From Bacteroidota bacterium (GTDB lineage Bacteria > Bacteroidota > Bacteroidia > Flavobacteriales > Flavobacteriaceae): a stretch of 64,000 bases of DNA. Numbering within the stretch: position 1 is the first letter of the stretch; every line of letters begins with the position of its first letter. Made by a program: the position numbers and the translations under genes. A model generated the notes under the pieces. It saw nothing but the letters and a program-made list of their open reading frames with translations. It ran no database searches and was not told where the DNA came from. The stretch spans positions 62,001-126,000 of the forward strand of contig JAKQHT010000020.1 in NCBI GenBank assembly GCA_029557895.1, in the 5' to 3' direction. Below are positions 1-64,000 of the stretch, one piece after another.

Positions 1-997
1 TTTTGTTTCTTAAATCGATCAACATCATGTGGTTGTCCGTACCTCCGGAGATAATGTGATAGCCTCTGTCCACAAAAGCTTTCGCCATTGCTTGTGCGTT
101 TTTTTTGACTTGCAACATATAATGCAAGAAATCGTCGGTCAAGGCTTCTCCAAAGGCAATCGCTTTTGCGGCAATAATGTGCTCCAAAGGCCCACCCTGA
201 TTGCCAGGAAACACTCCGGAATCCAACAAGGACGACATCATACGAAGTTCGCCTTTTGGGGTTTTCAAACCAAACGGGTTTTCGAAATCCTGCCCCATCA
301 TGATCATGCCACCTCTTGGACCACGCAAGGTTTTATGTGTGGTGGTCGTCACGATATGGCAATGCGGCATTGGGTCGTTCAATATACCTTTGGCAATCAA
401 TCCTGCAGGATGTGAAATATCGGCCATGAGAATGGCCCCGACGCTATCGGCGACTTCCCTAAATTTCTTGAAATCCATATCCCGAGAATAAGCAGAAGCT
501 CCGGCAATGATGAGTTTGGGTCGTTCTTTTTTTGCAGTATCGGCCAATTTTTCATAATCGATACGACCTGTTTCCTTGTCCACACCATAAAATGAAGGCT
601 GATAGAGCTTTCCAGAAAAATTTACGGGCGATCCATGGGTCAAGTGTCCTCCATGAGAAAGATCAAACCCCAGAATCTTGTCGCCCGGTTTCAGGCACAT
701 CGAATACACAGCAGTATTGGCCTGACTTCCAGAATGTGGCTGAACATTCACATAACTTGCCCCAAACAAGGTCTTTGCTCTATCTATTGCAATCTGTTCT
801 ACTTCATCAACCACTTCGCAACCACCATAATAACGCTTACCGGGGTAGCCTTCGGCGTATTTATTGGTCAAAACAGAGCCCGCAGCCTCCATCACTTGGT
901 TGCTTACAAAATTTTCGGAAGCTATGAGTTCCAATCCATGGAGTTGCCGCTGCTTTTCTGCATCGATGAGTTCAAAAATCTGTTGGTCGCGTTGCAT
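1..997 (-). CDS. glyA: Serine hydroxymethyltransferase (partial, 3' end outside window)
   Basis: PLP enzyme that interconverts serine plus tetrahydrofolate with glycine plus 5,10-methylene-tetrahydrofolate; a cytosolic source of one-carbon units. The minus-strand translation starts at the ATG at 997 with [11 protein letters not shown] and runs off the left edge, giving about 332 of the usual 420 or so residues. Seen directly: the [10 protein letters not shown] segment near the N-terminus, [18 protein letters not shown], and the PLP-lysine signature [14 protein letters not shown]. It diverges from fumarylacetoacetase across about 200 bp, and a near-consensus Bacteroidota promoter lies upstream. 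The family assignment is secure; only the C-terminus is unseen. Confidence 0.97.
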
Positions 998-1022
998 GAT
1001 GTGTATCAAAAATTAAATTTTT

Positions 1023-1052
1023 CAAAAATAATAAATCCGATGCTTATATCAA
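1023..1052 (-). promoter_or_regulatory. Promoter of glyA
   Basis: On the minus strand TTG (1052-1050) is followed after 19 bp by TATTTTTG (1030-1023), an exact match to the Bacteroidota primary sigma pattern TTG-N19-TAnnTTTG. It lies 26 bp upstream of the glyA ATG. Confidence 0.6.
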
Positions 1053-1152
1053 CCAAAAAACAGATTTTTCATTTCAAGGCAACTTCAATCAGAAAGCATC
1101 AAAAAACGGTCAATTTTAAGCATTTTTTTAGCTATAAATTAAAAATATTATG

Positions 1153-1160
1153 TAGGTTTG
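1153..1160 (+). promoter_or_regulatory. Candidate -7 element of the fumarylacetoacetase promoter
   Basis: TAGGTTTG matches the Bacteroidota -7 pattern TAnnTTTG and lies 35 bp before the ATG at 1196. No good -33 TTG is seen at the expected distance, so support is moderate. Confidence 0.4.
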
Positions 1161-1195
1161 AACATCATATTTACAACAACCCATTATTATCAAAT

Positions 1196-2494
1196 ATGTC
1201 CATAATAGCTAACAACCCAGACAGAACTTCCTGGCTACATGTTGGGAAAAACTCTGATTTCCCCATACAGAACATTCCCTTTGGCGTTTTTCTGACCCGT
1301 GACGACATCATTACCATTGGAACGCGCATTGGAGATACCGCCATCGACTTGGGCGCCCTGCACCAATTGGGGTACTTTGACGGAATTGCGCTAACCGATG
1401 ACATCTTTTTGCAAGACACACTCAATGATTTTATTGCCGATGGACGCAAGACTTGGCGTGCAGTGCGAAACCGAATTGCTGAAATTTTTGACAGTAACAA
1501 TCCGATCCTGAAAGACAACAAAAAGCATAAGGAAATCGTCTGTTTCAGATTGGATGAAATTGAAATGCAAGTACCGGTACAAATTGGTGATTATACTGAT
1601 TTTTATTCGAGTTTAGAGCATGCCACGAATGTCGGCACGATGTTTCGAGGCAAGGACAATGCACTGATGCCCAACTGGCTGCATATCCCGGTGGGCTATC
1701 ATGGCAGAAGTTCGTCCATCGTACCTTCGGGCATACCCATACACAGACCACAGGGGCAAACGTTGCCGGACGGATCCGATGAACCCGTATTCGGACCTTC
1801 AAAATTGGTGGACTTTGAACTGGAAATGGCTTTTATCACCACCGTTGCCAATGATTTGGGCGAACCTATCCCTGTCAATGAAGCCGAAGAATATATTTTT
1901 GGGCTGGTACTTTTCAACGATTGGTCCGCTCGCGATATACAAAAATGGGAATATGTTCCATTGGGACCCTTTTTGTCAAAGAATTTCGCTTCCTCGATTT
2001 CACCGTGGATTGTAACCTTGGATGCTCTGGAACCATTTAGGGTTGATGGTCCAAAGCCAATTAAACCGCTACTGCCTTATCTCAAATCAAAGGGCAAGAA
2101 AAGTTATGACATCAGCCTTGAAGTGGCCATCCGCCCAAAAAATGCCAAGGAAACCATTGTTTGCAAATCGAATTTTAAATACCTGTACTGGAACATGTCA
2201 CAGCAATTGGCACACCATACCATAAACGGTTGCCCTATAAATTCTGGTGATATGATGGGTAGCGGTACGATTTCCGGCCCAACGGAAGATTCCTATGGTT
2301 CTATGCTCGAACTCACTTGGCGTGGCGAAAAACCGATAAAGATGAAAGATGGCACCGAGCGTAAATTCATCAACGATTATGACACCGTCATTATGCGCGG
2401 ACATTGTGAAAAGGACGGTACGCGGATTGGTTTTGGAGAAGTGTCCACACAATTGTTGCCAATTTACAATCCGAAAAAAAGAAATAATCCATAG
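1196..2494 (+). CDS. fahA: Fumarylacetoacetase
   Basis: Last enzyme of phenylalanine/tyrosine (homogentisate) catabolism; it hydrolyses 4-fumarylacetoacetate to fumarate and acetoacetate. The 432-residue protein has the usual family length when started at MSIIANNPDRTSW. The open frame extends upstream as far as 635, but that part is antisense to glyA and its translation is low-complexity, so the ATG at 1196 is preferred. Diagnostic stretches are VGYHGRSSSIVPSGIPI, PSKLVDFELEMAF, LFNDWSARDIQKWEY and SGTISGPTEDSYGSMLE, which carry the metal-binding acidic residues and active-site loop of the FAH fold. It is monocistronic and divergent from glyA; the other tyrosine-degradation genes are not in the window. 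Confidence 0.96.
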   Translation: MSIIANNPDRTSWLHVGKNSDFPIQNIPFGVFLTRDDIITIGTRIGDTAIDLGALHQLGYFDGIALTDDIFLQDTLNDFIADGRKTWRAVRNRIAEIFDSNNPILKDNKKHKEIVCFRLDEIEMQVPVQIGDYTDFYSSLEHATNVGTMFRGKDNALMPNWLHIPVGYHGRSSSIVPSGIPIHRPQGQTLPDGSDEPVFGPSKLVDFELEMAFITTVANDLGEPIPVNEAEEYIFGLVLFNDWSARDIQKWEYVPLGPFLSKNFASSISPWIVTLDALEPFRVDGPKPIKPLLPYLKSKGKKSYDISLEVAIRPKNAKETIVCKSNFKYLYWNMSQQLAHHTINGCPINSGDMMGSGTISGPTEDSYGSMLELTWRGEKPIKMKDGTERKFINDYDTVIMRGHCEKDGTRIGFGEVSTQLLPIYNPKKRNNP

Positions 2495-2826
2495 TTGCAG
2501 CCATTGCGTGGATACACAACCTTGATGATTGGACTCGGCTAGCGCCCGACAATATTGAATATTCAAAGAAAAACGCAGATAGAACCTATATGTTCAGGGT
2601 TTTTGGCACTTAAACAGAAAGCGACTGCCCCGATAAAAGGAGATTATAAAAAAATCGGGAAGTGTGCCAAATACTCCCTTCCCTAACATCTTAACTTCTA
2701 TAATCTCAATAATTTAATTTTTTAAATATCTAATTAGCAATTCATTAAAAAACAAAATCCGATTTTTTTGGGGTTTGGCACAGCTTTTGGATTCCTGTAT
2801 TTATAAACCAATTAAAAACCGGAACC
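2495..2826. other. Intergenic region of 332 bp
   Basis: No gene was found. It holds an inverted CCCGAT...ATCGGG (2629-2634 and 2654-2659) with no T-run, and an AT-rich tract. The sigma-54-like TTGGCAC motif at 2775 is listed separately. Confidence 0.6.
2775..2790 (+). promoter_or_regulatory. Possible sigma-54 promoter upstream of the lipoprotein gene
   Basis: TTGGCACAGCTTTTGG resembles TTGGCAC-N5-TTGC, with a perfect -24 half but TTGG in place of TTGC at -12. A start site about 12 bp downstream would leave a leader of about 25 nt before the ATG at 2827. One mismatch in the critical -12 pair keeps this tentative. Confidence 0.3.
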
Positions 2827-4008
2827 ATGAAAGCAAAATTACTCTTCGCAACCATTGTCTTATTGCTCGTTTCATGCAGCAGTAAAAAACAAATCGAGAA
2901 ATCGCTACATTCCGGCAACTACGACCAAGCCATAAATGATGCATTGCGCAAACTTGAGAACAACAAAGACAAAGCACGCAAACAGGACTTCGTCATCATG
3001 CTGGAGGACGCCTACTACAAAGCGGTAGAGCGTGACATGAACACCATCAACCACCTCAAGAAAGACGGCAATCCTGAACACTACAAAGCCATTTATGAAA
3101 GGTACCTTGACATGAATGCGCGCCAAGAAGCCATCAAGGCGGTATTGCCTTTGCAGATTGGCGGAAAAACATTGGCGCTGAAATTCAACGATTATTCGGA
3201 TGCCATCATCACCTCAAGAAATAACCTCGCAGACTATATGTACGACAAAGGTTTGGCTCTTTTGGAATCTGATGCCAAATATGATTTGAGGGAAGCCTAC
3301 TCTGTGTTCAACTATATAGATCGCATTTATCCTAATTATGAAGACACAAGGGCGTTGATACAGGAAGCACACGAACTTGGCACCGAACACGTTATCGTCA
3401 GCATCATGAACCAAACCAATCAAATCATTCCACGGTCATTGGAAAATGAACTGTTAAACTTTGATGCCTATGGCCTTGACCGTTTCTGGACTGTTTATCA
3501 CACTGACGCATCCCAAAATGTTGATTTCGATTATGCCATGCAGCTCCAACTGAAACGCATCAACATATCGGCAGATGAGTTGCACGAAAAGCAAATCCTG
3601 AAAGAAAAACAGATTGTGGACGGGTGGAAATATCTGCTCGATGCCAATGGCAACGTTGTGAAAGACAGCCTTGGCAACGACATCAAAGTGGATAATGTTG
3701 TGAAAGTCAGGGCGAGATATTTTGAATTTAACCAATTTAAATCAACCCAAATCGTTGCCGAAGTGGTATATACGGATTTAAAACGCCACCGTACCATTGA
3801 CATTGTTCCCATAGACAGCCAGTTTATATTTGAAAACCGATATGCTACTGTGCGTGGCGATAAAAGGGCGCTCGACAGAATCGAACTGGAATTGCTCAAC
3901 AACGGCCACGTTATTTTTCCATCCAACGAGCAAATGGTGTATGACACTGGTGAAGGTTTAAAATCAAAACTAAAAAGTATCATCAGTACTTATAAAATAG
4001 GTGTTTGA
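2827..4008 (+). CDS. Conserved flavobacterial lipoprotein with TPR-like helices
   Basis: A 393-residue protein with a lipoprotein signal (LLLVSCSS, lipidated Cys at about 17), so probably anchored in a membrane facing the periplasm or cell surface. Residues about 20-200 are helical and rich in Tyr, Ala and Leu, with spacing like tetratricopeptide repeats (SLHSGNYDQAINDALRKL resembles a TPR unit). The C-terminal half is beta-rich. No catalytic motif is visible. Homologous-looking lipoproteins occur in Flavobacteriia without known function. It stands alone, and a sigma-54-like motif precedes it. A scaffold or envelope-stress role is only a guess. Confidence 0.8.
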   Translation: MKAKLLFATIVLLLVSCSSKKQIEKSLHSGNYDQAINDALRKLENNKDKARKQDFVIMLEDAYYKAVERDMNTINHLKKDGNPEHYKAIYERYLDMNARQEAIKAVLPLQIGGKTLALKFNDYSDAIITSRNNLADYMYDKGLALLESDAKYDLREAYSVFNYIDRIYPNYEDTRALIQEAHELGTEHVIVSIMNQTNQIIPRSLENELLNFDAYGLDRFWTVYHTDASQNVDFDYAMQLQLKRINISADELHEKQILKEKQIVDGWKYLLDANGNVVKDSLGNDIKVDNVVKVRARYFEFNQFKSTQIVAEVVYTDLKRHRTIDIVPIDSQFIFENRYATVRGDKRALDRIELELLNNGHVIFPSNEQMVYDTGEGLKSKLKSIISTYKIGV

Positions 4009-4094
4009 CTACAGAAAAAACCGACAAAACGCCCATTTTTTGTAGCTCTTTGAAAAAAATAACAACAAATTTGCCTTGAGGTTTGTTTGTTATG

Positions 4095-4117
4095 TGCATA
4101 AAACTTACTTTTATGCA
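4095..4117 (+). promoter_or_regulatory. Perfect 9-bp inverted repeat upstream of zinc-ribbon microprotein
   Basis: TGCATAAAA, five bases (cttac), then TTTTATGCA. The repeat ends 23 bp before the ATG at 4141. It could be an operator or a 5' UTR hairpin. Confidence 0.4.
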
Positions 4118-4140
4118 TCACGAACCTTAAAAACCAAGAC

Positions 4141-4281
4141 ATGGAAGCATACTGCGTAAAATGCAAGTCTAAAAAAGACATGAAAAATGCCAAAGAGGCA
4201 ACAATGAAAAATGGAAGAAAAGCAATGAAAGGCGAATGCCCAACTTGCGGTACTGGCATGTTCAGGATAATGGGGAAATAA
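4141..4281 (+). CDS. DUF5679-type zinc-ribbon microprotein
   Basis: A 46-residue protein starting MEAYCVKCKSKKDM and ending ECPTCGTGMFRIMGK. Two CxxC pairs (CVKC and CPTC) about 30 residues apart should hold one zinc ion, and the rest is Lys-rich. This matches the small DUF5679 or topoisomerase-type zinc ribbon that is widespread in bacteria with unknown role; nucleic-acid binding is a reasonable inference. A strong terminator follows directly and a perfect inverted repeat precedes it, which both support a real, separately transcribed gene. Confidence 0.8.
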   Translation: MEAYCVKCKSKKDMKNAKEATMKNGRKAMKGECPTCGTGMFRIMGK

Positions 4282-4301
4282 TCCCCTATCCTCAAAAACA
4301 A

Positions 4302-4340
4302 AACAACCCCACTTGCTCTTGTAAGTGGGGTTGTTGTTTT
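4302..4340 (+). terminator. Rho-independent terminator, probably bidirectional
   Basis: A 13-bp stem, AACAACCCCACTT (4302-4314) with AAGTGGGGTTGTT (4323-4335), is followed by a T-rich tail. A-rich sequence on the left gives T's on the other strand, so it may also end the converging ccsBA transcript. Confidence 0.85.
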
Positions 4341-4427
4341 TGTTACAAAATACCAATCGTTCCAAGTTTCAACCTTGCTGGCTATGGTTTGGTTCACAGC
4401 GACAAGTTTGGAGTCCTGACTTTACAA

Positions 4428-7400
4428 TTACTTTTTGTAATACAAACTGTATTTCCGATACGCCATAATGCCCAAAATGGCAACTATCACAGCTGTGGCA
4501 GCAATAAACTTAAAGCTTACGATCTGATCTCCACTGGCATAAGAATGCAATCCTGCCAGATAAAAATTGACCCCAAAATAGGTCATCATAATGCTGGCAA
4601 AGGCAATGACCGAAGCAAAATTAAAAGCAAACCTTCCGCGAAGCCCAGGCACCAAACGCATGTGGATGACAAAAGCATAGACCATAATGCTAATCAACGC
4701 CCAGGTTTCTTTTGGGTCCCAGCCCCAATAACGTCCCCAACTTTCATTGGCCCACATACCGCCCAAAAAGTTACCAATGGTCAACAATATCAAGCCCACG
4801 GCCAGCGCCATTTCATTGATGATGGTCAACTCCATAATATTGAGCAACATTTTGTCTTTGTTATTTTTATTGGTAAACACCATCAAGAACAAGGACACCA
4901 ACCCAAGAATCATCCCTAGCGTAAACGGTCCATAGCTCATAACAATAACGGCCACATGGATCATCAGCCAATAGCTATTGAGTACAGGCTCGAGATTAGA
5001 AATGGCCGGATCCATCCAGTTCCAGTGTGCCACCATAAGAATTATGGATGTGACAAATGCGGTAGATGCCATGGTAAGGTCGCTCTTGCGGCCAAATATC
5101 AGGCCAAACAGCATCGTTGCCCATGCCACATATATCATGGACTCGTAAGCATCGCTCCAAGGCGCATGGCCTGAAAGGTACCAGCGCACAATCAATCCGG
5201 CAGTATGGAGCATGAACAACCCAACGATTATAAATTTAAAAACCTTTATGGCAGCATTTACAAACTTGATCTTTGTGTTAAATATCTGTACGATCAAAAA
5301 GATAAACATCAGGGTACCGGCATACATATACCAACTGAACAATCTTTTAAAAACGTCGTATTTGTTATAAGCGATTTCGGTTTTGATTTTTTTATCTGTG
5401 AGCATTACCTCACTACCAAATTTCTCTTGGGTCCTTTTGATACCTTTAAGCACATCTTCAGCCTTTGAAAAATCCCCTGTTTGCTTTGCCTGGTTGAGGG
5501 TCAACAGGTAAGCACTAAAACCATTGTTCATAAAATTGCCGAGGAGTGTATCTGCAATTTTTTCACGGTAGCCATCTTCACGAAACTCAACCGATGATAT
5601 CCATTTGTTGTTATCGTCACCTGGCACCGGGAATATTTTCATGGCGCGGCCTTCAATCACATTGTACAATAGGCTCACGCGCTGGTCGGCTTCCTTGAAT
5701 TCTTTTTGCGAGCCATTTGGCACTTGTGCTTTATAGGCTTCGTCAAGGTATGGTGCGAGTTTGTAACCACCCCTTTCATCAAAAAAATCAATAAGACGCA
5801 CATATTTTTGGTCAGTTGCCACACCTATGATGTTCCTGATAGTATCGGCTTTTTGGGGCTTCAAATAGATAATAGGCACATTAAACCAAAGCATCGGGCT
5901 TTCCTGAATGGACAGAAACACTTGGTTGGCATCAAAATCTCCGTAGGTATCGTGTTTGCTCAACTTGCGCAACATTTCGGATGCGTAGGTGTCAATGGGC
6001 ATCATACGGCCGCTATAATCCTGAACCACGGTATGGCCAAAAAGGTCAGCATGGGCTCTTGGCGTGATGTTTTCATGCAATATCGAATCGATTTGCGCTT
6101 GGGTTGGCCTTCCCAAGGCGTGTCCAGGTCCGGTATGTTGCGAATAACCAGAATATGCGATGAACATCAACAGCAACATGGTGAGTTTTTGTTTCCGTTG
6201 CTTCACTTTTTTGAGCATACGGTTGAGGTCGGCAAAACGTGTATTCTTATCAAAAATCGTGGCGAGCATGGCGCCAAAGAGCAGGAAGTAACCTATATAG
6301 GTAATCCAAGTACCCCAAAAATCGTGATTGACCGATAGGATCGTTCCTTTTTCATCGGGATCAAAACTTGCCTGAAAGAAGCGATATCCTCGATGGTCAA
6401 GAATGTGGTTCATATAAATATGGTAATCAAAATCGCCGTGCTCTTTGTCCAGAACGGTCACTTTGCTTTCATAGGAGGAATAGCTTTTTTCGGTACCGGG
6501 ATATTTTTGGGCAATAAAATCGTTGAGTTTTATAGCAAAAGGGAGTTCGATAACCTTGGAACCGTACTGCATGGCTATATCCAGATTGCCTATTTTCACT
6601 TGTTCAAAACCGTTATTCATGCCTCTGCCACCCAAGAGATTAACACGTTCGGTATGGCCGTTTGCTGTTACTTTCATGACGACACCGTCTTCGTCGTTCT
6701 TGAGGATCACGGGTTTCTTGACAATATCAAAATGGCCTCTAACCACCGGTTTTGGAAACACCATTGCCATATTGCCGATCAGGTACCTTGCCCTCAAAGC
6801 GAGCGGTTGGATACTGTCTTTGAGCAATTTGCCCTGTTCTCCGGTTGCCATAACCATGTATTCGCCTTCGAATGGTGATTGGATGGTCAAACCATCGGGT
6901 GTGTTATGGATGTTGATGGCGCCATCTGTCTGGTTATCCAACGAAATCAGCACATTATGGATACTTGACACTTGACCCGATTTCAAGAAATGGTTGTGGG
7001 ACATCCCTTCACCGGCCTCTACAAGCTTGAGGTATTCCTCGCCTGTCTCATCGGGCATGATATCTTTTTCGGCTCCTCGGATGAATTTTTCAAGCTCTAT
7101 GGTTACCGGGGTTTGGCCGTAAACGGTCTCTACTTTAAAACGATTGTTCAAACGGTGTGAAAAATCGACTTCTTTCTCAATGATTTTTCGCTGTGCGACA
7201 CCATTTATTTGAAAATCACCGTCGATGTATGCCGTTACATAGGTTTTTTGCGACAACATATAGTTTTCGGTCGCGCCCTCACGGATGGCCATCATTCCTT
7301 CAAAACTGAAATAGCGGGTAACAAAAGCACCCAAAAGGACGAGAATAAACGCCAAATGCAGCAATAAGGTTGACCATTTCTCTTTTCGCCATAATCGGTA

Positions 7401-7613
7401 GCGCGAAATATTGCCTATAAAATTGATGACAAAAATTGCCATGATGGCCTCAAACCACCACGCATTGTAGATAAGTGTGCGGGTATATGGCGTGGGCGAG
7501 GTGTCCATATTGCGGTCTAGTATGGTGCCTACGGCCATGGCGGTGGCAAAAACTACAAATAAAATTGCGGTAAGACGTGTTGAAAAAAGTATTTTGAAAA
7601 TCTTGTTTAGCAT
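4428..7613 (-). CDS. ccsBA: Fused cytochrome c biogenesis protein CcsBA (ResB-ResC)
   Basis: A 1061-residue membrane protein of the system II haem-lyase pathway, which exports haem and attaches it to CXXCH motifs of c-type cytochromes. The N-terminal part is CcsB/ResB-like: helices at about 10-110, a large extracytoplasmic region, and another helix near 440. A long periplasmic linker (about 490-760) leads to the C-terminal CcsA/ResC part with many helices and the haem-handling WWD motif NESWGRYWGWDPKETWALI near 950-970. Conserved membrane histidines (MLHTAGLIVRWYLSGHAPW, HSYAS) are present. Fusion of the two subunits is known in Bacteroidota and epsilonproteobacteria. It implies that the organism makes c-type cytochromes. 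Confidence 0.95.
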   Translation of the reverse strand: MLNKIFKILFSTRLTAILFVVFATAMAVGTILDRNMDTSPTPYTRTLIYNAWWFEAIMAIFVINFIGNISRYRLWRKEKWSTLLLHLAFILVLLGAFVTRYFSFEGMMAIREGATENYMLSQKTYVTAYIDGDFQINGVAQRKIIEKEVDFSHRLNNRFKVETVYGQTPVTIELEKFIRGAEKDIMPDETGEEYLKLVEAGEGMSHNHFLKSGQVSSIHNVLISLDNQTDGAINIHNTPDGLTIQSPFEGEYMVMATGEQGKLLKDSIQPLALRARYLIGNMAMVFPKPVVRGHFDIVKKPVILKNDEDGVVMKVTANGHTERVNLLGGRGMNNGFEQVKIGNLDIAMQYGSKVIELPFAIKLNDFIAQKYPGTEKSYSSYESKVTVLDKEHGDFDYHIYMNHILDHRGYRFFQASFDPDEKGTILSVNHDFWGTWITYIGYFLLFGAMLATIFDKNTRFADLNRMLKKVKQRKQKLTMLLLMFIAYSGYSQHTGPGHALGRPTQAQIDSILHENITPRAHADLFGHTVVQDYSGRMMPIDTYASEMLRKLSKHDTYGDFDANQVFLSIQESPMLWFNVPIIYLKPQKADTIRNIIGVATDQKYVRLIDFFDERGGYKLAPYLDEAYKAQVPNGSQKEFKEADQRVSLLYNVIEGRAMKIFPVPGDDNNKWISSVEFREDGYREKIADTLLGNFMNNGFSAYLLTLNQAKQTGDFSKAEDVLKGIKRTQEKFGSEVMLTDKKIKTEIAYNKYDVFKRLFSWYMYAGTLMFIFLIVQIFNTKIKFVNAAIKVFKFIIVGLFMLHTAGLIVRWYLSGHAPWSDAYESMIYVAWATMLFGLIFGRKSDLTMASTAFVTSIILMVAHWNWMDPAISNLEPVLNSYWLMIHVAVIVMSYGPFTLGMILGLVSLFLMVFTNKNNKDKMLLNIMELTIINEMALAVGLILLTIGNFLGGMWANESWGRYWGWDPKETWALISIMVYAFVIHMRLVPGLRGRFAFNFASVIAFASIMMTYFGVNFYLAGLHSYASGDQIVSFKFIAATAVIVAILGIMAYRKYSLYYKK

Positions 7614-7639
7614 GATGTTGCCCTATTTTTTGGACTGTG

Positions 7640-7647
7640 CAAATTTA
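7640..7647 (-). promoter_or_regulatory. Candidate -7 element of ccsBA promoter
   Basis: The minus strand reads TAAATTTG, a match to TAnnTTTG, 26 bp upstream of the ATG at 7613. No TTG is seen at -33. Confidence 0.4.
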
Positions 7648-7854
7648 AGGCTTTTAGTTGGTTTGGCTTGGTTTATCCAATGTTAAAATTGGATGATTTG
7701 CTTTAATAGCTTGCTTGTTTATATCCCATTTGACCGCGAAGTAACTTTCTGCCACAACTCTTTGCTATATTATTTTGAGACCAAGACAGCATTTCAATAT
7801 AAAATGCATTATTTAATTCAAAAAATAGCTGCAACAAATTAACCCAAACAGGTC

Positions 7855-8259
7855 CTAAATTTGCTGTCGGGCCTGAAAAATGTTCAAATAAAGAAACGTA
7901 CCCATCTTTCTTGCTCGCCATTTGGCATTATCGGCCACTTCGCCCTCAAAAAGCGAATCAATGGTTTGGATCCACAAGTTGAGCCATACACCAAAGTGCA
8001 TCTCTGTTACGGTATGGTCGTTCTCTTGATCTACCCTGACGTGCACTTCGAGCGGGTTGCCCACATAGCGCTCATCAAGTTTTTTTGTCATGAAAAGGCT
8101 GGATTCCCAAAAAGTTGTAAGGCGGTCTATATGCGCCTCCCAATCTTTAATTACACGATTGAAGAAAGGCCCCAAAAACTCATCGTTCCTGACCTTGCCG
8201 TAAAATGTTGAAACCAGCTTGTAGACGTCTTCCCTATTCTTTATATCTTCTTTTCCCAT
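7855..8259 (-). CDS. Group III truncated haemoglobin
   Basis: A 134-residue single-domain globin. MGKEDIKNREDVYKLVSTFY, FFNRVIKDWEAHIDRLTTFWE and HFGVWLNLWIQTIDSLF match the truncated-haemoglobin fold, with the His of MHFGVW as the likely proximal haem ligand. Group III (trHbP) proteins bind oxygen, nitric oxide or peroxide and are often found in microaerobic or nitrosative-stress settings. The gene lies 3 bp after the small membrane protein at 8263-8568, probably as one transcript, and that unit diverges from a Crp/Fnr regulator. The context suggests redox- or NO-responsive expression, which is inferred. The 240 bp downstream carry no gene. Confidence 0.9.
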   Translation of the reverse strand: MGKEDIKNREDVYKLVSTFYGKVRNDEFLGPFFNRVIKDWEAHIDRLTTFWESSLFMTKKLDERYVGNPLEVHVRVDQENDHTVTEMHFGVWLNLWIQTIDSLFEGEVADNAKWRARKMGTFLYLNIFQARQQI

Positions 8260-8262
8260 TCT

Positions 8263-8568
8263 TTACTGGTAAGAAAACCTGGTCAGATTGATAACAATCA
8301 GCACAATGTGGACCAACATGGTCGCAATGAGCAAATTATATATCCACTTGGTCTTCATCTGTCCGTAAATGGCACCGTTGTATGCCATTGCAAAGGTAAC
8401 ACAAAGAGACAGTTCCACAAAATGAAATGTCTTGGCACTGTTCATCAAAATGAACATGGCCGCTACAGAACCTACGCAACTTTGCAATATGATGCTCAAC
8501 GGAATGTACAATGTGTAATTCTGCCTGAAATCTTCAAACCCTTTTTCATAAATACTCATGATAATCAT
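8263..8568 (-). CDS. Small four-helix membrane protein
   Basis: A 101-residue protein with about three to four hydrophobic segments (LSIILQSCVGSVAAMFILMN, LSLCVTFAMAYNGAIYG, LLIATMLVHIVLIVINLT). The start may be the ATG at 8568 or the one three codons later, giving MSIYEKGFEDF. No family name can be given with certainty. It is cotranscribed with the truncated globin and diverges from the Crp/Fnr regulator, which suggests a membrane partner in the same respiratory or nitrosative response. An FNR-like site lies 49 bp upstream of its start. Confidence 0.75.
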   Translation of the reverse strand: MIIMSIYEKGFEDFRQNYTLYIPLSIILQSCVGSVAAMFILMNSAKTFHFVELSLCVTFAMAYNGAIYGQMKTKWIYNLLIATMLVHIVLIVINLTRFSYQ

Positions 8569-8616
8569 ATCTTTTGGTTAAAGAAGCAAAGTTCTTAATG
8601 CATTCTTTGTATTTTT

Positions 8617-8630
8617 ATGATTCAAATCAT
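8617..8630. promoter_or_regulatory. FNR/CRP-like operator
   Basis: ATGATTCAAATCAT contains TGATnnnnATCA, the core of the FNR consensus TTGATnnnnATCAA, in a 6-bp inverted repeat with a 2-bp spacer. It sits between the Crp/Fnr gene (ATG at 8637) and the divergent membrane protein/globin pair (start 8568), so it could control both and autoregulate. Confidence 0.5.
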
Positions 8631-8636
8631 AAACCG

Positions 8637-9224
8637 ATGGTACCCCTGAATATATTGGAAAAATACAAGCCACTGCTCAAAAGCTATCCCAATGAACACG
8701 TTTTGTTCAATGAAGGCGAAAGTGCAAAATTTTATTTCCAGCTTTTTGAAGGACAATTGCAGATGATGAACCTGTCTGAGGACGGAAAAAAAATGGTGCA
8801 GGGCTATTTTGGCCCGGGCGATTCGTTTGGCGAACCACCACTTTTTGGCAATTTTAAATATCCTGCCTCTGCCCTTACACTTTCGGAATGTAAAATCTTT
8901 ATGCTACCCAAAGATGTATTCTTCGACCTGCTAAAAGCTCATCCGGAAATCCACATCAAGTTTACTAAAGAAATCTGCAAACGAATGGTTTACAAGGCAA
9001 AGATCATCAAAGAGTTGTCTATTTACCCGCCCGAACATCGTATCCTGACATTGCTCAACCACCTCAAAAGCCTTTCGGGCACCAATGGTCCCTACACCAT
9101 CGCATTGACACGCCAGCAAATATCAGAACTCACGGGGTTGCGGGTAGAAACCGTTATCCGAGCCATAAAAAAACTTGAAGCGTCCGAAGCTCTGGCCATA
9201 CGAAACAGAAAAATTGTTGTGTAA
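8637..9224 (+). CDS. Crp/Fnr-family transcriptional regulator
   Basis: A 195-residue regulator from the chosen start MVPLNILEKYKPLL. An in-frame ATG at 8601 and another at 8574 would lengthen it, but they would run through the FNR-like operator at 8617-8630. Residues 1-120 form a cNMP-binding-type beta-roll (VLFNEGESAKFYFQLFEGQL, GYFGPGDSFGEPPLFGN). The C-terminus carries a winged helix-turn-helix, TRQQISELTGLRVETVIRAI. No N-terminal Cys cluster for an iron-sulfur centre is present, so it is not a classical oxygen-sensing FNR; the ligand is unknown. Divergence from the truncated globin suggests nitrosative- or oxygen-related control. Confidence 0.9.
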   Translation: MVPLNILEKYKPLLKSYPNEHVLFNEGESAKFYFQLFEGQLQMMNLSEDGKKMVQGYFGPGDSFGEPPLFGNFKYPASALTLSECKIFMLPKDVFFDLLKAHPEIHIKFTKEICKRMVYKAKIIKELSIYPPEHRILTLLNHLKSLSGTNGPYTIALTRQQISELTGLRVETVIRAIKKLEASEALAIRNRKIVV

Positions 9225-9242
9225 ATATATTATTTTAGCCCC

Positions 9243-10001
9243 ATGGTTTCAATTGTACTCATAGGCGCCGGCAATGTTGCCACACAACTATACAAAGCCT
9301 TTTCTAAAGCAAACGGCATTGTGGTCAAACAGTGGTACGGTCGGCATTTGGACAGCATAGCAAGTTATCGTAACGAGGTTGCCGTTACCGACGACATATC
9401 GCAATTGGTAACGGCCGACGTGTATATCATATCGGTAAGTGACGATGCTATTTCTACAGTATCCGAACAGCTTCCGTTCAATGACCGTTTGGTGGTACAT
9501 ACATCGGGCAGCGTGGGCATCCACGACCTGAACATGAAAAACCGCAGAGGGGTTTTTTATCCGTTGCAAACCTTTAACAAAGCGTCCGAAATGAGCTTTG
9601 TGGACGTTCCAATCTGTATCGAAGCACTGCAAAAAGAAGATGAAGACCTGCTAAAATCATTGGCAAACACCCTTGGCAGCAAAAGTTACAAATTGAATAC
9701 CACGCAACGCCGCGTTCTGCACCTTGCCGCCGTATATGTGAACAATTTTACCAACCAACTTTACCGGGTGGCCCATGAGATCACAGAATCTGAAGGCGTG
9801 GATTTTGAGATATTGAAACCCCTGATTTTGGAAACTGCCAGCAAAATACAGCATATGTCGCCCTATATGGCCCAGACCGGACCAGCAAAGAGAAACGACA
9901 AAAAAACCATAAAAAAACACCTTAAAATGTTGGAAAATGAACACCACAAAGCCATATATGAACTCATGACCTCATCGATACAAAAGACCCATGGAAGATA
10001 A
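9243..10001 (+). CDS. Rossmann-fold and DUF2520 protein
   Basis: A 252-residue protein with an N-terminal NAD(P)-binding Rossmann fold (VLIGAGNVATQL, glycine motif at 8-10) and a C-terminal helical DUF2520 domain containing RRVLHLAAVYVNNFTNQL. The layout resembles pyrroline-5-carboxylate reductase or 6-phosphogluconate dehydrogenase type enzymes, but the substrate is unknown. Its stop overlaps the next gene by 11 bp, so translation is probably coupled. It is the first gene of a compact run with a KdsC-like phosphatase, UbiA-type prenyltransferase and Maf. This order is, to my knowledge, recurrent in Flavobacteriaceae. Confidence 0.88.
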   Translation: MVSIVLIGAGNVATQLYKAFSKANGIVVKQWYGRHLDSIASYRNEVAVTDDISQLVTADVYIISVSDDAISTVSEQLPFNDRLVVHTSGSVGIHDLNMKNRRGVFYPLQTFNKASEMSFVDVPICIEALQKEDEDLLKSLANTLGSKSYKLNTTQRRVLHLAAVYVNNFTNQLYRVAHEITESEGVDFEILKPLILETASKIQHMSPYMAQTGPAKRNDKKTIKKHLKMLENEHHKAIYELMTSSIQKTHGR

Positions 10002-10521
10002 AAGTTATAAAGAATATTTAGGACATATAACCACGTTTATCTTTGATGTGGACGGTGTTCTTACCGATGGCACCATCACATTGACAACCTCCGGCGAAAT
10101 GCTGCGCACCATGCACACCAAAGATGGTTTTGCCCTAAAAATGGCTGTTCAACAAGGATTCAACGTCTGTATCATTTCAGGTGGAAGTAATGAAGGGGTC
10201 CGCATTAGGCTCAATGGATTGGGGGTTACCGATATTTACCTCGGAGCGCATAACAAAATCGAGCAATTGAACCAATACATGGCACACAAAAACATCAAAC
10301 CTGCACACATTCTTTATATGGGAGACGATATCCCCGATTATCCGGTAATGAAATTAGCAGGATTGCCCACTTGTCCGCAGGATGCCGTCCCGGAAATAAA
10401 GGCCATTTCAAAATACATATCGCATCGTAACGGTGGCCATGGCTGCGTAAGGGACGTCATTGAACAGGTACTAAAAGTACAGGGCAAATGGGACGGGACT
10501 TTTGATGCGAAATATGATTGA
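9991..10521 (+). CDS. kdsC: KdsC-like HAD phosphatase (KDO-8-phosphate phosphatase family)
   Basis: A 176-residue class C0 HAD hydrolase. Motif I is FDVDGVLTDG (Asp19 nucleophile, Asp21 acid/base), motif II is CIISGGS, and motif IV is MGDDIPDYPVM. There is no cap domain, as in KdsC, which works as a tetramer on 3-deoxy-D-manno-octulosonate 8-phosphate in lipopolysaccharide synthesis. The substrate cannot be proved here, as relatives act on N-acylneuraminate 9-phosphate. It overlaps the DUF2520 gene by 11 bp and is followed after 64 bp by the prenyltransferase gene. Confidence 0.85.
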   Translation: MEDKSYKEYLGHITTFIFDVDGVLTDGTITLTTSGEMLRTMHTKDGFALKMAVQQGFNVCIISGGSNEGVRIRLNGLGVTDIYLGAHNKIEQLNQYMAHKNIKPAHILYMGDDIPDYPVMKLAGLPTCPQDAVPEIKAISKYISHRNGGHGCVRDVIEQVLKVQGKWDGTFDAKYD

Positions 10522-10585
10522 AGTTATGAGTTTTGTGCTAATTTGATACTGAATTTTAAACCTTCCCACCACCAAAAACTTTAAA

Positions 10586-11497
10586 ATGCACTTCCTTAAC
10601 CTCATACGTTGGAAAAACCTTTTGATAATTGCTTTGGCACAACTGCTTGTCAAATATGCATTGCTCATACCTTTCAATGCCGAAATTATGCTCAATTGGT
10701 TTGGTACGGCACTTTTGGTTGCGGCCACTTTGTGCCTGGCCTCGGCCGGATACATCATCAATGACATACTCGATGTAGAAACCGATATGGTGAACCGGCC
10801 CGAAAAAGTCTTGATCGGAAAAAAAATTACAGAAAAAAATGCCTACAATTGGTTTATAGCCCTTAACGTCATCGGTATCCTTATCGGGTTTTACTTATCG
10901 TACCTTGTGGGCAAAAACCAGTTTTTCTCATTGTTCGTTTTGGTCTCTGCGCTGCTCTACATCTATTCTTCATACTTAAAGCAGATGGTTTTGGTTGGCA
11001 ACGTCATCATTTCATTGGTTGTAGGGCTTTCCATTCTCATCGTGGGTTTTTTTGAGCTCATTCCGGCCATAGATGCACAAAACAGAGCTTCACAATTGTT
11101 TTTTTTCCAAATATTGACAGATTATGCGCTCTTTGCCTTTACCATAAACCTTGTCAGGGAGCTGGCCAAGGACATAGAAGATATCGACGGCGACCACAAA
11201 GCAGGAATGAACACCTTGCCCATCGCCATTGGTAGAGATCGCTCAAGAAAGGTACTCTTTGCAGTATCACTCTTGCCGTTGGGAGGTACCATATATTACG
11301 TAACAACCTATCTGTACAAACAGCCCGTGGCGGTCGTCTATTTTCTTTTGTGCATCATCGCCCCGCTCCTGTATATTAGCATCAAAGCCTTTAGTGCCAA
11401 AACCAAAAAAGATTTTCGCAACATCAGCAACCTACTGAAACTGGTAATGCTTACCGGCATCCTCTCGCTATTGCTCTATCCATTTATATTGAAATAA
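10586..11497 (+). CDS. UbiA-family prenyltransferase (geranylgeranylglycerol-phosphate type)
   Basis: A 303-residue integral membrane enzyme with about nine hydrophobic helices. The two Mg-diphosphate motifs of the UbiA superfamily are present: NDILDVETDMVNRPEK at 59-74 and an Asp-rich KDIEDIDGDHKAGMNTLP near 195. These enzymes transfer an isoprenoid chain to an aromatic or glycerol-phosphate acceptor. In Flavobacteria this lineage is usually annotated as geranylgeranylglycerol-phosphate geranylgeranyltransferase, the archaeal lipid enzyme, but the acceptor here is unproved and a quinone role is possible. The next gene (maf) starts one base after its stop. Confidence 0.85.
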   Translation: MHFLNLIRWKNLLIIALAQLLVKYALLIPFNAEIMLNWFGTALLVAATLCLASAGYIINDILDVETDMVNRPEKVLIGKKITEKNAYNWFIALNVIGILIGFYLSYLVGKNQFFSLFVLVSALLYIYSSYLKQMVLVGNVIISLVVGLSILIVGFFELIPAIDAQNRASQLFFFQILTDYALFAFTINLVRELAKDIEDIDGDHKAGMNTLPIAIGRDRSRKVLFAVSLLPLGGTIYYVTTYLYKQPVAVVYFLLCIIAPLLYISIKAFSAKTKKDFRNISNLLKLVMLTGILSLLLYPFILK

Positions 11498-11498
11498 A

Positions 11499-12089
11499 AT
11501 GCTCGGCGACACTTTAAAAAACCACAACATCATCCTTGCTTCGGCTTCGCCAAGAAGGCAACAGTTTTTTCTGGAACTTGGCATTGCCGTCACCATCGAG
11601 TTGAAACCCGTCAAAGAAGAGTTCCCAAAAAGATTGGTACATTTTGAAATAAGTGATTATCTGGCGCAGTTGAAAGCCATCCCTTTTATTGACACGCTAA
11701 AACCCAGCGATATTTTGATAACGAGCGATACGATTGTCTGGCACCAGAGCAAGGCATTGGGAAAACCCAAAAATGCAGAAGAGGCGTTTGAAATGATTGC
11801 ATCCTTGAGCAATGCAACACATGAAGTCATTACCTCGGTCTGTTTTACAAAAATTGGACACCAGATCACGCAAAACGCAGTTACAAAGGTAACTTTCAAG
11901 GCATTGACCGATGATGAAATTCACCACTACATCAATACTTACAAACCTTTTGACAAAGCCGGGGCTTACGGTATCCAAGAATGGATAGGGCTCATTGGCG
12001 TTACCAAAATAGAAGGTTCATATTTTAACGTTATGGGACTGCCAACGCATTTGGTCTATAGCAGCTTGAACGAAATCGCCACAATCTAA
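11499..12089 (+). CDS. maf: Maf-like nucleoside triphosphate pyrophosphatase
   Basis: A 196-residue protein of the Maf/YhdE family, which hydrolyses non-canonical or excess nucleoside triphosphates (dTTP, UTP, m5UTP and similar) to monophosphates and pyrophosphate. Seen: the ILASASPRRQQFF loop near the N-terminus, ITSDTIVW with a catalytic Asp, KPKNAEEAFEMI, and DKAGAYGIQEWIG near the C-terminus. The start follows the prenyltransferase stop by one base, so the two are tightly coupled. A housecleaning role is known for the family; the link to prenyl transfer is unexplained. Confidence 0.93.
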   Translation: MLGDTLKNHNIILASASPRRQQFFLELGIAVTIELKPVKEEFPKRLVHFEISDYLAQLKAIPFIDTLKPSDILITSDTIVWHQSKALGKPKNAEEAFEMIASLSNATHEVITSVCFTKIGHQITQNAVTKVTFKALTDDEIHHYINTYKPFDKAGAYGIQEWIGLIGVTKIEGSYFNVMGLPTHLVYSSLNEIATI

Positions 12090-12149
12090 AACAGGATAAA
12101 ATATTATTACTTTTGATGCTTTGTTGATTATTTTTGCAGTTCTAAACCT

Positions 12150-12701
12150 ATGACAACCATGTTTTTCAAGACGTATCAATTTGAGCTTTTGAGCACGGGT
12201 ATTTTATTGCTCATTTTTATGACCATTAGATATATCCTCACTACGCTCATCATTACGATATCACAGAAAAAAGGCATCAACATGGCACGTATCCAGCTTA
12301 TGAACAGGTACGTGACAGTGACCCTTTTTATCATTGCCCTCCTGATTATCCCGTTTATTTTTGGAACACAGCTCCAAGATATTGCCTTTGTTTTTTCATC
12401 GGTATTTGCGGTCATCGGCATAGCACTATTTGCCATCTGGTCCATATTGAGCAATGTCACTTCGGGTATCATCATGTTTTTTTCGTTTCCCTACAAAGTG
12501 GGCGACAAAATACAGATACACGACAAAGATTTTCCTTTGGAAGGCGTCATTGAGGACATTCGCGCTTTCCAGCTCCACTTGAGGGTTGACAATGGCGACC
12601 TTGTTACCTATCCCAACAATCTTATCCTGCAAAAGGCAGTTACGCTGGTCAAAAAAGATGCCATCGGAGACTATTCTGATGACGGGACCAATCTAATCTA
12701 A
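12150..12701 (+). CDS. Small MscS-family mechanosensitive channel
   Basis: A 183-residue membrane protein with three hydrophobic helices (residues about 12-35, 55-75 and 80-115), a pore helix rich in small residues, and a short MscS beta-domain (PYKVGDKIQIHDKDFPLEGVI, TYPNNLILQKAV). It is shorter than E. coli MscS (286 residues), lacking the large C-terminal vestibule, like other minimal MscS proteins in Bacteroidota. TANNTTTG-like boxes occur at 12108-12115 and 12129-12136. A good terminator follows. It should release solutes on hypo-osmotic shock. Confidence 0.88.
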   Translation: MTTMFFKTYQFELLSTGILLLIFMTIRYILTTLIITISQKKGINMARIQLMNRYVTVTLFIIALLIIPFIFGTQLQDIAFVFSSVFAVIGIALFAIWSILSNVTSGIIMFFSFPYKVGDKIQIHDKDFPLEGVIEDIRAFQLHLRVDNGDLVTYPNNLILQKAVTLVKKDAIGDYSDDGTNLI

Positions 12702-12720
12702 CCACGTTAAATTATCCTTA

Positions 12721-12748
12721 AAACCAGCCTTTTCGCTGGTTTCTTTTT
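12721..12748 (+). terminator. Rho-independent terminator after the small MscS gene
   Basis: An 8-bp stem, AAACCAGC (12721-12728) with GCTGGTTT (12735-12742), is followed by ctttttat. Confidence 0.8.
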
Positions 12749-12785
12749 ATATTTGAAAACCACTCCAAACCAATCTTATCTGGAT

Positions 12786-15308
12786 ATGTTTAAAAACTAC
12801 TTATTGATTCTATTGCTTCTTCTTAATGGATTTTCCGCAAAGGCGCAACAACCCACAAAACCCAACTCATCGGAAATCTATGAATCCATAAAGAAATTGC
12901 AGTTCTTGGGTTCGGTACTATATATTGCGGCTCATCCCGACGACGAAAACACAAAGCTCATCTCCTATTTTGCCAATGAAGTTAAGGCTCGAACTGCATA
13001 CCTCTCGGTGACCCGTGGCGACGGCGGCCAGAATTTGATAGGCCCCGAACTTGGTGAACTATTGGGCGCCATCCGCACACAGGAGCTATTGGAGGCACGC
13101 CGCATTGACGGAGGCGAACAGATGTTTACTCGTGCCAACGATTTTGGATATTCAAAACATCCGGACGAAACCCTCGCAATATGGAACAAAGATGAAGTTC
13201 TTGGCGATATGGTCTGGGCCATCCGCAATTTTAGGCCGGACATCATCATCAACCGTTTTGACCATCGCAGCCCTGGAAGCACCCACGGCCACCATACCAG
13301 TTCTGCAATTTTGAGCTTGGAGGCCTTTGATCTGGCAAACAATCGAAATGCGTATCCAAAACAATTGGAATACACTACCGTTTGGCAACCCAAGCGTACA
13401 TTTTTCAACACTTCATGGTGGTTTTATGGCAGCCAAGAAAATTTTGACCAAGCCGACAAAACCAATCTCTTGGGTATCGACACAGGTGTTTTCTTCCCTT
13501 CAATGGGATTGAGCAATCCCGAAGTGGCGGCATTGAGCCGAAGCTCGCACAAGTCGCAAGGATTTGGCAGTACGGGCGCCCGAGGTGAACAAATGGAATA
13601 CCTTGAACTCATCAAAGGTGATATGCCCAAGTACACATCGAATATTTTTGAAGGTATTGACACCTCTTGGAACAAGGTAAAAGGAGGAAAAACAATTGGA
13701 AATATGCTAAAGGACATCCAAGATAATTACGATTTCAGGAATCCGTCCTCATCCATCCCCAAACTTTTGGAAGCCTATCATCTTATGAACGCCCTGGAAG
13801 ACCAGCATTGGAAAGCCATAAAGATCGTGGATCTCAAAAATGTCATTGCTGCCTGTGCAGGACTATATATGGAAGCCGCAGCAGAAACCAACCAATCTAC
13901 GGCAAACGAAGACGTCAAGCTAAAAATTGAGGCCATCAACAGAAGTGCCATACCAATGACGCTCCGATCGTTATCCATCAATACCCAAAACCATAATTTA
14001 AACAAACCATTGACACAAAATGCCGGTTTTACCCTGAATGAAACCCTACACATCAAAGCCGACCAACAACCTACTGCTCCTTATTGGCTTATGGAAAAAG
14101 GCTCTTTGGGCATGTACAAGGTATCCGACCAAAGGTTCATCGGTCAACCGGAAACACCCAACGACATCAATGTGACTTTCAACATTGAAATAGGTAAAAC
14201 CCCGATTACATTCACAAAAACCATCATCTATAAGTCCAACGACCCTGTAAAAGGCGAAGTTTACAAACCCTTTGAGATTATTCCGGAAGTTTCTGTCAAG
14301 CTATCTGAACCGGTCATTATTTTTGATAACGACCAACCAAAAAATGTCCAAGCGATTGTTACGGCAGGAAAAAACCAATTCAGCGGTGTCGTCACATTGG
14401 GATGTCCCAAGGGCTGGAGCGTATATCCAGAAAAACAATCGGTCAAAATCGAACACAAGGGCGATTCACACACAATCCTTTTTACCGTCATCCCACCTAA
14501 AGAAGCGCATGAAGGCCTACTGTCGCCAGTGGTAAAAGTCGGCGACAAAAACTACACCAAGACCCTTGTTGAAATCAATTACGACCATATTCCTTATCAA
14601 TCCATACTGTTGCCAAGCGAAAGCAAAGTGGTACGGTTGGACATCAAAAAAAGAGGTGACAACATCGGGTACATCCAAGGTGCTGGCGACGCCATCCCAG
14701 AAAGCTTACGGCAGATTGGCTATAACGTGACCATTTTAGATCCTGAAAACATCTCCCTCGATATGCTCAATAGGTTTGACGCCATTGTTATGGGTATCAG
14801 AGCTTACAACACCATAGACGCTCTAAAATTCAAACAATCGCTTCTGTTTGACTATATGGCCCGGGGAGGCAACCTCATCGTACAGTACAATACCAGTCGT
14901 GAGCTTTTGATGGATCAAATTTCGCCATATGATTTGCAACTTTCCCGGGATCGAGTCTCTGAAGAAAATGCGGAAGTGCACTTTTTGAATCCTGATCATG
15001 AACTGATGAATTATCCCAATAAGATTACGCAAAACGACTTTAAAGGCTGGATTCAAGAACGCGGTCTTTATTTTCCAGATAAATGGGGAAGTGAGTTCAC
15101 ACCACTTTTTTCCATGAACGATAAAGGCGAAACCCCAAAAGAAGGAAGCCTTCTGGTTGCAAAATTTGGCAAAGGCCATTACATCTACACCGGATTGAGC
15201 TTTTTTAGGGAATTACCGGCCGGCGTTCCCGGAGCGTACCGCCTTTTTGCAAATATGTTATCCATTGGAAAAAATGGCACAAATGCAGAAAACACCCAAA
15301 ACGATTGA
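12786..15308 (+). CDS. Exported PIG-L family deacetylase with C-terminal GATase-like domain
   Basis: 840 residues from the ATG at 12786, chosen because it begins a clean signal peptide (MFKNYLLILLLLLNGFSAKAQ); a TTG 33 bp upstream would extend the frame but overlaps the terminator tail. The N-terminal PIG-L/LmbE domain has the zinc motif AHPDDE at about 49-54 and the later DHRSPGSTHGHH histidines, as in N-acetylglucosaminyl-lipid and bacillithiol deacetylases. A middle beta-rich region precedes a C-terminal domain (about 630-835) resembling ThuA/GATase-1 folds (FDAIVMGIRAYN, GGNLIVQYNTSR, KGHYIYTGLSF). It heads an operon with a microprotein, sodium symporter and oxidoreductase, suggesting deacetylation of an amino sugar before uptake (inferred). 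Confidence 0.9.
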   Translation: MFKNYLLILLLLLNGFSAKAQQPTKPNSSEIYESIKKLQFLGSVLYIAAHPDDENTKLISYFANEVKARTAYLSVTRGDGGQNLIGPELGELLGAIRTQELLEARRIDGGEQMFTRANDFGYSKHPDETLAIWNKDEVLGDMVWAIRNFRPDIIINRFDHRSPGSTHGHHTSSAILSLEAFDLANNRNAYPKQLEYTTVWQPKRTFFNTSWWFYGSQENFDQADKTNLLGIDTGVFFPSMGLSNPEVAALSRSSHKSQGFGSTGARGEQMEYLELIKGDMPKYTSNIFEGIDTSWNKVKGGKTIGNMLKDIQDNYDFRNPSSSIPKLLEAYHLMNALEDQHWKAIKIVDLKNVIAACAGLYMEAAAETNQSTANEDVKLKIEAINRSAIPMTLRSLSINTQNHNLNKPLTQNAGFTLNETLHIKADQQPTAPYWLMEKGSLGMYKVSDQRFIGQPETPNDINVTFNIEIGKTPITFTKTIIYKSNDPVKGEVYKPFEIIPEVSVKLSEPVIIFDNDQPKNVQAIVTAGKNQFSGVVTLGCPKGWSVYPEKQSVKIEHKGDSHTILFTVIPPKEAHEGLLSPVVKVGDKNYTKTLVEINYDHIPYQSILLPSESKVVRLDIKKRGDNIGYIQGAGDAIPESLRQIGYNVTILDPENISLDMLNRFDAIVMGIRAYNTIDALKFKQSLLFDYMARGGNLIVQYNTSRELLMDQISPYDLQLSRDRVSEENAEVHFLNPDHELMNYPNKITQNDFKGWIQERGLYFPDKWGSEFTPLFSMNDKGETPKEGSLLVAKFGKGHYIYTGLSFFRELPAGVPGAYRLFANMLSIGKNGTNAENTQND

Positions 15309-15309
15309 T

Positions 15310-15417
15310 ATGAAGCACAATACTGACAGGCAACCTTGGCTAAAGCTATACACATTGGTATTGATCGCCAATATGGTGTATATCATATTGTTTTACATCC
15401 TAATGAAATCTTTTTAG
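15310..15417 (+). CDS. 35-residue single-helix membrane microprotein
   Basis: The ATG at 15310 lies one base after the deacetylase stop and the TAG ends at 15417, three bases before the symporter ATG. The product begins MKHNTDRQPWLKLY, then has a hydrophobic helix (TLVLIANMVYIILFYILM) and ends KSF. The positive N-terminal region and single helix fit a tiny integral membrane protein with its N-terminus inside. I know of no named family for it. The exact packing between two operon genes argues for real translation, perhaps as a small subunit of the symporter, by analogy with small partners of other SSS carriers (inferred). Confidence 0.65.
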   Translation: MKHNTDRQPWLKLYTLVLIANMVYIILFYILMKSF

Positions 15418-15420
15418 ACA

Positions 15421-17112
15421 ATGTCGGCATTAGATTGGACCATTCTTGTTGCAACGCTTATAGCCATTGTGGGCTACGGTACCTGGGCGACTCGAGGCAG
15501 TAAAAATGTAGATGATTACATTACCGGGGGGAACGAAGCAAAATGGTGGACCATAGGGCTTTCTGTTATGGCTACGCAAGCCAGTGCTATCACATTCCTG
15601 TCAACCCCGGGACAAGCCTTTCATGACGGTATGGGATTTGTACAGTTCTATTTTGGATTGCCATTAGCAATGATTATCATCTGCTTGGTGTTCATACCAC
15701 TCTATCACAAACTCAAAGTGTATACGGCATATGAATTTTTGGAAAGCCGATTCGATTTAAAGACACGCACCCTCACGGCATTGCTTTTCCTTATCCAACG
15801 CGGATTTGCGGCCGGTATCACCATTTATGCCCCAGCTATCATCCTATCAGTGGTGCTGGGCTGGAACCTCAACATGCTAATCATCGTTATTGGTATTTTG
15901 GTCATCATTTATACCGTTTCTGGTGGCACAAAAGCCGTCAACATTACACAAAAGCAACAAATGGCCGTTATTTTCATTGGGATGTCAATTGCTTTTGGGC
16001 TTATCATAAGCTACCTACCACAAGACATCACTTTCACAAAAGCGCTTAAAATAGCTGGAGCAAATGAAAAAATGAACATCCTGAACTTTTCTTTTGACCT
16101 AAACAACCGCTACACGTTCTGGAGTGGGATCATCGGAGGAACCTTTTTGGCACTTTCCTATTTTGGCACTGATCAAAGCCAAGTACAGCGATATCTTTCC
16201 GGCAAATCTGTTAAAGAAATGCAGATGGGACTCATTTTCAACGGGCTGCTCAAGGTACCAATGCAATTTTTCATTCTCTTGGTGGGAGTGATGGTGTTTG
16301 TATTTTATCAGTTCAACCCTTCGCCCTTAAACTTTAATCCTCAAGCTGCTGCTATTGTTTTAAATTCCAATCATTCAGATGATTACAAAGCTATCGAAAC
16401 TGACAACCATAACATCCTAAAGCTTAAAAAAGAAGCCATTACAACCTATCTTTCCACAAATGATACAGCAGCAGCCTCAACGCTAAAAAACCTTGAAAAC
16501 CAGGAAAAAGCCAATCGTGGAAAGGCTAGGGTGCTCATCAAAAAAGCAGCAGAAGAAACCGGGATTGAGGTGGAAACGAACGATAAGGATTATGTATTTA
16601 TCCATTTTATCATCAACAATCTTCCAAGAGGTCTGATCGGCCTGCTGCTGGCCGTCATTTTGTGTGCCGCCATGTCAAGCACCTCCAGCGAACTCAACGC
16701 ACTGGCATCGACCTCCGCTATGGATCTTTACAAACGCAGCATGGCACCAAATAAGAGTGAAACCCATTACTTGAATGCCACCAAATGGCTCACCCTTGCT
16801 TGGGGACTTCTCGCCATCGGCATTGCATGCCTCGCCTATCTGGCTGACAACCTTATACAATTGGTCAACATTATCGGATCCATTTTTTACGGCAATGTGC
16901 TGGGTATCTTTTTACTGGCATTTTTCTTTAAATCTGTAAAGGCCAATGCTGTTTTCATCGCAGCCATTATTACCCAAATGATCGTAATCGCAGGATGGTG
17001 GCAGGACTGGATGCCTTTTCTTTGGCTCAATGTTTTTGGTTGTTTATTGGTAATGGGCATTGCCCTCATCATACAATTATCCTTATCTACCCATGAAAGA
17101 TCTAACACGTAG
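15421..17112 (+). CDS. Sodium/solute symporter (SSS family)
   Basis: A 563-residue carrier with about 13 to 14 hydrophobic helices and the LeuT-type fold. N-terminal features are ALDWTILVATLIAIVGYGTW and the conserved GLSVMATQASAITFLSTPGQAF, which contains helix 1 sodium-site residues. DQSQVQRYLSGKS, a hallmark of the family, is near 245-258. A charged insert (about 320-390) separates two helices and contains many Lys and Glu. Sodium-driven uptake of a sugar, amino sugar or organic acid is expected. It is in an operon with the PIG-L deacetylase, the microprotein and a Gfo/Idh oxidoreductase whose start overlaps its 3' end by 20 bp. Confidence 0.93.
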   Translation: MSALDWTILVATLIAIVGYGTWATRGSKNVDDYITGGNEAKWWTIGLSVMATQASAITFLSTPGQAFHDGMGFVQFYFGLPLAMIIICLVFIPLYHKLKVYTAYEFLESRFDLKTRTLTALLFLIQRGFAAGITIYAPAIILSVVLGWNLNMLIIVIGILVIIYTVSGGTKAVNITQKQQMAVIFIGMSIAFGLIISYLPQDITFTKALKIAGANEKMNILNFSFDLNNRYTFWSGIIGGTFLALSYFGTDQSQVQRYLSGKSVKEMQMGLIFNGLLKVPMQFFILLVGVMVFVFYQFNPSPLNFNPQAAAIVLNSNHSDDYKAIETDNHNILKLKKEAITTYLSTNDTAAASTLKNLENQEKANRGKARVLIKKAAEETGIEVETNDKDYVFIHFIINNLPRGLIGLLLAVILCAAMSSTSSELNALASTSAMDLYKRSMAPNKSETHYLNATKWLTLAWGLLAIGIACLAYLADNLIQLVNIIGSIFYGNVLGIFLLAFFFKSVKANAVFIAAIITQMIVIAGWWQDWMPFLWLNVFGCLLVMGIALIIQLSLSTHERSNT

Positions 17113-18082
17113 GCCCATCCGCTGGGGCATCATCGGACTTGGGAACATCGCTGGCAAATTTGCTACAGATCTGGTTACCGTACCCGGTGCGCAACTCTAT
17201 GCCGTGGCATCGCGCCATCAGTACAAGGCCAATTCATTTGCTAAACAGTTCAATGCCGAAAAAGCGTACGGCACTTACGAAGCACTTGCCGCCGATCCTT
17301 TTATCGATGCAGTATATATTGCTACTCCACACAGTTTCCATAAGGCCAATACCATCCTCTGCCTTAACTCGGACAAAGCGGTACTCTGCGAAAAACCCTT
17401 TGCAATGCACCAAGGCGAAGTAGAAGAAATGCTTGCCGTGGCAAAAGCCAACAAAGTGTTGCTCATGGAAGCACTTTGGACCTATTTTCTGCCACACTAT
17501 CAGTTTGCATTGAAATTATTGGCCACAAAACAATATGGGAAAATTTTGAAATTGGAAGCCGATTTTGGCTTCAGGCCCGAACTTGACTTTAGCTCTCGGG
17601 TGTTCAAAAAATCGTTAGGGGGCGGAAGCCTGTTGGATGTGGGTATCTATCCAATATTTGTAGCGCTCACTACTTTGGGCAAACCTTCTGACATTGATGC
17701 CAAAGCCTCCTTTTTTGAAAATGGCGTGGATGCTGTTTGCGAAATGATTTTCAATTATCCTGACGGCGTAAAAGCGTTCTTGAAGAGCAGTCTTCTGGAA
17801 AATACGCCCACCGAAGCCGTATTTTATTGCGAAAAAGCCACCATCAAAATAAATTCGCGGTTTCACGAACCATCTACGGTTAGCATCCTAAAGAACGGCA
17901 AAGAGGAAGTGAAAACTTTTGGCTACAACACTATCGGATATAGTTATGAAATAGCCCATTTCAACGAGTTGTTACGAAAAGGACACAAAGAAAGCCCTTT
18001 GATGAGCCATGAGATGAGCAAATTGATTATCAAAACCTTGGATCATGTGCGGCAACTTATAGATCTGGAATATGAAAAGTAG
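17093..18082 (+). CDS. Gfo/Idh/MocA family oxidoreductase
   Basis: 329 residues from MKDLTRRPIRWGI; an upstream ATG at 17060 would add 11 residues inside the symporter gene. The N-terminal Rossmann fold has GIIGLGNIAGKFA, the EKPFAMHQGE signature with the catalytic-type Lys is near residue 100, and GGGSLLDVGIYP is in the C-terminal domain. Relatives oxidise or epimerise sugars, inositols, and dihydrodiols using NAD(P). The 20-bp overlap with the symporter gene implies coupled translation. The substrate is probably what the symporter imports, but it is not identifiable from sequence. Confidence 0.93.
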   Translation: MKDLTRRPIRWGIIGLGNIAGKFATDLVTVPGAQLYAVASRHQYKANSFAKQFNAEKAYGTYEALAADPFIDAVYIATPHSFHKANTILCLNSDKAVLCEKPFAMHQGEVEEMLAVAKANKVLLMEALWTYFLPHYQFALKLLATKQYGKILKLEADFGFRPELDFSSRVFKKSLGGGSLLDVGIYPIFVALTTLGKPSDIDAKASFFENGVDAVCEMIFNYPDGVKAFLKSSLLENTPTEAVFYCEKATIKINSRFHEPSTVSILKNGKEEVKTFGYNTIGYSYEIAHFNELLRKGHKESPLMSHEMSKLIIKTLDHVRQLIDLEYEK

Positions 18083-18168
18083 TCAACTTTGGCTGTTGCC
18101 AAAATAACGCATACAATTTTTATTTAAACTAATATTTTGTACCTTATCACGATAAAACCATCTTTATA

Positions 18169-18756
18169 ATGATAAAACAGTTTATACAAATGTTCATCTT
18201 TGGCTTGACCCTGGTCGGGTGCAGGCAACAAGAGAACTTAAATAAAAAATTAACAGCAGATACAACTATGCAAAAACAATCAATATATCAGTTTACGGTA
18301 AAAAACATTGAGGGAGACGATTTTAACTTTAAAGATTTGGCCGGAAAGAAAATCATGGTCGTAAATACCGCTTCAAAATGCGGCTTGACACCCCAATACG
18401 AACAATTGGAAGAAGTTTACAAGCATTACAAAAATGATAATTTCACGATTATCGGATTTCCTGCCAATAATTTTTTGGGTCAAGAACCGGGCACGAATGA
18501 GGAAATTGCAATTTTTTGCCAACGGAATTATGGAGTGACATTTCCGATGATGGGCAAAATATCGGTCAAAGGCGACGATATGCACGACCTCTATCGATTT
18601 TTGACACAAAAATCAAAAAACGGGGTGGCCGATAGCGAAGTGGAATGGAATTTTCAGAAATATCTTTTGAACGAACGGGGCGAATTAGAAATGATCATTT
18701 CTCCAAAAACACTTCCCAATGACGAAAAAATCCTGAATTGGATTGAGGGAAAATAA
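18169..18756 (+). CDS. Glutathione peroxidase family protein with lipoprotein signal
   Basis: A 195-residue thiol peroxidase. The catalytic Cys lies in VVNTASKCGLTPQY; other family motifs are FPANNFLGQEPGTNEEI and VEWNFQKYLLNERGE. The peroxidatic residue is Cys, as in bacterial enzymes that usually use thioredoxin rather than glutathione. The N-terminus FIFGLTLVGCRQQ looks like a lipoprotein signal, which would place the enzyme in the cell envelope. An alternative Met at residue 34 would give a cytosolic form. It reduces hydroperoxides. It stands alone between the sugar operon and an inverted-repeat element. Confidence 0.92.
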   Translation: MIKQFIQMFIFGLTLVGCRQQENLNKKLTADTTMQKQSIYQFTVKNIEGDDFNFKDLAGKKIMVVNTASKCGLTPQYEQLEEVYKHYKNDNFTIIGFPANNFLGQEPGTNEEIAIFCQRNYGVTFPMMGKISVKGDDMHDLYRFLTQKSKNGVADSEVEWNFQKYLLNERGELEMIISPKTLPNDEKILNWIEGK

Positions 18757-18787
18757 AGCCTGTCCAACACAAACCCTCTACTACATC

Positions 18788-18884
18788 AAAGAGACTGTCC
18801 CAAAACATAGAACCATACCATCATGAAACACGTTGAGGATAACATTTCCAACTTGACTAAATGGATGTTTGAGACAGTTTCTTT
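18788..18884. repeat. MITE-like element with imperfect terminal inverted repeats
   Basis: AAAGAGACTGTCCCAAAACAT (18788-18808) is inverted at 18865-18884 as ATGTTTGAGACAGTTTCTTT, with about three differences. The 97-bp unit has no coding potential. GAGACTGTC-type ends recall terminal repeats of transposon-derived sequences in Bacteroidota; this is from memory. Confidence 0.45.
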
Positions 18885-18908
18885 ACTATTTTTTTGACCT
18901 ACAGCCTT

Positions 18909-19757
18909 TTATTTTGACCCCCACTCTTTAAGTGAGTCCTCGTTCATTTTTACATAATCATCATTTCCAGCGGCTTTTGCGGCAGCAAGCGATTTTTTCG
19001 CAGCTTCTATGGCTCCTTTTTTATCACCAGCCTTGGCATAAATCAAAGACTGTTGGCGCAATTGCCAAAACGGTGCCTTATCGCCAGCCAAGCTTATGGC
19101 TTTATCGATCCAAGTTTTAGCTTGGTTGATGTCCTTGCCTTCCTGAAAGTAGTAAGATGCAGCGGAATAATAATCATTGGCACCAGGACCGTTCATTGTT
19201 TTTTCGATAGACGCTATGGTCTTTGATTCGGTAGGCACCTTAAAGGTAACACCCACATAAACATTGCTCCAAAGAATACCGATAGTGGCAGAGTCATTGG
19301 TCAAATCGTCGAAAGACATGGTAAACGTTTCGATATTGACAGGCATGGGAAATACTTCGGCCGATACTTGAGCAGCAACTTTGGATCCGTCCCAATCTTG
19401 TGGCACACCACCGCCTTTATAGTCGGTATAAAAATACACATCCCAAGACTTCTCGCCCGGCTTGGTAAAGATGGCATAGGTACCGGCCTTTAATACTGTT
19501 CCGCCAACGGTTACATCGTCACCAAAAGTAATTGTAGTTCTTGAATTGGCACCGGTACGCCAAAGTTTTCCATAAGGAACCAAACCACCAAAGATGGTAC
19601 GTCCTCGCATGTTTGGACGGGAGTATTCGAGTGACACATCGGTTAGGCCCACCTTTTGTTCAATCCTTGAAAAAGGACTTGGCGCAGGTGTCTGTATCTG
19701 TGCCGAAACGGCAAATGTCATGGCCATTACAGCCATCAATAAAATAATTTTTCTCAT
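18909..19757 (-). CDS. Exported DUF2911 protein with TPR-like C-terminus
   Basis: A 282-residue protein with a signal peptide (MRKIILLMAVMAMTFAVSAQ). The DUF2911 domain (about 25-170) has RPNMRGRTIFGGLVPYGKLW, which is diagnostic, and YAIFTKPGEKSWDVYFYTD. The C-terminal 110 residues are Ala-rich helices with two TPR-like units (DINQAKTWIDKAISLAGDKA, KGAIEAAKKSLAAAKAAG). DUF2911 proteins are common in Bacteroidota and have no proven function; they are predicted to be periplasmic or outer-membrane associated. Monocistronic. Confidence 0.9.
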   Translation of the reverse strand: MRKIILLMAVMAMTFAVSAQIQTPAPSPFSRIEQKVGLTDVSLEYSRPNMRGRTIFGGLVPYGKLWRTGANSRTTITFGDDVTVGGTVLKAGTYAIFTKPGEKSWDVYFYTDYKGGGVPQDWDGSKVAAQVSAEVFPMPVNIETFTMSFDDLTNDSATIGILWSNVYVGVTFKVPTESKTIASIEKTMNGPGANDYYSAASYYFQEGKDINQAKTWIDKAISLAGDKAPFWQLRQQSLIYAKAGDKKGAIEAAKKSLAAAKAAGNDDYVKMNEDSLKEWGSK

Positions 19758-20032
19758 AATGAATTCTAAAAATTAGTGATTAGTATTGACGCTTAAAAGT
19801 ACGGATTCTTGCCCCTGAAAATAGTTAAGAAAATATTAAATTAAGAAAAAAACACCCTGTGTTTCTTTGCTTTATAAAAGCAATGGTTATTTGAAAATCA
19901 AACTTTTCAAACTTTAATTCTTTTTGCCACAAAATTTCCAAGACATGAAGTTTGCCCTGTTCAAAGTTCAAGGTTTAAGGTCATAGCGACAAAGCATCCC
20001 TGAATCCTTTACCCACACTAGTACATTGTTCA

Positions 20033-21343
20033 TCAACTCACCCTCGTGATTTTTGCACCTATGGCCCTCAAGCGTTCATCAATGCGTTCGTAGCCTCTGT
20101 CTATCTGTTCAATATTGTGGATGGTAGAAGTGCCTTTGGCCGAAAGTGCAGCAATCAATAGTGATACACCTGCCCTGATATCCGGCGAGGTCATGGTGGT
20201 AGCCTTGAGCATGGACTTAAAGTCGTGTCCTATCACCGTTGCCCTATGAGGATCACAAAGGATTATCTTGGCTCCCATATCTATTAGCTTATCGACAAAA
20301 AACAATCGGCTTTCAAACATTTTTTGGTGCACAAGGACACTGCCACGAGCCTGTGTTGCAACGACCAAAATAATACTTAAAAGATCTGGCGTAAAGCCTG
20401 GCCATGGAGCATCTGCAATGGTTAGTATTGATCCGTCAATAAAATTCTGTATCTCGTAGCCATTCTTATGTGCGGGTACGTAAATATCGTCATCTTTTCT
20501 CTGCAGGTCTATGCCCAACTTTCGGAACACATTGGGAATCAACCCGAGGTCATCCCAACTTACGTTCTTGATAGTCAGCTCGCTCTGGGTCATAGCTGCC
20601 AGTCCAATCCAGCTACCGATCTCAATCATATCTGGCAACATACGATGCTCTGTGCCTCCAAGTGTATCAACACCCTCAATGGTAAGCAGGTTAGAACCCA
20701 CGCCACTGATTTTCGCGCCCATCCTGTTGAGCATTTTGCACAGTTGCTGCAAATAGGGTTCGCATGCAGCGTTATAGATGGTGGTGGTTCCTTTGGCCAG
20801 TACAGCTGCCATGATGATATTGGCCGTACCGGTTACCGAGGCTTCGTCGAGAAGCATATAGGCACCTTTGAGGCGTTTGGCCTCAACGCCATAAAAATGT
20901 TCTTCCTTGTTGTAGCGAAACTTGGCACCGAGTTTAATAAAACCTTCAAAATGGGTGTCCAGCCTTCGGCGACCTATCTTGTCACCACCGGGTTTGGGAA
21001 TATAACCTTTGCCAAAGCGTGCCAAAAGAGGTCCTACAATCATGATGGAACCTCGCAACCCTTTGCCATCTTCCTTAAACTCTGCTGATTCCAGATAGGA
21101 CATATTGACATCGTCCGCCTGAAAGGTGTACGACCCTTGACTTATCTTTCTGGTCTTTACGCCCAGATTTCCGAGCAGTTTTATTAGTTTATTGACATCG
21201 ACGATGTCCGGAATGTTGTGTATGGTAACCAGTTCGGAGGTGAGCAATACAGCGCACAAAATTTGGAGTGCCTCATTTTTTGCACCCTGGGGCTGAATGC
21301 TGCCTTTGAGTCTGTGGCCTCCTTCAATGATAAATGTAGCCAT
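20033..21343 (-). CDS. murA: UDP-N-acetylglucosamine 1-carboxyvinyltransferase (Asp variant)
   Basis: A 436-residue cytosolic enzyme that catalyses the first committed step of peptidoglycan synthesis, transfer of enolpyruvate from PEP to UDP-GlcNAc. Family motifs are GAKNEALQILCAVLLTS near the N-terminus, the phosphate-binding RGSIMIVGPLLARFG, and the mobile active-site loop. In that loop the residue equivalent to E. coli Cys115 is Asp121 (KPGGDKIG). This Cys-to-Asp replacement is known in Mycobacterium and Chlamydia and confers fosfomycin resistance. It lies 6 bp downstream of DUF4290, so the two are likely cotranscribed. Confidence 0.97.
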   Translation of the reverse strand: MATFIIEGGHRLKGSIQPQGAKNEALQILCAVLLTSELVTIHNIPDIVDVNKLIKLLGNLGVKTRKISQGSYTFQADDVNMSYLESAEFKEDGKGLRGSIMIVGPLLARFGKGYIPKPGGDKIGRRRLDTHFEGFIKLGAKFRYNKEEHFYGVEAKRLKGAYMLLDEASVTGTANIIMAAVLAKGTTTIYNAACEPYLQQLCKMLNRMGAKISGVGSNLLTIEGVDTLGGTEHRMLPDMIEIGSWIGLAAMTQSELTIKNVSWDDLGLIPNVFRKLGIDLQRKDDDIYVPAHKNGYEIQNFIDGSILTIADAPWPGFTPDLLSIILVVATQARGSVLVHQKMFESRLFFVDKLIDMGAKIILCDPHRATVIGHDFKSMLKATTMTSPDIRAGVSLLIAALSAKGTSTIHNIEQIDRGYERIDERLRAIGAKITRVS

Positions 21344-21349
21344 ATGATA

Positions 21350-22012
21350 TCAATAGCGTTTGCGTCGGTTGGCGTTTTGGTTGTTTTTTTTGTGAAAAGT
21401 TTTTTTTCCACCGTTTCCATTGGAAGAAAACTTTTTCTTGGTCCGCATCAAACTGGTGGCATCGGAGAGATCTTCGTCAGTCTCCATGAGGTTGATTCTC
21501 CCACCAGAAAGTTCCCCGAGGTGTTCAAATATCACTTCGTCTTCCACGGTATCTTTGTTCCAGTTAAGGAAACATTTTTTCATGTGGTTGGCAATGGTAT
21601 AGATCAAAGCTTCCTTTAGGTCGCCATCTTCCCATGTATTGGCCACATCAATCATGGTCTTGATGTTATTGCCATAAAAGCGGTATTTGGGATGGTTTTG
21701 CGGATATTTCAATGGCTCCGGCCTTGCATAAAGTTCTTCTCTTGAAGGTATCGGGTAAGGTGACTCAACATCAAAGTCAAAATCGGCCATGATGAACAAT
21801 TGGTCCCAAAGCTTATGCTGAAAGTCTGGTACGTCCCTCAAATGCGGCTGTAGATTGCCCATTACCGAGATAATGGCCCTGGCCAAATTATTGCGCTCTT
21901 CTTTGTCGGGCCGCGACTTGGCATACTGAACCATCTTCTGCAAGTGCCTTCCATACTCGGGTATGATCAATGGTTCCCGTTCTGTATTGTATTCTAAATC
22001 GTTGTCAATCAA
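21350..22012 (-). CDS. DUF4290 protein (TTG start)
   Basis: 220 residues if started at the TTG at 22012 (LIDNDLEYNTEREPLIIPE); this is preferred because the frame upstream to the ATG at 22102 encodes unrelated hydrophobic sequence with Cys and Phe. The core contains EYGRHLQKMVQYA, RPDKEERNNLARAI, WDQLFIMADF and YRFYGNNI, typical of the DUF4290 family of Bacteroidota. The C-terminus is a basic, Asn- and Lys-rich tail (TFHKKNNQNANRRKRY), which suggests nucleic-acid contact. Its position directly upstream of murA is characteristic; a role in the cell envelope or cell division is inferred. Confidence 0.85.
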   Translation of the reverse strand: MIDNDLEYNTEREPLIIPEYGRHLQKMVQYAKSRPDKEERNNLARAIISVMGNLQPHLRDVPDFQHKLWDQLFIMADFDFDVESPYPIPSREELYARPEPLKYPQNHPKYRFYGNNIKTMIDVANTWEDGDLKEALIYTIANHMKKCFLNWNKDTVEDEVIFEHLGELSGGRINLMETDEDLSDATSLMRTKKKFSSNGNGGKKTFHKKNNQNANRRKRY

Positions 22013-22176
22013 AATATAAATGTGAAGTGTTAAAAAAACAGTTCCTGTGGAACAGATGCCCGCAAAATACAAAAAAATTGATTGAGTTGCTATGTCAACC
22101 AAAAAAATAGGCCATACAATCTAAATAGTCAATGAAAATAAAAATAACCCAGGAAGGTCTTTCTGCCTATGCTTTG

Positions 22177-22470
22177 TCAAAGGGAGATGACACCATCGAC
22201 ATTTGCCGATACTTGTTTATATTTTTCTATGACAGCCTCGGGGTTTTCCATGTGCACATTGATGGACACGCTGGTATATTTTCCGTTTTTGGAAGCATTT
22301 GTGTGGATCACGGCACCGAGATTATCAAAAATGGCTTCAATTTCGGCTATTTTATGATTGTCGGATACCACAATGAATTTGTACAGGTACTCCGATGGCC
22401 ACTTTGCCGTATCATAGAGTTGTTTTTTCAATTTTTCATAAAATTCTTCCGTCTTCTGTTTATCGTCCAT
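22177..22470 (-). CDS. DUF493 (YbeD-like) protein
   Basis: A 97-residue protein with a ferredoxin-like ACT-type alpha/beta fold, as in E. coli YbeD. Seen: KLKKQLYDTAKWPSEYLYKF, IVVSDNHKIAEIEAIFD and SKNGKYTSVSINVHMENPE, all typical of DUF493. The function is unknown; small regulatory or ligand-binding roles have been suggested for the fold. It has its own promoter-like box (minus strand TATCTTTG at 22496-22489) and diverges from the AAA ATPase gene. Confidence 0.88.
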   Translation of the reverse strand: MDDKQKTEEFYEKLKKQLYDTAKWPSEYLYKFIVVSDNHKIAEIEAIFDNLGAVIHTNASKNGKYTSVSINVHMENPEAVIEKYKQVSANVDGVISL

Positions 22471-22561
22471 GTCAAAATATTTATCTTACAAAGATACATT
22501 ATCCATTGTATTTTTTTGTTGTCATTAAAATTACGACTTTTGTCATCAAAATCTTGCCAAA

Positions 22562-23101
22562 TTGCACACCAGAAAAATTGTCGTCACAGGCGGGCCGGGT
22601 ACCGGGAAATCGTCGATCATAAGTGAACTAAAAAACAGAGGGCACATCTGTTTTGAAGAAATATCTCGCGAAGTAACTTTAGAAGCCAGAAAACAAGGAA
22701 TCGACCAACTTTTCCTAACAAAGCCGTTGCTCTTTAGCGAACTGCTTCTTGAAGGCCGTTTAAAACAATTCAAAGAAGCCTCCGACCATATTGGCCAAAT
22801 GGTCTTTATTGACCGTGGCCTACCTGACGTTCTGGCCTATATGAATTATGCTTCGACCGAGTTTCCCGAAAGCTTCAATAGCATTTGTCAAGAGAACCGT
22901 TACGACAAAATTTTCATCTTGGCGCCTTGGGAAGAGATTTTTGTGAGCGATTCGGTACGTTACGAAAATTTTGAACAGGCCAACCGGATCCATTTTCATT
23001 TGGTTGCAACGTATCACAAGCTGGGATACGAATTGGTAAATGTGCCTTTTGGCACCGTGAGTGACCGTTCCGATTTCATCGAAGAAGTTTTAAAACTTTA
23101 G
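22562..23101 (+). CDS. AAA_28-type P-loop ATPase/kinase
   Basis: A 179-residue protein starting at TTG 22562; there is no ATG before the Walker A motif, so the TTG is accepted. The P-loop is VTGGPGTGKSSIISEL near residues 7-22, with MVFIDRGLPDVLAYM as Walker B/lid region. The AAA_28 family resembles small nucleotide or thymidylate kinases and NadR-type kinases; its substrate is unknown. It ends one base before the recQ start, so it is in an operon with recQ and fmt. Confidence 0.85.
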   Translation: MHTRKIVVTGGPGTGKSSIISELKNRGHICFEEISREVTLEARKQGIDQLFLTKPLLFSELLLEGRLKQFKEASDHIGQMVFIDRGLPDVLAYMNYASTEFPESFNSICQENRYDKIFILAPWEEIFVSDSVRYENFEQANRIHFHLVATYHKLGYELVNVPFGTVSDRSDFIEEVLKL

Positions 23102-23102
23102 C

Positions 23103-25004
23103 ATGAAGCAGCCCGTCGATTTTTTAGAACGCTATTGGGGACACTCGTCATTCAGGCCTTTACAAGAAGACATCATCAATGCAGTTCTTCAAAATCAGGA
23201 CACCTTTGCGCTCCTGCCCACAGGTGGCGGAAAATCCGTCTGCTTTCAAGTACCGGGCTTGATGCGTGAAGGCATCTGCATCGTGGTTTCGCCCCTGATA
23301 GCACTCATGAAAGACCAAGTAAACAACCTAAAAGAGAAGGGAATCAAAGCATTGGCCATTCCGAGTGGCATCCACTACAATGAACTGGATACTCTTTTGG
23401 ACAATTGTATCTATGGCAATTATAAATTCCTTTACCTATCGCCCGAAAGGTTACAGCAAGAGCTGGTCAAAGAGCGCATCCAACGCATGCAGGTCAACCT
23501 GATAGCCGTAGATGAAGCACACTGCATCAGCCAATGGGGGAACGACTTCAGGCCTGCTTACAGAAACATCGCCTTATTGCGCGAACTCCACCCAAGTGTG
23601 AACCTGATAGCACTGACCGCCTCGGCCAAACCCAATGTGGTGAAGGACATCGTTACACAACTCGACTTTATTGACCCAAAAATATTCAAGGCCTCGTTCA
23701 ACCGGGAGAATATAGCCTATATGGTCATAGACACCGAAGACAAATACTATCAGCTCGAACAGATTTTAATAAAAAACAAAGGCTGTTCAATTGTCTATGC
23801 CCGAACCCGTAGGGCAACCCTTGAAATATGCCGTATTCTCGAATCAAAAGGGTTTTCGAGCTTGTACTACCATGGCGGCATCAGCTCGAAAGAAAAACTA
23901 TTGAATCTGCAACTTTGGAGTTCGGGGCAAAAAGAAATAATGGTTGCCACAACGGCTTTTGGAATGGGTATTGATAAGGCCGATGTCAAGAACATCATAC
24001 ACATACACCTCCCTGAAAGTATTGAAAGTTATTATCAAGAATCAGGACGTGCCGGAAGAAACGGCGAAAGCGCGTATGCGGTCATCTTAAAGGGCAGGAA
24101 CGACATAAACGCTTTACGCAATCAGTTTTTGGAAACCTTGCCTACTGTAGATTTTTTGAAACAGGCATACCGAAAGCTGTGCAACTATTTCCAAATCTCT
24201 TATGGCGAAGGCGAATTGACCTCGCACCAATTCAATTTCAATGCGTTTTGCAAAACCTATGGTTTTGATACCACAAAAACCTTTAATGCATTGCAATCCC
24301 TCGACCGTAACAGCATCATTGCCCTATCGCAAGAATTCAACCATCAATCAAAGCTCATTTTTTTGGTCAGCAACCAGGCCTTGTTTAAATATATCGATAC
24401 CCACAAAGAGCTATCAATATTGGTCAAGTCCATTTTGCGGACCTATGGAGGCATTTTTGAAATCCTTATGAAGATAGACCTCGGGCTGCTTTCAGAAAAG
24501 ACTTCCATGGACGAGGCCACTATCCTCGCCCTACTTCGCAAATTGCACGACGACGGCATCGCCAACTTTCAATACCTGAATTCAGATGCCGAAATCACTT
24601 TTTTGGTGCCTCGTGAAGACGACAAGACCATCAACAGGATATCAAAACACATAGAGCAACAGTACCAAATAAAAGAAGCGCAGGTAAATGCCGTCATCGA
24701 TTATATCGACAATACGGACGAATGCAAGAACAAGCAGCTACTCCGGTATTTTGGAGAGGATACTAAAAAAGATTGCGGCATCTGTTCCGTTTGCATCCAC
24801 AATCAGGGTAAAAAACCCGCCAATCCAAAAATGCTTTCAAAAGAAATCATATTGCTTTTGCAAGAAGGCCCATTGGGTTCCAGAAAAATCATCGAACTGC
24901 TCGACCATGACAGCAAAACGATTCTTTTGGTCTTACAAATACTGATTGAAAATGACATCCTTGAAATTACACCTGCAAACAAGTACAAAATAAAACACAC
25001 ATGA
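23103..25004 (+). CDS. recQ: ATP-dependent DNA helicase RecQ
   Basis: A 633-residue 3'-5' superfamily 2 helicase for recombination and repair. Order: motif 0 (FRPLQEDII), Walker A LLPTGGGKSVCF with Lys44, DEAH box (VDEAHCISQWGNDFRP), motif IV-VI region (YYHGGISSKEK, ATTAFGMGIDKADV, YYQESGRAGRNGE). A linker follows, then the RQC zinc-binding cysteines (ECKNKQLLRYFG, DCGICSVC) and a short winged-helix-like end. No HRDC domain is visible. It overlaps fmt by four bases (ATGA). Confidence 0.96.
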   Translation: MKQPVDFLERYWGHSSFRPLQEDIINAVLQNQDTFALLPTGGGKSVCFQVPGLMREGICIVVSPLIALMKDQVNNLKEKGIKALAIPSGIHYNELDTLLDNCIYGNYKFLYLSPERLQQELVKERIQRMQVNLIAVDEAHCISQWGNDFRPAYRNIALLRELHPSVNLIALTASAKPNVVKDIVTQLDFIDPKIFKASFNRENIAYMVIDTEDKYYQLEQILIKNKGCSIVYARTRRATLEICRILESKGFSSLYYHGGISSKEKLLNLQLWSSGQKEIMVATTAFGMGIDKADVKNIIHIHLPESIESYYQESGRAGRNGESAYAVILKGRNDINALRNQFLETLPTVDFLKQAYRKLCNYFQISYGEGELTSHQFNFNAFCKTYGFDTTKTFNALQSLDRNSIIALSQEFNHQSKLIFLVSNQALFKYIDTHKELSILVKSILRTYGGIFEILMKIDLGLLSEKTSMDEATILALLRKLHDDGIANFQYLNSDAEITFLVPREDDKTINRISKHIEQQYQIKEAQVNAVIDYIDNTDECKNKQLLRYFGEDTKKDCGICSVCIHNQGKKPANPKMLSKEIILLLQEGPLGSRKIIELLDHDSKTILLVLQILIENDILEITPANKYKIKHT

Positions 25005-25951
25005 AAAGACCTTTGAGAATTGTATTTATGGGCACACCGATGTTTGCTGTCGGTATCTTGAGCGCCCTTATAGATGCCGGACACAACATCGTGGGCGTGG
25101 TCACCGCTCCGGACAAGCCAGCAGGCAGGGGGCAGAAACCTAAACCATCGGATGTAAAAACCTATGCCGAATCGAAAGGACTGAAGATCTTTCAACCGAC
25201 AAACCTCAAAGACCCCGCTTTTTTGGCCGCATTGAAATCATTGGATGCCAATCTTCAAATAGTGGTCGCCTTTAGGATGTTGCCAGAAGCCGTATGGAAA
25301 ATGCCAGAATATGGCACTTTCAATTTGCATGCTTCCCTTTTGCCGGAATATCGAGGCGCAGCACCGATCCATTGGGCCATCATCAACGGTGAAACCAAAA
25401 CGGGAGTGACCACTTTTTTTATCGACGAAAAAATAGACACAGGAGCCATCATACTACAAAAAGAAACGGCCATTGATACAGACGAAACCACGGGTTCTCT
25501 TCACGATCGATTGATGCAAATAGGAAGCCAATTGGTCATTGACACGGTAAAGCTTATCGCTCAAGGCAATGTGAGAACCATAGTTCAACCCAAAGAAAGT
25601 ATTGTAAAGATGGCGCCAAAACTCCACAAAGACAATACAAAAATTGATTGGCAACAAACAATCGACTACATATACAACCAGATACGCGGTCTCGACCCCT
25701 TCCCTTCTGCTTGGAGCCACCTCATAAATGAAGGGAAGACCATCACGGTAAAAATTTTTGGGGCGGAAAAACTACCATGCAAACATTCTGACACCACAGG
25801 CAGCATCTTGGCAACAAAGTCTGAAATCAAGGTTGCCGTTAACGGTGGCTATATCTTGGTCAAAGAGATGCAACTGCCGGGAAAACGAAAAATGGACAGC
25901 AGATCATTATTGAATGGTTATCACTTTTTTTCAGATGCAAAAATGTGCTAA
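25001..25951 (+). CDS. fmt: Methionyl-tRNA formyltransferase
   Basis: A 316-residue enzyme that formylates initiator Met-tRNA using 10-formyltetrahydrofolate. Seen: RIVFMGTPMFAVGIL at the N-terminus, the folate/catalytic motif NLHASLLPEYRGAAPIHWAI with the Asn-His pair, and GVTTFFIDEKIDTGAII. The C-terminal OB-like domain starts near residue 205. It overlaps recQ by four bases, giving the operon AAA_28-recQ-fmt. Confidence 0.97.
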   Translation: MKRPLRIVFMGTPMFAVGILSALIDAGHNIVGVVTAPDKPAGRGQKPKPSDVKTYAESKGLKIFQPTNLKDPAFLAALKSLDANLQIVVAFRMLPEAVWKMPEYGTFNLHASLLPEYRGAAPIHWAIINGETKTGVTTFFIDEKIDTGAIILQKETAIDTDETTGSLHDRLMQIGSQLVIDTVKLIAQGNVRTIVQPKESIVKMAPKLHKDNTKIDWQQTIDYIYNQIRGLDPFPSAWSHLINEGKTITVKIFGAEKLPCKHSDTTGSILATKSEIKVAVNGGYILVKEMQLPGKRKMDSRSLLNGYHFFSDAKMC

Positions 25952-26053
25952 ACCTTTGCTCTACTGTTGTTTTTTTATATCAATAAAAACGCAAGCCTTT
26001 ATCAACAAATCCCCAAAGTTATCAACAAAAAATCGCATTTCCACTGTTATTCC

Positions 26054-26083
26054 TTGTGTGAGTGGATATTCCGCATAAATTTG
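26054..26083 (+). promoter_or_regulatory. Promoter of the HU gene
   Basis: TTG (26054-26056), 19 bp, then TAAATTTG (26076-26083), a full match to the Bacteroidota pattern. The start site would be near 26090, leaving a leader of about 60 nt. Confidence 0.65.
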
Positions 26084-26150
26084 TGAGTAAGTATTGCATT
26101 TTCGTTTAACCCAACTATTAGTATTTAGTAATCAATAAAACTTAAATTTT

Positions 26151-26423
26151 ATGAACAAAACAGATTTAATCAACGGTATGGCAGAGAAGGCAGGTATCTC
26201 TAAAGCTGCCGCAAAGAAAGCGCTGGATGCCTTTTTGAGCGATGTAGAAGGCGCATTGAAAAAAGGCAAGAGAGTGTCTTTGGTAGGTTTTGGTTCTTGG
26301 TCAGTTTCCAAAAGGTCTGCAAGAGAAGGAAGAAACCCGCAAACTGGGAAAACCATAAAAATCAAAGCTAAAAACGTAGTTAAGTTCAAAGCAGGCAGCG
26401 ACTTGTCCAACGCTGTAAACTGA
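26151..26423 (+). CDS. hup: HU-family DNA-binding protein
   Basis: A 90-residue histone-like protein. MNKTDLINGMAEKAGISKAA begins the helical dimer core, and GSWSVSKRSAREGRNPQTGK is the beta-arm with the conserved Arg and Asn-Pro (RNPQTG) that intercalates DNA. The C-terminus KNVVKFKAGSDLSNAVN completes the HU/IHF fold. It bends and compacts chromosomal DNA. It has its own promoter and terminator. TTATCAACA repeats lie upstream. Confidence 0.96.
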   Translation: MNKTDLINGMAEKAGISKAAAKKALDAFLSDVEGALKKGKRVSLVGFGSWSVSKRSAREGRNPQTGKTIKIKAKNVVKFKAGSDLSNAVN

Positions 26424-26445
26424 TACTTTTTAATTGAAAATTAAG

Positions 26446-26477
26446 AGCCCGCACAACAATTGTGCGGGTTCTTTTTT
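26446..26477 (+). terminator. Rho-independent terminator after HU
   Basis: Stem AGCCCGCACAA (26446-26456) with TTGTGCGGGTT (26460-26470), one G-T pair, followed by cttttttc. Confidence 0.88.
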
Positions 26478-26547
26478 CTAAACCTGTGCTTAATTGTTTG
26501 GTTTTTGACAAATTTTTTATAGATTTATTTCAAAAATCGTCCTACCT

Positions 26548-27108
26548 ATGCTTACCATCAAGCCCCGAAAGGGCCATTTACTGATTGCAGAACCCTCTAT
26601 CATCGGGGACAGTTCGTTCAATAGGTCGGTAATTTTGCTTGCTGACCATGGCGATGAAGGCACCGTGGGATTTATACTCAACAAGCCTTTGGAATTCAGG
26701 CTTTCGGATTTGGTCCCCAACACCGATTCGAGTTTCAAAATCTACAACGGTGGCCCCGTTCAGCAGGAAAATCTGTATTTTATACATAAGGTCCCTGAAC
26801 TCATCCCAGAGAGCATAGAGATATCCTTGGGAATTTTTTGGGGCGGCGATTTTGACGTGGCACTGGAACTGATCAACGCCGGGAAAATCCAAGCAAGTGA
26901 CGTCCGCTTATTTTTGGGATACTCTGGGTGGGAACCTCAACAACTCGAGCATGAGCTGCAGAACAACTCTTGGGTAGTGACCGAGAACATCTACAAAAAA
27001 TCGTTGATTGGTAAAAACGAAAGTGCTTTCTGGAAAGAGAAAATGCTTGAACTTGGCGACAAATACTCCATCTGGTCAAACGCGCCTGAAAACCCAAATT
27101 ATAATTAA
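26548..27108 (+). CDS. YqgE/AlgH family protein
   Basis: A 186-residue protein with the family signature of UPF0301: KGHLLIAEPSIIGDSSFNRS near the N-terminus, GTVGFILNKPLEF, GGPVQQENLYFIH, and FLGYSGWEPQQLEHEL. The function is not established; AlgH was named for a supposed alginate regulator role. The fold is known from structures in other bacteria. The stop overlaps the converging aminotransferase stop by four bases. Confidence 0.93.
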   Translation: MLTIKPRKGHLLIAEPSIIGDSSFNRSVILLADHGDEGTVGFILNKPLEFRLSDLVPNTDSSFKIYNGGPVQQENLYFIHKVPELIPESIEISLGIFWGGDFDVALELINAGKIQASDVRLFLGYSGWEPQQLEHELQNNSWVVTENIYKKSLIGKNESAFWKEKMLELGDKYSIWSNAPENPNYN

Positions 27109-27947
27109 CCCAACCTAATTTTGGCATTGAGTCTCCCGAGCAATGTTCGAGAAACGTCATGTGCGTAAGTTTTCTTTCTGTACGACTTTATCGGATGTAT
27201 CCCGATGATGACATTGGTCAAGAAAAGCTCATCGGCTTTTTGAAGTTCAAACGGAGAAATGGACGCTTCAACAATCTCAAACGCATCGGATTTATCTACG
27301 ATTTCAATAATCTGTTTCCTCAAAACACCTTTGATGCAGCCATCGGCAAGCGGTGGCGTGACGATCGTATTACCGTTGACCATAAAAATATTGGCATGAA
27401 GCGCTTCTACCACGTTCTTATTGTTATTGAGCAAAAGGCATGTATCCAAAAGGTTTTCTTTGGCGTACACACTTCCAAGCACATTGACAATCCTATTATT
27501 GGTCTTTAAAGTCGAAAGCAGTCCCGGATTGACCAAAAAATCCTTGTAGATATCAATGGTACAATCTGTTTCGGGAAAAACGTAAAAATCCGTATCGAGC
27601 TTTTCCACAATGATGCTGTATGCTATATTGCCTGTCTCCGGAAGGTACTTCCCACCGCCATCACGGTGCACATTGAGCCTGACCCTTGATGAAGCTTGCA
27701 TAAGCTGGTTGGCGACAATGGTCTTTAGTATTTCTGCCTCGAGAAACTCCATGGTAAAATCCATTGGTATGTCCATACGGAGGATGCGCATTGAGGCCAT
27801 TAACCTGAAATAGTGGTCTTCCCAAAAGAGAATCTTGCCATGAACGACCTTCAGTGTTTCAAACAGGGCGTCACCATACTTATAGCCGCGATTTTCAAAA
27901 AAATCAGATCCGTTATACGGAGAAAGTGTTCCGTTTATATTGCGCAT
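27105..27947 (-). CDS. Class IV PLP aminotransferase/lyase (PabC- or BCAT-like)
   Basis: A 280-residue fold-type IV PLP enzyme. The start MRNINGTLSPYNGSDFFENR is followed by GYKYGDALFETLKV. The candidate PLP-lysine is in STLKTNNR near 150, and EALHANIFMVNGNTIVTPPL is the typical cofactor-contact region. Relatives are 4-amino-4-deoxychorismate lyase (folate synthesis), branched-chain aminotransferase and D-amino acid aminotransferase. The size and the lone position fit a PabC-like enzyme, but this is not decided from sequence. Confidence 0.88.
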   Translation of the reverse strand: MRNINGTLSPYNGSDFFENRGYKYGDALFETLKVVHGKILFWEDHYFRLMASMRILRMDIPMDFTMEFLEAEILKTIVANQLMQASSRVRLNVHRDGGGKYLPETGNIAYSIIVEKLDTDFYVFPETDCTIDIYKDFLVNPGLLSTLKTNNRIVNVLGSVYAKENLLDTCLLLNNNKNVVEALHANIFMVNGNTIVTPPLADGCIKGVLRKQIIEIVDKSDAFEIVEASISPFELQKADELFLTNVIIGIHPIKSYRKKTYAHDVSRTLLGRLNAKIRLG

Positions 27948-28000
27948 AGGTGTACGGGCATTAAAAAAATCGGGAACAAAGATACATTTATAATGGCAAA

Positions 28001-28393
28001 CTATGCCGAGCCGAGTACTTGCTTTAAATCGGAAATTTGGTTTTCCCAGAGCATTTTTGCTTCATTAAGATCATCTTCAAATGCAAAATCGGTTATGATA
28101 ACAGAAACGTCCTTGGTTATCTCGTCCACCTGGATTCTCATCTCAAAATAGTAGCTTTCACCATCTTCCTCATCTTCCACCCATCGAAATCGGATGCGTT
28201 CACTGCTCTTTTTGCTAACGAGTTTCGCCTGTTCCTCTGTATCGTCCCAAATGAAAGTAAAAATTTCGCCACGGGAGTTTACGTTATCCGAAAACCATTC
28301 GGACAGTCCAGAAGGCGTTGACATATATTGGTATAAAAGTTGTGGAGACGCATGTATCGGAAACTCCATCTCGAACTTTATCTTATCTTCCAT
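28001..28393 (-). CDS. START-like domain protein
   Basis: A 130-residue protein with the SRPBCC/START-like helix-grip fold. FEMEFPIHASPQLLYQYMST, PSGLSEWFSDNV, SERIRFRWVEDEEDGESYYF and the C-terminal helix MLWENQISDLKQVL match the family seen in Bacteroidota and Aha1-like proteins. A hydrophobic ligand or protein client is possible; nothing shows which. It is upstream of the class IV enzyme on the same strand, with a 53-bp gap. Confidence 0.85.
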   Translation of the reverse strand: MEDKIKFEMEFPIHASPQLLYQYMSTPSGLSEWFSDNVNSRGEIFTFIWDDTEEQAKLVSKKSSERIRFRWVEDEEDGESYYFEMRIQVDEITKDVSVIITDFAFEDDLNEAKMLWENQISDLKQVLGSA

Positions 28394-28522
28394 AGATTTT
28401 TATATTAACTCGCTCAAGATATAATATTTTGTTACAGTATAAAAACTAATTTCAAAAAATTATTTGCAAGCGTATTATTTGCGGACTAGCAATTTGTTTT
28501 TATATTTGCAGCCTTAAAAAAC

Positions 28523-28596
28523 GGCGAGATAGCTCAGTTGGTTAGAGCGTCGGATTCATAACCCGGAGGTCCCGAGTTCAAATCTCGGTCTCGCTA
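28523..28596 (+). tRNA. tRNA-Met (CAT)
   Basis: A 74-nt cloverleaf beginning GGCGAGATAGCTCAG, with anticodon CAT at 28557-28559 and a T-arm GAGTTCAAATCTC. The acceptor stem GGCGAGA pairs with TCTCGCT with one G-T pair. The terminal CCA is not encoded. It is likely elongator Met; tRNA-Ile(CAT, lysidine) has the same anticodon and is not excluded. Confidence 0.93.
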
Positions 28597-28600
28597 CAGA

Positions 28601-28642
28601 AAAAACCCATTGACATCATTGATGTGCCAATGGGTTTTTAAT
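28601..28642. terminator. Bidirectional terminator between tRNA-Met and dps
   Basis: The long stem AAAAACCCATTG (28601-28612) pairs with CAATGGGTTTTT (28628-28639), with a second inner CATCA/GATG pairing. A/T runs on both sides allow use from both strands. Confidence 0.85.
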
Positions 28643-28681
28643 TTTAAAAATACAGGTTAGACACTTGTATTTCAATGCATT

Positions 28682-29161
28682 TTAAACTCTTTCGCCAAGC
28701 CAGGCTTTCATCATCCAAATGGTTTTTTCTTGCTGGGATATAAAATCGCTCATCATGGAGTTGGTACCTTCATCGTTGAGCTCATCAGATCGGTCAAGAA
28801 TATTGCGCTCAATCGAAAGCAATTCGGTAATGGAGTCCACGATAAGCCTAACTGCTTTTTCATCTTCTGAAATGTTTTTCCCTATGGGCACTTTGGCAGC
28901 TTTGGTATAATCGTCAAAGGTGTGCAACGGGGTTTCGCCCAAAGTGAGCACACGCTCTGCTATTTCATCAACCTTAAGGTTGGCATCGTTATAAAGTTCT
29001 TCAAATTTGGGGTGCAGCTCAAAAAAGCGCTTTCCCTGTATGTTCCAATGGATGCCCCGAAGGTTCTGATAATAAATCTGGAAATTTGCCAAAAGATCGT
29101 TCAAATCTTTGGCCAGTTCTTTTGTCTTTTTGGTATCTAAACCTATACTATTTTTGGTCAT
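28682..29161 (-). CDS. dps: Dps-family ferritin-like DNA-protection protein
   Basis: A 159-residue four-helix protein that forms a dodecamer, oxidises Fe(II) with hydrogen peroxide and may coat DNA. The ferroxidase centre residues are in LRGIHWNIQGKRFFELHPKF and YNDANLKVDEIAERV (His, Asp and Glu at the dimer interface). It diverges from oxyR across about 100 bp, a classical oxidative-stress arrangement. A matching promoter is seen upstream. A bidirectional terminator follows it. Confidence 0.95.
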   Translation of the reverse strand: MTKNSIGLDTKKTKELAKDLNDLLANFQIYYQNLRGIHWNIQGKRFFELHPKFEELYNDANLKVDEIAERVLTLGETPLHTFDDYTKAAKVPIGKNISEDEKAVRLIVDSITELLSIERNILDRSDELNDEGTNSMMSDFISQQEKTIWMMKAWLGERV

Positions 29162-29187
29162 GGTCGCTATGGATTAAAATTCAATAT

Positions 29188-29214
29188 CAAATTTACGACA
29201 TAATTAACAGACAA
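29188..29214 (-). promoter_or_regulatory. Promoter of dps
   Basis: On the minus strand TTG (29214-29212) is followed after 16 bp by TAAATTTG (29195-29188). It lies between dps and oxyR, where OxyR is expected to bind. Confidence 0.5.
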
Positions 29215-29266
29215 CATCATAGATTTTGTTAATGGTTTTATAATTTTACAATCAAAACACATATCG

Positions 29267-30205
29267 ATGACCATCACACAACTGCACTACGTTCTTGCCA
29301 TAGCCGAACACAAGAATTTTACCAAAGCAGCTGAAAAATGCTTTGTTACGCAACCCACCTTGAGCACCCAGATCCAGAAACTTGAAGAAGAGTTGGACGT
29401 ACTTATTTTTGACCGGAGCAAAAAACCGATAGAGCTTACCGAGGTGGGCAGAAAAATCGTGCACCAAGCACGCAATATCGTCAACGAATCTGACAGGATC
29501 CAGGATATTGTAGATCAACAGAAAGGGTTTATAGGCGGCGAGTTCCGACTTGGCATCATCCCAACCGTCATGCCTACGTTACTGCCGATGTTCCTCAAGG
29601 CTTTTATCAAAAAATACCCGAAGGTAAAGCTAAAAATCGAAGAACTCACCACAGAAGATATCATACAGCGCATCAATGACGGCCACCTAGATGCGGGCAT
29701 TGCGGCAACACCTCTTGAAAACGAACACATCAAAGAACGTCCATTATATTACGAGCCTTTTGTGGGGTATATTCCAAAAGAACACCGTTTGGGACAGAAA
29801 CCAAAAATTGATGTGGACGATCTGGATATTGACGATATGCTCCTACTTGAAGACGGCCATTGCTTCAGGGACGGTGTCATCAACTTGTGCAAAGCGTTCA
29901 AGAAGCAAACCGATGAAAAGTTCCAATTAGAAAGCGGAAGTATCGAAACCCTGATAAAACTTTCGGATGAAGGTTTGGGGATGACACTCCTGCCCTACCT
30001 GCACACTCTCGATCTCAACGAAAAACTTCAGAGCAGCCTCCATTATTTTAACGAACCGTCCCCAGCAAGGGAAGTGAGCCTCATTTTTCACAAAAGTGAA
30101 CTGAAAATGCAAATCGTGGAGGCACTCCACAATGTGATATCAGGAATTATACGAGGAGCAATTGCTTTCTCCAATGTAAAGATTATCAGTCCGATATCCA
30201 AATAA
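29267..30205 (+). CDS. oxyR: Hydrogen peroxide sensor OxyR (LysR family)
   Basis: A 312-residue LysR regulator. N-terminal winged helix MTITQLHYVLAIAEHKNFTKAA...FVTQPTLSTQIQKLE, then a two-lobed effector domain. The redox pair matches E. coli OxyR exactly: Cys199 and Cys208 in GHCFRDGVINLC, the same residue numbers. Oxidation to a disulfide activates genes for peroxide defence. Divergent dps strengthens the call. A terminator follows immediately. Confidence 0.95.
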   Translation: MTITQLHYVLAIAEHKNFTKAAEKCFVTQPTLSTQIQKLEEELDVLIFDRSKKPIELTEVGRKIVHQARNIVNESDRIQDIVDQQKGFIGGEFRLGIIPTVMPTLLPMFLKAFIKKYPKVKLKIEELTTEDIIQRINDGHLDAGIAATPLENEHIKERPLYYEPFVGYIPKEHRLGQKPKIDVDDLDIDDMLLLEDGHCFRDGVINLCKAFKKQTDEKFQLESGSIETLIKLSDEGLGMTLLPYLHTLDLNEKLQSSLHYFNEPSPAREVSLIFHKSELKMQIVEALHNVISGIIRGAIAFSNVKIISPISK

Positions 30206-30229
30206 AAAAGCGACCTCTCGGTCGCTTTT
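30206..30229. terminator. Bidirectional terminator after oxyR
   Basis: A perfect 10-bp stem, AAAAGCGACC (30206-30215) with GGTCGCTTTT (30220-30229), with a 4-nt loop. The converging small gene ends at 30231, so both transcripts can use it. Confidence 0.88.
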
Positions 30230-30230
30230 G

Positions 30231-30428
30231 TTATTGTTTTAAATAAATTAGACATTGATTTAAATCTGGGTTCTGCTTGATAAGCGACTGGATGAAAATC
30301 TTCAATTCTTCCAGTTCGTAAGGAAGCAATCGCTGGACAGCTTTTTTTACTTCTTTGCAGAACAAGGCCGGATCAAAACTGACTTTTTTAAGGACAGTTT
30401 TTGTGTACTCAAACATTGCTCTTGCCAT
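30231..30428 (-). CDS. Small conserved hypothetical protein
   Basis: A 65-residue protein beginning MARAMFEYTKTVLKKVSFDP, then a helical C-terminus with two Cys. I recall similar small proteins widely in Bacteroidota, always without function. Charged, soluble, no signal or membrane segment. It is transcribed toward the oxyR terminator. Confidence 0.7.
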   Translation of the reverse strand: MARAMFEYTKTVLKKVSFDPALFCKEVKKAVQRLLPYELEELKIFIQSLIKQNPDLNQCLIYLKQ

Positions 30429-30574
30429 AGCGTAATTTAGGTTTAGGGGTTAGGAAAAGTAGATATGGACTATAGGCACAATAATTATAATTTCGCCTGA
30501 AATTAATAAAAAAAAGGTTACGTTGCAGCAAAAATATACAAATTTTAACAAAATCCTTTCTTGAACTATTTTTC

Positions 30575-30688
30575 ATGACACGATTTCAAGCAGTTAAAAA
30601 AGTTGTTGGTTTTAGTTTGGACAACCGTGCATCACAAAAAAAACAGGCTCAAAAAGTCCAATTATTTAATCAATTGAAAAAAGATTAA
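30575..30688 (+). CDS. Possible 37-residue basic protein
   Basis: Reads MTRFQAVKKVVGFSLDNRAS then a Lys/Gln-rich helix ending FNQLKKD. It is strongly basic and has no hydrophobic segment. No recognised family. It stands 70 bp before sucC and ends before the sucC promoter at 30698. Coding is possible but unproved. Confidence 0.35.
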   Translation: MTRFQAVKKVVGFSLDNRASQKKQAQKVQLFNQLKKD

Positions 30689-30697
30689 CCAAGTTCA

Positions 30698-30728
30698 TTG
30701 CTAAAAATGGCAAGTATCATTACTTTTG
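30698..30728 (+). promoter_or_regulatory. Promoter of sucC
   Basis: TTG (30698-30700), 20 bp, then TACTTTTG (30721-30728), the Bacteroidota pattern. It lies 29 bp before the sucC ATG. Confidence 0.6.
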
Positions 30729-30757
30729 TACTGCAAATTTTTTAGACTTACATCAAG

Positions 30758-31948
30758 ATGAATCTACACGAATATCAAGGAAAAGAAATTTTGAGCAGTT
30801 TTGGCGTGCGGGTACAGCGGGGTATCGTTGCCCCAAATGCCAATGAAGCCGTCCTGGCCGCCAAACAATTGACCGCCGAGACCGGCACAAAATGGTACGT
30901 CATCAAGGCGCAGATCCACGCAGGTGGCCGCGGCAAGGGTGGCGGTGTCAAACTGGCCAAAAACCTTGGCGAAGTTGAAGAAATAGCAGGAAAGATCATC
31001 GGGATGCACTTGGTAACGCCACAAACCTCAAAAGAAGGCAAAAAAGTACACCAAGTTTTGGTTGCCGAAGATGTTTATTATCCCGGACCGAGCGAAACCA
31101 GCGAATTTTACATGTCTGTATTGCTCAACAGAGCAATAGGAAGAAACATGATCATGTACTCCACAGAGGGCGGCATGGATATCGAGGCCGTTGCAGAGCA
31201 CACGCCCCATTTGATATTTACCGAAGAAATCGATCCGTCTGTGGGACTAATGCCGTTCCAGGCCAGAAGAATTGCTTTTAACCTTGGGCTCGAAGGCAAC
31301 GCTTTCAAAGAAATGACAAAATTTGTCACTGCATTATACACCGCTTATGTCGAGTCTGATGCGTCACTTTTTGAAATCAACCCGGTACTAAAAACCAGTG
31401 ACGACAAGATCATGGCGGTAGATGCCAAAGTGACCATAGACGACAATGCACTTTACAGGCACAGAAATTACGAAGACCTGCGTGACCTACGTGAAGAAAA
31501 CCCTATTGAGATAGAAGCCAAGGCCGTGGGTCTCAACTATGTTGATCTAGATGGTAACGTGGGCTGTATGGTTAACGGCGCCGGATTGGCCATGGCCACT
31601 ATGGATTTGATCAAACAAGCAGGTGGCGAACCAGCAAACTTCCTCGATGTTGGCGGTACTGCAGATGCAGCTCGTGTTGAAGCGGCTTTCAAGATTATTT
31701 TGAAGGATCCTAACGTGAAGGCCATTCTCATCAACATCTTTGGAGGTATTGTACGTTGCGACCGTGTGGCTCAAGGCGTTATTGACGCCTACAAAAATAT
31801 GGGCACCATCAATGTACCGATCATAGTGAGACTTCAAGGAACCAATGCAGATATTGCAAAAAAACTAATTGACGACTCTGGCCTCAACGTGTTGAGTGCT
31901 ACCGAATTTCAGGAAGCAGCAGATAAGGTACAACAGGTTTTATCTTAA
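30758..31948 (+). CDS. sucC: Succinate-CoA ligase, beta subunit
   Basis: A 396-residue subunit of the citric-acid-cycle enzyme that couples succinyl-CoA cleavage to nucleotide triphosphate synthesis. N-terminal ATP-grasp domain ([32 protein letters not shown]) and C-terminal ligase domain ([51 protein letters not shown]). The alpha subunit (sucD) is not adjacent, which is unusual compared with E. coli but is known in Flavobacteria. Followed by an inverted-repeat element. Confidence 0.96.
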
Positions 31949-31975
31949 GAAAGTACTGCTACTATAATTAGTAGG

Positions 31976-32136
31976 AGCTGTTTCAAAACTTAACTTTTGT
32001 CAAGTTGAATAGCCGTCCAAAAACGTGTTTGAGGATTGCCGCAACTTCTTATTCGCAGCTGATTTACAGCAACATAAGACTCCGATCCCAATGGTTATCG
32101 GGACAGAATGACAAATCCCAACGTTTTGAAGCAGCT
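31976..32136. repeat. MITE-like element with inverted ends
   Basis: AGCTGTTTCAAAACTT (31976-31991) is inverted at 32120-32136 as AACGTTTTGAAGCAGCT, with about two differences. The 161-bp unit has a short inner hairpin near 32083-32103 and no coding frame. It lies between sucC and a lipoprotein gene. Confidence 0.45.
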
Positions 32137-32160
32137 TTTTTTGTTTTCGGTGCGCAACCT

Positions 32161-32190
32161 TTTTATATTTTGATCATCTAAAATATAAAA
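32161..32190 (+). promoter_or_regulatory. Perfect 11-bp inverted repeat before lipoprotein gene
   Basis: TTTTATATTTT, eight bases, then AAAATATAAAA, ending 19 bp before the ATG at 32210. Possible operator or 5' UTR hairpin. Confidence 0.35.
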
Positions 32191-32209
32191 CACCAAAAAT
32201 CCATCTATC

Positions 32210-32791
32210 ATGAAAAAAATGCTCTTTTTGCTCCTGTTGCCACTTCTTGCGTATTCTTGTTTTGAAGATAATGACGACAATATCCCTGCAGAGCCGTACC
32301 AAAACAAGGTAGCCCTTTTGAAAGTGGACTATCTGACACATACTTTTGAAGGTGGCCAAGAACTTGCCTTTAACTCATCATCAGGGTTTACCATTAGTTC
32401 AGAATATGTGGTTCCGAGCGATTTTGGCAGTGTCAAATTGGTCTATGAAGAACTTGAGGAAACGCTCTTTGAAGGTACCATTGTATGGTTGGGACTTGGC
32501 GAACGCACCTACCCCGAAACGCTACTCGGCACAGAAGACTTTACTAACATTGCCGAGCCTGTCGCTATGCCTTCAGAAACGATGTTCCAAAACGTAATGT
32601 ACTACGAATCTGCGTTTTATCCTGAAGATTTGGATTATACATCGCTCTGGCATTCCATCGCAAACTTGAAGATCGTGGAATCTTATAGAAATTCTAACCC
32701 CAACGCAAAAGTCAACGTGTTCTTATACACGCCAAGTGTCGGTCTGGGCAATCCAGCCGATTGGGATTATTACGTAATCTTGAAAAACTAA
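32210..32791 (+). CDS. Hypothetical lipoprotein
   Basis: A 193-residue protein with a lipoprotein signal (MKKMLFLLLLPLLAYSCFED; Cys at 17). An acidic stretch follows the Cys (EDNDDN), which in Bacteroidota can act as a surface-export signal for lipoproteins. The rest looks beta-rich with few charges. I do not recognise its family. Its stop overlaps the converging APS reductase stop by four bases. A perfect inverted repeat precedes it. It may be a surface protein of unknown role. Confidence 0.75.
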   Translation: MKKMLFLLLLPLLAYSCFEDNDDNIPAEPYQNKVALLKVDYLTHTFEGGQELAFNSSSGFTISSEYVVPSDFGSVKLVYEELEETLFEGTIVWLGLGERTYPETLLGTEDFTNIAEPVAMPSETMFQNVMYYESAFYPEDLDYTSLWHSIANLKIVESYRNSNPNAKVNVFLYTPSVGLGNPADWDYYVILKN

Positions 32792-33486
32792 AGATGCAGC
32801 CCACACTCGGTCTTTGGACTGTTGTTCCAACGTCCGCTTCGGTCTTCACCTGGAACGGTACAATGCTTGCACCCAATGGAGCTGTAACCCTGTGCCACCA
32901 AAGGATGAAAAGGCAAATTGTGCGTACTTATGTATTGATCGCGTGTTTCTTTGGAAACATCCAAAAGGGGGTAAAACTTTAGGATCTCGCCACGGAGCTC
33001 AAAGATGTCAAGTGTTGCCCTATGGTCGCTCTGCCATTTCATCAGTCCTGAAGCCCAAACCGTATAGTTTTTTTTGATTATATCCAATGGTCTCACCTTA
33101 TTGATTGAACAACAAAAATCCGGGTTTTTCTTCCAGGTTTCATCTTTGGTCGTAAAGTCGTGCTCTTCCTTGGGTGCGCTGATGGAAACCACCTCAAGCC
33201 CATACATTTCGGTAAGTTTTTGTTTATAAGCCAAGGTTTCATCAAAGTGGTAGCCCGTATCTATAAAAAATATTTTCTGAAGCTTGTTGGCCTCCGAAAA
33301 GAGCTTTAAGAATAATGCAGAAGTGGCTGCAAAAGAACTTGTCAGCATCACTTCGGCAACGTCAAAATCATGATAAAGTTCTTTGATGCGTTCGGTTGGA
33401 CTCAACGGTTTGTATTTTTTGTTCAAAGCCAGGATTTCTTCTTCGGATAGTTGCCTTTTTACTGTTTTGGAGTGGGTGTCAAACAT
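32788..33486 (-). CDS. cysH: Assimilatory APS (adenylyl-sulfate) reductase, CysH family
   Basis: A 232-residue enzyme that reduces adenylyl sulfate to sulfite with thioredoxin. The PP-loop-type fold is seen (FFIDTGYHFDETLAYKQKL). DFCCSINKVRPL near 127-138 and GCKHCT near 210 give the CC...CxxC set that holds a 4Fe-4S cluster, and the C-terminal ECGLH has the catalytic Cys. The cluster cysteines mark the APS rather than PAPS type. Other sulfate-assimilation genes are not in the window. Confidence 0.93.
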   Translation of the reverse strand: MFDTHSKTVKRQLSEEEILALNKKYKPLSPTERIKELYHDFDVAEVMLTSSFAATSALFLKLFSEANKLQKIFFIDTGYHFDETLAYKQKLTEMYGLEVVSISAPKEEHDFTTKDETWKKNPDFCCSINKVRPLDIIKKNYTVWASGLMKWQSDHRATLDIFELRGEILKFYPLLDVSKETRDQYISTHNLPFHPLVAQGYSSIGCKHCTVPGEDRSGRWNNSPKTECGLHL

Positions 33487-33587
33487 AGGGATCGATCTTT
33501 TGCATTAAGGAATGTGAGTACAAACTACAACTTTGTTTTTAAGAATAAAAGAGGCTGGTATATTTTTGAGGATTCCACAAAATAGGG

Positions 33588-33824
33588 TCAGTCTTTTTGT
33601 TTATTTGGCATCGGTCCGCGCAAGTGAATGATCAATCCATTAAGAAAATTCCGAAGAATCTGATCGCCGCATTCCATATATTTTGGGTGGTCTTCATTTC
33701 TGAAAAAAGCACCGAGCTCACTTTTTGAAATACGGAAATCCACAAGTTTCAAAATTTCTACAATTTCATCATCACGAAGCTTCAATGCGACGCGAAGTTT
33801 TTTTAAAATGTCGTTATTGCTCAT
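33588..33824 (-). CDS. DUF1456 (YehS-like) single-repeat protein
   Basis: A 78-residue protein starting MSNNDILKKLRVALKLRDDE, with FRISKSELGAFFRNEDHPKY and a C-terminal FLNGLIIHLRG, the DUF1456 signature. E. coli YehS is about twice as long and has two copies of this motif; here there is one. Function unknown. Helical, cytosolic. Confidence 0.85.
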   Translation of the reverse strand: MSNNDILKKLRVALKLRDDEIVEILKLVDFRISKSELGAFFRNEDHPKYMECGDQILRNFLNGLIIHLRGPMPNKQKD

Positions 33825-33917
33825 ACAGTTTCAAGGTTTTGGTCAGACAGTGGCAGAGAGGCTTCGATTTAAAGTTCTATTTAACACACATCGTCCATAA
33901 CGCAATATTTCATAGAT

Positions 33918-34724
33918 TCATTGTTTCACAATCCACTTATATGCATCCGGAAACTGATCGCTCCAAAAAGCTTCATTGTGTTTGCCTCCATCTATAACTT
34001 TGTCAAAGATACGCTTTTCGTCAACACCTTTCACTTTTAAAAGTGTCACCATCCGTTCTTGGTCGGGAACCATACTTTCACCCTCATCAGAGCCAGTCAA
34101 AAAATAAAACCTTGATGTGCTCGGAATTTCGGATTGCTCCACTAGCCGGTAAATTTCGGGGTTGATCCACAATGCGGGCGAAAATATCCCCGCTGCACCA
34201 AAAACATCGGGATGTTTTATGATAGCATAGAGAGAAATCAACCCTCCCAGTGAAGATCCGAAAACAGCAGTGTTTTGTGCTCCTGCCTTGACGCGATAGT
34301 CCTTTTCTATGTATGGCTTGAGGGTTTTGATAATAAAATCGATATACTGATCGCCCTTGCCTCCACCATATTTTTCATGTTCATAGGGAGTAAGCTCATC
34401 GATGCGCTTTTCATTGCCGTGCTCGATACCCACAATGATGGTTTCGTCGTCAGACACACTGTCCAGATATTCGTCAATTTCCCATTCACCGACATAGGAT
34501 GTGGTATTGTCAAAAAGGTTCTGTGCATCGTGCATATATATGACGGAATACGTCTTTCCCGAATTTTCATAATTTTTGGGCAAATAGACCCAAATACCTT
34601 TTTTGGACTGCAATTGTGGCGCATCCAACTCAAATCTTATAACTTGTTCTGATGCAGTACTTTGTGCGTAAATTCCTAAAAAGGAAAATGTAAAAAAAAT
34701 CGACAAAATACATCTTAACTTCAT
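33918..34724 (-). CDS. Exported esterase-like alpha/beta hydrolase (IroE/esterase D family)
   Basis: A 268-residue protein with a signal peptide (ILSIFFTFSFLGIYAQ). Nucleophile elbow GSSLGG with Ser near 170, an early HDAQNLFDN motif, GEWEIDEYLD, and a late GGKHNEAFW His. These fit the putative esterase family of IroE and Fes-like siderophore esterases. It resembles the catalytic part of the protein at 55601-56989 and may be its paralogue. The substrate is unknown. Confidence 0.87.
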   Translation of the reverse strand: MKLRCILSIFFTFSFLGIYAQSTASEQVIRFELDAPQLQSKKGIWVYLPKNYENSGKTYSVIYMHDAQNLFDNTTSYVGEWEIDEYLDSVSDDETIIVGIEHGNEKRIDELTPYEHEKYGGGKGDQYIDFIIKTLKPYIEKDYRVKAGAQNTAVFGSSLGGLISLYAIIKHPDVFGAAGIFSPALWINPEIYRLVEQSEIPSTSRFYFLTGSDEGESMVPDQERMVTLLKVKGVDEKRIFDKVIDGGKHNEAFWSDQFPDAYKWIVKQ

Positions 34725-34865
34725 GATTTTTAGGTGTTAACAAATGATGAAAGTTGAAAAAATCCGACTAAATGCGGAAAATTTTTCGACAAGTTACGCT
34801 TTATCAACGACAATAACATTTTCAAAGGCATTAATTTTATCATCAATCATTTATACCTCACTACT

Positions 34866-35267
34866 ATGATCAATAGAGCTGAAAAATTGAGCCTTCTTTC
34901 GGAAATGATTGCCTTTGCGCAAACCGATTCCAATATAAAAAGCATTGAGTACAAATTTTTATTGGGCGTTGCCAAACAACTCGATATTTCTCAAGAAGAT
35001 TTTGACTACCTGTTCAAGCACCCGGTAACTTATGTGCACTTAAAATCGCACAGCGAACGCATTGTACAGTTTCATAGGCTGGTTTTGCTGATGAACCTTG
35101 GCAGTGTGGTCAGTAGAAAGGAATTGGTAAAACTCCACAATTTTGGGCTCCGGATGGGATTGAGCCACGAATCCATCAACCGAGTACTGGATCTGATGGA
35201 AAGTTTTCCCAACAAAATCGTACCTCCTGACTTTTTGATAGACATCTTTAAGGTGCAATACAATTAA
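34866..35267 (+). CDS. TerB-like helical protein
   Basis: A 133-residue all-helical soluble protein. MINRAEKLSLLSEMIAFAQT, then DSNIKSIEYKFLLGVAKQLD and a C-terminal helix DLMESFPNKIVPPDF resemble the TerB/DjlA N-terminal helical fold, without its usual metal-binding acidic pattern. The family call is tentative. Alone between an esterase and uvrB, converging with uvrB. Confidence 0.6.
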   Translation: MINRAEKLSLLSEMIAFAQTDSNIKSIEYKFLLGVAKQLDISQEDFDYLFKHPVTYVHLKSHSERIVQFHRLVLLMNLGSVVSRKELVKLHNFGLRMGLSHESINRVLDLMESFPNKIVPPDFLIDIFKVQYN

Positions 35268-35318
35268 AAAAACCGAACAACGATTTACAAAATCAATTGG
35301 TTTTAGAAGTTTTGACGG

Positions 35319-37322
35319 TCACATTTTCAGCTTTTCCAATTTTTCCTGGTATCCTTTGATTTCATCCCTTAATTGTGCAGCAGCAATAAAATCCAAGGCT
35401 TTTGCAGCTTGCTCCATGTCCTTTCGCTTTTCCCTTATCTTTTTCTCTATTTGCGATTTTGTCAGGTATTTGCTTTCGGGTTCAGCCGCTTTTTGTGCCT
35501 CAAGTTCATAATGATATGTGCTTACCGAATTTTTTGCCAAGGCATTTTCCAAACCCTTGTTCAACGGTTGCGGCGTAATGTTGTTTTCGGTATTGTAACG
35601 TATCTGTTTTTCCCTGCGGTAATTGGTCTCGTCAATGGTTTTTTGCATGCTGGAGGTGATGGTGTCAGCATACATAATGGCCTTCCCGTTGAGGTTCCTT
35701 GCAGCACGTCCTACCGTTTGGGTAAGCGATCTAGCAGAACGTAAAAAGCCTTCTTTGTCGGCATCAAGGATGGCTACCAATGACACTTCCGGCAGGTCAA
35801 GCCCTTCACGGAGCAAGTTTACCCCGACAAGAACGTCAAACAAGCCTTTGCGCAAATCCTGCATGATTTCCACACGCTCCAATGTATCGACGTCACTGTG
35901 TATGTATCGTACACGGATTTGGATTCGCGCCAAATATTTGGTCAGTTCTTCTGCCATGCGCTTGGTAAGAGTAGTGACCAAGGTGCGCTCATCCTTTTCA
36001 ACCCTTTGCTGTATTTCCTCGATCAAATCATCGATCTGGTTGAGGCTTGGCCGAACTTCAATGACCGGATCGAGCAAACCCGTAGGGCGAATGACCTGTT
36101 CCACATAAACGCCGTCGGACTTTTGCAGTTCATAATCGGCTGGCGTGGCACTGATATACAGCACTTGGTTCTGTAATGATTCAAACTCTTCAAACTTCAA
36201 AGGGCGGTTGTCCATGGCCGCTGGCAGGCGAAAACCGTACTCGACCAAATTTTCTTTACGGCTCCTATCACCACCGTACATGGCATGCACTTGCGAAACG
36301 GTTACGTGGCTTTCGTCTATGACCATCAGGTAATCTTCCGGAAAATAGTCGAGCAGACAGAAAGGGCGCGTACCCGGCAATCTTCCGTCAAGATAACGAG
36401 AATAGTTCTCTATGCCAGAGCAATAGCCCAACTCCCTTATCATTTCCAAATCAAACTCGGTACGTTCCTGAAGGCGTTTGGCCTCAAGGTGTTTGCCTAT
36501 TTCCTTAAAATATTCAACCTGTTTGACCAAATCATCCTGTATGGCGCGAATGGCACCCTGCAAGACTTCCGGCGAGGTCACAAACATATTGGCAGGATAA
36601 ATATTGAGCCTGTCATATTTTTCGACAACCACATTGGTCTGGGCATTAAAGGCTTCCATTTCCTCGATTTCATCCCCAAAAAAATGGATGCGAAAAGCGT
36701 GGTCGGCATAGCCGGGGAAGATATCAACGGTATCGCCCTTAATGCGAAAGTTGCCATTACCAAAATCTGCCTCGGTTCGGGAATAAAGGCTCTGTACCAA
36801 TTGGTGCAAAAGTTTGGTGCGAGAGATGGCCTGATTTTTTTCAAGGTGAATAACATTTTTTTGGAATTCTACCGGATTACCAATACCGTACAGGCACGAC
36901 ACCGATGCAACCACCAGGACATCGCGACGCCCGGAGAGAAGCGACGAGGTGGTGCTCAACCTCAATTTTTCGATTTCTTCATTGATGGACAGATCTTTTT
37001 CTATGTAAACACCCGTTACGGGTATGTAAGCTTCGGGCTGGTAATAATCGTAATAGGAAACGAAATATTCGACCGCATTATCGGGAAAAAACTGTTTAAA
37101 TTCTGAATAAAGCTGTGCGGCAAGGGTCTTGTTGTGCGCTAAAACGAGGGTCGGGCGCTGCACATTCTCAATGACATTTGCCACGGTAAAGGTCTTTCCC
37201 GAACCGGTAACGCCAAGGAGTGTTTGGTATTTTTCATTGGCAATGATGCCCTTGGTAAGCTTTTCGATGGCTTGGGGCTGATCGCCTGTAGGTTTGTATG
37301 TAGATTTTATCTTGAATTTCAT
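35319..37322 (-). CDS. uvrB: Excinuclease ABC subunit B
   Basis: A 667-residue nucleotide-excision-repair helicase-like protein that verifies damage after UvrA loading and positions UvrC. Walker A is LLGVTGSGKT with Lys43, the damage-probing beta-hairpin is in YYDYYQPEAYIP, the helicase motifs include LVTTLTKRMAEELTKYL and LLREGLDLPEVSLVAILDAD, and the C-terminal UVR domain is KRKDMEQAAKALDFIAAAQL. Full length. Confidence 0.98.
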   Translation of the reverse strand: MKFKIKSTYKPTGDQPQAIEKLTKGIIANEKYQTLLGVTGSGKTFTVANVIENVQRPTLVLAHNKTLAAQLYSEFKQFFPDNAVEYFVSYYDYYQPEAYIPVTGVYIEKDLSINEEIEKLRLSTTSSLLSGRRDVLVVASVSCLYGIGNPVEFQKNVIHLEKNQAISRTKLLHQLVQSLYSRTEADFGNGNFRIKGDTVDIFPGYADHAFRIHFFGDEIEEMEAFNAQTNVVVEKYDRLNIYPANMFVTSPEVLQGAIRAIQDDLVKQVEYFKEIGKHLEAKRLQERTEFDLEMIRELGYCSGIENYSRYLDGRLPGTRPFCLLDYFPEDYLMVIDESHVTVSQVHAMYGGDRSRKENLVEYGFRLPAAMDNRPLKFEEFESLQNQVLYISATPADYELQKSDGVYVEQVIRPTGLLDPVIEVRPSLNQIDDLIEEIQQRVEKDERTLVTTLTKRMAEELTKYLARIQIRVRYIHSDVDTLERVEIMQDLRKGLFDVLVGVNLLREGLDLPEVSLVAILDADKEGFLRSARSLTQTVGRAARNLNGKAIMYADTITSSMQKTIDETNYRREKQIRYNTENNITPQPLNKGLENALAKNSVSTYHYELEAQKAAEPESKYLTKSQIEKKIREKRKDMEQAAKALDFIAAAQLRDEIKGYQEKLEKLKM

Positions 37323-37329
37323 GGCAATG

Positions 37330-37337
37330 CAAAGTTA
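37330..37337 (-). promoter_or_regulatory. Candidate -7 element of uvrB promoter
   Basis: The minus strand reads TAACTTTG 8 bp before the uvrB ATG. The start site would fall only a few bases before the start codon, giving a nearly leaderless transcript. Confidence 0.35.
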
Positions 37338-37493
37338 AGGCTTTGGAGTTAAATTGATGTTGAAATTGAAATTGAAATTCAATTATCCACTAACTAAAAC
37401 CTGTTTACCAAATTCCCAAATTGCCTCTCCGGACCTATGGCTCTCGCTCCTGTCATATGGTTATTCCAACCAATTCGTTACCCTTTACACCAG

Positions 37494-39818
37494 CTACCTC
37501 ACCAAAGCAAAATGTCCTTTGAAAATCCTGCCGTCGGGCAGCGTAACAACAAACCAATAATCATCGCTTGGTAGCGGACGTCCTTTGAAAGTCCCGTCCC
37601 AGCCACCGCTCCAGTAATTTTGATGTGCCAGCAGTTTTCCATAACGGTTATAGATTTTAATATCAACTTCTGTATAAAACTGTTCGTTGACACCATAAAT
37701 TTGCCAAGTTTCGTTTTGGTTATCGCCATTGGGGGTGAAGAATTTTGGAAAACCTATAACGGCGATCTCTCGCTGCGAAATGCCACAACCGTTTTGATCA
37801 ATAACATAGACCGTGTGCAATCCCGGTGCAACATTATAAAAAACCGAACTTTCTTGATAAGGACCATTGGGGTTATCCAAGGCAAAAACATAGTCACCAT
37901 TGCCCGAGACGCTTACCGTAACCGTGTTATTGGATGTACCATCCTGTACGTTGACATGCTCAATGGTTGCTGCATTTGATGGCAGAACCGTGATATTTCG
38001 CTGGTTGGAACATCCATTAGGATCTGTAACTACAACGGTATAAATCCCGGTTTCGTTGACATCGTAAATTGATGCATCGGCACCCGTGGGATTTCCGTTG
38101 AAAAACCATTGATAATAATAGTTGTTAGGTGCGTCATTGATAACGCCACCATAAAGCCGAACGGTTTGTGGATAGCTGTCTTGGCAATAATATACGGTTT
38201 CATCGGCTTCGATTTGGGGAACATAAAGCACATTCAACTGTACTGTACTAACGGCAAAACATTGGTTGTTACTCAATACTTTGATATAAAGCTCTTGCGA
38301 ATCTACAGTGGTATTGACAAAAGGGGAGCCCAAACTGTTGTTACTGTTATAGGCATCTTCTTCATTTAAAAAATAAGCGACCGTCGCATCTGTTGGAATT
38401 TGATTAAGGAACGATGTAGTGATATTATCCAGGTTAAATTCCGTAAAACCATCTACTGGATCATCATCGCATACATTGTACGGTGGTACAACGAGCACAT
38501 TTGAGGATATGGACAGATACAGTTCTGCAATCCGAAAGCATTCTGCACCGTTTTCGATCCGTGCAAAAACGGTTTGGCCCGGAACGGTATTCCTGAAACG
38601 CCTCGGATCGGCAATGGGGTTTGTGTTTTGGACGGCACTGATTTGGTCTAAAAAGAAATTGGACACAAAATTGGAATTGCCGGTCAAAACAGATTCGGCG
38701 TCATAAAGGTCGTAAAAGGTAAGCCCGTCCTGGTCTTGGTCACATTGGGATAGTGTGGCGTTTACGGCGGTAATTTCAGAGTAATATTCTACGACCACTT
38801 CGCCATAGGCTATGCAGCCGTTGCCCAGAGACACCTCAACATTGTATGTGCCCGGATCTGTAACGGTATATGTTGAAGCCGTTTCGGAAGGAAGCTCCAC
38901 ACCATTCTTGAACCATTTATAATCAGTAGCATTGGCCTGTGAAGCGTCCAGAACGTGGGTTTCGCCAAAACAGACTGCGTTACGGGTGGACGTCAAAAGA
39001 TTGGGGCCCAAATCTGTTGAGAGCTGAAAACTTCCCGCTTCGAGGAACACGGCTGAATCGTATCGGTAATTCTGTTCATCGGCTATGACGAGCTTTACGT
39101 GATAGGTTTCGTTTGGGACGACGTTGGCCGTAGCCGTAAGGATTTTGGTCTGTCCGTTATAGTTGATGGGCGCCGATGGGCCGTTCCACCCTTCAAAATA
39201 AAAGGCATTGATGGGTTCACACGATCCGGGAATACCGGAATGTACCGTAGTTACCTTTACCGGGGTTTGCGTACCCGGTACCAAGGCAATATTAGTATAA
39301 TCGCCGGAGGAAGCAGGTTTTATCAAAAAGCCGAACAAATCAGAATATCGGCAAGTATTGGGATCGTTTTCCTGATATTCTTCAGAAGCAAATATATATC
39401 GGAAACTGATTTGCGAAGCGATGGCCATAAAGTCAAATTCCAAAATGGTGGCATTAATGGTATTTGGTTCATTGAGAATGTTCTCCAAATCTGCATCGCC
39501 TGTCCAGTTCGGTGCATTGTCATCGCTCAAAGTCGTGTTCGGACCTTGTGCATTACTTATTTTACCGGTGGCCAAAATGATACCGCTTTGGAATGGAAAA
39601 TTACTGCCATTTGCCTCAAAATAACCATAGCTGCGATCGTTACTGTTGAAATTGCCACCAACAACATTTGTAACCGTTACATTCTCGATGCAACTACTGT
39701 TTATAAGCACATCTTCCACAAGCTCTTGTGCTGAATATCCCTGTGCGTCCACACGGATATTTTGACCTATAGCAAGGCAAGGCAAAAGGAAAAAAATACA
39801 TATGGAAAAAAAACGCAT
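37494..39818 (-). CDS. Secreted choice-of-anchor L protein with T9SS type B domain
   Basis: A 774-residue protein with a signal peptide (FFSICIFFLLPCLAIG). An N-terminal choice-of-anchor L-type domain (about 25-270) has YIFASEEYQENDP and EGWNGPSAPINY. It is followed by an Ig-like domain (DASQANATDYKWFKNG), about two Asp-rich modules (QCDQDQDGLTFYDLYDA, VCDDDPVDGFTEFNLDN), further Ig-like sequence, and the C-terminal gliding-motility-associated domain FPKFFTPNGDNQNETWQIYG...NRYGKLL...GGWDGTFKGRPLPSDDYW. It is exported through T9SS and attached at the surface. First of four related genes. Confidence 0.93.
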   Translation of the reverse strand: MRFFSICIFFLLPCLAIGQNIRVDAQGYSAQELVEDVLINSSCIENVTVTNVVGGNFNSNDRSYGYFEANGSNFPFQSGIILATGKISNAQGPNTTLSDDNAPNWTGDADLENILNEPNTINATILEFDFMAIASQISFRYIFASEEYQENDPNTCRYSDLFGFLIKPASSGDYTNIALVPGTQTPVKVTTVHSGIPGSCEPINAFYFEGWNGPSAPINYNGQTKILTATANVVPNETYHVKLVIADEQNYRYDSAVFLEAGSFQLSTDLGPNLLTSTRNAVCFGETHVLDASQANATDYKWFKNGVELPSETASTYTVTDPGTYNVEVSLGNGCIAYGEVVVEYYSEITAVNATLSQCDQDQDGLTFYDLYDAESVLTGNSNFVSNFFLDQISAVQNTNPIADPRRFRNTVPGQTVFARIENGAECFRIAELYLSISSNVLVVPPYNVCDDDPVDGFTEFNLDNITTSFLNQIPTDATVAYFLNEEDAYNSNNSLGSPFVNTTVDSQELYIKVLSNNQCFAVSTVQLNVLYVPQIEADETVYYCQDSYPQTVRLYGGVINDAPNNYYYQWFFNGNPTGADASIYDVNETGIYTVVVTDPNGCSNQRNITVLPSNAATIEHVNVQDGTSNNTVTVSVSGNGDYVFALDNPNGPYQESSVFYNVAPGLHTVYVIDQNGCGISQREIAVIGFPKFFTPNGDNQNETWQIYGVNEQFYTEVDIKIYNRYGKLLAHQNYWSGGWDGTFKGRPLPSDDYWFVVTLPDGRIFKGHFALVR

Positions 39819-40147
39819 TTAAAATCTTTGAGTCAGCAAAGATACACAGAACTCGTCATGACTTTTTTTAAATTGGTTAAAAAAATGCCTTTTTGAATTT
39901 CTTTCAAACATTTTCCGATCCCCATCCCCACGATGCAACTAAAAAAAATGGCTTCTTCGTATCTCAAAACACGAAATTTCCACTTCAACCAAAAAAATTC
40001 AAGATAAGATTATAGCCTTCGTAAATGTTGTAGAGCGGACGGAACAGTGGTCCGACACAACCTCTGCAGAGCAATAAAAAAAATCCCGGGAAGCAATCCT
40101 ACATTCACAACCCGGGAAATTAATAAATAAAAAACAACTAAGCTTTT
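39819..40147. other. Intergenic region between T9SS genes
   Basis: 329 bp, AT-rich, without a gene. The right part holds the terminator of the 1608-residue gene. It may also contain the promoter for the 774-residue gene, but no clear box was seen. Confidence 0.5.
40072..40116 (-). terminator. Terminator of the 1608-residue T9SS gene
   Basis: On the minus strand CCCGGG (40116-40111), a 20-nt loop, CCCGGG (40090-40085), then a T-rich run. Confidence 0.65.
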
Positions 40148-43100
40148 TTAACGTCGTAGCGCAAAGTGCCCTTTTGCTTGAAAATTATAACCACCGCCCA
40201 CAACGTTGGCCACAAACCAGTAATCATTGGCAGGCATTTTCTGACCGTTGTAGGTACCATCCCAACCTCCGGAATTTGCTGTCAGATAGGCCAATTGCTT
40301 GCCATAACGGTCATAGATATAAATGGTCGTACCGGGTAGAGTTTCCACACCTATGATGTGCCAAGTATCAAACCTGCCATCATCATTTGGGGTCATGAAT
40401 TTCGGGAAATCTAACACCAGTACTTCTTTTGAGACTGAACCGCATCCGTTTTGGTCAATAACGGTAACGGTATGATAACCAATGCCCACATTTTGGAACA
40501 CATTGGACACTTGTGGCTCATGATCATCCAACTGGTAGAGATAATCACCTATTCCGCTGATGGTAATTGTGATGTTGTTCGGGTCAGAAAAATCAACAGT
40601 TTCCACAATTTCGATATTGGCCATTTCAGATTCATAAATGTTAAATTCCCTTGTGGTCGTACATCCAAATTCAGTAGTGACGGTTACGGAGTAAACTCCT
40701 ATTTGGTCAATTCCGATTTCTGGAGTTGTTTCGCCTGTGGACCACAAATAGGTATCGTTAGCATTGTTGGTATTGGCACTTACCACCAATGGCAAGTTAT
40801 CCAAACACAGGTATTGGTCCAAGTCGTCCACAACGGGTTTGGGATGTACTATGACATTAAACTGGCTATAGTTACTGCAACCTGTATTGTTATTTGTGAC
40901 CCTTGCATATATGGTCTCTGTATCAAATGCAAAATACATTTCTGGCAACGGGTTGGCACCACTTTGAGCATCTTGTAAAGTATTGTGGTATGTCACTGAA
41001 AAAACAGCTGGATTTTGTCCGCCAAGAATGGCAGCATCTTGAGCAGAAAGGTCAAACTCACGAAGCCCATCATAATCATCATCACAATCCTCAAGGTCAT
41101 TGGCCGTGTGGGCAATGGGCAATGGTCTTACCACCAGTTGGAAAGCGTATGTGGTAGAACAATGGGTTGTGGCGTTTTCGATCCTTGCATAAAGCGTTGT
41201 ATTGGTGGACGCATAATGGTAATCTGTGCCCAAAGGAGCCAAACCTTGCATAGCATCGGAGGCTGTGGCATGATAAGTAATGAGCATTTCAGACGGATTA
41301 TCCACAATCAAGCTGTTCACTACCAATAAGTCGAAATAACTATCACTATTGTCGCACACATCTATCGAACCAAATTCATTGATGGCGGGCGGAAGGTTGA
41401 CAATCAGTTCTAATGGAAGCGAAAGGTAACAATTGGAAACGGTATTGGTAAGCCTGACAAAAACCGTTTGTGGGCTGGAAGTATTGGTATATGCCGATGG
41501 GTTAGTGATGGCATTTGTTTGATTGTGCAAATCGTCTTCTGTTTCGTAATAAGTCACAACAATATTGTCCTGCCTGACGTCCAAGATTTCGATTTCTGAC
41601 AAGGTCAAGTCGAACGTGACGATGCCATCATAGTTATCGTCACATAAAGTCAGTGGTTGTGCCGGACTGGCTTGTGCTACCTGAATGACATTCAGTGTAA
41701 ACGAGGTAAAAGATGGACAAATAGTACCATTGTCTATCCGTACATAAATCTGTTGGGGGTTCACAAAGTTGGAAAACTGTAAAGGGACTGCATTGGTACC
41801 CGCTTCTGCATCTATTTGCGAAGTATGGAAAGTGACATCAACATTACCGCTGATACCGGCCGTAATCTCATCTATTTTAATGTTCAGATCAAAAATTTCA
41901 GTGGCATCGTTGGAAATATCATCGCACACAAACCAATCGACAGGTTCGTTAAATTCCGGATTTGTTCCCACTTCAATGACAAATGAGGAAACGCCATAAC
42001 AATCTTGGTCATTCAAATTTTCAACCCTAACAAAAATGGTTTGCGGATTGCTCGTATTCTGGTAGGCAGTGTCTTTGTTTATTTCGTTAACACGGTTGTT
42101 GGCATCATTTTCATTAAGAAAATACAGCACCTGTTTTCCGGTCTGTCCATTGAGGATTTCATCATCTTTTTCCGAAAAGATAAAATCTCCGAAACCATTG
42201 CTTTCAAACTCACAGAACCTAAAATTGCTGATGGGCACAAATGCAGGTTGCGTGTTAACATACAGATTATAATGCTGGCTGGTCCAACATCCTGTTGATG
42301 CATTGGCAACCTTGACATAAATCTCACGGGATCCGGTAAAGAAATTGGAAACATTCTGGAAAGGATTCGCGTTCTGTTCAAGGTCTTCAACACTTCCATA
42401 AAACGTAAAAACGAGATTGGAAGTGTTAGTGACCAATTCGGCATACACCTGGGTCAGGTCGTAAAAAACCATCCCGTCCTGATCGTCGTCGCAAAGGAAT
42501 ACATCGTTTGGTTGCATCGACACCGGAGCAGGCAGTACATTGATTTGCATTGGATTTACATCACCACAAGAAGTGTTTACAGATATAATTTTAGGGTAGA
42601 CCGTTACGGGATTGACCGTATTGGTATAAAATGCCGGTAGCGGGTTTGCATTGTTTCTGGCATCTTCTTGGGTCGCGAAATATTCTACTACATAACCTTC
42701 AATGCCACCAGTAAGTTGGGCATCAAAACTGTGCAGGTCTATCGAAGTAAAACCATCATCATCATCGTCACAATAGTTCACCGGTGGAATGGGCGGGAAT
42801 TCATCAACGACATTGAGCACCAGTTCAATTTGCGATACCTCCTGGCAAGTTGGACTGTTGAGAGTGATATAGAGCAACATCGGATACTCGGTAGGTGTAA
42901 GCGACACATTGGGGTCGAGTGCATTGGTCCCATTTTGCTGATCCTGTTCTGTAGTATAAAAAGTAATGGTCACGTCCTCAAGTCCATTGATGATTTCCAG
43001 GGCTATGATTTCTAAATCGAAAGTTACAAATCCGTCGTTATCTTCGTCACATTGTGAAAAGTTCCTAATGTCTGTACCTGTGAGCAGCAAGTTAGAGTGG

Positions 43101-44974
43101 ATTTCAAAAGATGTAACAGAAGCGCATCCTGTATTGGCATCTTCTACACGGATGAACAGTGTTTGAACTTCGGCAACCGTATTTTGATAGTTGGTTTCAT
43201 CTGCAATAGGGTTTTCACCTGAAACGGCTTCGTCATAAGATTCGTGGAATGTTACGTTAACACCGGTAAGGCCTTGTAAAATATTGTTTACAATGGATGT
43301 AAGGTCAAAATTTGCAAAACCGTCCAAATCGGCATCACAACCATCTATGAAAATGTCCTCGTAGTTGATAACGGGATTGTCGAGCACGGTATATGCAAGG
43401 GATGTTGTCCTGAAACAGCCTGTAAGGGCATCGACCACCCTGACAAATACTTGGCCATTGTTTGATGTGGTGGTATATGGGTTTCGCAGCGGATTATTAC
43501 CAGAATTTGCCTGTGCTTGTGTAAGATGATAGGTAACAATAAGATTACTGTTACCATTGGTAATCTCATCGTCTTTTTGCCTCAGGTCTATTTCTGTTTG
43601 ACCGTCGGCAATGGCATCATCACAAACTACAAGTTCCGTGGGATCGACAATGGAAGGTAATGGATTTACTACCAAGTTGAAATTTGCGTAAGCAATACAG
43701 CCATTATCAATATCTTCAATCCGAACATAAATGGTTTGTGGGCTGGATGTATTTTGGATCGGAGCTGTTATTTCCCCGGTATTGTTCTGGGCGGCGCTTG
43801 ACGTATGATGGTATGATATATGGTAATTCGAATCTGGCACCGCAGCAAGGACAACAGCATCCATACTGCCGAGGTCAAATATTTCAATGCCGTCACCGCT
43901 TGGGTCATCACATAGTTGAAAATCAGGAATGGCATCTGCGGTCTGTGTAGAGTTTAAGGTAACTTCCACATGATCTTCAATAACGCAATTGGACCCTCCG
44001 AACGGTATGGTAATCTTTACGGTATAGGTACCGGATTGGGTCGCAACATAGGTTGGCTGGTTGGCATTGGCCACTAAAAACCCATTCAAAAACCAACTAT
44101 ACGAAGCGGCAGGATTTTGGATATTTCCATCAAGAACAGTGCTTGAAGAGCAGGTGGTCACATCATCACCCAAATCTACCGATGCGTTAAAACTGTTGCC
44201 TTGGATAAAAACTGCAGAATCATAGTTTTTGTCCCTTTGATCTGCGATGACCAGTTTGATTCGATAGGTCGTATTGGGCACAATGCTCGCCACGGCCGAA
44301 AGTATCGTTGTCTGTCCATTGTAATTGGTGTCCATAAGGTTGTAGCCTGCAAAATATTCTTCGTAGGATGCAGGGCAAAAACCAGCTATTTCGGGATGGA
44401 TGGTATTGGTATTCACCGGCGTAGATGTTCCGGGTATCACAGCGATATTTGTATAGGGGTTGCTTGAACCGGCTTCTTTGATAAGAAACACGAAAGCATC
44501 CGAATAATTACATGGAAAATCGGCAAAATATTCTTCGGATGCAAAAATATAATTGAATTGGATCTGGTTTGAAATGGATACAAAATCGAACTCAATAGCG
44601 GTGGCGTTCAATGTATTATCGATTCCCAAAGCAGCTTCAAGGTCCGGATCGGTCAGCCAGTCCGACTGGCCTTCGTTGAGCACTGCCGTATTTATGCCGT
44701 TTCCTCCAGAAACAGCCCTTCCCGTTGAAAGCATGATGCCATTCTCAAACGGAAAGTTGGAACTGCCCCTTTCAAAATAGGCAAAACTGGCAAATCCATT
44801 TATAGAACCATTGACCGGAGAATTGACATTTGATGCTTCGACACAGCCTTGTACCAAATAATCTTGAATAAGCTGTTGTGCCGTAAACGAGTCATCTATA
44901 GATATTTGTTGTGAAAACATCAAACTACCGAAGAAGCAGACGGACACGATGAGGGATTTTCTTATAATTTTCAT
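40148..44974 (-). CDS. Giant secreted T9SS type B protein with 11 Asp-rich modules
   Basis: A 1608-residue protein with a signal peptide (LIVSVCFFGSLMFSQ). N-terminal choice-of-anchor L domain (YIFASEEYFADFP, AGYNLMDTNYNGQTTI), an Ig-like domain, then about eleven modules of roughly 90 residues, each opening with CDxDxDGxxxFDL and closing with a NTxxPQTIFVRVExxxTGC motif. A further Ig-like domain (TYLWSTGETTPEIG) and the T9SS type B end (FPKFMTPNDDGRFDTWHIIG, NDYWFVANVVGGGYNFQAKG) follow. The Asp clusters suggest calcium binding (inferred). Probably a surface adhesin or matrix protein. Confidence 0.93.
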   Translation of the reverse strand: MKIIRKSLIVSVCFFGSLMFSQQISIDDSFTAQQLIQDYLVQGCVEASNVNSPVNGSINGFASFAYFERGSSNFPFENGIMLSTGRAVSGGNGINTAVLNEGQSDWLTDPDLEAALGIDNTLNATAIEFDFVSISNQIQFNYIFASEEYFADFPCNYSDAFVFLIKEAGSSNPYTNIAVIPGTSTPVNTNTIHPEIAGFCPASYEEYFAGYNLMDTNYNGQTTILSAVASIVPNTTYRIKLVIADQRDKNYDSAVFIQGNSFNASVDLGDDVTTCSSSTVLDGNIQNPAASYSWFLNGFLVANANQPTYVATQSGTYTVKITIPFGGSNCVIEDHVEVTLNSTQTADAIPDFQLCDDPSGDGIEIFDLGSMDAVVLAAVPDSNYHISYHHTSSAAQNNTGEITAPIQNTSSPQTIYVRIEDIDNGCIAYANFNLVVNPLPSIVDPTELVVCDDAIADGQTEIDLRQKDDEITNGNSNLIVTYHLTQAQANSGNNPLRNPYTTTSNNGQVFVRVVDALTGCFRTTSLAYTVLDNPVINYEDIFIDGCDADLDGFANFDLTSIVNNILQGLTGVNVTFHESYDEAVSGENPIADETNYQNTVAEVQTLFIRVEDANTGCASVTSFEIHSNLLLTGTDIRNFSQCDEDNDGFVTFDLEIIALEIINGLEDVTITFYTTEQDQQNGTNALDPNVSLTPTEYPMLLYITLNSPTCQEVSQIELVLNVVDEFPPIPPVNYCDDDDDGFTSIDLHSFDAQLTGGIEGYVVEYFATQEDARNNANPLPAFYTNTVNPVTVYPKIISVNTSCGDVNPMQINVLPAPVSMQPNDVFLCDDDQDGMVFYDLTQVYAELVTNTSNLVFTFYGSVEDLEQNANPFQNVSNFFTGSREIYVKVANASTGCWTSQHYNLYVNTQPAFVPISNFRFCEFESNGFGDFIFSEKDDEILNGQTGKQVLYFLNENDANNRVNEINKDTAYQNTSNPQTIFVRVENLNDQDCYGVSSFVIEVGTNPEFNEPVDWFVCDDISNDATEIFDLNIKIDEITAGISGNVDVTFHTSQIDAEAGTNAVPLQFSNFVNPQQIYVRIDNGTICPSFTSFTLNVIQVAQASPAQPLTLCDDNYDGIVTFDLTLSEIEILDVRQDNIVVTYYETEDDLHNQTNAITNPSAYTNTSSPQTVFVRLTNTVSNCYLSLPLELIVNLPPAINEFGSIDVCDNSDSYFDLLVVNSLIVDNPSEMLITYHATASDAMQGLAPLGTDYHYASTNTTLYARIENATTHCSTTYAFQLVVRPLPIAHTANDLEDCDDDYDGLREFDLSAQDAAILGGQNPAVFSVTYHNTLQDAQSGANPLPEMYFAFDTETIYARVTNNNTGCSNYSQFNVIVHPKPVVDDLDQYLCLDNLPLVVSANTNNANDTYLWSTGETTPEIGIDQIGVYSVTVTTEFGCTTTREFNIYESEMANIEIVETVDFSDPNNITITISGIGDYLYQLDDHEPQVSNVFQNVGIGYHTVTVIDQNGCGSVSKEVLVLDFPKFMTPNDDGRFDTWHIIGVETLPGTTIYIYDRYGKQLAYLTANSGGWDGTYNGQKMPANDYWFVANVVGGGYNFQAKGHFALRR
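40850..43935 (-). repeat. Array of about 11 degenerate protein modules
   Basis: About 3.1 kb made of roughly 280-bp units encoding the CDxDxDG...PQTIFVRVE...TGC module. Units are diverged at DNA level, so this is an old duplication, although ten of the eleven keep the N-terminal Cys-Asp pair. Bounds are approximate. Confidence 0.75.
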
Positions 44975-45258
44975 CCTAATATTTCAGTTGTATCACAACC
45001 AAAACCGTTGAATTTAATTTCAATAGAGGGTACGGTTGCATCAATTTGAGGCTGAAAGTATATTATTGTTAGACGAAATGCAAAAAAATACGATGAAATG
45101 CATTAAACTTTAACAATAAATATAAAATATGTAGGATATTACTTTCAAAAAATCCGATTAAAGAACAATTTCTTCCGTTCGGAATTTTAAAAATATAAAA
45201 AAAGTAGTTTCAATACTTTTCTTAAAAGTCTGGTTTATAAAAATTTATTAACAATTTT
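44975..45258. other. AT-rich intergenic region
   Basis: 284 bp very rich in A and T between two T9SS genes. No gene, hairpin or clear promoter box was seen. Confidence 0.5.
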
Positions 45259-47043
45259 TCAATAGTTGAGATACACCCAACCTTTCATCGGAGTTGGATA
45301 GTCGGGATCATTAAGATAAAGTATATAGTAATACGTACCTGTCGGAACAAGTATCCCTCGGTTGTTCAAACCGCGATTTGCTCTACCATCCCAAGGGTTG
45401 GTATTGTTACCTTCATATATGAGTGTTCCGTATCTGTTATAGATGTACAATCTGTGATGCAAAAAGATATCGTACAGTCCTTGTATGTTAAACCAGTCAT
45501 TGACACCGTCACCGGTGGGAGAAAACCCTTCCGGGATTAATGGCGGGCAATTCCTGACCGCAACTTCAAACCTATAAACTTCAAAGCAAGGAACGCTTTG
45601 CACTTTCACATAAATGGTCTGCGGATTGGATATATTGGAAAAATATTCAAAAAATGTTATACTGTTTTCATTGTTAACGAGATCAGTCATGGAAGTATAA
45701 AACCCCAGGATATCACTTATGGCAATATGGTCGGGCAAAGCTTCGGCCAAATTGAACATCGCCGAACTAAACCCGATATTACATTGCACCATGCCCGAAA
45801 TGTCGGTAATCAATGACGTGAACAACCCTTCGATGGTCACAGAATCATAGTTGTTGCTTTCGTCTATCTCCGTAACCATGCCAAAACCGCTACCATCGTC
45901 ATCTACGACCAATGTCAACTGGAACGGCTCCGGGATATTTTCGGGGATCGACATGATAATGCTCCCGTTTTCAGAACCCCCAATTTCAATTGGGGCTTGT
46001 GTTGCGGTCTGTCCAATCAATATTTCGTTTGCATAAAACGAAATGGGCGTGTTAGCTGGCAGAACATCGGTGGCATTGTTGTTGCGCACAACAAAGTTGA
46101 GTTCAATATCACGGTCATTGCAGGTCAATATATGGTTTTCATAATCAATGGTGGCATCGGGAAGTTGACTGTTCAATACGGTAACGATATTGTTTACCAT
46201 CACAAAATCCCTGCCGGAAGTTAGCCGTATAAATGCCGATGTATCACCGATACTGATGTGATTTTGAATGTCATACACATCAATATCCATATTGTAAAGT
46301 TCTGTTGAACCCGTAAAGCTGTTGGTACCATTGAAAGCGTTGTTCACGGGATTCAACGGTGGGTTGCCAATGGGTATGCCATTGATGGACAATGTTTCGT
46401 TGACTGCGAGTGCCGCATCGCCTTCCCAAGCGAGGAAACCAATTTTTGCGCCTTCATTGTCCAGCACGTTCAAGTTGTCAAGGGTAATGGTTATCTCAAA
46501 TGGCACACTTTGCATACCATCATAAATGTTCAATTGGTTTAACGGCAGCCGGGCGTCTTCATAAACAATAATGATTGCCCACCCGCCAAAGTTGGTCCCA
46601 TTCAAACAATAAGGCCCCAAAATATCTGAAATATCAAATTCTGAAACTGTGTAACTACCATTACCCCATTCAAGAATCTTGTCTGTCACATCGGAAAAGG
46701 CAGAAAAATTTGTTTTGTTGTCGTAAAAAATGGGATCAAACACCCTATCGACAGTTACAGGTTCGCCGTTTAAAAGTATGTCAAAATCACCGGGGCCAGA
46801 TCCTGCCCAATACAGATAAGCCGATACCACGGTCCTGTCCTCATCAAGATCTAACGTTGCAGAAGAAGATGTCAATATGGTACAGTCACTACCTTGTTCG
46901 TTTTCTACGGGATTCAAGGTATTGCCTATAGCTACATAATCGTACCGTCCATTGAACTGCCGGAACAAAGAAATATCTTGAGCGTACATGTATGACGACC
47001 ATGCAAACACTACCAAAAAAGATATATTTTTGAATGTTTCCAT
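45259..47043 (-). CDS. Secreted T9SS type B protein with adhesin-like domains
   Basis: A 594-residue protein with a signal sequence (FKNISFLVVFAWSSYMYAQ). The N-terminal 290 residues form a beta-rich domain (AYLYWAGSGPGDFDILLNGE, NGTNFGGWAIIIVYED) resembling DUF3344-type surface domains. Then a CARDB-like stretch, one divergent copy of the module found in its neighbours (SNPQTIYVKVQSVPCFEVYR), and a T9SS type B end (PEGFSPTGDGVNDWF, IYNRYGTLIYEG). The genes at 45259 and 47071 are only 27 bp apart and may be cotranscribed. Confidence 0.9.
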   Translation of the reverse strand: METFKNISFLVVFAWSSYMYAQDISLFRQFNGRYDYVAIGNTLNPVENEQGSDCTILTSSSATLDLDEDRTVVSAYLYWAGSGPGDFDILLNGEPVTVDRVFDPIFYDNKTNFSAFSDVTDKILEWGNGSYTVSEFDISDILGPYCLNGTNFGGWAIIIVYEDARLPLNQLNIYDGMQSVPFEITITLDNLNVLDNEGAKIGFLAWEGDAALAVNETLSINGIPIGNPPLNPVNNAFNGTNSFTGSTELYNMDIDVYDIQNHISIGDTSAFIRLTSGRDFVMVNNIVTVLNSQLPDATIDYENHILTCNDRDIELNFVVRNNNATDVLPANTPISFYANEILIGQTATQAPIEIGGSENGSIIMSIPENIPEPFQLTLVVDDDGSGFGMVTEIDESNNYDSVTIEGLFTSLITDISGMVQCNIGFSSAMFNLAEALPDHIAISDILGFYTSMTDLVNNENSITFFEYFSNISNPQTIYVKVQSVPCFEVYRFEVAVRNCPPLIPEGFSPTGDGVNDWFNIQGLYDIFLHHRLYIYNRYGTLIYEGNNTNPWDGRANRGLNNRGILVPTGTYYYILYLNDPDYPTPMKGWVYLNY

Positions 47044-47070
47044 GTTTGGTTGACCTTTATTTGGATAGCA

Positions 47071-50000
47071 CTAACGTTTCAGAGCAAAATGTCCCTTGAA
47101 AATTCTTCCATCCTCTAATGTTACGTGAAACCAATAATCGTTTGCTGGCAGTTTGCGACCATTGTACGTTCCGTCCCAGCCTTTGCTCAACGGGTCAATT
47201 TGGGCGACCAGTTTTCCTTGGCGGTCAAAAATGTATATGGCACTCAATGCCTGGTGGCGTGCCGTGATGCCGTACACCTGCCAATAATCATGCACATTGT
47301 CACCATTTGGCGTAAAGAATTTTGGAAAACCGATTACCGAAATCAATTTTTCGGCAATACCGCATCCATTTTTATCCCTGACATAAACGGTCCTGATACC
47401 TGGTAGGACGCCATAAAAGATGTTATCATCTTGATAAGGGCCAAAACCATTGTCTATGGAATATTCATATTCACCCTGACCGCTGACCATAACCACTACG
47501 GTATTGTTGTGCGAGCCGTCGCTCACTTCTATATTCTCAATCACTGCAATGTCGGATGATGTTACACGAACGGTTCTATCTTTAAAACAACCTTTGGTAT
47601 TGGTGACCCTAACAGTGTAAGTTCCGGGCTCGTTGACTTCAATTTCGGAAGTGTTCTCCCCTGTGGACCATAGGTAATAGTAATTGCTGGCAGAATCGTT
47701 CAAGACCCCTCCTGTAATGGTCAAGGTCCCTGGATACGTGTTCTGGCAATAGAAGTATTCTTCTTCAGTAATCACATTTGGGAGCTCATTGATCTTGAGC
47801 TCAATACGACTGATGCCATAACAAGCATTGGCATTTTCTACACGGGCAAATACAGTTTGCGAATAGGGTTCCGTGTTCGTATAAATTGGACCGATGGCAT
47901 TGGTTTCCAAAAGCGCATCTTCATAAGTTTCATAATAACGAATGTCCAATCCGTTAGGCAAATTGGCAAGCACCGCATCATTGGCCTGGGTGAGGTCAAA
48001 GCTGTAAAAACCGTCCTCGACACCATCATCATCACATTGTTTCAAAACGGTATCATTTGAATCGGTTGTGGTGGCCTGCAAGGTGATTTCGGCCAAGTTG
48101 AAACACCCAGAAACAGTATCGACAACTTTAGCGATGATGATATGCGGATTGAAATAATTTTGAAAATGGCTGCCATCAATCGCATTGACGGCATTCAGGG
48201 CATCAGATACGGAAAGGTAGTAAGTCACTTCCCTGTTAGCAGCACCTCCGGTAATATCGTCAAGAACCTGGTCGATGTTAAAAATGGTATAACCTTCAGG
48301 AATACCGTCTTCATCGCATTGCAAAAGCACAACATCATTGGCAATAGGCAAACTTTCGATTGTCAAAACAAACGAATCCGCAACATAACAATCTGATTTA
48401 ATATTACTTTCAATCCTGACAAAGATCGTTTCGTTGGGAACGGTGTTCGTATAATTGTTTGGCAACGGGTTGTCTCCTGAATTTGCGTCTGCTTGATTGT
48501 TATGGAATGTCAGGGTATAATCTGCAGTGCTCTGGTTACCCATAAAAATATCCGCAAATTCTGAAAGATCAACCGTGGCGATACCATCTGTAACGTTACC
48601 GGAAAAAATGGCATCACAAAGAGATTGATCTGCAAGGTTATAGATTACCGGAGCAATATATGCCTCTATCTGGAAGGATGTGATGTCATAGCAATTGCTG
48701 TTGCTCCTATTGTTTACCTTTGCAAAAATCTGTTGTGGATTGGAAATATTCTCGTAAATACCTGGTAGTTCATTAACTCCATCAATGGCATCTTGTTGCG
48801 ATTGGAAATAATGGACTTCAAATACCAATGGATCTTGTGCGCCGAGGATTTCGCTGTCCAACAAAGTGAGGTCAAAAGAAGCGGCATTACCATCACTGCA
48901 CTGTACCACTCCCGTGGGTGGGGTGGCAACAGGGTTTTCATGGTAAAACACGAACGCTTGTCCTTCAATATCGCAATCCCCGGTATTTGTGTTGATATAT
49001 ACCTGATAATGTCCCGATTGATTGATATCAAGCGTGTGACCTGTTTCCGTTAGCTGAACGCCATCGTGTGTCCAAATATAAGTGGCACCAACAATATCAT
49101 CTGCCCTCAACGTGTAGGTGTCACCGTCGCACAATGGCAGGTTCAGGGTATTTACGTTATTCTGGATGATGTCTATTTGGGTATTGAATATGGATTGCAT
49201 AAACGGTGGCAACCCTTGAGAAGATTGGTTTGGCGACAGGTTAACACCTTCATGGACATAACCACAAGCATATCCCAATTCGTTGGGATTGTTGATGACT
49301 CCCAGATAGGGCAACCCCGTATCGTAGGTAGCGCTCAAGGCCCGGTAAATTTTTCCGTCAGGACCCAACTGCAAGCCGCCACGGTAAAGTTGCCTTTCGT
49401 CAATATTGACCCTTGATGCAGAGATATCGGTTGCGTTAAGGTTGAACTGGCTCAATGTAGAACGGTGAGACGTCGGGTTGTTACTTTGACTATCATTAGA
49501 AGAGTTGACATACAGCAACTGGCTGTTTGGCGAAAACTCCACGCCATAGGCATAATTGCTGGACGTATTGATGGTTAACAGTCTCCTATTGCTCACTATC
49601 CCTGTATCAACATCAAAATCAAAAAGGCTCATCCCGCTCCCCATATTGGCACAGGCGAGTTTTTGGCCATCGGGTGAAAGTTTAAGGTAACCCCTGGCTT
49701 CGGACGTGGCCATATTGGGGAAGGTGGAGACAACAGCCACGTTACTGACACCCACATCAGAAACTTCAAATGCATGAAACGAATTATAAATTGTGTCCGT
49801 ACCATTAGCAGAAGCATATGTGATGACCCATATCGATTTGGTCAAACAGTCCTTGAGCACGGCGCTAATTTTTTCAGAACAATTGGGAAGCAAGTTAATG
49901 TTCTTTATGGTGACACTCCCAAGCCCGCCATTGAGCGACATGTCAATTATCGAATAGTTGAGCCCTCGATTGATACCGTCCAAAGCGTTATCTACCGTAA

Positions 50001-50346
50001 AGACATAAAACAAGTTATTGTCATTGGGCTTTTGCACAATAATGGCAGATTGGGTACTGGAAGAATCCCCATATAGACCGACACCGTTGAGCATGACGTT
50101 GTTGTTTCTGTCCCACACCGTGGAACCATCGGTATAAAACAATAAGTTACCAAACACATCGGAAATGCTTGCACATCCTTCATTGGTTGAGAGCGCACCT
50201 CCATTGACTGCGTTTACGGTATTATTGTTAAGGTCAAATTGTAGGGCGGCACCATAACCGAAAAACCAGTTGGCGGCCTGATTTTGAGCAATACACACAT
50301 TTCCAGTGATGTACAAAGCAACAAAAATCAATACGGATCTTTTCAT
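47071..50346 (-). CDS. Secreted T9SS type B protein with beta-propeller and four modules
   Basis: A 1091-residue protein with a signal peptide (LIFVALYITGNVCIAQ). The N-terminus (NWFFGYGAALQFDLNNNTVN, SDVFGNLLFYTDGSTVWDRN) starts a WD40/PQQ-like beta-propeller of about 380 residues common in T9SS type B proteins. An Ig-like domain, four Asp-rich modules (VQCSDG, SLCDAIFSG, LQCDEDG, KQCDDDG), another Ig-like domain and the type B end FPKFFTPNGDNVHDYWQVYG follow. It is the most upstream gene of the minus-strand cluster; a TATCTTTG box lies at 50377-50370. Confidence 0.92.
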   Translation of the reverse strand: MKRSVLIFVALYITGNVCIAQNQAANWFFGYGAALQFDLNNNTVNAVNGGALSTNEGCASISDVFGNLLFYTDGSTVWDRNNNVMLNGVGLYGDSSSTQSAIIVQKPNDNNLFYVFTVDNALDGINRGLNYSIIDMSLNGGLGSVTIKNINLLPNCSEKISAVLKDCLTKSIWVITYASANGTDTIYNSFHAFEVSDVGVSNVAVVSTFPNMATSEARGYLKLSPDGQKLACANMGSGMSLFDFDVDTGIVSNRRLLTINTSSNYAYGVEFSPNSQLLYVNSSNDSQSNNPTSHRSTLSQFNLNATDISASRVNIDERQLYRGGLQLGPDGKIYRALSATYDTGLPYLGVINNPNELGYACGYVHEGVNLSPNQSSQGLPPFMQSIFNTQIDIIQNNVNTLNLPLCDGDTYTLRADDIVGATYIWTHDGVQLTETGHTLDINQSGHYQVYINTNTGDCDIEGQAFVFYHENPVATPPTGVVQCSDGNAASFDLTLLDSEILGAQDPLVFEVHYFQSQQDAIDGVNELPGIYENISNPQQIFAKVNNRSNSNCYDITSFQIEAYIAPVIYNLADQSLCDAIFSGNVTDGIATVDLSEFADIFMGNQSTADYTLTFHNNQADANSGDNPLPNNYTNTVPNETIFVRIESNIKSDCYVADSFVLTIESLPIANDVVLLQCDEDGIPEGYTIFNIDQVLDDITGGAANREVTYYLSVSDALNAVNAIDGSHFQNYFNPHIIIAKVVDTVSGCFNLAEITLQATTTDSNDTVLKQCDDDGVEDGFYSFDLTQANDAVLANLPNGLDIRYYETYEDALLETNAIGPIYTNTEPYSQTVFARVENANACYGISRIELKINELPNVITEEEYFYCQNTYPGTLTITGGVLNDSASNYYYLWSTGENTSEIEVNEPGTYTVRVTNTKGCFKDRTVRVTSSDIAVIENIEVSDGSHNNTVVVMVSGQGEYEYSIDNGFGPYQDDNIFYGVLPGIRTVYVRDKNGCGIAEKLISVIGFPKFFTPNGDNVHDYWQVYGITARHQALSAIYIFDRQGKLVAQIDPLSKGWDGTYNGRKLPANDYWFHVTLEDGRIFKGHFALKR

Positions 50347-50377
50347 TGGGTAGTAATAGTAATAACTACCAAAGATA

Positions 50378-51205
50378 TTACAAATCGCGTACTTTTAATA
50401 ATCTGTAAGACAAAAAAACAAATAAAGCCGTCCACCCCATTACCACAACAATCTCGTACCAATGCACGGCATAGTCGTAAGCCAGGTCCGCCTTATCGGG
50501 AAACTTGGTCATGATCATTCTTTGGAACGGTTGGTCAATCAATTTGTACATCGATTCAAGCGGCAAATAGCTCTTGGCCCTGAATGCGCTGTCAACATTG
50601 CCAAACACTTCATATGCGCCCCAAAAGAAAAGCCATTCTACGATATAGAGCACAAAGAGAAATGCCAGAGCAAAGGCTGACCGCTTTAGCAACATCCCAA
50701 AAAACAGGCACAAACTAAAGAACCCTACCAATTTCACAAAATATGCAAGGAGAAACTCTGTTTCCCGTGAGATTATAGCCGCCTCGGTATAACTGGAATA
50801 ATACAATCCAATCAAAAAAGTTGCCAGCCCAATAAGCACCGTGGAAATCAGCGAAAAGAACACGATGGTATAAAATTTTGAGAGAATAAATTCCTTTTTG
50901 CTCAAACCATCGATCAAGTTCTGCTTGATGGTCTTGTTGCTGTACTCATTGCCGATCATGCTGACCACCACTATCGCAAAAAAGAACTTGAAATAGGATG
51001 CAAAAAACGTGGTGATGTGCCATATAACGGGAAAGTTGAATATCCCGAGTTCACCCAATTCCAAGGTAAAAAAGCCAAAAAAATTGATCTTTATGGAAGA
51101 CAGTACCAATACTGTGAATGGCAAGATGAAAGAGATAAATATCAGCACCCTATTGACCTTGCTCAAGAGTAGTTTTTGAAGTTCGAGATCGATAAGTCGT
51201 CGCAT
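50378..51205 (-). CDS. ABC-2 type transporter permease
   Basis: A 275-residue membrane protein with about six helices. LINRLxx-type gating is absent, and a large extracytoplasmic loop is at 190-250. It sits 23 bp after the ATP-binding subunit gene, forming a two-gene exporter or membrane-remodelling ABC system. The substrate is unknown; lipoprotein, antimicrobial or gliding-related transport has been suggested for similar pairs in Bacteroidota. Confidence 0.88.
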   Translation of the reverse strand: MRRLIDLELQKLLLSKVNRVLIFISFILPFTVLVLSSIKINFFGFFTLELGELGIFNFPVIWHITTFFASYFKFFFAIVVVSMIGNEYSNKTIKQNLIDGLSKKEFILSKFYTIVFFSLISTVLIGLATFLIGLYYSSYTEAAIISRETEFLLAYFVKLVGFFSLCLFFGMLLKRSAFALAFLFVLYIVEWLFFWGAYEVFGNVDSAFRAKSYLPLESMYKLIDQPFQRMIMTKFPDKADLAYDYAVHWYEIVVVMGWTALFVFLSYRLLKVRDL

Positions 51206-51228
51206 GAAATCTGTTTTTTTGGATTGGT

Positions 51229-52125
51229 TTATTGGTTGTCTGTAAGCTTTAAGAACTGTTCTTCAAGGCTTTCCTTGCGCTTCACAAGGTGTGAAAGCAC
51301 AATGCCATTGTCAAACAAATACGTGTTAAAGGCCGTTGCATCCATAGGTTGGTTCAAAAATGCGGTCACAAGGTCGTCTTCCTGCTTGAGTTTCCCAAAG
51401 CGGTCATCAGATTCCAAGAGTTGCACAAGGGCATCTTTCTTTTCGGCTTTAAGTTCAAAGAAACCAAAACTGTTGATGATTTCGTCCACACGGCCCGCAT
51501 ACAGTTTTTCGCCCTTGCGAAGTACCACAACATGTGTGCAGACTTTCTCTACTTCGTCCAGCAGGTGCGATGCCAAGAGAATGGTTGTACCGTTGGCGGC
51601 AATGGTTTTGATGAGTGAACGTATCTGGTGTATGCCCTGTGGATCGAGACCGTTTGTAGGCTCATCCAAAATCAGGATTTCCGGGTCGTTGAGCAATGCC
51701 GAAGCAATAGCCAACCGTTGTTTCATACCCAAAGAAAACGCACTGAACCTGCTGTCCTTTCTCTCAAGAAGCCCGACAAGATCCAGTTTTTCGTCAATCT
51801 TTGAAAAATCGACCCCTTTGATCTTGCAGACCAATTTCAAATTTTGGTACGCACTCATGTACGGATAAAAATTGGGCCGCTCAATGATGGCCCCGACCTT
51901 TTTGAGAGCATCATGGGTGGTGGTATTGCCGCCAAACCAACTATATGAACCGGAGGTTTTGTTGACCACATTGAGCACAATGCCAAGGGTGGTGGATTTT
52001 CCGCTGCCGTTAGGGCCCAAAATGCCATACACATTGCCCTTGTTGATGGTAAAGCTCAAATCTTTGACAGCCGTGAGGTAGCCAAATTTCTTGGTGAGGT
52101 TGTTGATGGTCAGAATAGTTTCCAA
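51229..52125 (-). CDS. ABC transporter ATP-binding protein
   Basis: A 298-residue ATPase. Walker A is GILGPNGSGKSTT, the signature is FSLGMKQRLAIASALL, Walker B is PEILILDEPTNGLDPQG, and the switch His follows (LLASHLLDEVEK). A C-terminal regulatory extension of about 80 residues is present. Works with the permease at 50378-51205. The gene is upstream of a repeat/transposon scar. Confidence 0.95.
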   Translation of the reverse strand: METILTINNLTKKFGYLTAVKDLSFTINKGNVYGILGPNGSGKSTTLGIVLNVVNKTSGSYSWFGGNTTTHDALKKVGAIIERPNFYPYMSAYQNLKLVCKIKGVDFSKIDEKLDLVGLLERKDSRFSAFSLGMKQRLAIASALLNDPEILILDEPTNGLDPQGIHQIRSLIKTIAANGTTILLASHLLDEVEKVCTHVVVLRKGEKLYAGRVDEIINSFGFFELKAEKKDALVQLLESDDRFGKLKQEDDLVTAFLNQPMDATAFNTYLFDNGIVLSHLVKRKESLEEQFLKLTDNQ

Positions 52126-52194
52126 AGCGTTACGAATGGATTAGTTGAAAGTAGGACGAGCGTTTTCGGTTTTTGTTACAATTATATTCTAAAA

Positions 52195-52351
52195 GCATGT
52201 TTAAATTTAAATGATAAAATTTGTTGTAGCGTATTTTTGAGCGAAACAAGGTGGGCTTTACGGACATAATGGATTTTTCTGCCAAAAAAATCCAACGAAG
52301 CTGTAGCCAAAAAGACGCATAACAATAAATTTAGATAAATTTTAAACAGGC
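52195..52351. mobile_element. Fold-back MITE-like element (157 bp)
   Basis: The ends are inverted over about 45 bp (GCATGTTTAAATTT at the left against GCCTGTTTAAAATT read from the right). A perfect inner hairpin, GGATTTTT (52271-52278) with AAAAATCC (52286-52293), makes nearly the whole unit fold back. No coding frame. Confidence 0.6.
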
Positions 52352-52364
52352 CCTAACTTGTAAG

Positions 52365-52490
52365 AACGAAAAAAGTAGAAGAAAATTCAGTGCATCCTTC
52401 AAGGCTCAAGTGGCTATTGAAGCATTAAAAGAGAGAGACCCTGTCAGACTCGCTCATCGTTTTGAGGTTTCACCCAATATGGTGAGCGAG
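52365..52490 (+). pseudogene. IS3-family transposase OrfA remnant
   Basis: The upper-strand frame reads RRKFSASFKAQVAIEALKER followed by DPVRLAHRFEVSPNMVSE, the N-terminal helix-turn-helix of IS3/IS911 OrfA. No start codon is visible and the match stops after SE; the rest of OrfA, OrfB and the terminal repeats are absent. A decayed fragment of about 40 residues. Confidence 0.8.
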
Positions 52491-52503
52491 GCAGGTACAC
52501 GGC

Positions 52504-52838
52504 TTATCCAGACTTTTCCATGTTTTCCTTTTTTATTTCTTTTATTTCGGCTATGATGTCCACGTACAGCTCGTCGCCTTTGCGGTTATCAAAACCGTGG
52601 TTGTTGTTCGCTTCAAACTCTTCTATAATCTTTCCGATACGTTCTTCTTTCACCTTGGAAACAACTCTGTCCAGCGCCCTTTCGGTAATTTCCTGTGCTT
52701 CGGTCATTGCCTGGCGGGCGCTGTTCTCAACGGAGGTATTATTGGTAAACGACATTCCGGCGTTCAGAAAAAAGCTATCGGTCTTGAACCCAGTGTTTAC
52801 GGTTCCTGCCAGACCTTTGGTTTCTTGAAGTTACCCAT
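52504..52838 (-). pseudogene. Truncated conserved protein, probably frameshifted at the N-terminus
   Basis: The main frame gives GLAGTVNTGFKTDSFFLNAG, then MSFTNNTSVENSARQAMTEA and a helical part ending NNNHGFDNRKGD, then an unrelated-looking tail to a stop at 52504. An ATG at 52838 starts MGNFKKPKVWQEP but stops after 13 codons; a frameshift there would join it to GLAGTV. I recall larger Bacteroidota proteins with the FDNRKG segment, where more sequence follows. The truncation lies beside the IS3 remnant. An 83-residue product could still be made from the ATG at 52755. Confidence 0.55.
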
Positions 52839-53166
52839 TGTATTTTAAAAGGTGGTTGTGGCAAATGTTAAAAATCAGACAATAATCCATGAAGATTTTG
52901 GATTTTCCGTATTGCCAGCCCGCAGACCAGACGGGACACGGGTTTTATAAATAGGGAGTCTTTACCGTTTTTGGGGAATTTGCCATCGAATTGCTTATCA
53001 ATAGCAACAAAAACACACTTAACCAATAAAAAAAGTTGTTCGATAAATGGGACAATACAGTTGATTTTTGGATACGGGCAAAATATCCGACAACCCAAAT
53101 ACCGATTTATCAAAAAGTTGCATTATATTTATTTTTTGAAGTCCATAAACCCCTTCCCTCAATGTC
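52839..53166. other. Intergenic region before the AI-2E family gene
   Basis: 328 bp, AT-rich. No gene or clear promoter was seen; an 81-codon minus-strand frame looks random (see rejected items). Confidence 0.5.
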
Positions 53167-54201
53167 ATGAAACAGATTCCAGCACAGATTATCAGGCAAC
53201 TATTCACCTTACTGCTCATTGCGTTTATGGGAATCCTGATTTTCAGGGAAATGCTTCCCTACCTTACCGGGGTACTCGGCGCCTTAACCTTGTATATCCT
53301 TTTGCGAAAATGGATGGTAACCCTTGTCATACGAAAAAGCTGGAACCCGGCACTGGCAGCGGTTTTTTTAATGTTTTTGTCTTTCGTCGGCATTTTGGTT
53401 CCCATAGTGGGGGTTGTGTGGATGCTCGGCAACAAAATAGGCAAAGCTGTCAACAACAGCGAGCAAGTGATCAATGCTGCAAAGACCCAAATTGCAAAAG
53501 TGGAACAATATGTGGGTTTTGACATCAATTCCCAGATAGATACCGGTGCTATCACCGCCTGGATTTCGCAAAGCCTTCAAAATGTTGCGGGGGGTACTTT
53601 CAATGCATTTGTAGCCGTGGGATTGATGTATTTTATGCTGTTTTACATGCTTACCAACAGACGATTGATGAAAGACTCCCTAAAGGAATATATCCCTTTG
53701 AGCCGTGAGAATATTTCTGAAGTAGGCACTGAAGTACAATCCATGGTGCGCTCCAATGCATTGGGTATTCCGTTGGTTGCCATCGTACAAGGTGTTGTGG
53801 CATTGATAGGCTTTTGGATCTTCGGTATCGAAAATGCCTTTTTCTGGTTTGTCATTACCACCATCGGGTCGATGATTCCTTTTATCGGGACGCTTTTGGG
53901 CATTATCCCTGTTTTCTTGATAGCACTTGCCGGGGGCGACAGCTTTCAAGCGTGGGGCATCTTGTTGTATGGGTTTATCGTCGTGGGAACATCCGACAAT
54001 ATTGTACGTTTGTATGTCCTAAAGAAACTGGATGACGTGCATCCGCTCATCACTTTGATAGGCGTCATCATCGGTGTGCCGATATTTGGATTTATAGGTT
54101 TGATTTTTGGTCCTTTGTTAATCAGTCTGTTCATTGCAATGCTACGCATCTACAAAAAAGAATACGGCAATGATGACACGTCCGGAAACAAAAGCATCTA
54201 A
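53167..54201 (+). CDS. AI-2E family transporter (YdiK/PerM-like permease)
   Basis: A 344-residue membrane protein with about eight helices. Family motifs: KSWNPALAAVFLMFLSFVGI near the N-terminus and GIPLVAIVQGVVALIGFWIFG, SMIPFIGTLLGIIPVFLIAL, and LIGVIIGVPIFGFIGLIFGPLL toward the end. Members export autoinducer-2 or act in sodium/proton exchange; substrate here unknown. Its gene converges with the M28 peptidase gene across 8 bp. Confidence 0.92.
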   Translation: MKQIPAQIIRQLFTLLLIAFMGILIFREMLPYLTGVLGALTLYILLRKWMVTLVIRKSWNPALAAVFLMFLSFVGILVPIVGVVWMLGNKIGKAVNNSEQVINAAKTQIAKVEQYVGFDINSQIDTGAITAWISQSLQNVAGGTFNAFVAVGLMYFMLFYMLTNRRLMKDSLKEYIPLSRENISEVGTEVQSMVRSNALGIPLVAIVQGVVALIGFWIFGIENAFFWFVITTIGSMIPFIGTLLGIIPVFLIALAGGDSFQAWGILLYGFIVVGTSDNIVRLYVLKKLDDVHPLITLIGVIIGVPIFGFIGLIFGPLLISLFIAMLRIYKKEYGNDDTSGNKSI

Positions 54202-54209
54202 ATCATTTC

Positions 54210-55589
54210 TTACTGCCCAACCCCATATTTATCAACCAGATAAATCAGGGAAGCCATCGTGGCGGCACCAAGTTCCAATTCGCGTTTGTTGATATGTTCA
54301 AAGGTGTCGTTTGCAGAATGGTGGTGATCAAAATAACGTTGCGAATCGGGTACCAATCCGGCCAATGCAATCGTGTTGTTCTTTAATGGGCTTATATCTG
54401 CACCGCTGTAACCTTTTTCAAAATAATGTACAAAATACGGTTTGAACAGTGTTTTCCAGTCCAATATTTTTTGGAAAAACGCATCGCTGCAATCCAAAGA
54501 AAATCCTCTTGGTGTAAACCCTCCGGCATCGCTTTCCAATCCAAAGATATGGTTTTCGCCTTTTGATTTGGCAACATTTGCATATTCGATACCGCCACGG
54601 AGACCGTTTTCTTCGTTCATGAACAAGACTGCCCTGATTGTCCGTTTTGGTTTTATACCTGCTGCTTTCAGCAATCGTAAAACATCCATGGATTGGACAC
54701 ATCCTGCGCCATCGTCATGCGAGCCGTCGCCCAAATCCCAAGAATCCAAATGCCCGCCCACCACGATATACTCATTGGGAAATTGTGAGCCTTTGATCTC
54801 CCCGATCACATTGTACGACTGTACGTCTTTGAGCTGTTTGCAGTTTTGTCTAAAGAAAAATTTAACATTCGGGTCAATTGCCAGCATACTGCTCAAAAGA
54901 TTGGCATGGTTGGTGCTGATGGCCGCCGCCGGTATGTATTTGGAAACGGGCAAATCGCCATAGCTCATCGCACCCGCATGTGGAAAATCGTCTTGTCGCA
55001 GATTCATCGAACGGACAATGACACCCACGGCTCCAAATTTTGCCGCTTCTCTTGCACCGTAACCACGCTGGTCCACACAGCCACCATATGCCTCGAAAGC
55101 GTTTACCAGGTCTGCTTGCATCGGACGATTGAAAAATACGATCTTGCCTTCAATTTTTTCCTTTCCCAAAGTGGCCAAATCTTCAAAGCCTTTTACCTCA
55201 ACCACATTGGCCTTGATACCTGCATTTGGAGTCTCCACAGAGCCGCCCAAAGCACAAATATTGACCGGTGTCGTTATCCCTGGAGCGGTTTCTATGTATG
55301 CAAATTCTGGAGCACCACGCACCCATTTAGGCACCATTACGGGTTGGAGCCAAACCTTGTCCAGCCCCAACTGGTCAAGTTCGCTTTTTGTGTATTCCAC
55401 TGCCTGTTCGGCACCGAGCGACCCCGACAGGCGCGACCCAATCTGATTGGACAGATGGTCCAGCCATGCATAGCTTTTGCCATCGGTAAGCGAAGTCGTG
55501 TAAAGTGTTTTCAGTATTTCCGCATCATCGGTTTGGGCCGTAACGCCAAATGAAAAGACCATGAACAGGACAAATAGCAATTGTTTCAT
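54210..55589 (-). CDS. Exported M28 family zinc aminopeptidase
   Basis: A 459-residue protein with a signal peptide (LLFVLFMVFSFGVTAQ). A protease-associated insert (about 130-230) and the M28 core: zinc ligands in VVGGHLDSWDLGDGSHDDGAG, the catalytic NEENGLRGG, and late His in the HHHSAND segment. Related to carboxypeptidase Q and bacterial aminopeptidases. Periplasmic or secreted peptide digestion is expected. The next gene lies 11 bp upstream and is likely in the same transcript. Confidence 0.93.
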   Translation of the reverse strand: MKQLLFVLFMVFSFGVTAQTDDAEILKTLYTTSLTDGKSYAWLDHLSNQIGSRLSGSLGAEQAVEYTKSELDQLGLDKVWLQPVMVPKWVRGAPEFAYIETAPGITTPVNICALGGSVETPNAGIKANVVEVKGFEDLATLGKEKIEGKIVFFNRPMQADLVNAFEAYGGCVDQRGYGAREAAKFGAVGVIVRSMNLRQDDFPHAGAMSYGDLPVSKYIPAAAISTNHANLLSSMLAIDPNVKFFFRQNCKQLKDVQSYNVIGEIKGSQFPNEYIVVGGHLDSWDLGDGSHDDGAGCVQSMDVLRLLKAAGIKPKRTIRAVLFMNEENGLRGGIEYANVAKSKGENHIFGLESDAGGFTPRGFSLDCSDAFFQKILDWKTLFKPYFVHYFEKGYSGADISPLKNNTIALAGLVPDSQRYFDHHHSANDTFEHINKRELELGAATMASLIYLVDKYGVGQ

Positions 55590-55600
55590 TTGATAGTGTT

Positions 55601-56989
55601 TTATTTGATATATATTTTAACCGTCGGAATGTTCAACTCATATTTTGATTTTAAAAGATATACGCCCGGCACATAGTGTTTGGGCAAAATGTTATTTCCG
55701 TTGTTCAATGGAATTTCGGCAATCTTTCTTCCGTCCAATGAATACATTTCAAAAGTGATTTCACGATCGATTCCACTGATGATGATTTCGCCAAACGAAT
55801 TTTGGAAAATCACCGGTTTTTCGGCTTCGACATTGGGAGTTCCTAAATTTTCTTGCTGGAACAACCATTGGTATGCGGCGGCAAATTCGCCTCGCCAATA
55901 CGCTTCGTTAGGCGCGCCATAACTGTCGATTTTCGTGAAAACATTATCACTGGTAACGCCATTTTCCAGCATTTTATTTTTGACAGAAATCATATTGTCA
56001 ACCATAGTGGAAGATTCATTCTCTCCGCATACAAAATAGATGCGCAAACCGGACAAATCATTGGGTGTTTCTGTAATATAATCTTCGAGATCGGCCATTG
56101 CAAACCAATATGCCGGGCTGAAACTGCCCACTTTTGCAAATTGTTCCGGGAATTTTACGCTGCCGTAGGTTGAAATCAATGCACCCATAGAACTCCCGAT
56201 AAGCGCATTGTACTGCGGTTGTGGTTTTGTACGGAAATTGGCGTCGATGTACGGTTTCAATGTTTCTACCATAAAGTCCATATACAAATCTCCTTGACCT
56301 CCTCCATACGATGGATTGTTCCAAGGTGAATATTCATTCAGTCGTTCGCCGCCACCATTGTCAATACCAACGACAATCGCACCATAATCGCCTTCCGAAT
56401 AAAGCTGGTTTAAGGTTTCGTCAACTTCCCATTCTCCGGCAAAGGAGGTTGCAGCATCAAACAAATTCTGTCCGTCCTGCATGTACAATACGGGATAGGT
56501 TTTAGTTGTGGTAAAATAGTCCAGAGGTAAATAAATCCAAATCTTTCGGTTTCTGTTCAATTGAGGCATAAAGAAAGAATTGTCCAATATTTGCACATTG
56601 GAAGTCGCGGTACTCGTCGAGCCCGAACCCGAAATGTCTTCCCAAGATAATACCGTAATATTTATAGTTTGTGGCGACCCTGTAAACGTAAACGTGCGGT
56701 TTGGTCGATACCCACCAGATTCATTGCCTTCCACCGAAGCCCAACTTCCCCTTGTAATTTTATATTCGGCAGTTCCGGAACCTTCGGCAACGGTATACGT
56801 CCATGCGCCCAAACCGTCGGGCTGCATGATATGGGTCGGACTTCCGGGGTTCCAACCATTGAAAGAACCTGCGACATAGAGTGTTGCACCTTCCGGTGTA
56901 TTATCGGGAATTGAAGTAATCCGTATGGTTACTTGTGCATTTATTGTTATCGCAAGCAAAAAAAACAATCCGGTAATGCGTTTTTTCAT
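55601..56989 (-). CDS. Secreted esterase with N-terminal CBM-like and C-terminal T9SS type A domains
   Basis: 462 residues from MKKRITGLFFLLAITINAQ (signal peptide); an ATG 45 bp upstream adds a non-signal tail and is not chosen. Residues about 20-140 look like a starch-binding or CBM48-type domain (SFNGWNPGSPTHIMQPD, YKITRGSWASVEG). The hydrolase part has MQDGQNLFDAATSFAGEWEV, GSSMGALIS (Ser nucleophile), and a late PNEAYWRGEFA. The end (FQNSFGEIIISGIDREITFE, YSLDGRKIAEIPLNNGNN, YVPGVYLLKSK) is a type A sorting signal. Paralogue-like to 33918-34724. Confidence 0.9.
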   Translation of the reverse strand: MKKRITGLFFLLAITINAQVTIRITSIPDNTPEGATLYVAGSFNGWNPGSPTHIMQPDGLGAWTYTVAEGSGTAEYKITRGSWASVEGNESGGYRPNRTFTFTGSPQTINITVLSWEDISGSGSTSTATSNVQILDNSFFMPQLNRNRKIWIYLPLDYFTTTKTYPVLYMQDGQNLFDAATSFAGEWEVDETLNQLYSEGDYGAIVVGIDNGGGERLNEYSPWNNPSYGGGQGDLYMDFMVETLKPYIDANFRTKPQPQYNALIGSSMGALISTYGSVKFPEQFAKVGSFSPAYWFAMADLEDYITETPNDLSGLRIYFVCGENESSTMVDNMISVKNKMLENGVTSDNVFTKIDSYGAPNEAYWRGEFAAAYQWLFQQENLGTPNVEAEKPVIFQNSFGEIIISGIDREITFEMYSLDGRKIAEIPLNNGNNILPKHYVPGVYLLKSKYELNIPTVKIYIK

Positions 56990-57209
56990 AATATAAAATT
57001 TTGTGGTTATGCAAGTCTGCTTAAGCTTTATCAAAGATACTAAAAATTGGTCTGGAATCTCGGGCCCATCACATTACAACTTGGAGCTCTTTGTTGAGCG
57101 CTGCATTCTGGCTCTAAAAGAATTTTGCCGTTATGAAAAACTGTAGCGTTGTTTAAATGCGGCTCATCTCTCAAAGGTTTTAAATAATACTAAACCATTA
57201 CCGCAATAA

Positions 57210-58088
57210 TCATTCTGATGCCAACTGTTGCCTGTAGAGTGCTATATTGGCCTTAATCTTGTCATCGAGTTCCGGCTCTTTGATGTCCGTATAAGCACTC
57301 AAGGTATCATGCATGACCTTTGCCACGAGGTAGCGTGCAGTTTCTTTATGGTCGGCAGGGATGACATACCAAGGCGCATGTTCTTTAGAGGTTCTATTGA
57401 TGGCATCTTCATAACATTGCATGTATTTGTCCCAAAGCTCACGTTCCTTGAGATCACCGGGCGAAAACTTCCAGTTTTTTTTCTCTTGTTGCAGACGGCT
57501 CAACAGCCTGTTTTTTTGTTCGACTTTGGACAGGTTGAGAAAAAACTTGAAAATGATAGTGCCGTTGTCCGCAATGTGTTTTTCAAAATTATTGATCTGC
57601 TCAAAACGTTTGTCCCAGAACGTATCGTCCACATCATCAACGTTATTGACCGTTGGGATATGTTCGTTAAGGATATAATTGGGATGTACCCGCGTGACCA
57701 ATACATTCTCGTAGTGTGTCCTGTTAAAAACGCCAAACTTTCCTTTTTCGGGCAGGGCTATGTAATGCCGCCAGAGGTAGTCGTGGCCAAGTTCCTTTTC
57801 GGTAGGGACCTTAAAGCTATGGACGATGATGCCACGCGAGTTGAAGCTTTTGAATACTTCACGTATCAAGCTGTCTTTCCCTGCCGTATCCATGCCTTGC
57901 AGGCAGACCAAAACAGCATATTTGTCGTGGGCATACATGGTGTCCTGAATGTCGGCAAGTTTGTTCCTTACTTTTTTCAAATATTTCTTGATGTCTTTTT
58001 CATCAGTTTCGAGATCAAAGCTCGTGCTTAAATCTTTCAGTTTTGTCAGTTTTGATATCTTGAATTGTTGTATATCTATTTTTTTCAT
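57210..58088 (-). CDS. ppk2: Polyphosphate kinase 2 family protein
   Basis: 292 residues from MKKIDIQQFKISKL; an upstream ATG at 58151 adds 21 residues of low-confidence sequence. Walker A is LQGMDTAGKDSLIREVF, and the Walker B/lid region is FGVFNRTHYENVLVTRVHP, followed by FEKHIADNGTIIFKFFLNLS. PPK2 enzymes use polyphosphate to phosphorylate AMP, ADP or GDP, or the reverse. The class (I, II or III) cannot be fixed by eye. Cytosolic; stands alone. Confidence 0.92.
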   Translation of the reverse strand: MKKIDIQQFKISKLTKLKDLSTSFDLETDEKDIKKYLKKVRNKLADIQDTMYAHDKYAVLVCLQGMDTAGKDSLIREVFKSFNSRGIIVHSFKVPTEKELGHDYLWRHYIALPEKGKFGVFNRTHYENVLVTRVHPNYILNEHIPTVNNVDDVDDTFWDKRFEQINNFEKHIADNGTIIFKFFLNLSKVEQKNRLLSRLQQEKKNWKFSPGDLKERELWDKYMQCYEDAINRTSKEHAPWYVIPADHKETARYLVAKVMHDTLSAYTDIKEPELDDKIKANIALYRQQLASE

Positions 58089-58245
58089 CGGATGTATCTG
58101 CTCTAAATTTTTATACTGAAAAAAGTTGTTGATTTTTTTATCATTTATCAATTATAACATTAGATTGTTGAACAAGAGATTTTGTTCCGTCTCATGTTAT
58201 CGGGGGACAACAAAACCATCAAAAAGACAGTCACAAAATCCTGAA

Positions 58246-59409
58246 TTATTTTGATGCAAAGAGTTTCACATCGTCTTCGCTCACTTCTTTGCCACCAAGG
58301 ATGATCAAGCGCTCCACCACATTTCGGAGTTCACGGATGTTGCCCGTCCAGTCGTAATCTTGTAAGAGCTTGATGGCTTTGGCAGAAAACGTTTTTTTTG
58401 CAGTGCCGTGTTCTTCGGAAATTTTATCTGTAAAGAAATCTACCAGTAGCGGAATATCCTCCCGGCGGTCGTTCAGGGGCGGAACCTGAACCAAGATGAC
58501 GGCCAAACGGTGGTAAAGGTCTTCCCTGAATCGTCCTTCTTCGATTTCCTTTTTAAGATTCTTGTTGGTTGCTGCTACTACACGAACATCGACTTTAATG
58601 TCTTTGTCATTGCCCACCCGCTGTATCTTGTTTTCCTGCAATGCCCGCAAGACTTTGGCTTGTGCCGATAGGCTCATATCGCCAATCTCATCGAGGAAAA
58701 TGGTACCGCCATTGGCCGCTTCAAATTTGCCTTCTCTATCTTTAACGGCGCTGGTAAAAGCCCCTTTTACATGTCCAAAAAGCTCGCTTTCAATAAGTTC
58801 TGATGGTATGGCTGCGCAATTGACCTCTACCATTGGGCCTTGGCTCCGTTCGCTTTTTTCGTGCAACCAGTGCGCCACAAGTTCTTTGCCCGTACCGTTG
58901 GGGCCGGTAATCAAAACGCGGGCGTCAGTGGCAGCCACTTTTTCGATGATGTCCTTAATGTGGGCAATGGCCTTGCTCTCGCCAATCATTTCGTAGTTTT
59001 TGCTCACTTTTTTCTTGAGCATCTTGTTCTCGACGACCAGCTCTTTTCTGTCTAACGCTATCCGCACGGTGTTGAGCAATCGATTGAGATCGGGCGGTTT
59101 TGAGATATAGTCGAACGCACCCAAGCGCATGGTGTTGACGGCCGTGTCCAGATCGCCATGGCCGGAAATCATGACGATCGGGGTTTCGGGCTTCACTTTT
59201 TTTGCGGCCTCAAGCACCTCGACACCGTCCATTTTGGGCATCTTGATGTCGCACAGTACCAGGTCGTAATCTTCTTTTTTTATCTTATCGATACCGATGA
59301 CGCCGTCTTCGGCCTCATCTACTTGATATTTGTCGTTTTCTTCTGTCAATATCTTGACCAGCACACGCCGGATGGCCGATTCGTCTTCTATGACCAATAT
59401 TTTTGGCAT
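58246..59409 (-). CDS. NtrC-type sigma-54 response regulator lacking a DNA-binding domain
   Basis: A 387-residue response regulator. The receiver domain (1-120) has phospho-acceptor Asp54 (LCDIKMPKMDG). The AAA+ sigma-54 interaction domain has Walker A GPNGTGKE (169-176), the loop GAFTSA at 216-221 instead of GAFTGA, Walker B GGTIFLDEIGD, and arginine-finger region GRFREDLYHRLAVI. It ends at VSEDDVKLFASK without the Fis-type helix-turn-helix. Such short forms exist in Bacteroidota. It could act from solution on sigma-54 holoenzyme. No kinase lies next to it. Confidence 0.9.
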   Translation of the reverse strand: MPKILVIEDESAIRRVLVKILTEENDKYQVDEAEDGVIGIDKIKKEDYDLVLCDIKMPKMDGVEVLEAAKKVKPETPIVMISGHGDLDTAVNTMRLGAFDYISKPPDLNRLLNTVRIALDRKELVVENKMLKKKVSKNYEMIGESKAIAHIKDIIEKVAATDARVLITGPNGTGKELVAHWLHEKSERSQGPMVEVNCAAIPSELIESELFGHVKGAFTSAVKDREGKFEAANGGTIFLDEIGDMSLSAQAKVLRALQENKIQRVGNDKDIKVDVRVVAATNKNLKKEIEEGRFREDLYHRLAVILVQVPPLNDRREDIPLLVDFFTDKISEEHGTAKKTFSAKAIKLLQDYDWTGNIRELRNVVERLIILGGKEVSEDDVKLFASK

Positions 59410-59469
59410 AACTCCTGTTTAAAATTAATAGTGTTCTAAAATACAAAGATTTTTTGTCAATTTGAATAT

Positions 59470-60312
59470 TTAGGCTCGTGGCCCATCTGTCGCATTGACG
59501 ATCCGCACCTCCCTTTGCGGGAACGGAATGTCTATGTTGTGTTCACGGAACAGCCGTTCGATCTCAAAGCGCACATCGCTTTGCGGCACATTAAAATTAA
59601 AGGTGTCACTCAACGAAAATGAAACGGTAAAATCCAAAGAATTGTCACCAAAATTGGAAAAAAGCACCACTGGTTCGGGTGTCTCCAAAATTCCCTGCTG
59701 GTTTTTGACCGCTTGTAGCAACAACTTTTTCACCAATTGAACATCGCTGCCGTAGGCAACGCCCACCTCAACACTTCCCCTGGCTATTCGCCCTCGTTGG
59801 GTCCAGTTGAACAGGCTGTTTTCGAGATAAAGATGGTTGGGTATGACAAGTACTTTTTTATCTCTTGTTACTGCTCGGGTGGTCCGTAACTTTATCTCTT
59901 CCACGCGGCCTACTTTTCCGTCTATCTCAATGATATCGCCAACGTGGACGGACTGATCGATTAGAATAAATATCCCCGAAATGATGTCCTTGAACAACGT
60001 TTGGAGTGCCAAACCAATACCAATCATCAGCGCAGCAGAAGCCGCAAAAATACCCGTTACCGGAATGCCCACAGAGTGAAACGTAATGAGGATTATCACC
60101 ACATACACCAACCACCGCACATATCCAAAAGCTACCGAAAACTTGCGCTTGTCGCCTTCGGGCAAATTTTTACTCAACAGTTTGAATACAATCCGAAGAG
60201 CAATGGTAACAACAAGCAATACGAATGCGAGGATGATAAAATCCATCAGGCTCAAATAGATGTCTCCCGTGATATGGTAATCCTTTCGCAAAAAATTAAA
60301 GATCTGTTTCAT
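59470..60312 (-). CDS. MscS-family mechanosensitive ion channel
   Basis: A 280-residue protein of the size of E. coli MscS (286). Three helices in the N-terminal 125 residues, the pore helix SAALMIGIGLALQTLFKDIISG with the Gly/Ala pattern, the beta-domain (HVGDIIEIDGKVGRVEEI, VIPNHLYLENSLFNWT) and a C-terminal alpha/beta vestibule. Opens on membrane tension. Follows the ABC permease gene by 4 bp on the same strand. Confidence 0.95.
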   Translation of the reverse strand: MKQIFNFLRKDYHITGDIYLSLMDFIILAFVLLVVTIALRIVFKLLSKNLPEGDKRKFSVAFGYVRWLVYVVIILITFHSVGIPVTGIFAASAALMIGIGLALQTLFKDIISGIFILIDQSVHVGDIIEIDGKVGRVEEIKLRTTRAVTRDKKVLVIPNHLYLENSLFNWTQRGRIARGSVEVGVAYGSDVQLVKKLLLQAVKNQQGILETPEPVVLFSNFGDNSLDFTVSFSLSDTFNFNVPQSDVRFEIERLFREHNIDIPFPQREVRIVNATDGPRA

Positions 60313-60316
60313 TGCA

Positions 60317-61636
60317 TCAATACTTTAACCATTTAAACAATTCCTTATAGCTTGGTTTCTTACCGTACATCAAAATCCCGACACGGTAAATTTTTGCTGC
60401 AAACCACACTGTCAAGGCAAAAGTCCCCACCAATATTAAAAATGATAAAATTTGCTCCCAAATAGGTACGCCAAAAGGAATGCGCATCAACATAACCACA
60501 GGTGATGTGAATGGCAAAAACGAAAAAATCGTGGAAACAGTGCCATGTGGATCTTCAATGACGGTAAAAGCCCCCACATAAACCGCCAAAACCAATGGCA
60601 TTATGATGGGCATCATGAACTGTTGTGTATCGGTCTCACTATCAACAGCGGCACCTATGGCGGCATACAATGAACTGTACAATAAGAAGCCTCCCAAAAA
60701 AAAGAACAGAAACGCCACGCACAGGTTGAGGATGGGAAGATTGAAAAAAGCAATCATAAGTTCTTGCAGCTCTCCTTGGGCTTCCGCCTGCTGCAAACCT
60801 TGCTGGATCATTTCACTTTGCGGAGTGTTCATCTGCACAAGGTCGACCCCAAAAACCGTGGACATAGCCAAGGTCAAAGCAAAGCCCAGAACAACCCAAA
60901 TAACAAATTGCGTAATTCCGGCAAGGGACGTCCCGATGATTTTTCCCATCATCAGCTGGACGGGCCTTACGGACGAAATAATGATTTCTATGATACGGCT
61001 TGTTTTTTCCTCAATGACACTGCGCATGATCATATTACCGTAAATGATGATGAACATAAACAACAAGTACCCGGCCGCCCCACCAAAGGCAAGTTTGAGG
61101 TAACTCTCAACTTTTGAAGTCTTTTGCCCTTCAAAACTTTCCTGACCGATGGTTACATTGACACGTAAAGATTCAATCTTTTGTATATCAAGGCCATCCT
61201 GTACCAATTTCAGCTCGGTAAGCCGTTTTTCAATCTTGCTCTCAAGGTCAGAAACAATGGTCAATGACGGTGATTCCTTGGTATAAAATTTGGAGCCTGT
61301 ATAACTTATGGAAGAATCCCCAGAGGCAAAAATGTACAGCAACCCATAATCTTCTTTCGCCTGAACGTGCATTTTGGCAGCATTCAAATCCATCCCATCG
61401 AGAAAACGATATTTGGTGTGTTCAGTGTCGGTAAAAGCCCCACTGAACTGGCCCGATTCGTCCAATATACAAATTGTGCGATCCTTATTGCTGTTCATCT
61501 GCGACAGATAAGCCACCAATACGATGAGCGCTATCATGATCAAAGGACTCAAAAAAGTCATGATAATGAAAGACTTGTTCCTTACCTTGGTCAGGTATTC
61601 TCGCCTTATGATAAGCCAAAGATGGTTCATACTCAA
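60317..61636 (-). CDS. ABC transporter permease (NatB-like ABC-2 type)
   Basis: A 439-residue permease. One N-terminal helix (SFIIMTFLSPLIMIALIVLVAYL), a large extracytoplasmic loop (about 55-170), and five to six C-terminal helices with EEKTSRIIEIIISSVRPVQLMMGK, the typical conserved cytoplasmic segment. ABC-2/NatB-type. Overlaps the ATP-binding gene by 4 bp (ATGA), and is followed by mscS. Likely exporter; sodium or peptide export is possible. Confidence 0.92.
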   Translation of the reverse strand: MSMNHLWLIIRREYLTKVRNKSFIIMTFLSPLIMIALIVLVAYLSQMNSNKDRTICILDESGQFSGAFTDTEHTKYRFLDGMDLNAAKMHVQAKEDYGLLYIFASGDSSISYTGSKFYTKESPSLTIVSDLESKIEKRLTELKLVQDGLDIQKIESLRVNVTIGQESFEGQKTSKVESYLKLAFGGAAGYLLFMFIIIYGNMIMRSVIEEKTSRIIEIIISSVRPVQLMMGKIIGTSLAGITQFVIWVVLGFALTLAMSTVFGVDLVQMNTPQSEMIQQGLQQAEAQGELQELMIAFFNLPILNLCVAFLFFFLGGFLLYSSLYAAIGAAVDSETDTQQFMMPIIMPLVLAVYVGAFTVIEDPHGTVSTIFSFLPFTSPVVMLMRIPFGVPIWEQILSFLILVGTFALTVWFAAKIYRVGILMYGKKPSYKELFKWLKY

Positions 61637-62559
61637 TTGTTTTTAATGGTTTGGATGAAAATGTCATTGGCCGTTGGGATGACCTCTACAAAATGGTGCA
61701 CTTCTGCAATAGTGGTAAGATAGCGCAACAAATCGTTAGATGCCGTTCCGTCTTTGAGCCTTACATTAAGTTTTATGTCATCATTAAGGCTCTTGAATGT
61801 TGCCGGAAGCACTTCAAAACGCCCTTTAATGTCATTGATGACAGAATCTGCGTTATGGGTCTGCAAACCGACTTCAAAAGTATTGGTCTTAAACTGTCTT
61901 TTGATGTCCACCAACTTGCCGTCCAAAACTTTGTTTGATTTGTGTATCAGTGCAATATGGTCACAAAGTTCTTCAACGGATTCCATCCTGTGCGTAGAAA
62001 AGATAACCGTGGCACCCTCTTCCCGCAACTGCAGGATTTCATCTTTGATAAGCGATGCGTTGATGGGGTCGAAACCAGAAAACGGTTCATCAAAAATGAG
62101 CAGTTTGGGTTTGTGCAGCACCGTAACGACAAACTGGATTTTTTGCGCCTGTCCTTTGCTCAACTCTTGTATTTTTTTGTTCCACCAATCTCCTATCTCC
62201 AGTTTTTCGAACCAATATTGCAATCGTTGCTTTGCATCTTTTTTGGTCAATCCCTTGAGTTGCGCAAGATAAAGTGCCTGTTCGCCCACTTTCATGGATT
62301 TGTAAAGACCTCGCTCTTCGGGAAGGTATCCAATATTTTGTATATCTGATGGTTTTAGCGCAGACCCATCTAATAACACTTTGCCAGAATCGGGCATGGT
62401 TATCTGGTTGATGATCCGTATGAGCGTGGTCTTGCCTGCACCATTGGGTCCCAAGAGGCCAAAAATACTTCCCTTTGGAACATTTATGGATACTTCGTTA
62501 AGTGCCTTAAAATTTCCGAAATGCTTGGACACGGATTCGGCTACCAATACATCATTCAT
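61633..62559 (-). CDS. ABC transporter ATP-binding protein (NatA-like)
   Basis: A 308-residue ATPase: Walker A GLLGPNGAGKTTLIRI, signature LSKGQAQKIQFVVTVLH, Walker B LLIFDEPFSGFDPINASLI, switch His STHRMESVEEL. C-terminal extension of about 85 residues. Translationally coupled to the permease. Different from the 51229 ATPase by its signature (SKGQ versus SLGMKQR). Confidence 0.95.
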   Translation of the reverse strand: MNDVLVAESVSKHFGNFKALNEVSINVPKGSIFGLLGPNGAGKTTLIRIINQITMPDSGKVLLDGSALKPSDIQNIGYLPEERGLYKSMKVGEQALYLAQLKGLTKKDAKQRLQYWFEKLEIGDWWNKKIQELSKGQAQKIQFVVTVLHKPKLLIFDEPFSGFDPINASLIKDEILQLREEGATVIFSTHRMESVEELCDHIALIHKSNKVLDGKLVDIKRQFKTNTFEVGLQTHNADSVINDIKGRFEVLPATFKSLNDDIKLNVRLKDGTASNDLLRYLTTIAEVHHFVEVIPTANDIFIQTIKNN

Positions 62560-62984
62560 AGGTTCTTATATTGAGAGGGATTATTTGGTAAATATACTCG
62601 TTTTTGTCATGAATTTTGTTGGTTTCACTTTGTTACTCCACATTATAGACCAACATAACGCTACTTCTTTCATTTCAATGTATCCGGATTTCATTTGGCC
62701 ATCAAACTTCAAATCCCTCCGGGATTTTAATCTCATTTTAACACCAATGGCTTTGCCGACAATGAACTGCGGGCAAATATATTAAATGTCCAAATTTTGG
62801 TCAGATAATTAGTTTTTAATTTTAATTGGACATGGTTAAGCCATGTTTCAACGTTTGCCCATAAAACAAAACCCACCCTTAATTGCTCAAGGATGGGAAA
62901 AAATTGCTATGAAAAAGAAAAATACCACTAAATTAGAATTAGTGATGTCCAAATATACTATTTTTTATTTAATAATTTGATTTT
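62560..62984. other. Intergenic region between ABC system and dnaJ
   Basis: 425 bp without a gene. It contains a 6-bp hairpin (ACATGG at 62830 with CCATGT at 62841) and the dnaJ terminator. The left part is the ABC operon leader; no clear promoter box was recognised. Confidence 0.5.
62862..62897 (-). terminator. Terminator of dnaJ
   Basis: On the minus strand CCCATCCTT (62897-62889) pairs with AAGGGTGGG (62880-62872) with one G-T pair, then TTTTGTTTTAT. Confidence 0.75.
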
Positions 62985-64000
62985 TTAAGAAAACATATCT
63001 TTTACCTTTTCAAAAAAAGATTTGTCGTCGCTATTTGGCTTTGGTTCAAAATGCTCGTTGTTTCTCATGCTTTCAAAAAATTCCCGTTGTTCTTTGCTGA
63101 GCGTTTTTGGGGTCCAAACGTTGACGTGGACCAACAAATCTCCTTTGCCATAACCATCGATATTAGGAATACCCTTACCCCGCAACCTCAAAATTTTACC
63201 CGACTGTACACCGGCATCAATCTTTATTCTGACTTTACCGCTAACGGTATCTATTTCTTTTGAAGTGCCAAGGATGGCATCGGGCAAGCTAATGTACATA
63301 TCGTAATGGAGGTTGTCGCCTTCCCGTTTCAAAAATGCGTGATCTTCTTCATGTATAGCGACCAATAGGTCTCCAGCTATGCCATTGCCGGGAGCATCAT
63401 TTCCTTTGCCTGTAACTTTTAGTTGCATACCTTCCACAACGCCTGCTGGTATCTTTACAGTGACCGTTTCTTCAGATTGGACCATTCCCTGCGCATCGGC
63501 ATTGGATGGTTTTTTGTCTATGGTCTGTCCAGCTCCCCCACAAACCTGGCAGGGCGTAGATGTCTGCATACGTCCCAAAATGGTGTTGGTGATGCGCATT
63601 ACCTGTCCGGTTCCGTTGCAGGTTGGACAAGTCTTGTAAGTGGTGCCGGGCGCTTGGACCTTTCTTTTGACCTTGAGTTTCTTTTCTACGCCACTGGCAA
63701 TTTCATCAAGGTTTAGCGTGATACGGATACGCAGGTTACTTCCCTTTACACGTCGCTGGCCACCACCGCCAAAACCGGAAAAGCCTCCTCCAAAACTTCC
63801 GAAAATATCACCAAACTGACTGAAGATGTCATCCATATTCATGCCGCCACCGCCAAAACCTCCACCCTCAAAAGCTTGGTGTCCAAACTGGTCGTATCTT
63901 GCCTTTTTGTCAGGATTGCTCAACACTTCATACGCCTCGGCTGCCTTTTTGAACATGGCTTCAGCTTCCTTGTCGTCCGGGTTTTTGTCAGGGTGGTATT
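62985..64000 (-). CDS. dnaJ: Chaperone DnaJ (partial, 5' end outside window)
   Basis: An Hsp40 co-chaperone that stimulates DnaK and delivers unfolded substrates. The right edge cuts the J domain after the HPD motif (YHPDKNPDDKEAEA is the first visible sequence), leaving 337 residues. A Gly/Phe-rich region (GGGFGGGGMNMDDIFSQFGD) follows, then the zinc region, substrate-binding beta domains (GVVEGMQLKVTGKGNDAPG, IDGYGKGDLLVHVNVWTP) and C-terminus. Only two CxxCxGxG motifs are present (CPTCNGTG and CQVCGGAG) where E. coli DnaJ has four. grpE, if adjacent as usual, lies beyond the edge. Confidence 0.95.
   Translation of the reverse strand, partial: YHPDKNPDDKEAEAMFKKAAEAYEVLSNPDKKARYDQFGHQAFEGGGFGGGGMNMDDIFSQFGDIFGSFGGGFSGFGGGGQRRVKGSNLRIRITLNLDEIASGVEKKLKVKRKVQAPGTTYKTCPTCNGTGQVMRITNTILGRMQTSTPCQVCGGAGQTIDKKPSNADAQGMVQSEETVTVKIPAGVVEGMQLKVTGKGNDAPGNGIAGDLLVAIHEEDHAFLKREGDNLHYDMYISLPDAILGTSKEIDTVSGKVRIKIDAGVQSGKILRLRGKGIPNIDGYGKGDLLVHVNVWTPKTLSKEQREFFESMRNNEHFEPKPNSDDKSFFEKVKDMFS

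Follow-up and report, generated by a model that had tools for sequence, protein, structure and literature searches.

The 64,000-nucleotide window analysed here (contig JAKQHT010000020.1, positions 62,001 to 126,000) comes from a marine flavobacterium, and between positions 37494 and 50346 it carries four adjacent minus-strand genes, A, B, C and D, which by sequence specify secreted surface proteins (Table 1). Hydrophobic N-terminal signal peptides are visible by eye in all four translations, and each protein has a type B C-terminal domain (CTD) scoring over the curated cut-offs of both CHU_C (Pfam, 4/4) and TIGR04131 (NCBIfam, 4/4), in agreement with the original prediction, made from the letters alone, of a gliding-motility-associated domain in every gene. 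The choice-of-anchor L head it had noted twice was recovered by NF038133 in A and B only; a literature search found no mention of that name. Its 'propeller' in D and 'beta-rich domain' in C fared less well, as Pfam matches to these heads were scattered and weak (Lactonase propeller 3/16, CARDB 4/15), and no credible PDB relative was found for either. The flanking uvrB gene was seen in 49 of 79 loci, and a D-headed gene lies next to the ABC-2 permease in 54 of the 59 loci that have the permease.

Table 1. Features of the four-gene cluster and its borders (window coordinates).
Feature	Positions	Strand	Description and evidence
Gene A	37494..39818	-	774 aa; signal peptide, choice-of-anchor L head, Ig-like domain, 2 modules, Ig-like + beta tail, type B CTD
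A choice-of-anchor L domain, residues 44-264	39027..39689	-	NF038133, 172.3 bits
A modules A1-A2	38187..38744	-	HMM from B's modules
A type B CTD, residues 688-774	37497..37757	-	TIGR04131, 107.7 bits
Gene B	40148..44974	-	1608 aa; signal peptide, choice-of-anchor L head, Ig-like domain, 11 modules, tail, type B CTD
B choice-of-anchor L domain, residues 35-262	44189..44872	-	NF038133, 156.9 bits
B array, modules B1-B11	40808..43912	-	HMM; compared with 74 orthologues
B modules 9-10-11, triplet copied in longer arrays	40808..41644	-	Position profiles of relatives
B type B CTD, residues 1522-1608	40151..40411	-	TIGR04131, 103.8 bits
Gene C	45259..47043	-	594 aa; beta-rich head, one degenerate module, CTD group unlike A, B, D
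C module C1	45550..45783	-	B-only HMM, i-Evalue 3.5e-8, residues 447-500
C type B CTD, residues 503-592	45268..45537	-	CHU_C 69.6 bits, TIGR04131 39.9 bits
Gene D	47071..50346	-	1091 aa; head (possibly propeller), Ig-like domain, 4 modules, tail, type B CTD
D modules D1-D4	47749..48900	-	B-only HMM
D type B CTD, residues 1005-1091	47074..47334	-	TIGR04131, 114.7 bits
ABC-2 permease + ATPase	50378..52125	-	Upstream of D, 31 bases away, same strand as D
uvrB	35319..37322	-	Downstream cluster boundary, syntenic anchor; UvrB models, 1036 and 1013 bits

A homologous module of about 93 residues recurs in all four proteins. An HMM built from the eleven modules of B alone matched four modules in D (i-Evalues 2.7e-12 to 7e-20), two in A and a single, partial one in C, and it listed no match in 200 shuffled proteins (50 for each of the four), so the copy numbers of 2, 11, 1 and 4 first proposed can be taken as exact. 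The 18 modules of the cluster share a mean pairwise identity of 26%, the highest being 38%, and judged from their sequences the copies are old. The module is not covered by any Pfam or NCBIfam family, and a literature search at the level of titles and abstract openings found nothing on it, which does not in itself prove its absence.

The CDxDxDG motif by which the module had been recognized proved not to be universal. Across the window and 74 B orthologues it is strict in 45-63 of the 75 sequences at positions 3, 5, 6, 9 and 11, in 21/75 at position 4, and in 0/75 at positions 1, 2, 7, 8 and 10; a cysteine within residues 56-80 is kept in 75/75 at every one of the eleven positions. The Asp-rich loops may bind calcium, and the conserved cysteines may form disulfide bonds. 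AlphaFold2 predicts an Ig-like sandwich, with modules 8-11 of B modelled together at pLDDT 91.0 (the model of the whole of A has a mean pLDDT of 85.2 and a pTM of 0.48). When the predicted model was matched against known structures, fragments of GhpA, the grappling-hook protein of Aureispira, took the top eight places among 983 chains aligned (Z 8.2-9.5), the matches spanning 280-305 residues at an rmsd of 9-12 Angstrom with several domains as the query, so that it is the domain fold alone which the modules and GhpA have in common. Titin reached Z 7.8, tandem Ig-like domains match many unrelated proteins, and the comparison tool itself cautions that best Z values of 7-8 are frequent without kinship. 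No sequence link to GhpA was found: no GhpA chain was listed up to E 1 (alignment A1) or E 10 (alignment A3).

If the cluster were a family evolving by module gain and head swapping, as originally proposed, relatives should not all show the same gene and module counts. The module counts, 4-1-11-2, were in fact identical in all three same-genus relatives searched and in one genome of another genus, while gene content differed: G011 is without A, the set in G009 is a different one, and in G012 there are several B-like genes. Local duplication, also proposed, was corroborated by the head type shared between A and B and by the presence, in 27 of 79 loci, of one or two additional B-like genes (contig-end fragments included). 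Among 299 genomes from the family to which the window belongs, 98 had a close B-like match.

The array of B was followed in two samples that overlap in species, comparing species rather than strains. The first, taken from the best 80 of 433 relatives, yielded 106 complete B-class genes, of which 95 have 11 modules by score, length and layout, the others having 14 (nine genes), 17 (one) and 20 (one), with no short arrays. The second, a genome sample at a threshold of E 1e-200 with two candidates scored per genome, gave 51 complete arrays, with 11 modules in 44, 14 in two, 17 in three and 9 in two, both of the last from one genus. By their construction both samples favour B-like genes and undercount second copies; a separate scoring covered at most 17 candidates per genome. 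Six B-class genes that scored 10 were counted as 11 because of an unscored gap of about one module at module 3 and a length of 1610-1634 aa (their second module was often assigned to another position), a gene at L176 with the module-3 gap was likewise counted as 11, and so was one scoring 12 through a 6-bit match in the Ig-like domain. The 11-module gene of L089 is shorter than the others (1427 aa), and that of L174 is without a tail. Genes cut by contig ends (L172, with at least 15 modules, and L173) or broken by stops (L188) were left out of the counts, as were two distant genes, from the same family (L050) and the order (L051), which have an A-like head and 8 modules that do not match the positions of B.

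Between B orthologues and paralogues protein identity is 37-67%, and the modules correspond position by position. Best hits pair each B module with its own position in L041-L044 and in L046; a few misses occur in L045, L048 and L049, which are more distant, and position profiles resolve most of them. All 11 positions are matched in 39 of 43 directly scored 11-arrays, with one or two missed in L181 (two genes), L182 and L186. Free module gain was rejected as the mode of B on the grounds of near-constant counts and positions that correspond, and its array looks fixed rather than freely variable, given that 11 modules are nearly unchanged among relatives and that longer versions add three at a time.

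Every complete array of 14, 17 or 20 modules reads as modules 1-11 followed by one or more further sets of 9-10-11 (one assignment being marginal), and wherever B was seen to have gained modules, the added ones copy 9-10-11. A higher-order unit of several domains is therefore present in the longer complete arrays, and inside the 11-array a weaker period of three was detected (permutation p 0.009 and 0.019 by two measures, or about 0.036 and 0.077 when corrected for the four periods tried), a hint that triplet rounds took place earlier. In the window, any two B modules share an exact DNA match of 14 bases at most (median 8); in G132 (L177), exact runs of 86 bases between triplets 1 and 2 and of 42 bases between triplets 2 and 3 are such as unequal recombination would leave. 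In a quick tree the G132 triplets fall among 11-module relatives. Several independent founding triplet events were considered and proof was not obtained, as AU tests allow one origin: a single origin of all extra triplets was not rejected (p 0.198, 0.198), nor was it for a set picked after inspection of the tree (p 0.667).

There are two further ways to read the length of B. One, with a chance not far short of even, is that length is unselected: the modules are too diverged to recombine, their number is frozen by inertia, and one chance triplet duplication provided the long matches for later steps of three. The short matches within the window array, the long runs in G132 and the unrejected single origin all agree with this, as does the report that Periscope arrays vary most where their repeats are most alike (PMC8201768). 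However, inertia alone poorly explains why losses are so rare among proteins at 37-67% identity, and the period-3 signal may reflect triplet rounds before the 11-module state. The other, bolder and on balance unlikely, is that B is a length-set stalk acting as a molecular ruler of the bacterial surface, with a unit of three modules (11 = 2 + 3x3), in which selection would permit growth by whole triplets only and the head would be held at one of a small number of fixed heights (11, 14, 17 or 20 modules), of which one cell could have several.

The triplet rule does not extend to all four genes. D-like arrays include a doublet gain (L097), a singlet expansion (L113), one unclear 7-module gene and shorter arrays, and five D-headed genes carry D3-D4 only; the doublet, the singlet expansion and these five genes rule out triplet growth for all four. 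Module gain, as first suggested, is not supported as the current mode of B, and D behaves differently. Head swapping, suggested with it, was borne out: of 37 complete genes, at least 33 join a tail cassette with D3-D4-like modules to an N-terminal part that does not resemble any head of A-D, and swapping is visible between genera, mainly behind D-like tails.

The type B CTD was terminal in all 330 module-bearing ORFs with a visible 3' end (from a total of 348, 18 being cut there and left out), most of which came from loci found with B and 13 from a phylum sample. SprA, GldJ and GldL score over cut-off in the genome, which indicates that a type IX secretion system (T9SS) is present; five PorP_SprF genes were found, none inside the cluster. 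A tree of 39 CTDs placed A, B, D and the shuttle-linked module genes on one side, and C with the CTDs of this genome's four shuttle-paired genes on the other (100/99), the placement of those four being less sure because of long branches. The idea of a common tail therefore holds for A, B and D but not for C, whose CTD is of a different group. A PorP/SprF gene of the L060 class lies 5-7 bases from a type B gene with the same modules in three of seven loci read, and about 1.6 kb away in a fourth; in this genome (L195), L193 and L197 the shuttle has no such partner beside it. Co-occurrence of this shuttle with B was uninformative, as 248 of the 299 genomes from the window's family have the class at E 1e-50. 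The CTD grouping predicts a single unlinked PorP/SprF shuttle for A, B and D and a different one for C. In Flavobacterium johnsoniae, 3 of 12 substrates are unlinked from their shuttle, and one shuttle common to orphan substrates has been shown (PMC12618676).

Taken as a whole, the interpretation favoured here, and considered reasonably probable, is that A-D are T9SS type B surface proteins of fibrillar-adhesin type, with B an old stalk of set length that grows by copies of 9-10-11, and with shuttles matched to the CTDs. The four proteins would be exported by Sec, pass the outer membrane by way of the T9SS translocon and be kept on the cell surface by their C-terminal domains. The eleven non-identical Ig-like modules of B, with two conserved cysteines each, would form the stalk, holding the choice-of-anchor L head off the membrane; one PorP/SprF-type shuttle encoded elsewhere would deliver A, B and D, and another C. 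Lengthening would proceed by copying 9-10-11, through unequal recombination between triplets after the first copy. Fibrillar-adhesin-like stalks are the most likely structures, with adhesion as their putative role.

It is rather improbable that A-D are instead mobile gliding adhesins like SprB, moved by the gliding motor. GldJ, GldL and SprA are encoded in the genome and some F. johnsoniae type B CTDs send cargo to helical tracks, but static type B substrates are also reported, and foci obtained with the CTD of the orphan Fjoh_1123 were for the most part static, helical motion being seen in 3% of cells (PMC12618676). Least probable is an oligomeric appendage rather than single stalks, as formed by GhpA in Aureispira, where seven copies of a T9SS-secreted protein are described as making up the hook (PMC11205867). 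The modules find their best structural matches in GhpA fragments, but the likeness is to a predicted model and at the level of fold, and sequence searches gave no match to GhpA.

These genes are of interest in several respects. For surface proteins with repeat stalks (Periscope proteins), repeat numbers that change fast have been described, and the array of B is held at one length across genera; the family is widespread and its longer copies read as extended in threes, which offers a natural experiment on the purpose of stalk length. The module defines a domain family unnamed in Pfam or NCBIfam, and the two CTD groups make a testable prediction of the shuttle for each of four neighbouring cargo proteins.

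Among known systems, the T9SS type B substrates SprB, Fjoh_1123, Fjoh_1720, Fjoh_4934 and PG1035 share the type B CTD, and some of them are likewise non-adjacent to a common, unlinked shuttle; in the portions consulted of two papers on such substrates (PMC12618676, PMC9143113), neither the module family nor this cluster nor the 11-module array is described. GhpA (PDB 9fls, 9fly and others), the best structural match, is also a T9SS-secreted Bacteroidota protein of tandem Ig-like domains, but hooks and heptamers are features of GhpA, and A-D are known here from genes and models. Titin, a muscle protein, is an Ig-like chain with a multi-domain super-repeat discussed as a ruler (PMC7427331), whereas the unit here is three modules at the end of a bacterial array, for which a ruler role is hypothetical. 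Periscope proteins also project an N-terminal domain on tandem folded domains, but their repeats were at least 80% alike in the screen of that study and vary between strains (PMC8201768), in contrast to modules that average 26% identity and a count that is near-constant between species. Fibrillar adhesins (PMC8286594), of which 134 were counted with CHU_C, have the same plan of a head, a stalk of tandem folded domains and a C-terminal anchor, the anchor being predicted here from the CTD; they differ in that the module here is without a Pfam family and the heads are unassigned to a known adhesive domain. In B such a stalk is present as eleven modules, the last four predicted at pLDDT 91.0.

Four neighbouring genes in the window (A, B, C and D) had been predicted to encode T9SS type B proteins sharing one module in about 2, 11, 1 and 4 copies; this observation proved sound, and the counts were exact when checked with an HMM of the module, which is about 93 residues long. 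Built from the modules of B alone, the HMM recovered four modules in D, two in A and one in C, and listed none among 200 shuffled proteins. All four proteins are closed by a T9SS type B C-terminal domain (CTD; Pfam CHU_C and NCBIfam TIGR04131), and the heads of A and B are of the choice-of-anchor L type. In pairwise comparison the 18 modules are on average 26% and at most 38% identical, so the copies are old. A genome-wide search gave 27 copies, with seven on contig C22 and two on contig C4 in addition to the 18 of the cluster. A D-headed gene comes next after the ABC-2 permease in 54 of 59 loci, and D may form one operon with the transporter.

Genes of the module-bearing cluster, its upstream transporter, and module-bearing genes elsewhere in the genome
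Feature	Position in window	Strand	Length	Remarks
Gene A	37494-39818	minus		
Gene B	40148-44974	minus		
Gene C	45259-47043	minus		
Gene D	47071-50346	minus		
ABC-2 permease and ATPase	50378-52125	same as D		31 bases upstream of D
C22 gene			2152 aa	7 modules
C4 gene			1443 aa	2 modules

Used as a query against public genomes, B retrieved 433 relatives, and the best 80 of these yielded 79 loci, most of them belonging to Winogradskyella, Psychroserpens, Gelidibacter, Bizionia, Xanthomarina and other Flavobacteriaceae. Complete B-class genes numbered 106, in 77 loci, with 11 modules in 95 (88 directly scored, six with module 3 unscored and one with a spurious extra match), 14 in nine, 17 in one and 20 in one. 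In a sample of the family, B-like matches at E 1e-200 were present in 98 of 299 genomes; of the 104 matches, 92 lay in open frames of 1606-1664 aa. Fifty-one complete arrays of this sample were read, comprising the 30 best matches, those of unusual length and several more; 11 modules were counted in 44, 14 in two, 17 in three and 9 in two. Both this sample and the public scan are biased toward B-like genes. For B, then, the ongoing module gain of the original prediction was not borne out, and a new finding is an 11-module array that is retained across genera. The 9-module arrays (L170 1023-5267 and L171 1714-5967), the only short ones among the complete arrays read, belong to one genus and consist of positions 1-9 without 10 and 11. 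Two irregular genes were also seen: at L188 (genome G133) stop codons break a B-like gene, likely a pseudogene and counted as pieces only, into parts with modules 1-3 and 5-11, while at L174 (1327-5526) an 11-module B gene stops after 1399 aa and has neither tail nor CTD, either by truncation or through an assembly fault.

The three genomes identified from the same genus (G001-G003) have D, C, B and A next to one another, with 4, 1, 11 and 2 modules, and the same order and counts occur in G008, from another genus. ABC transporter genes and uvrB flank the cluster, one on each side, according to BLAST at loci L061 and L087; in G001 and G008 they were recognised from ORF size only. Gene content varies further afield: G011 lacks A, its D, C and B having 4, 1 and 11 modules, G009 has an 11-module B next to two other genes, G005 has an 11-module B on its own, and G012 has several B-like genes. 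Two genes that are more distant and have an A-like head (L050 8492-12829 and L051 3022-6981) carry 8 modules each, which showed no correspondence to the positions of B. In the uncultured Psychroserpens isolate 14-3Z, three consecutive B-like genes have 20, 14 and 17 modules (L131 2309-22330).

Profiles for each position, built from B of the window and 74 orthologues, placed every module at its own position in 13 of 15 untrained 11-module arrays, the remaining two matching 10 and 9; in the family sample the full 11-position match was found in 39 of 43 directly scored 11-module arrays. The complete arrays of 14, 17 and 20 modules all consist of 1-11 followed by 9-10-11 one, two or three extra times, with one module assignment among them being marginal; such arrays include those of G012, G132, G142, G167 and G256. 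The gains of B in these arrays are by triplets, a new point. Within the 11-module array, modules three apart were more alike than expected (p 0.009 by profile-profile comparison, 0.019 by HMM scores) and periods 2, 4 and 5 were non-significant, a signal that is suggestive only, since four periods were tried. In triplet trees, inserted and terminal triplets separate in many long arrays, which would fit an old insertion and then further steps; tree tests do not reject a single origin of all inserted triplets.

Adjacent triplets of G132 share 73% and 66% DNA identity, with identical stretches of 86 and 42 bases, which suggests that unequal recombination took place recently. Triplets of the remaining long arrays are 49-62% alike with identical stretches of at most 23 bases, and in B of the window the longest exact DNA match between any two modules is 14 bases. 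On this evidence two readings stand: the length of B may be held by selection, or it may be frozen, its modules being incapable of recombining.

Two cysteines are invariant across the 18 modules of the window, and a cysteine within residues 56-80 is conserved in 75 of 75 sequences at each position of B. Across the same number of sequences the acidic CDxDxDG loop of B is position-specific, and module 10 had a DG near its start in none of the 75. Acidic loops of this type bind calcium, and those of the module may do so as well. A four-module stretch from 51 orthologues gave no consistent Pfam or NCBIfam family match, the commonest sub-threshold match being Ig_7 (seven of 51, E 0.02 or worse). 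AlphaFold2 predicted modules 8-11 (pLDDT 91.0, pTM 0.64) as a chain of beta domains, each with two short helices. The top eight structural matches were Aureispira GhpA fragments (Z 8.2-9.5) and the next was titin (Z 7.8), all modest values; GhpA fragments were likewise the top matches of the whole A protein. Sequence search did not find a link between the module and GhpA, so the likeness is that of a common fold rather than a demonstrated family. The module thus modelled would be a new, Ig-like one without a family name, and in this analysis it occurred only within T9SS type B proteins: a type B CTD ends every one of the 330 ORFs, among 348 bearing the module, that have a visible 3' end. In a sample of the phylum, the module was present at E 1e-8 or better in 39 of 296 genomes, and 35 of those 39 belong to the same order.

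Among 63 complete D-headed genes, D1-D2-D3-D4 was retained in 51, the other 12 having two modules (five genes), one (four genes), or six, seven or nine. At least 33 of 37 further genes carry a tail with D3-D4-like modules that is preceded by an N-terminal region resembling none of the A-D heads; the head swapping originally proposed is therefore upheld between genera, mainly behind D-like tails. In a D-like gene at L113 (5056-9783) the first seven modules each match best as D1, a singlet expansion in contrast to the triplets of B.

The genome encodes SprA, GldJ and GldL, together with five PorP_SprF genes, none of which lies within the cluster. Four adjoin type B genes; the fifth, a shuttle gene on contig C9 (L060 1447-2457; L195 8672-9682), has no adjoining type B gene in this genome. 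In three of seven loci read, a gap of 5-7 bases separates its orthologue from a type B gene that bears the modules of the cluster, in one further locus the distance to such a gene is about 1.6 kb, and in three, this genome included, the surrounding stretch contained no module-bearing type B gene. The usual partner type is the 2152-aa, seven-module gene, here on contig C22. Several relatives have the shuttle gene at a contig end (starts of G008:C15, G011:C59, G040:C6, G056:C16 and G151:C5), beside a CTD fragment in G002, G011 and G012, and short-read assemblies probably break at its repetitive partner gene. A tree of 39 CTDs separated A, B, D, the L060-linked genes and the C22 giant from C and the four CTDs that are paired with shuttles in this genome (split support 100/99), these four being long branches of less sure placement. 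The presence of two CTD groups within one cluster is a new feature. In F. johnsoniae one orphan shuttle is described as common to three orphan substrates (PMC12618676); together with the CTD split, this makes it the simplest prediction that the L060-class shuttle serves A, B and D and that C depends on a different one.

PorP-like proteins have been proposed to anchor type B proteins (PMC9143113). Most likely, each of A-D would be exported and then passed through the T9SS, and the CTD and shuttle would keep it on the cell surface, with the modules as a stalk and the head outward; the stalk of B would be long and near-constant in length. This predicted architecture is the one described for fibrillar adhesins (PMC8286594), and the adhesive role here is putative. 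Periscope proteins are described as having highly similar repeats that vary between strains, whereas the modules of B are divergent and its array steady, the comparison being between species for B and between strains for periscope proteins (PMC8201768). The nearest idea for B is the super-repeat of titin, which has been discussed as a ruler (PMC7427331).
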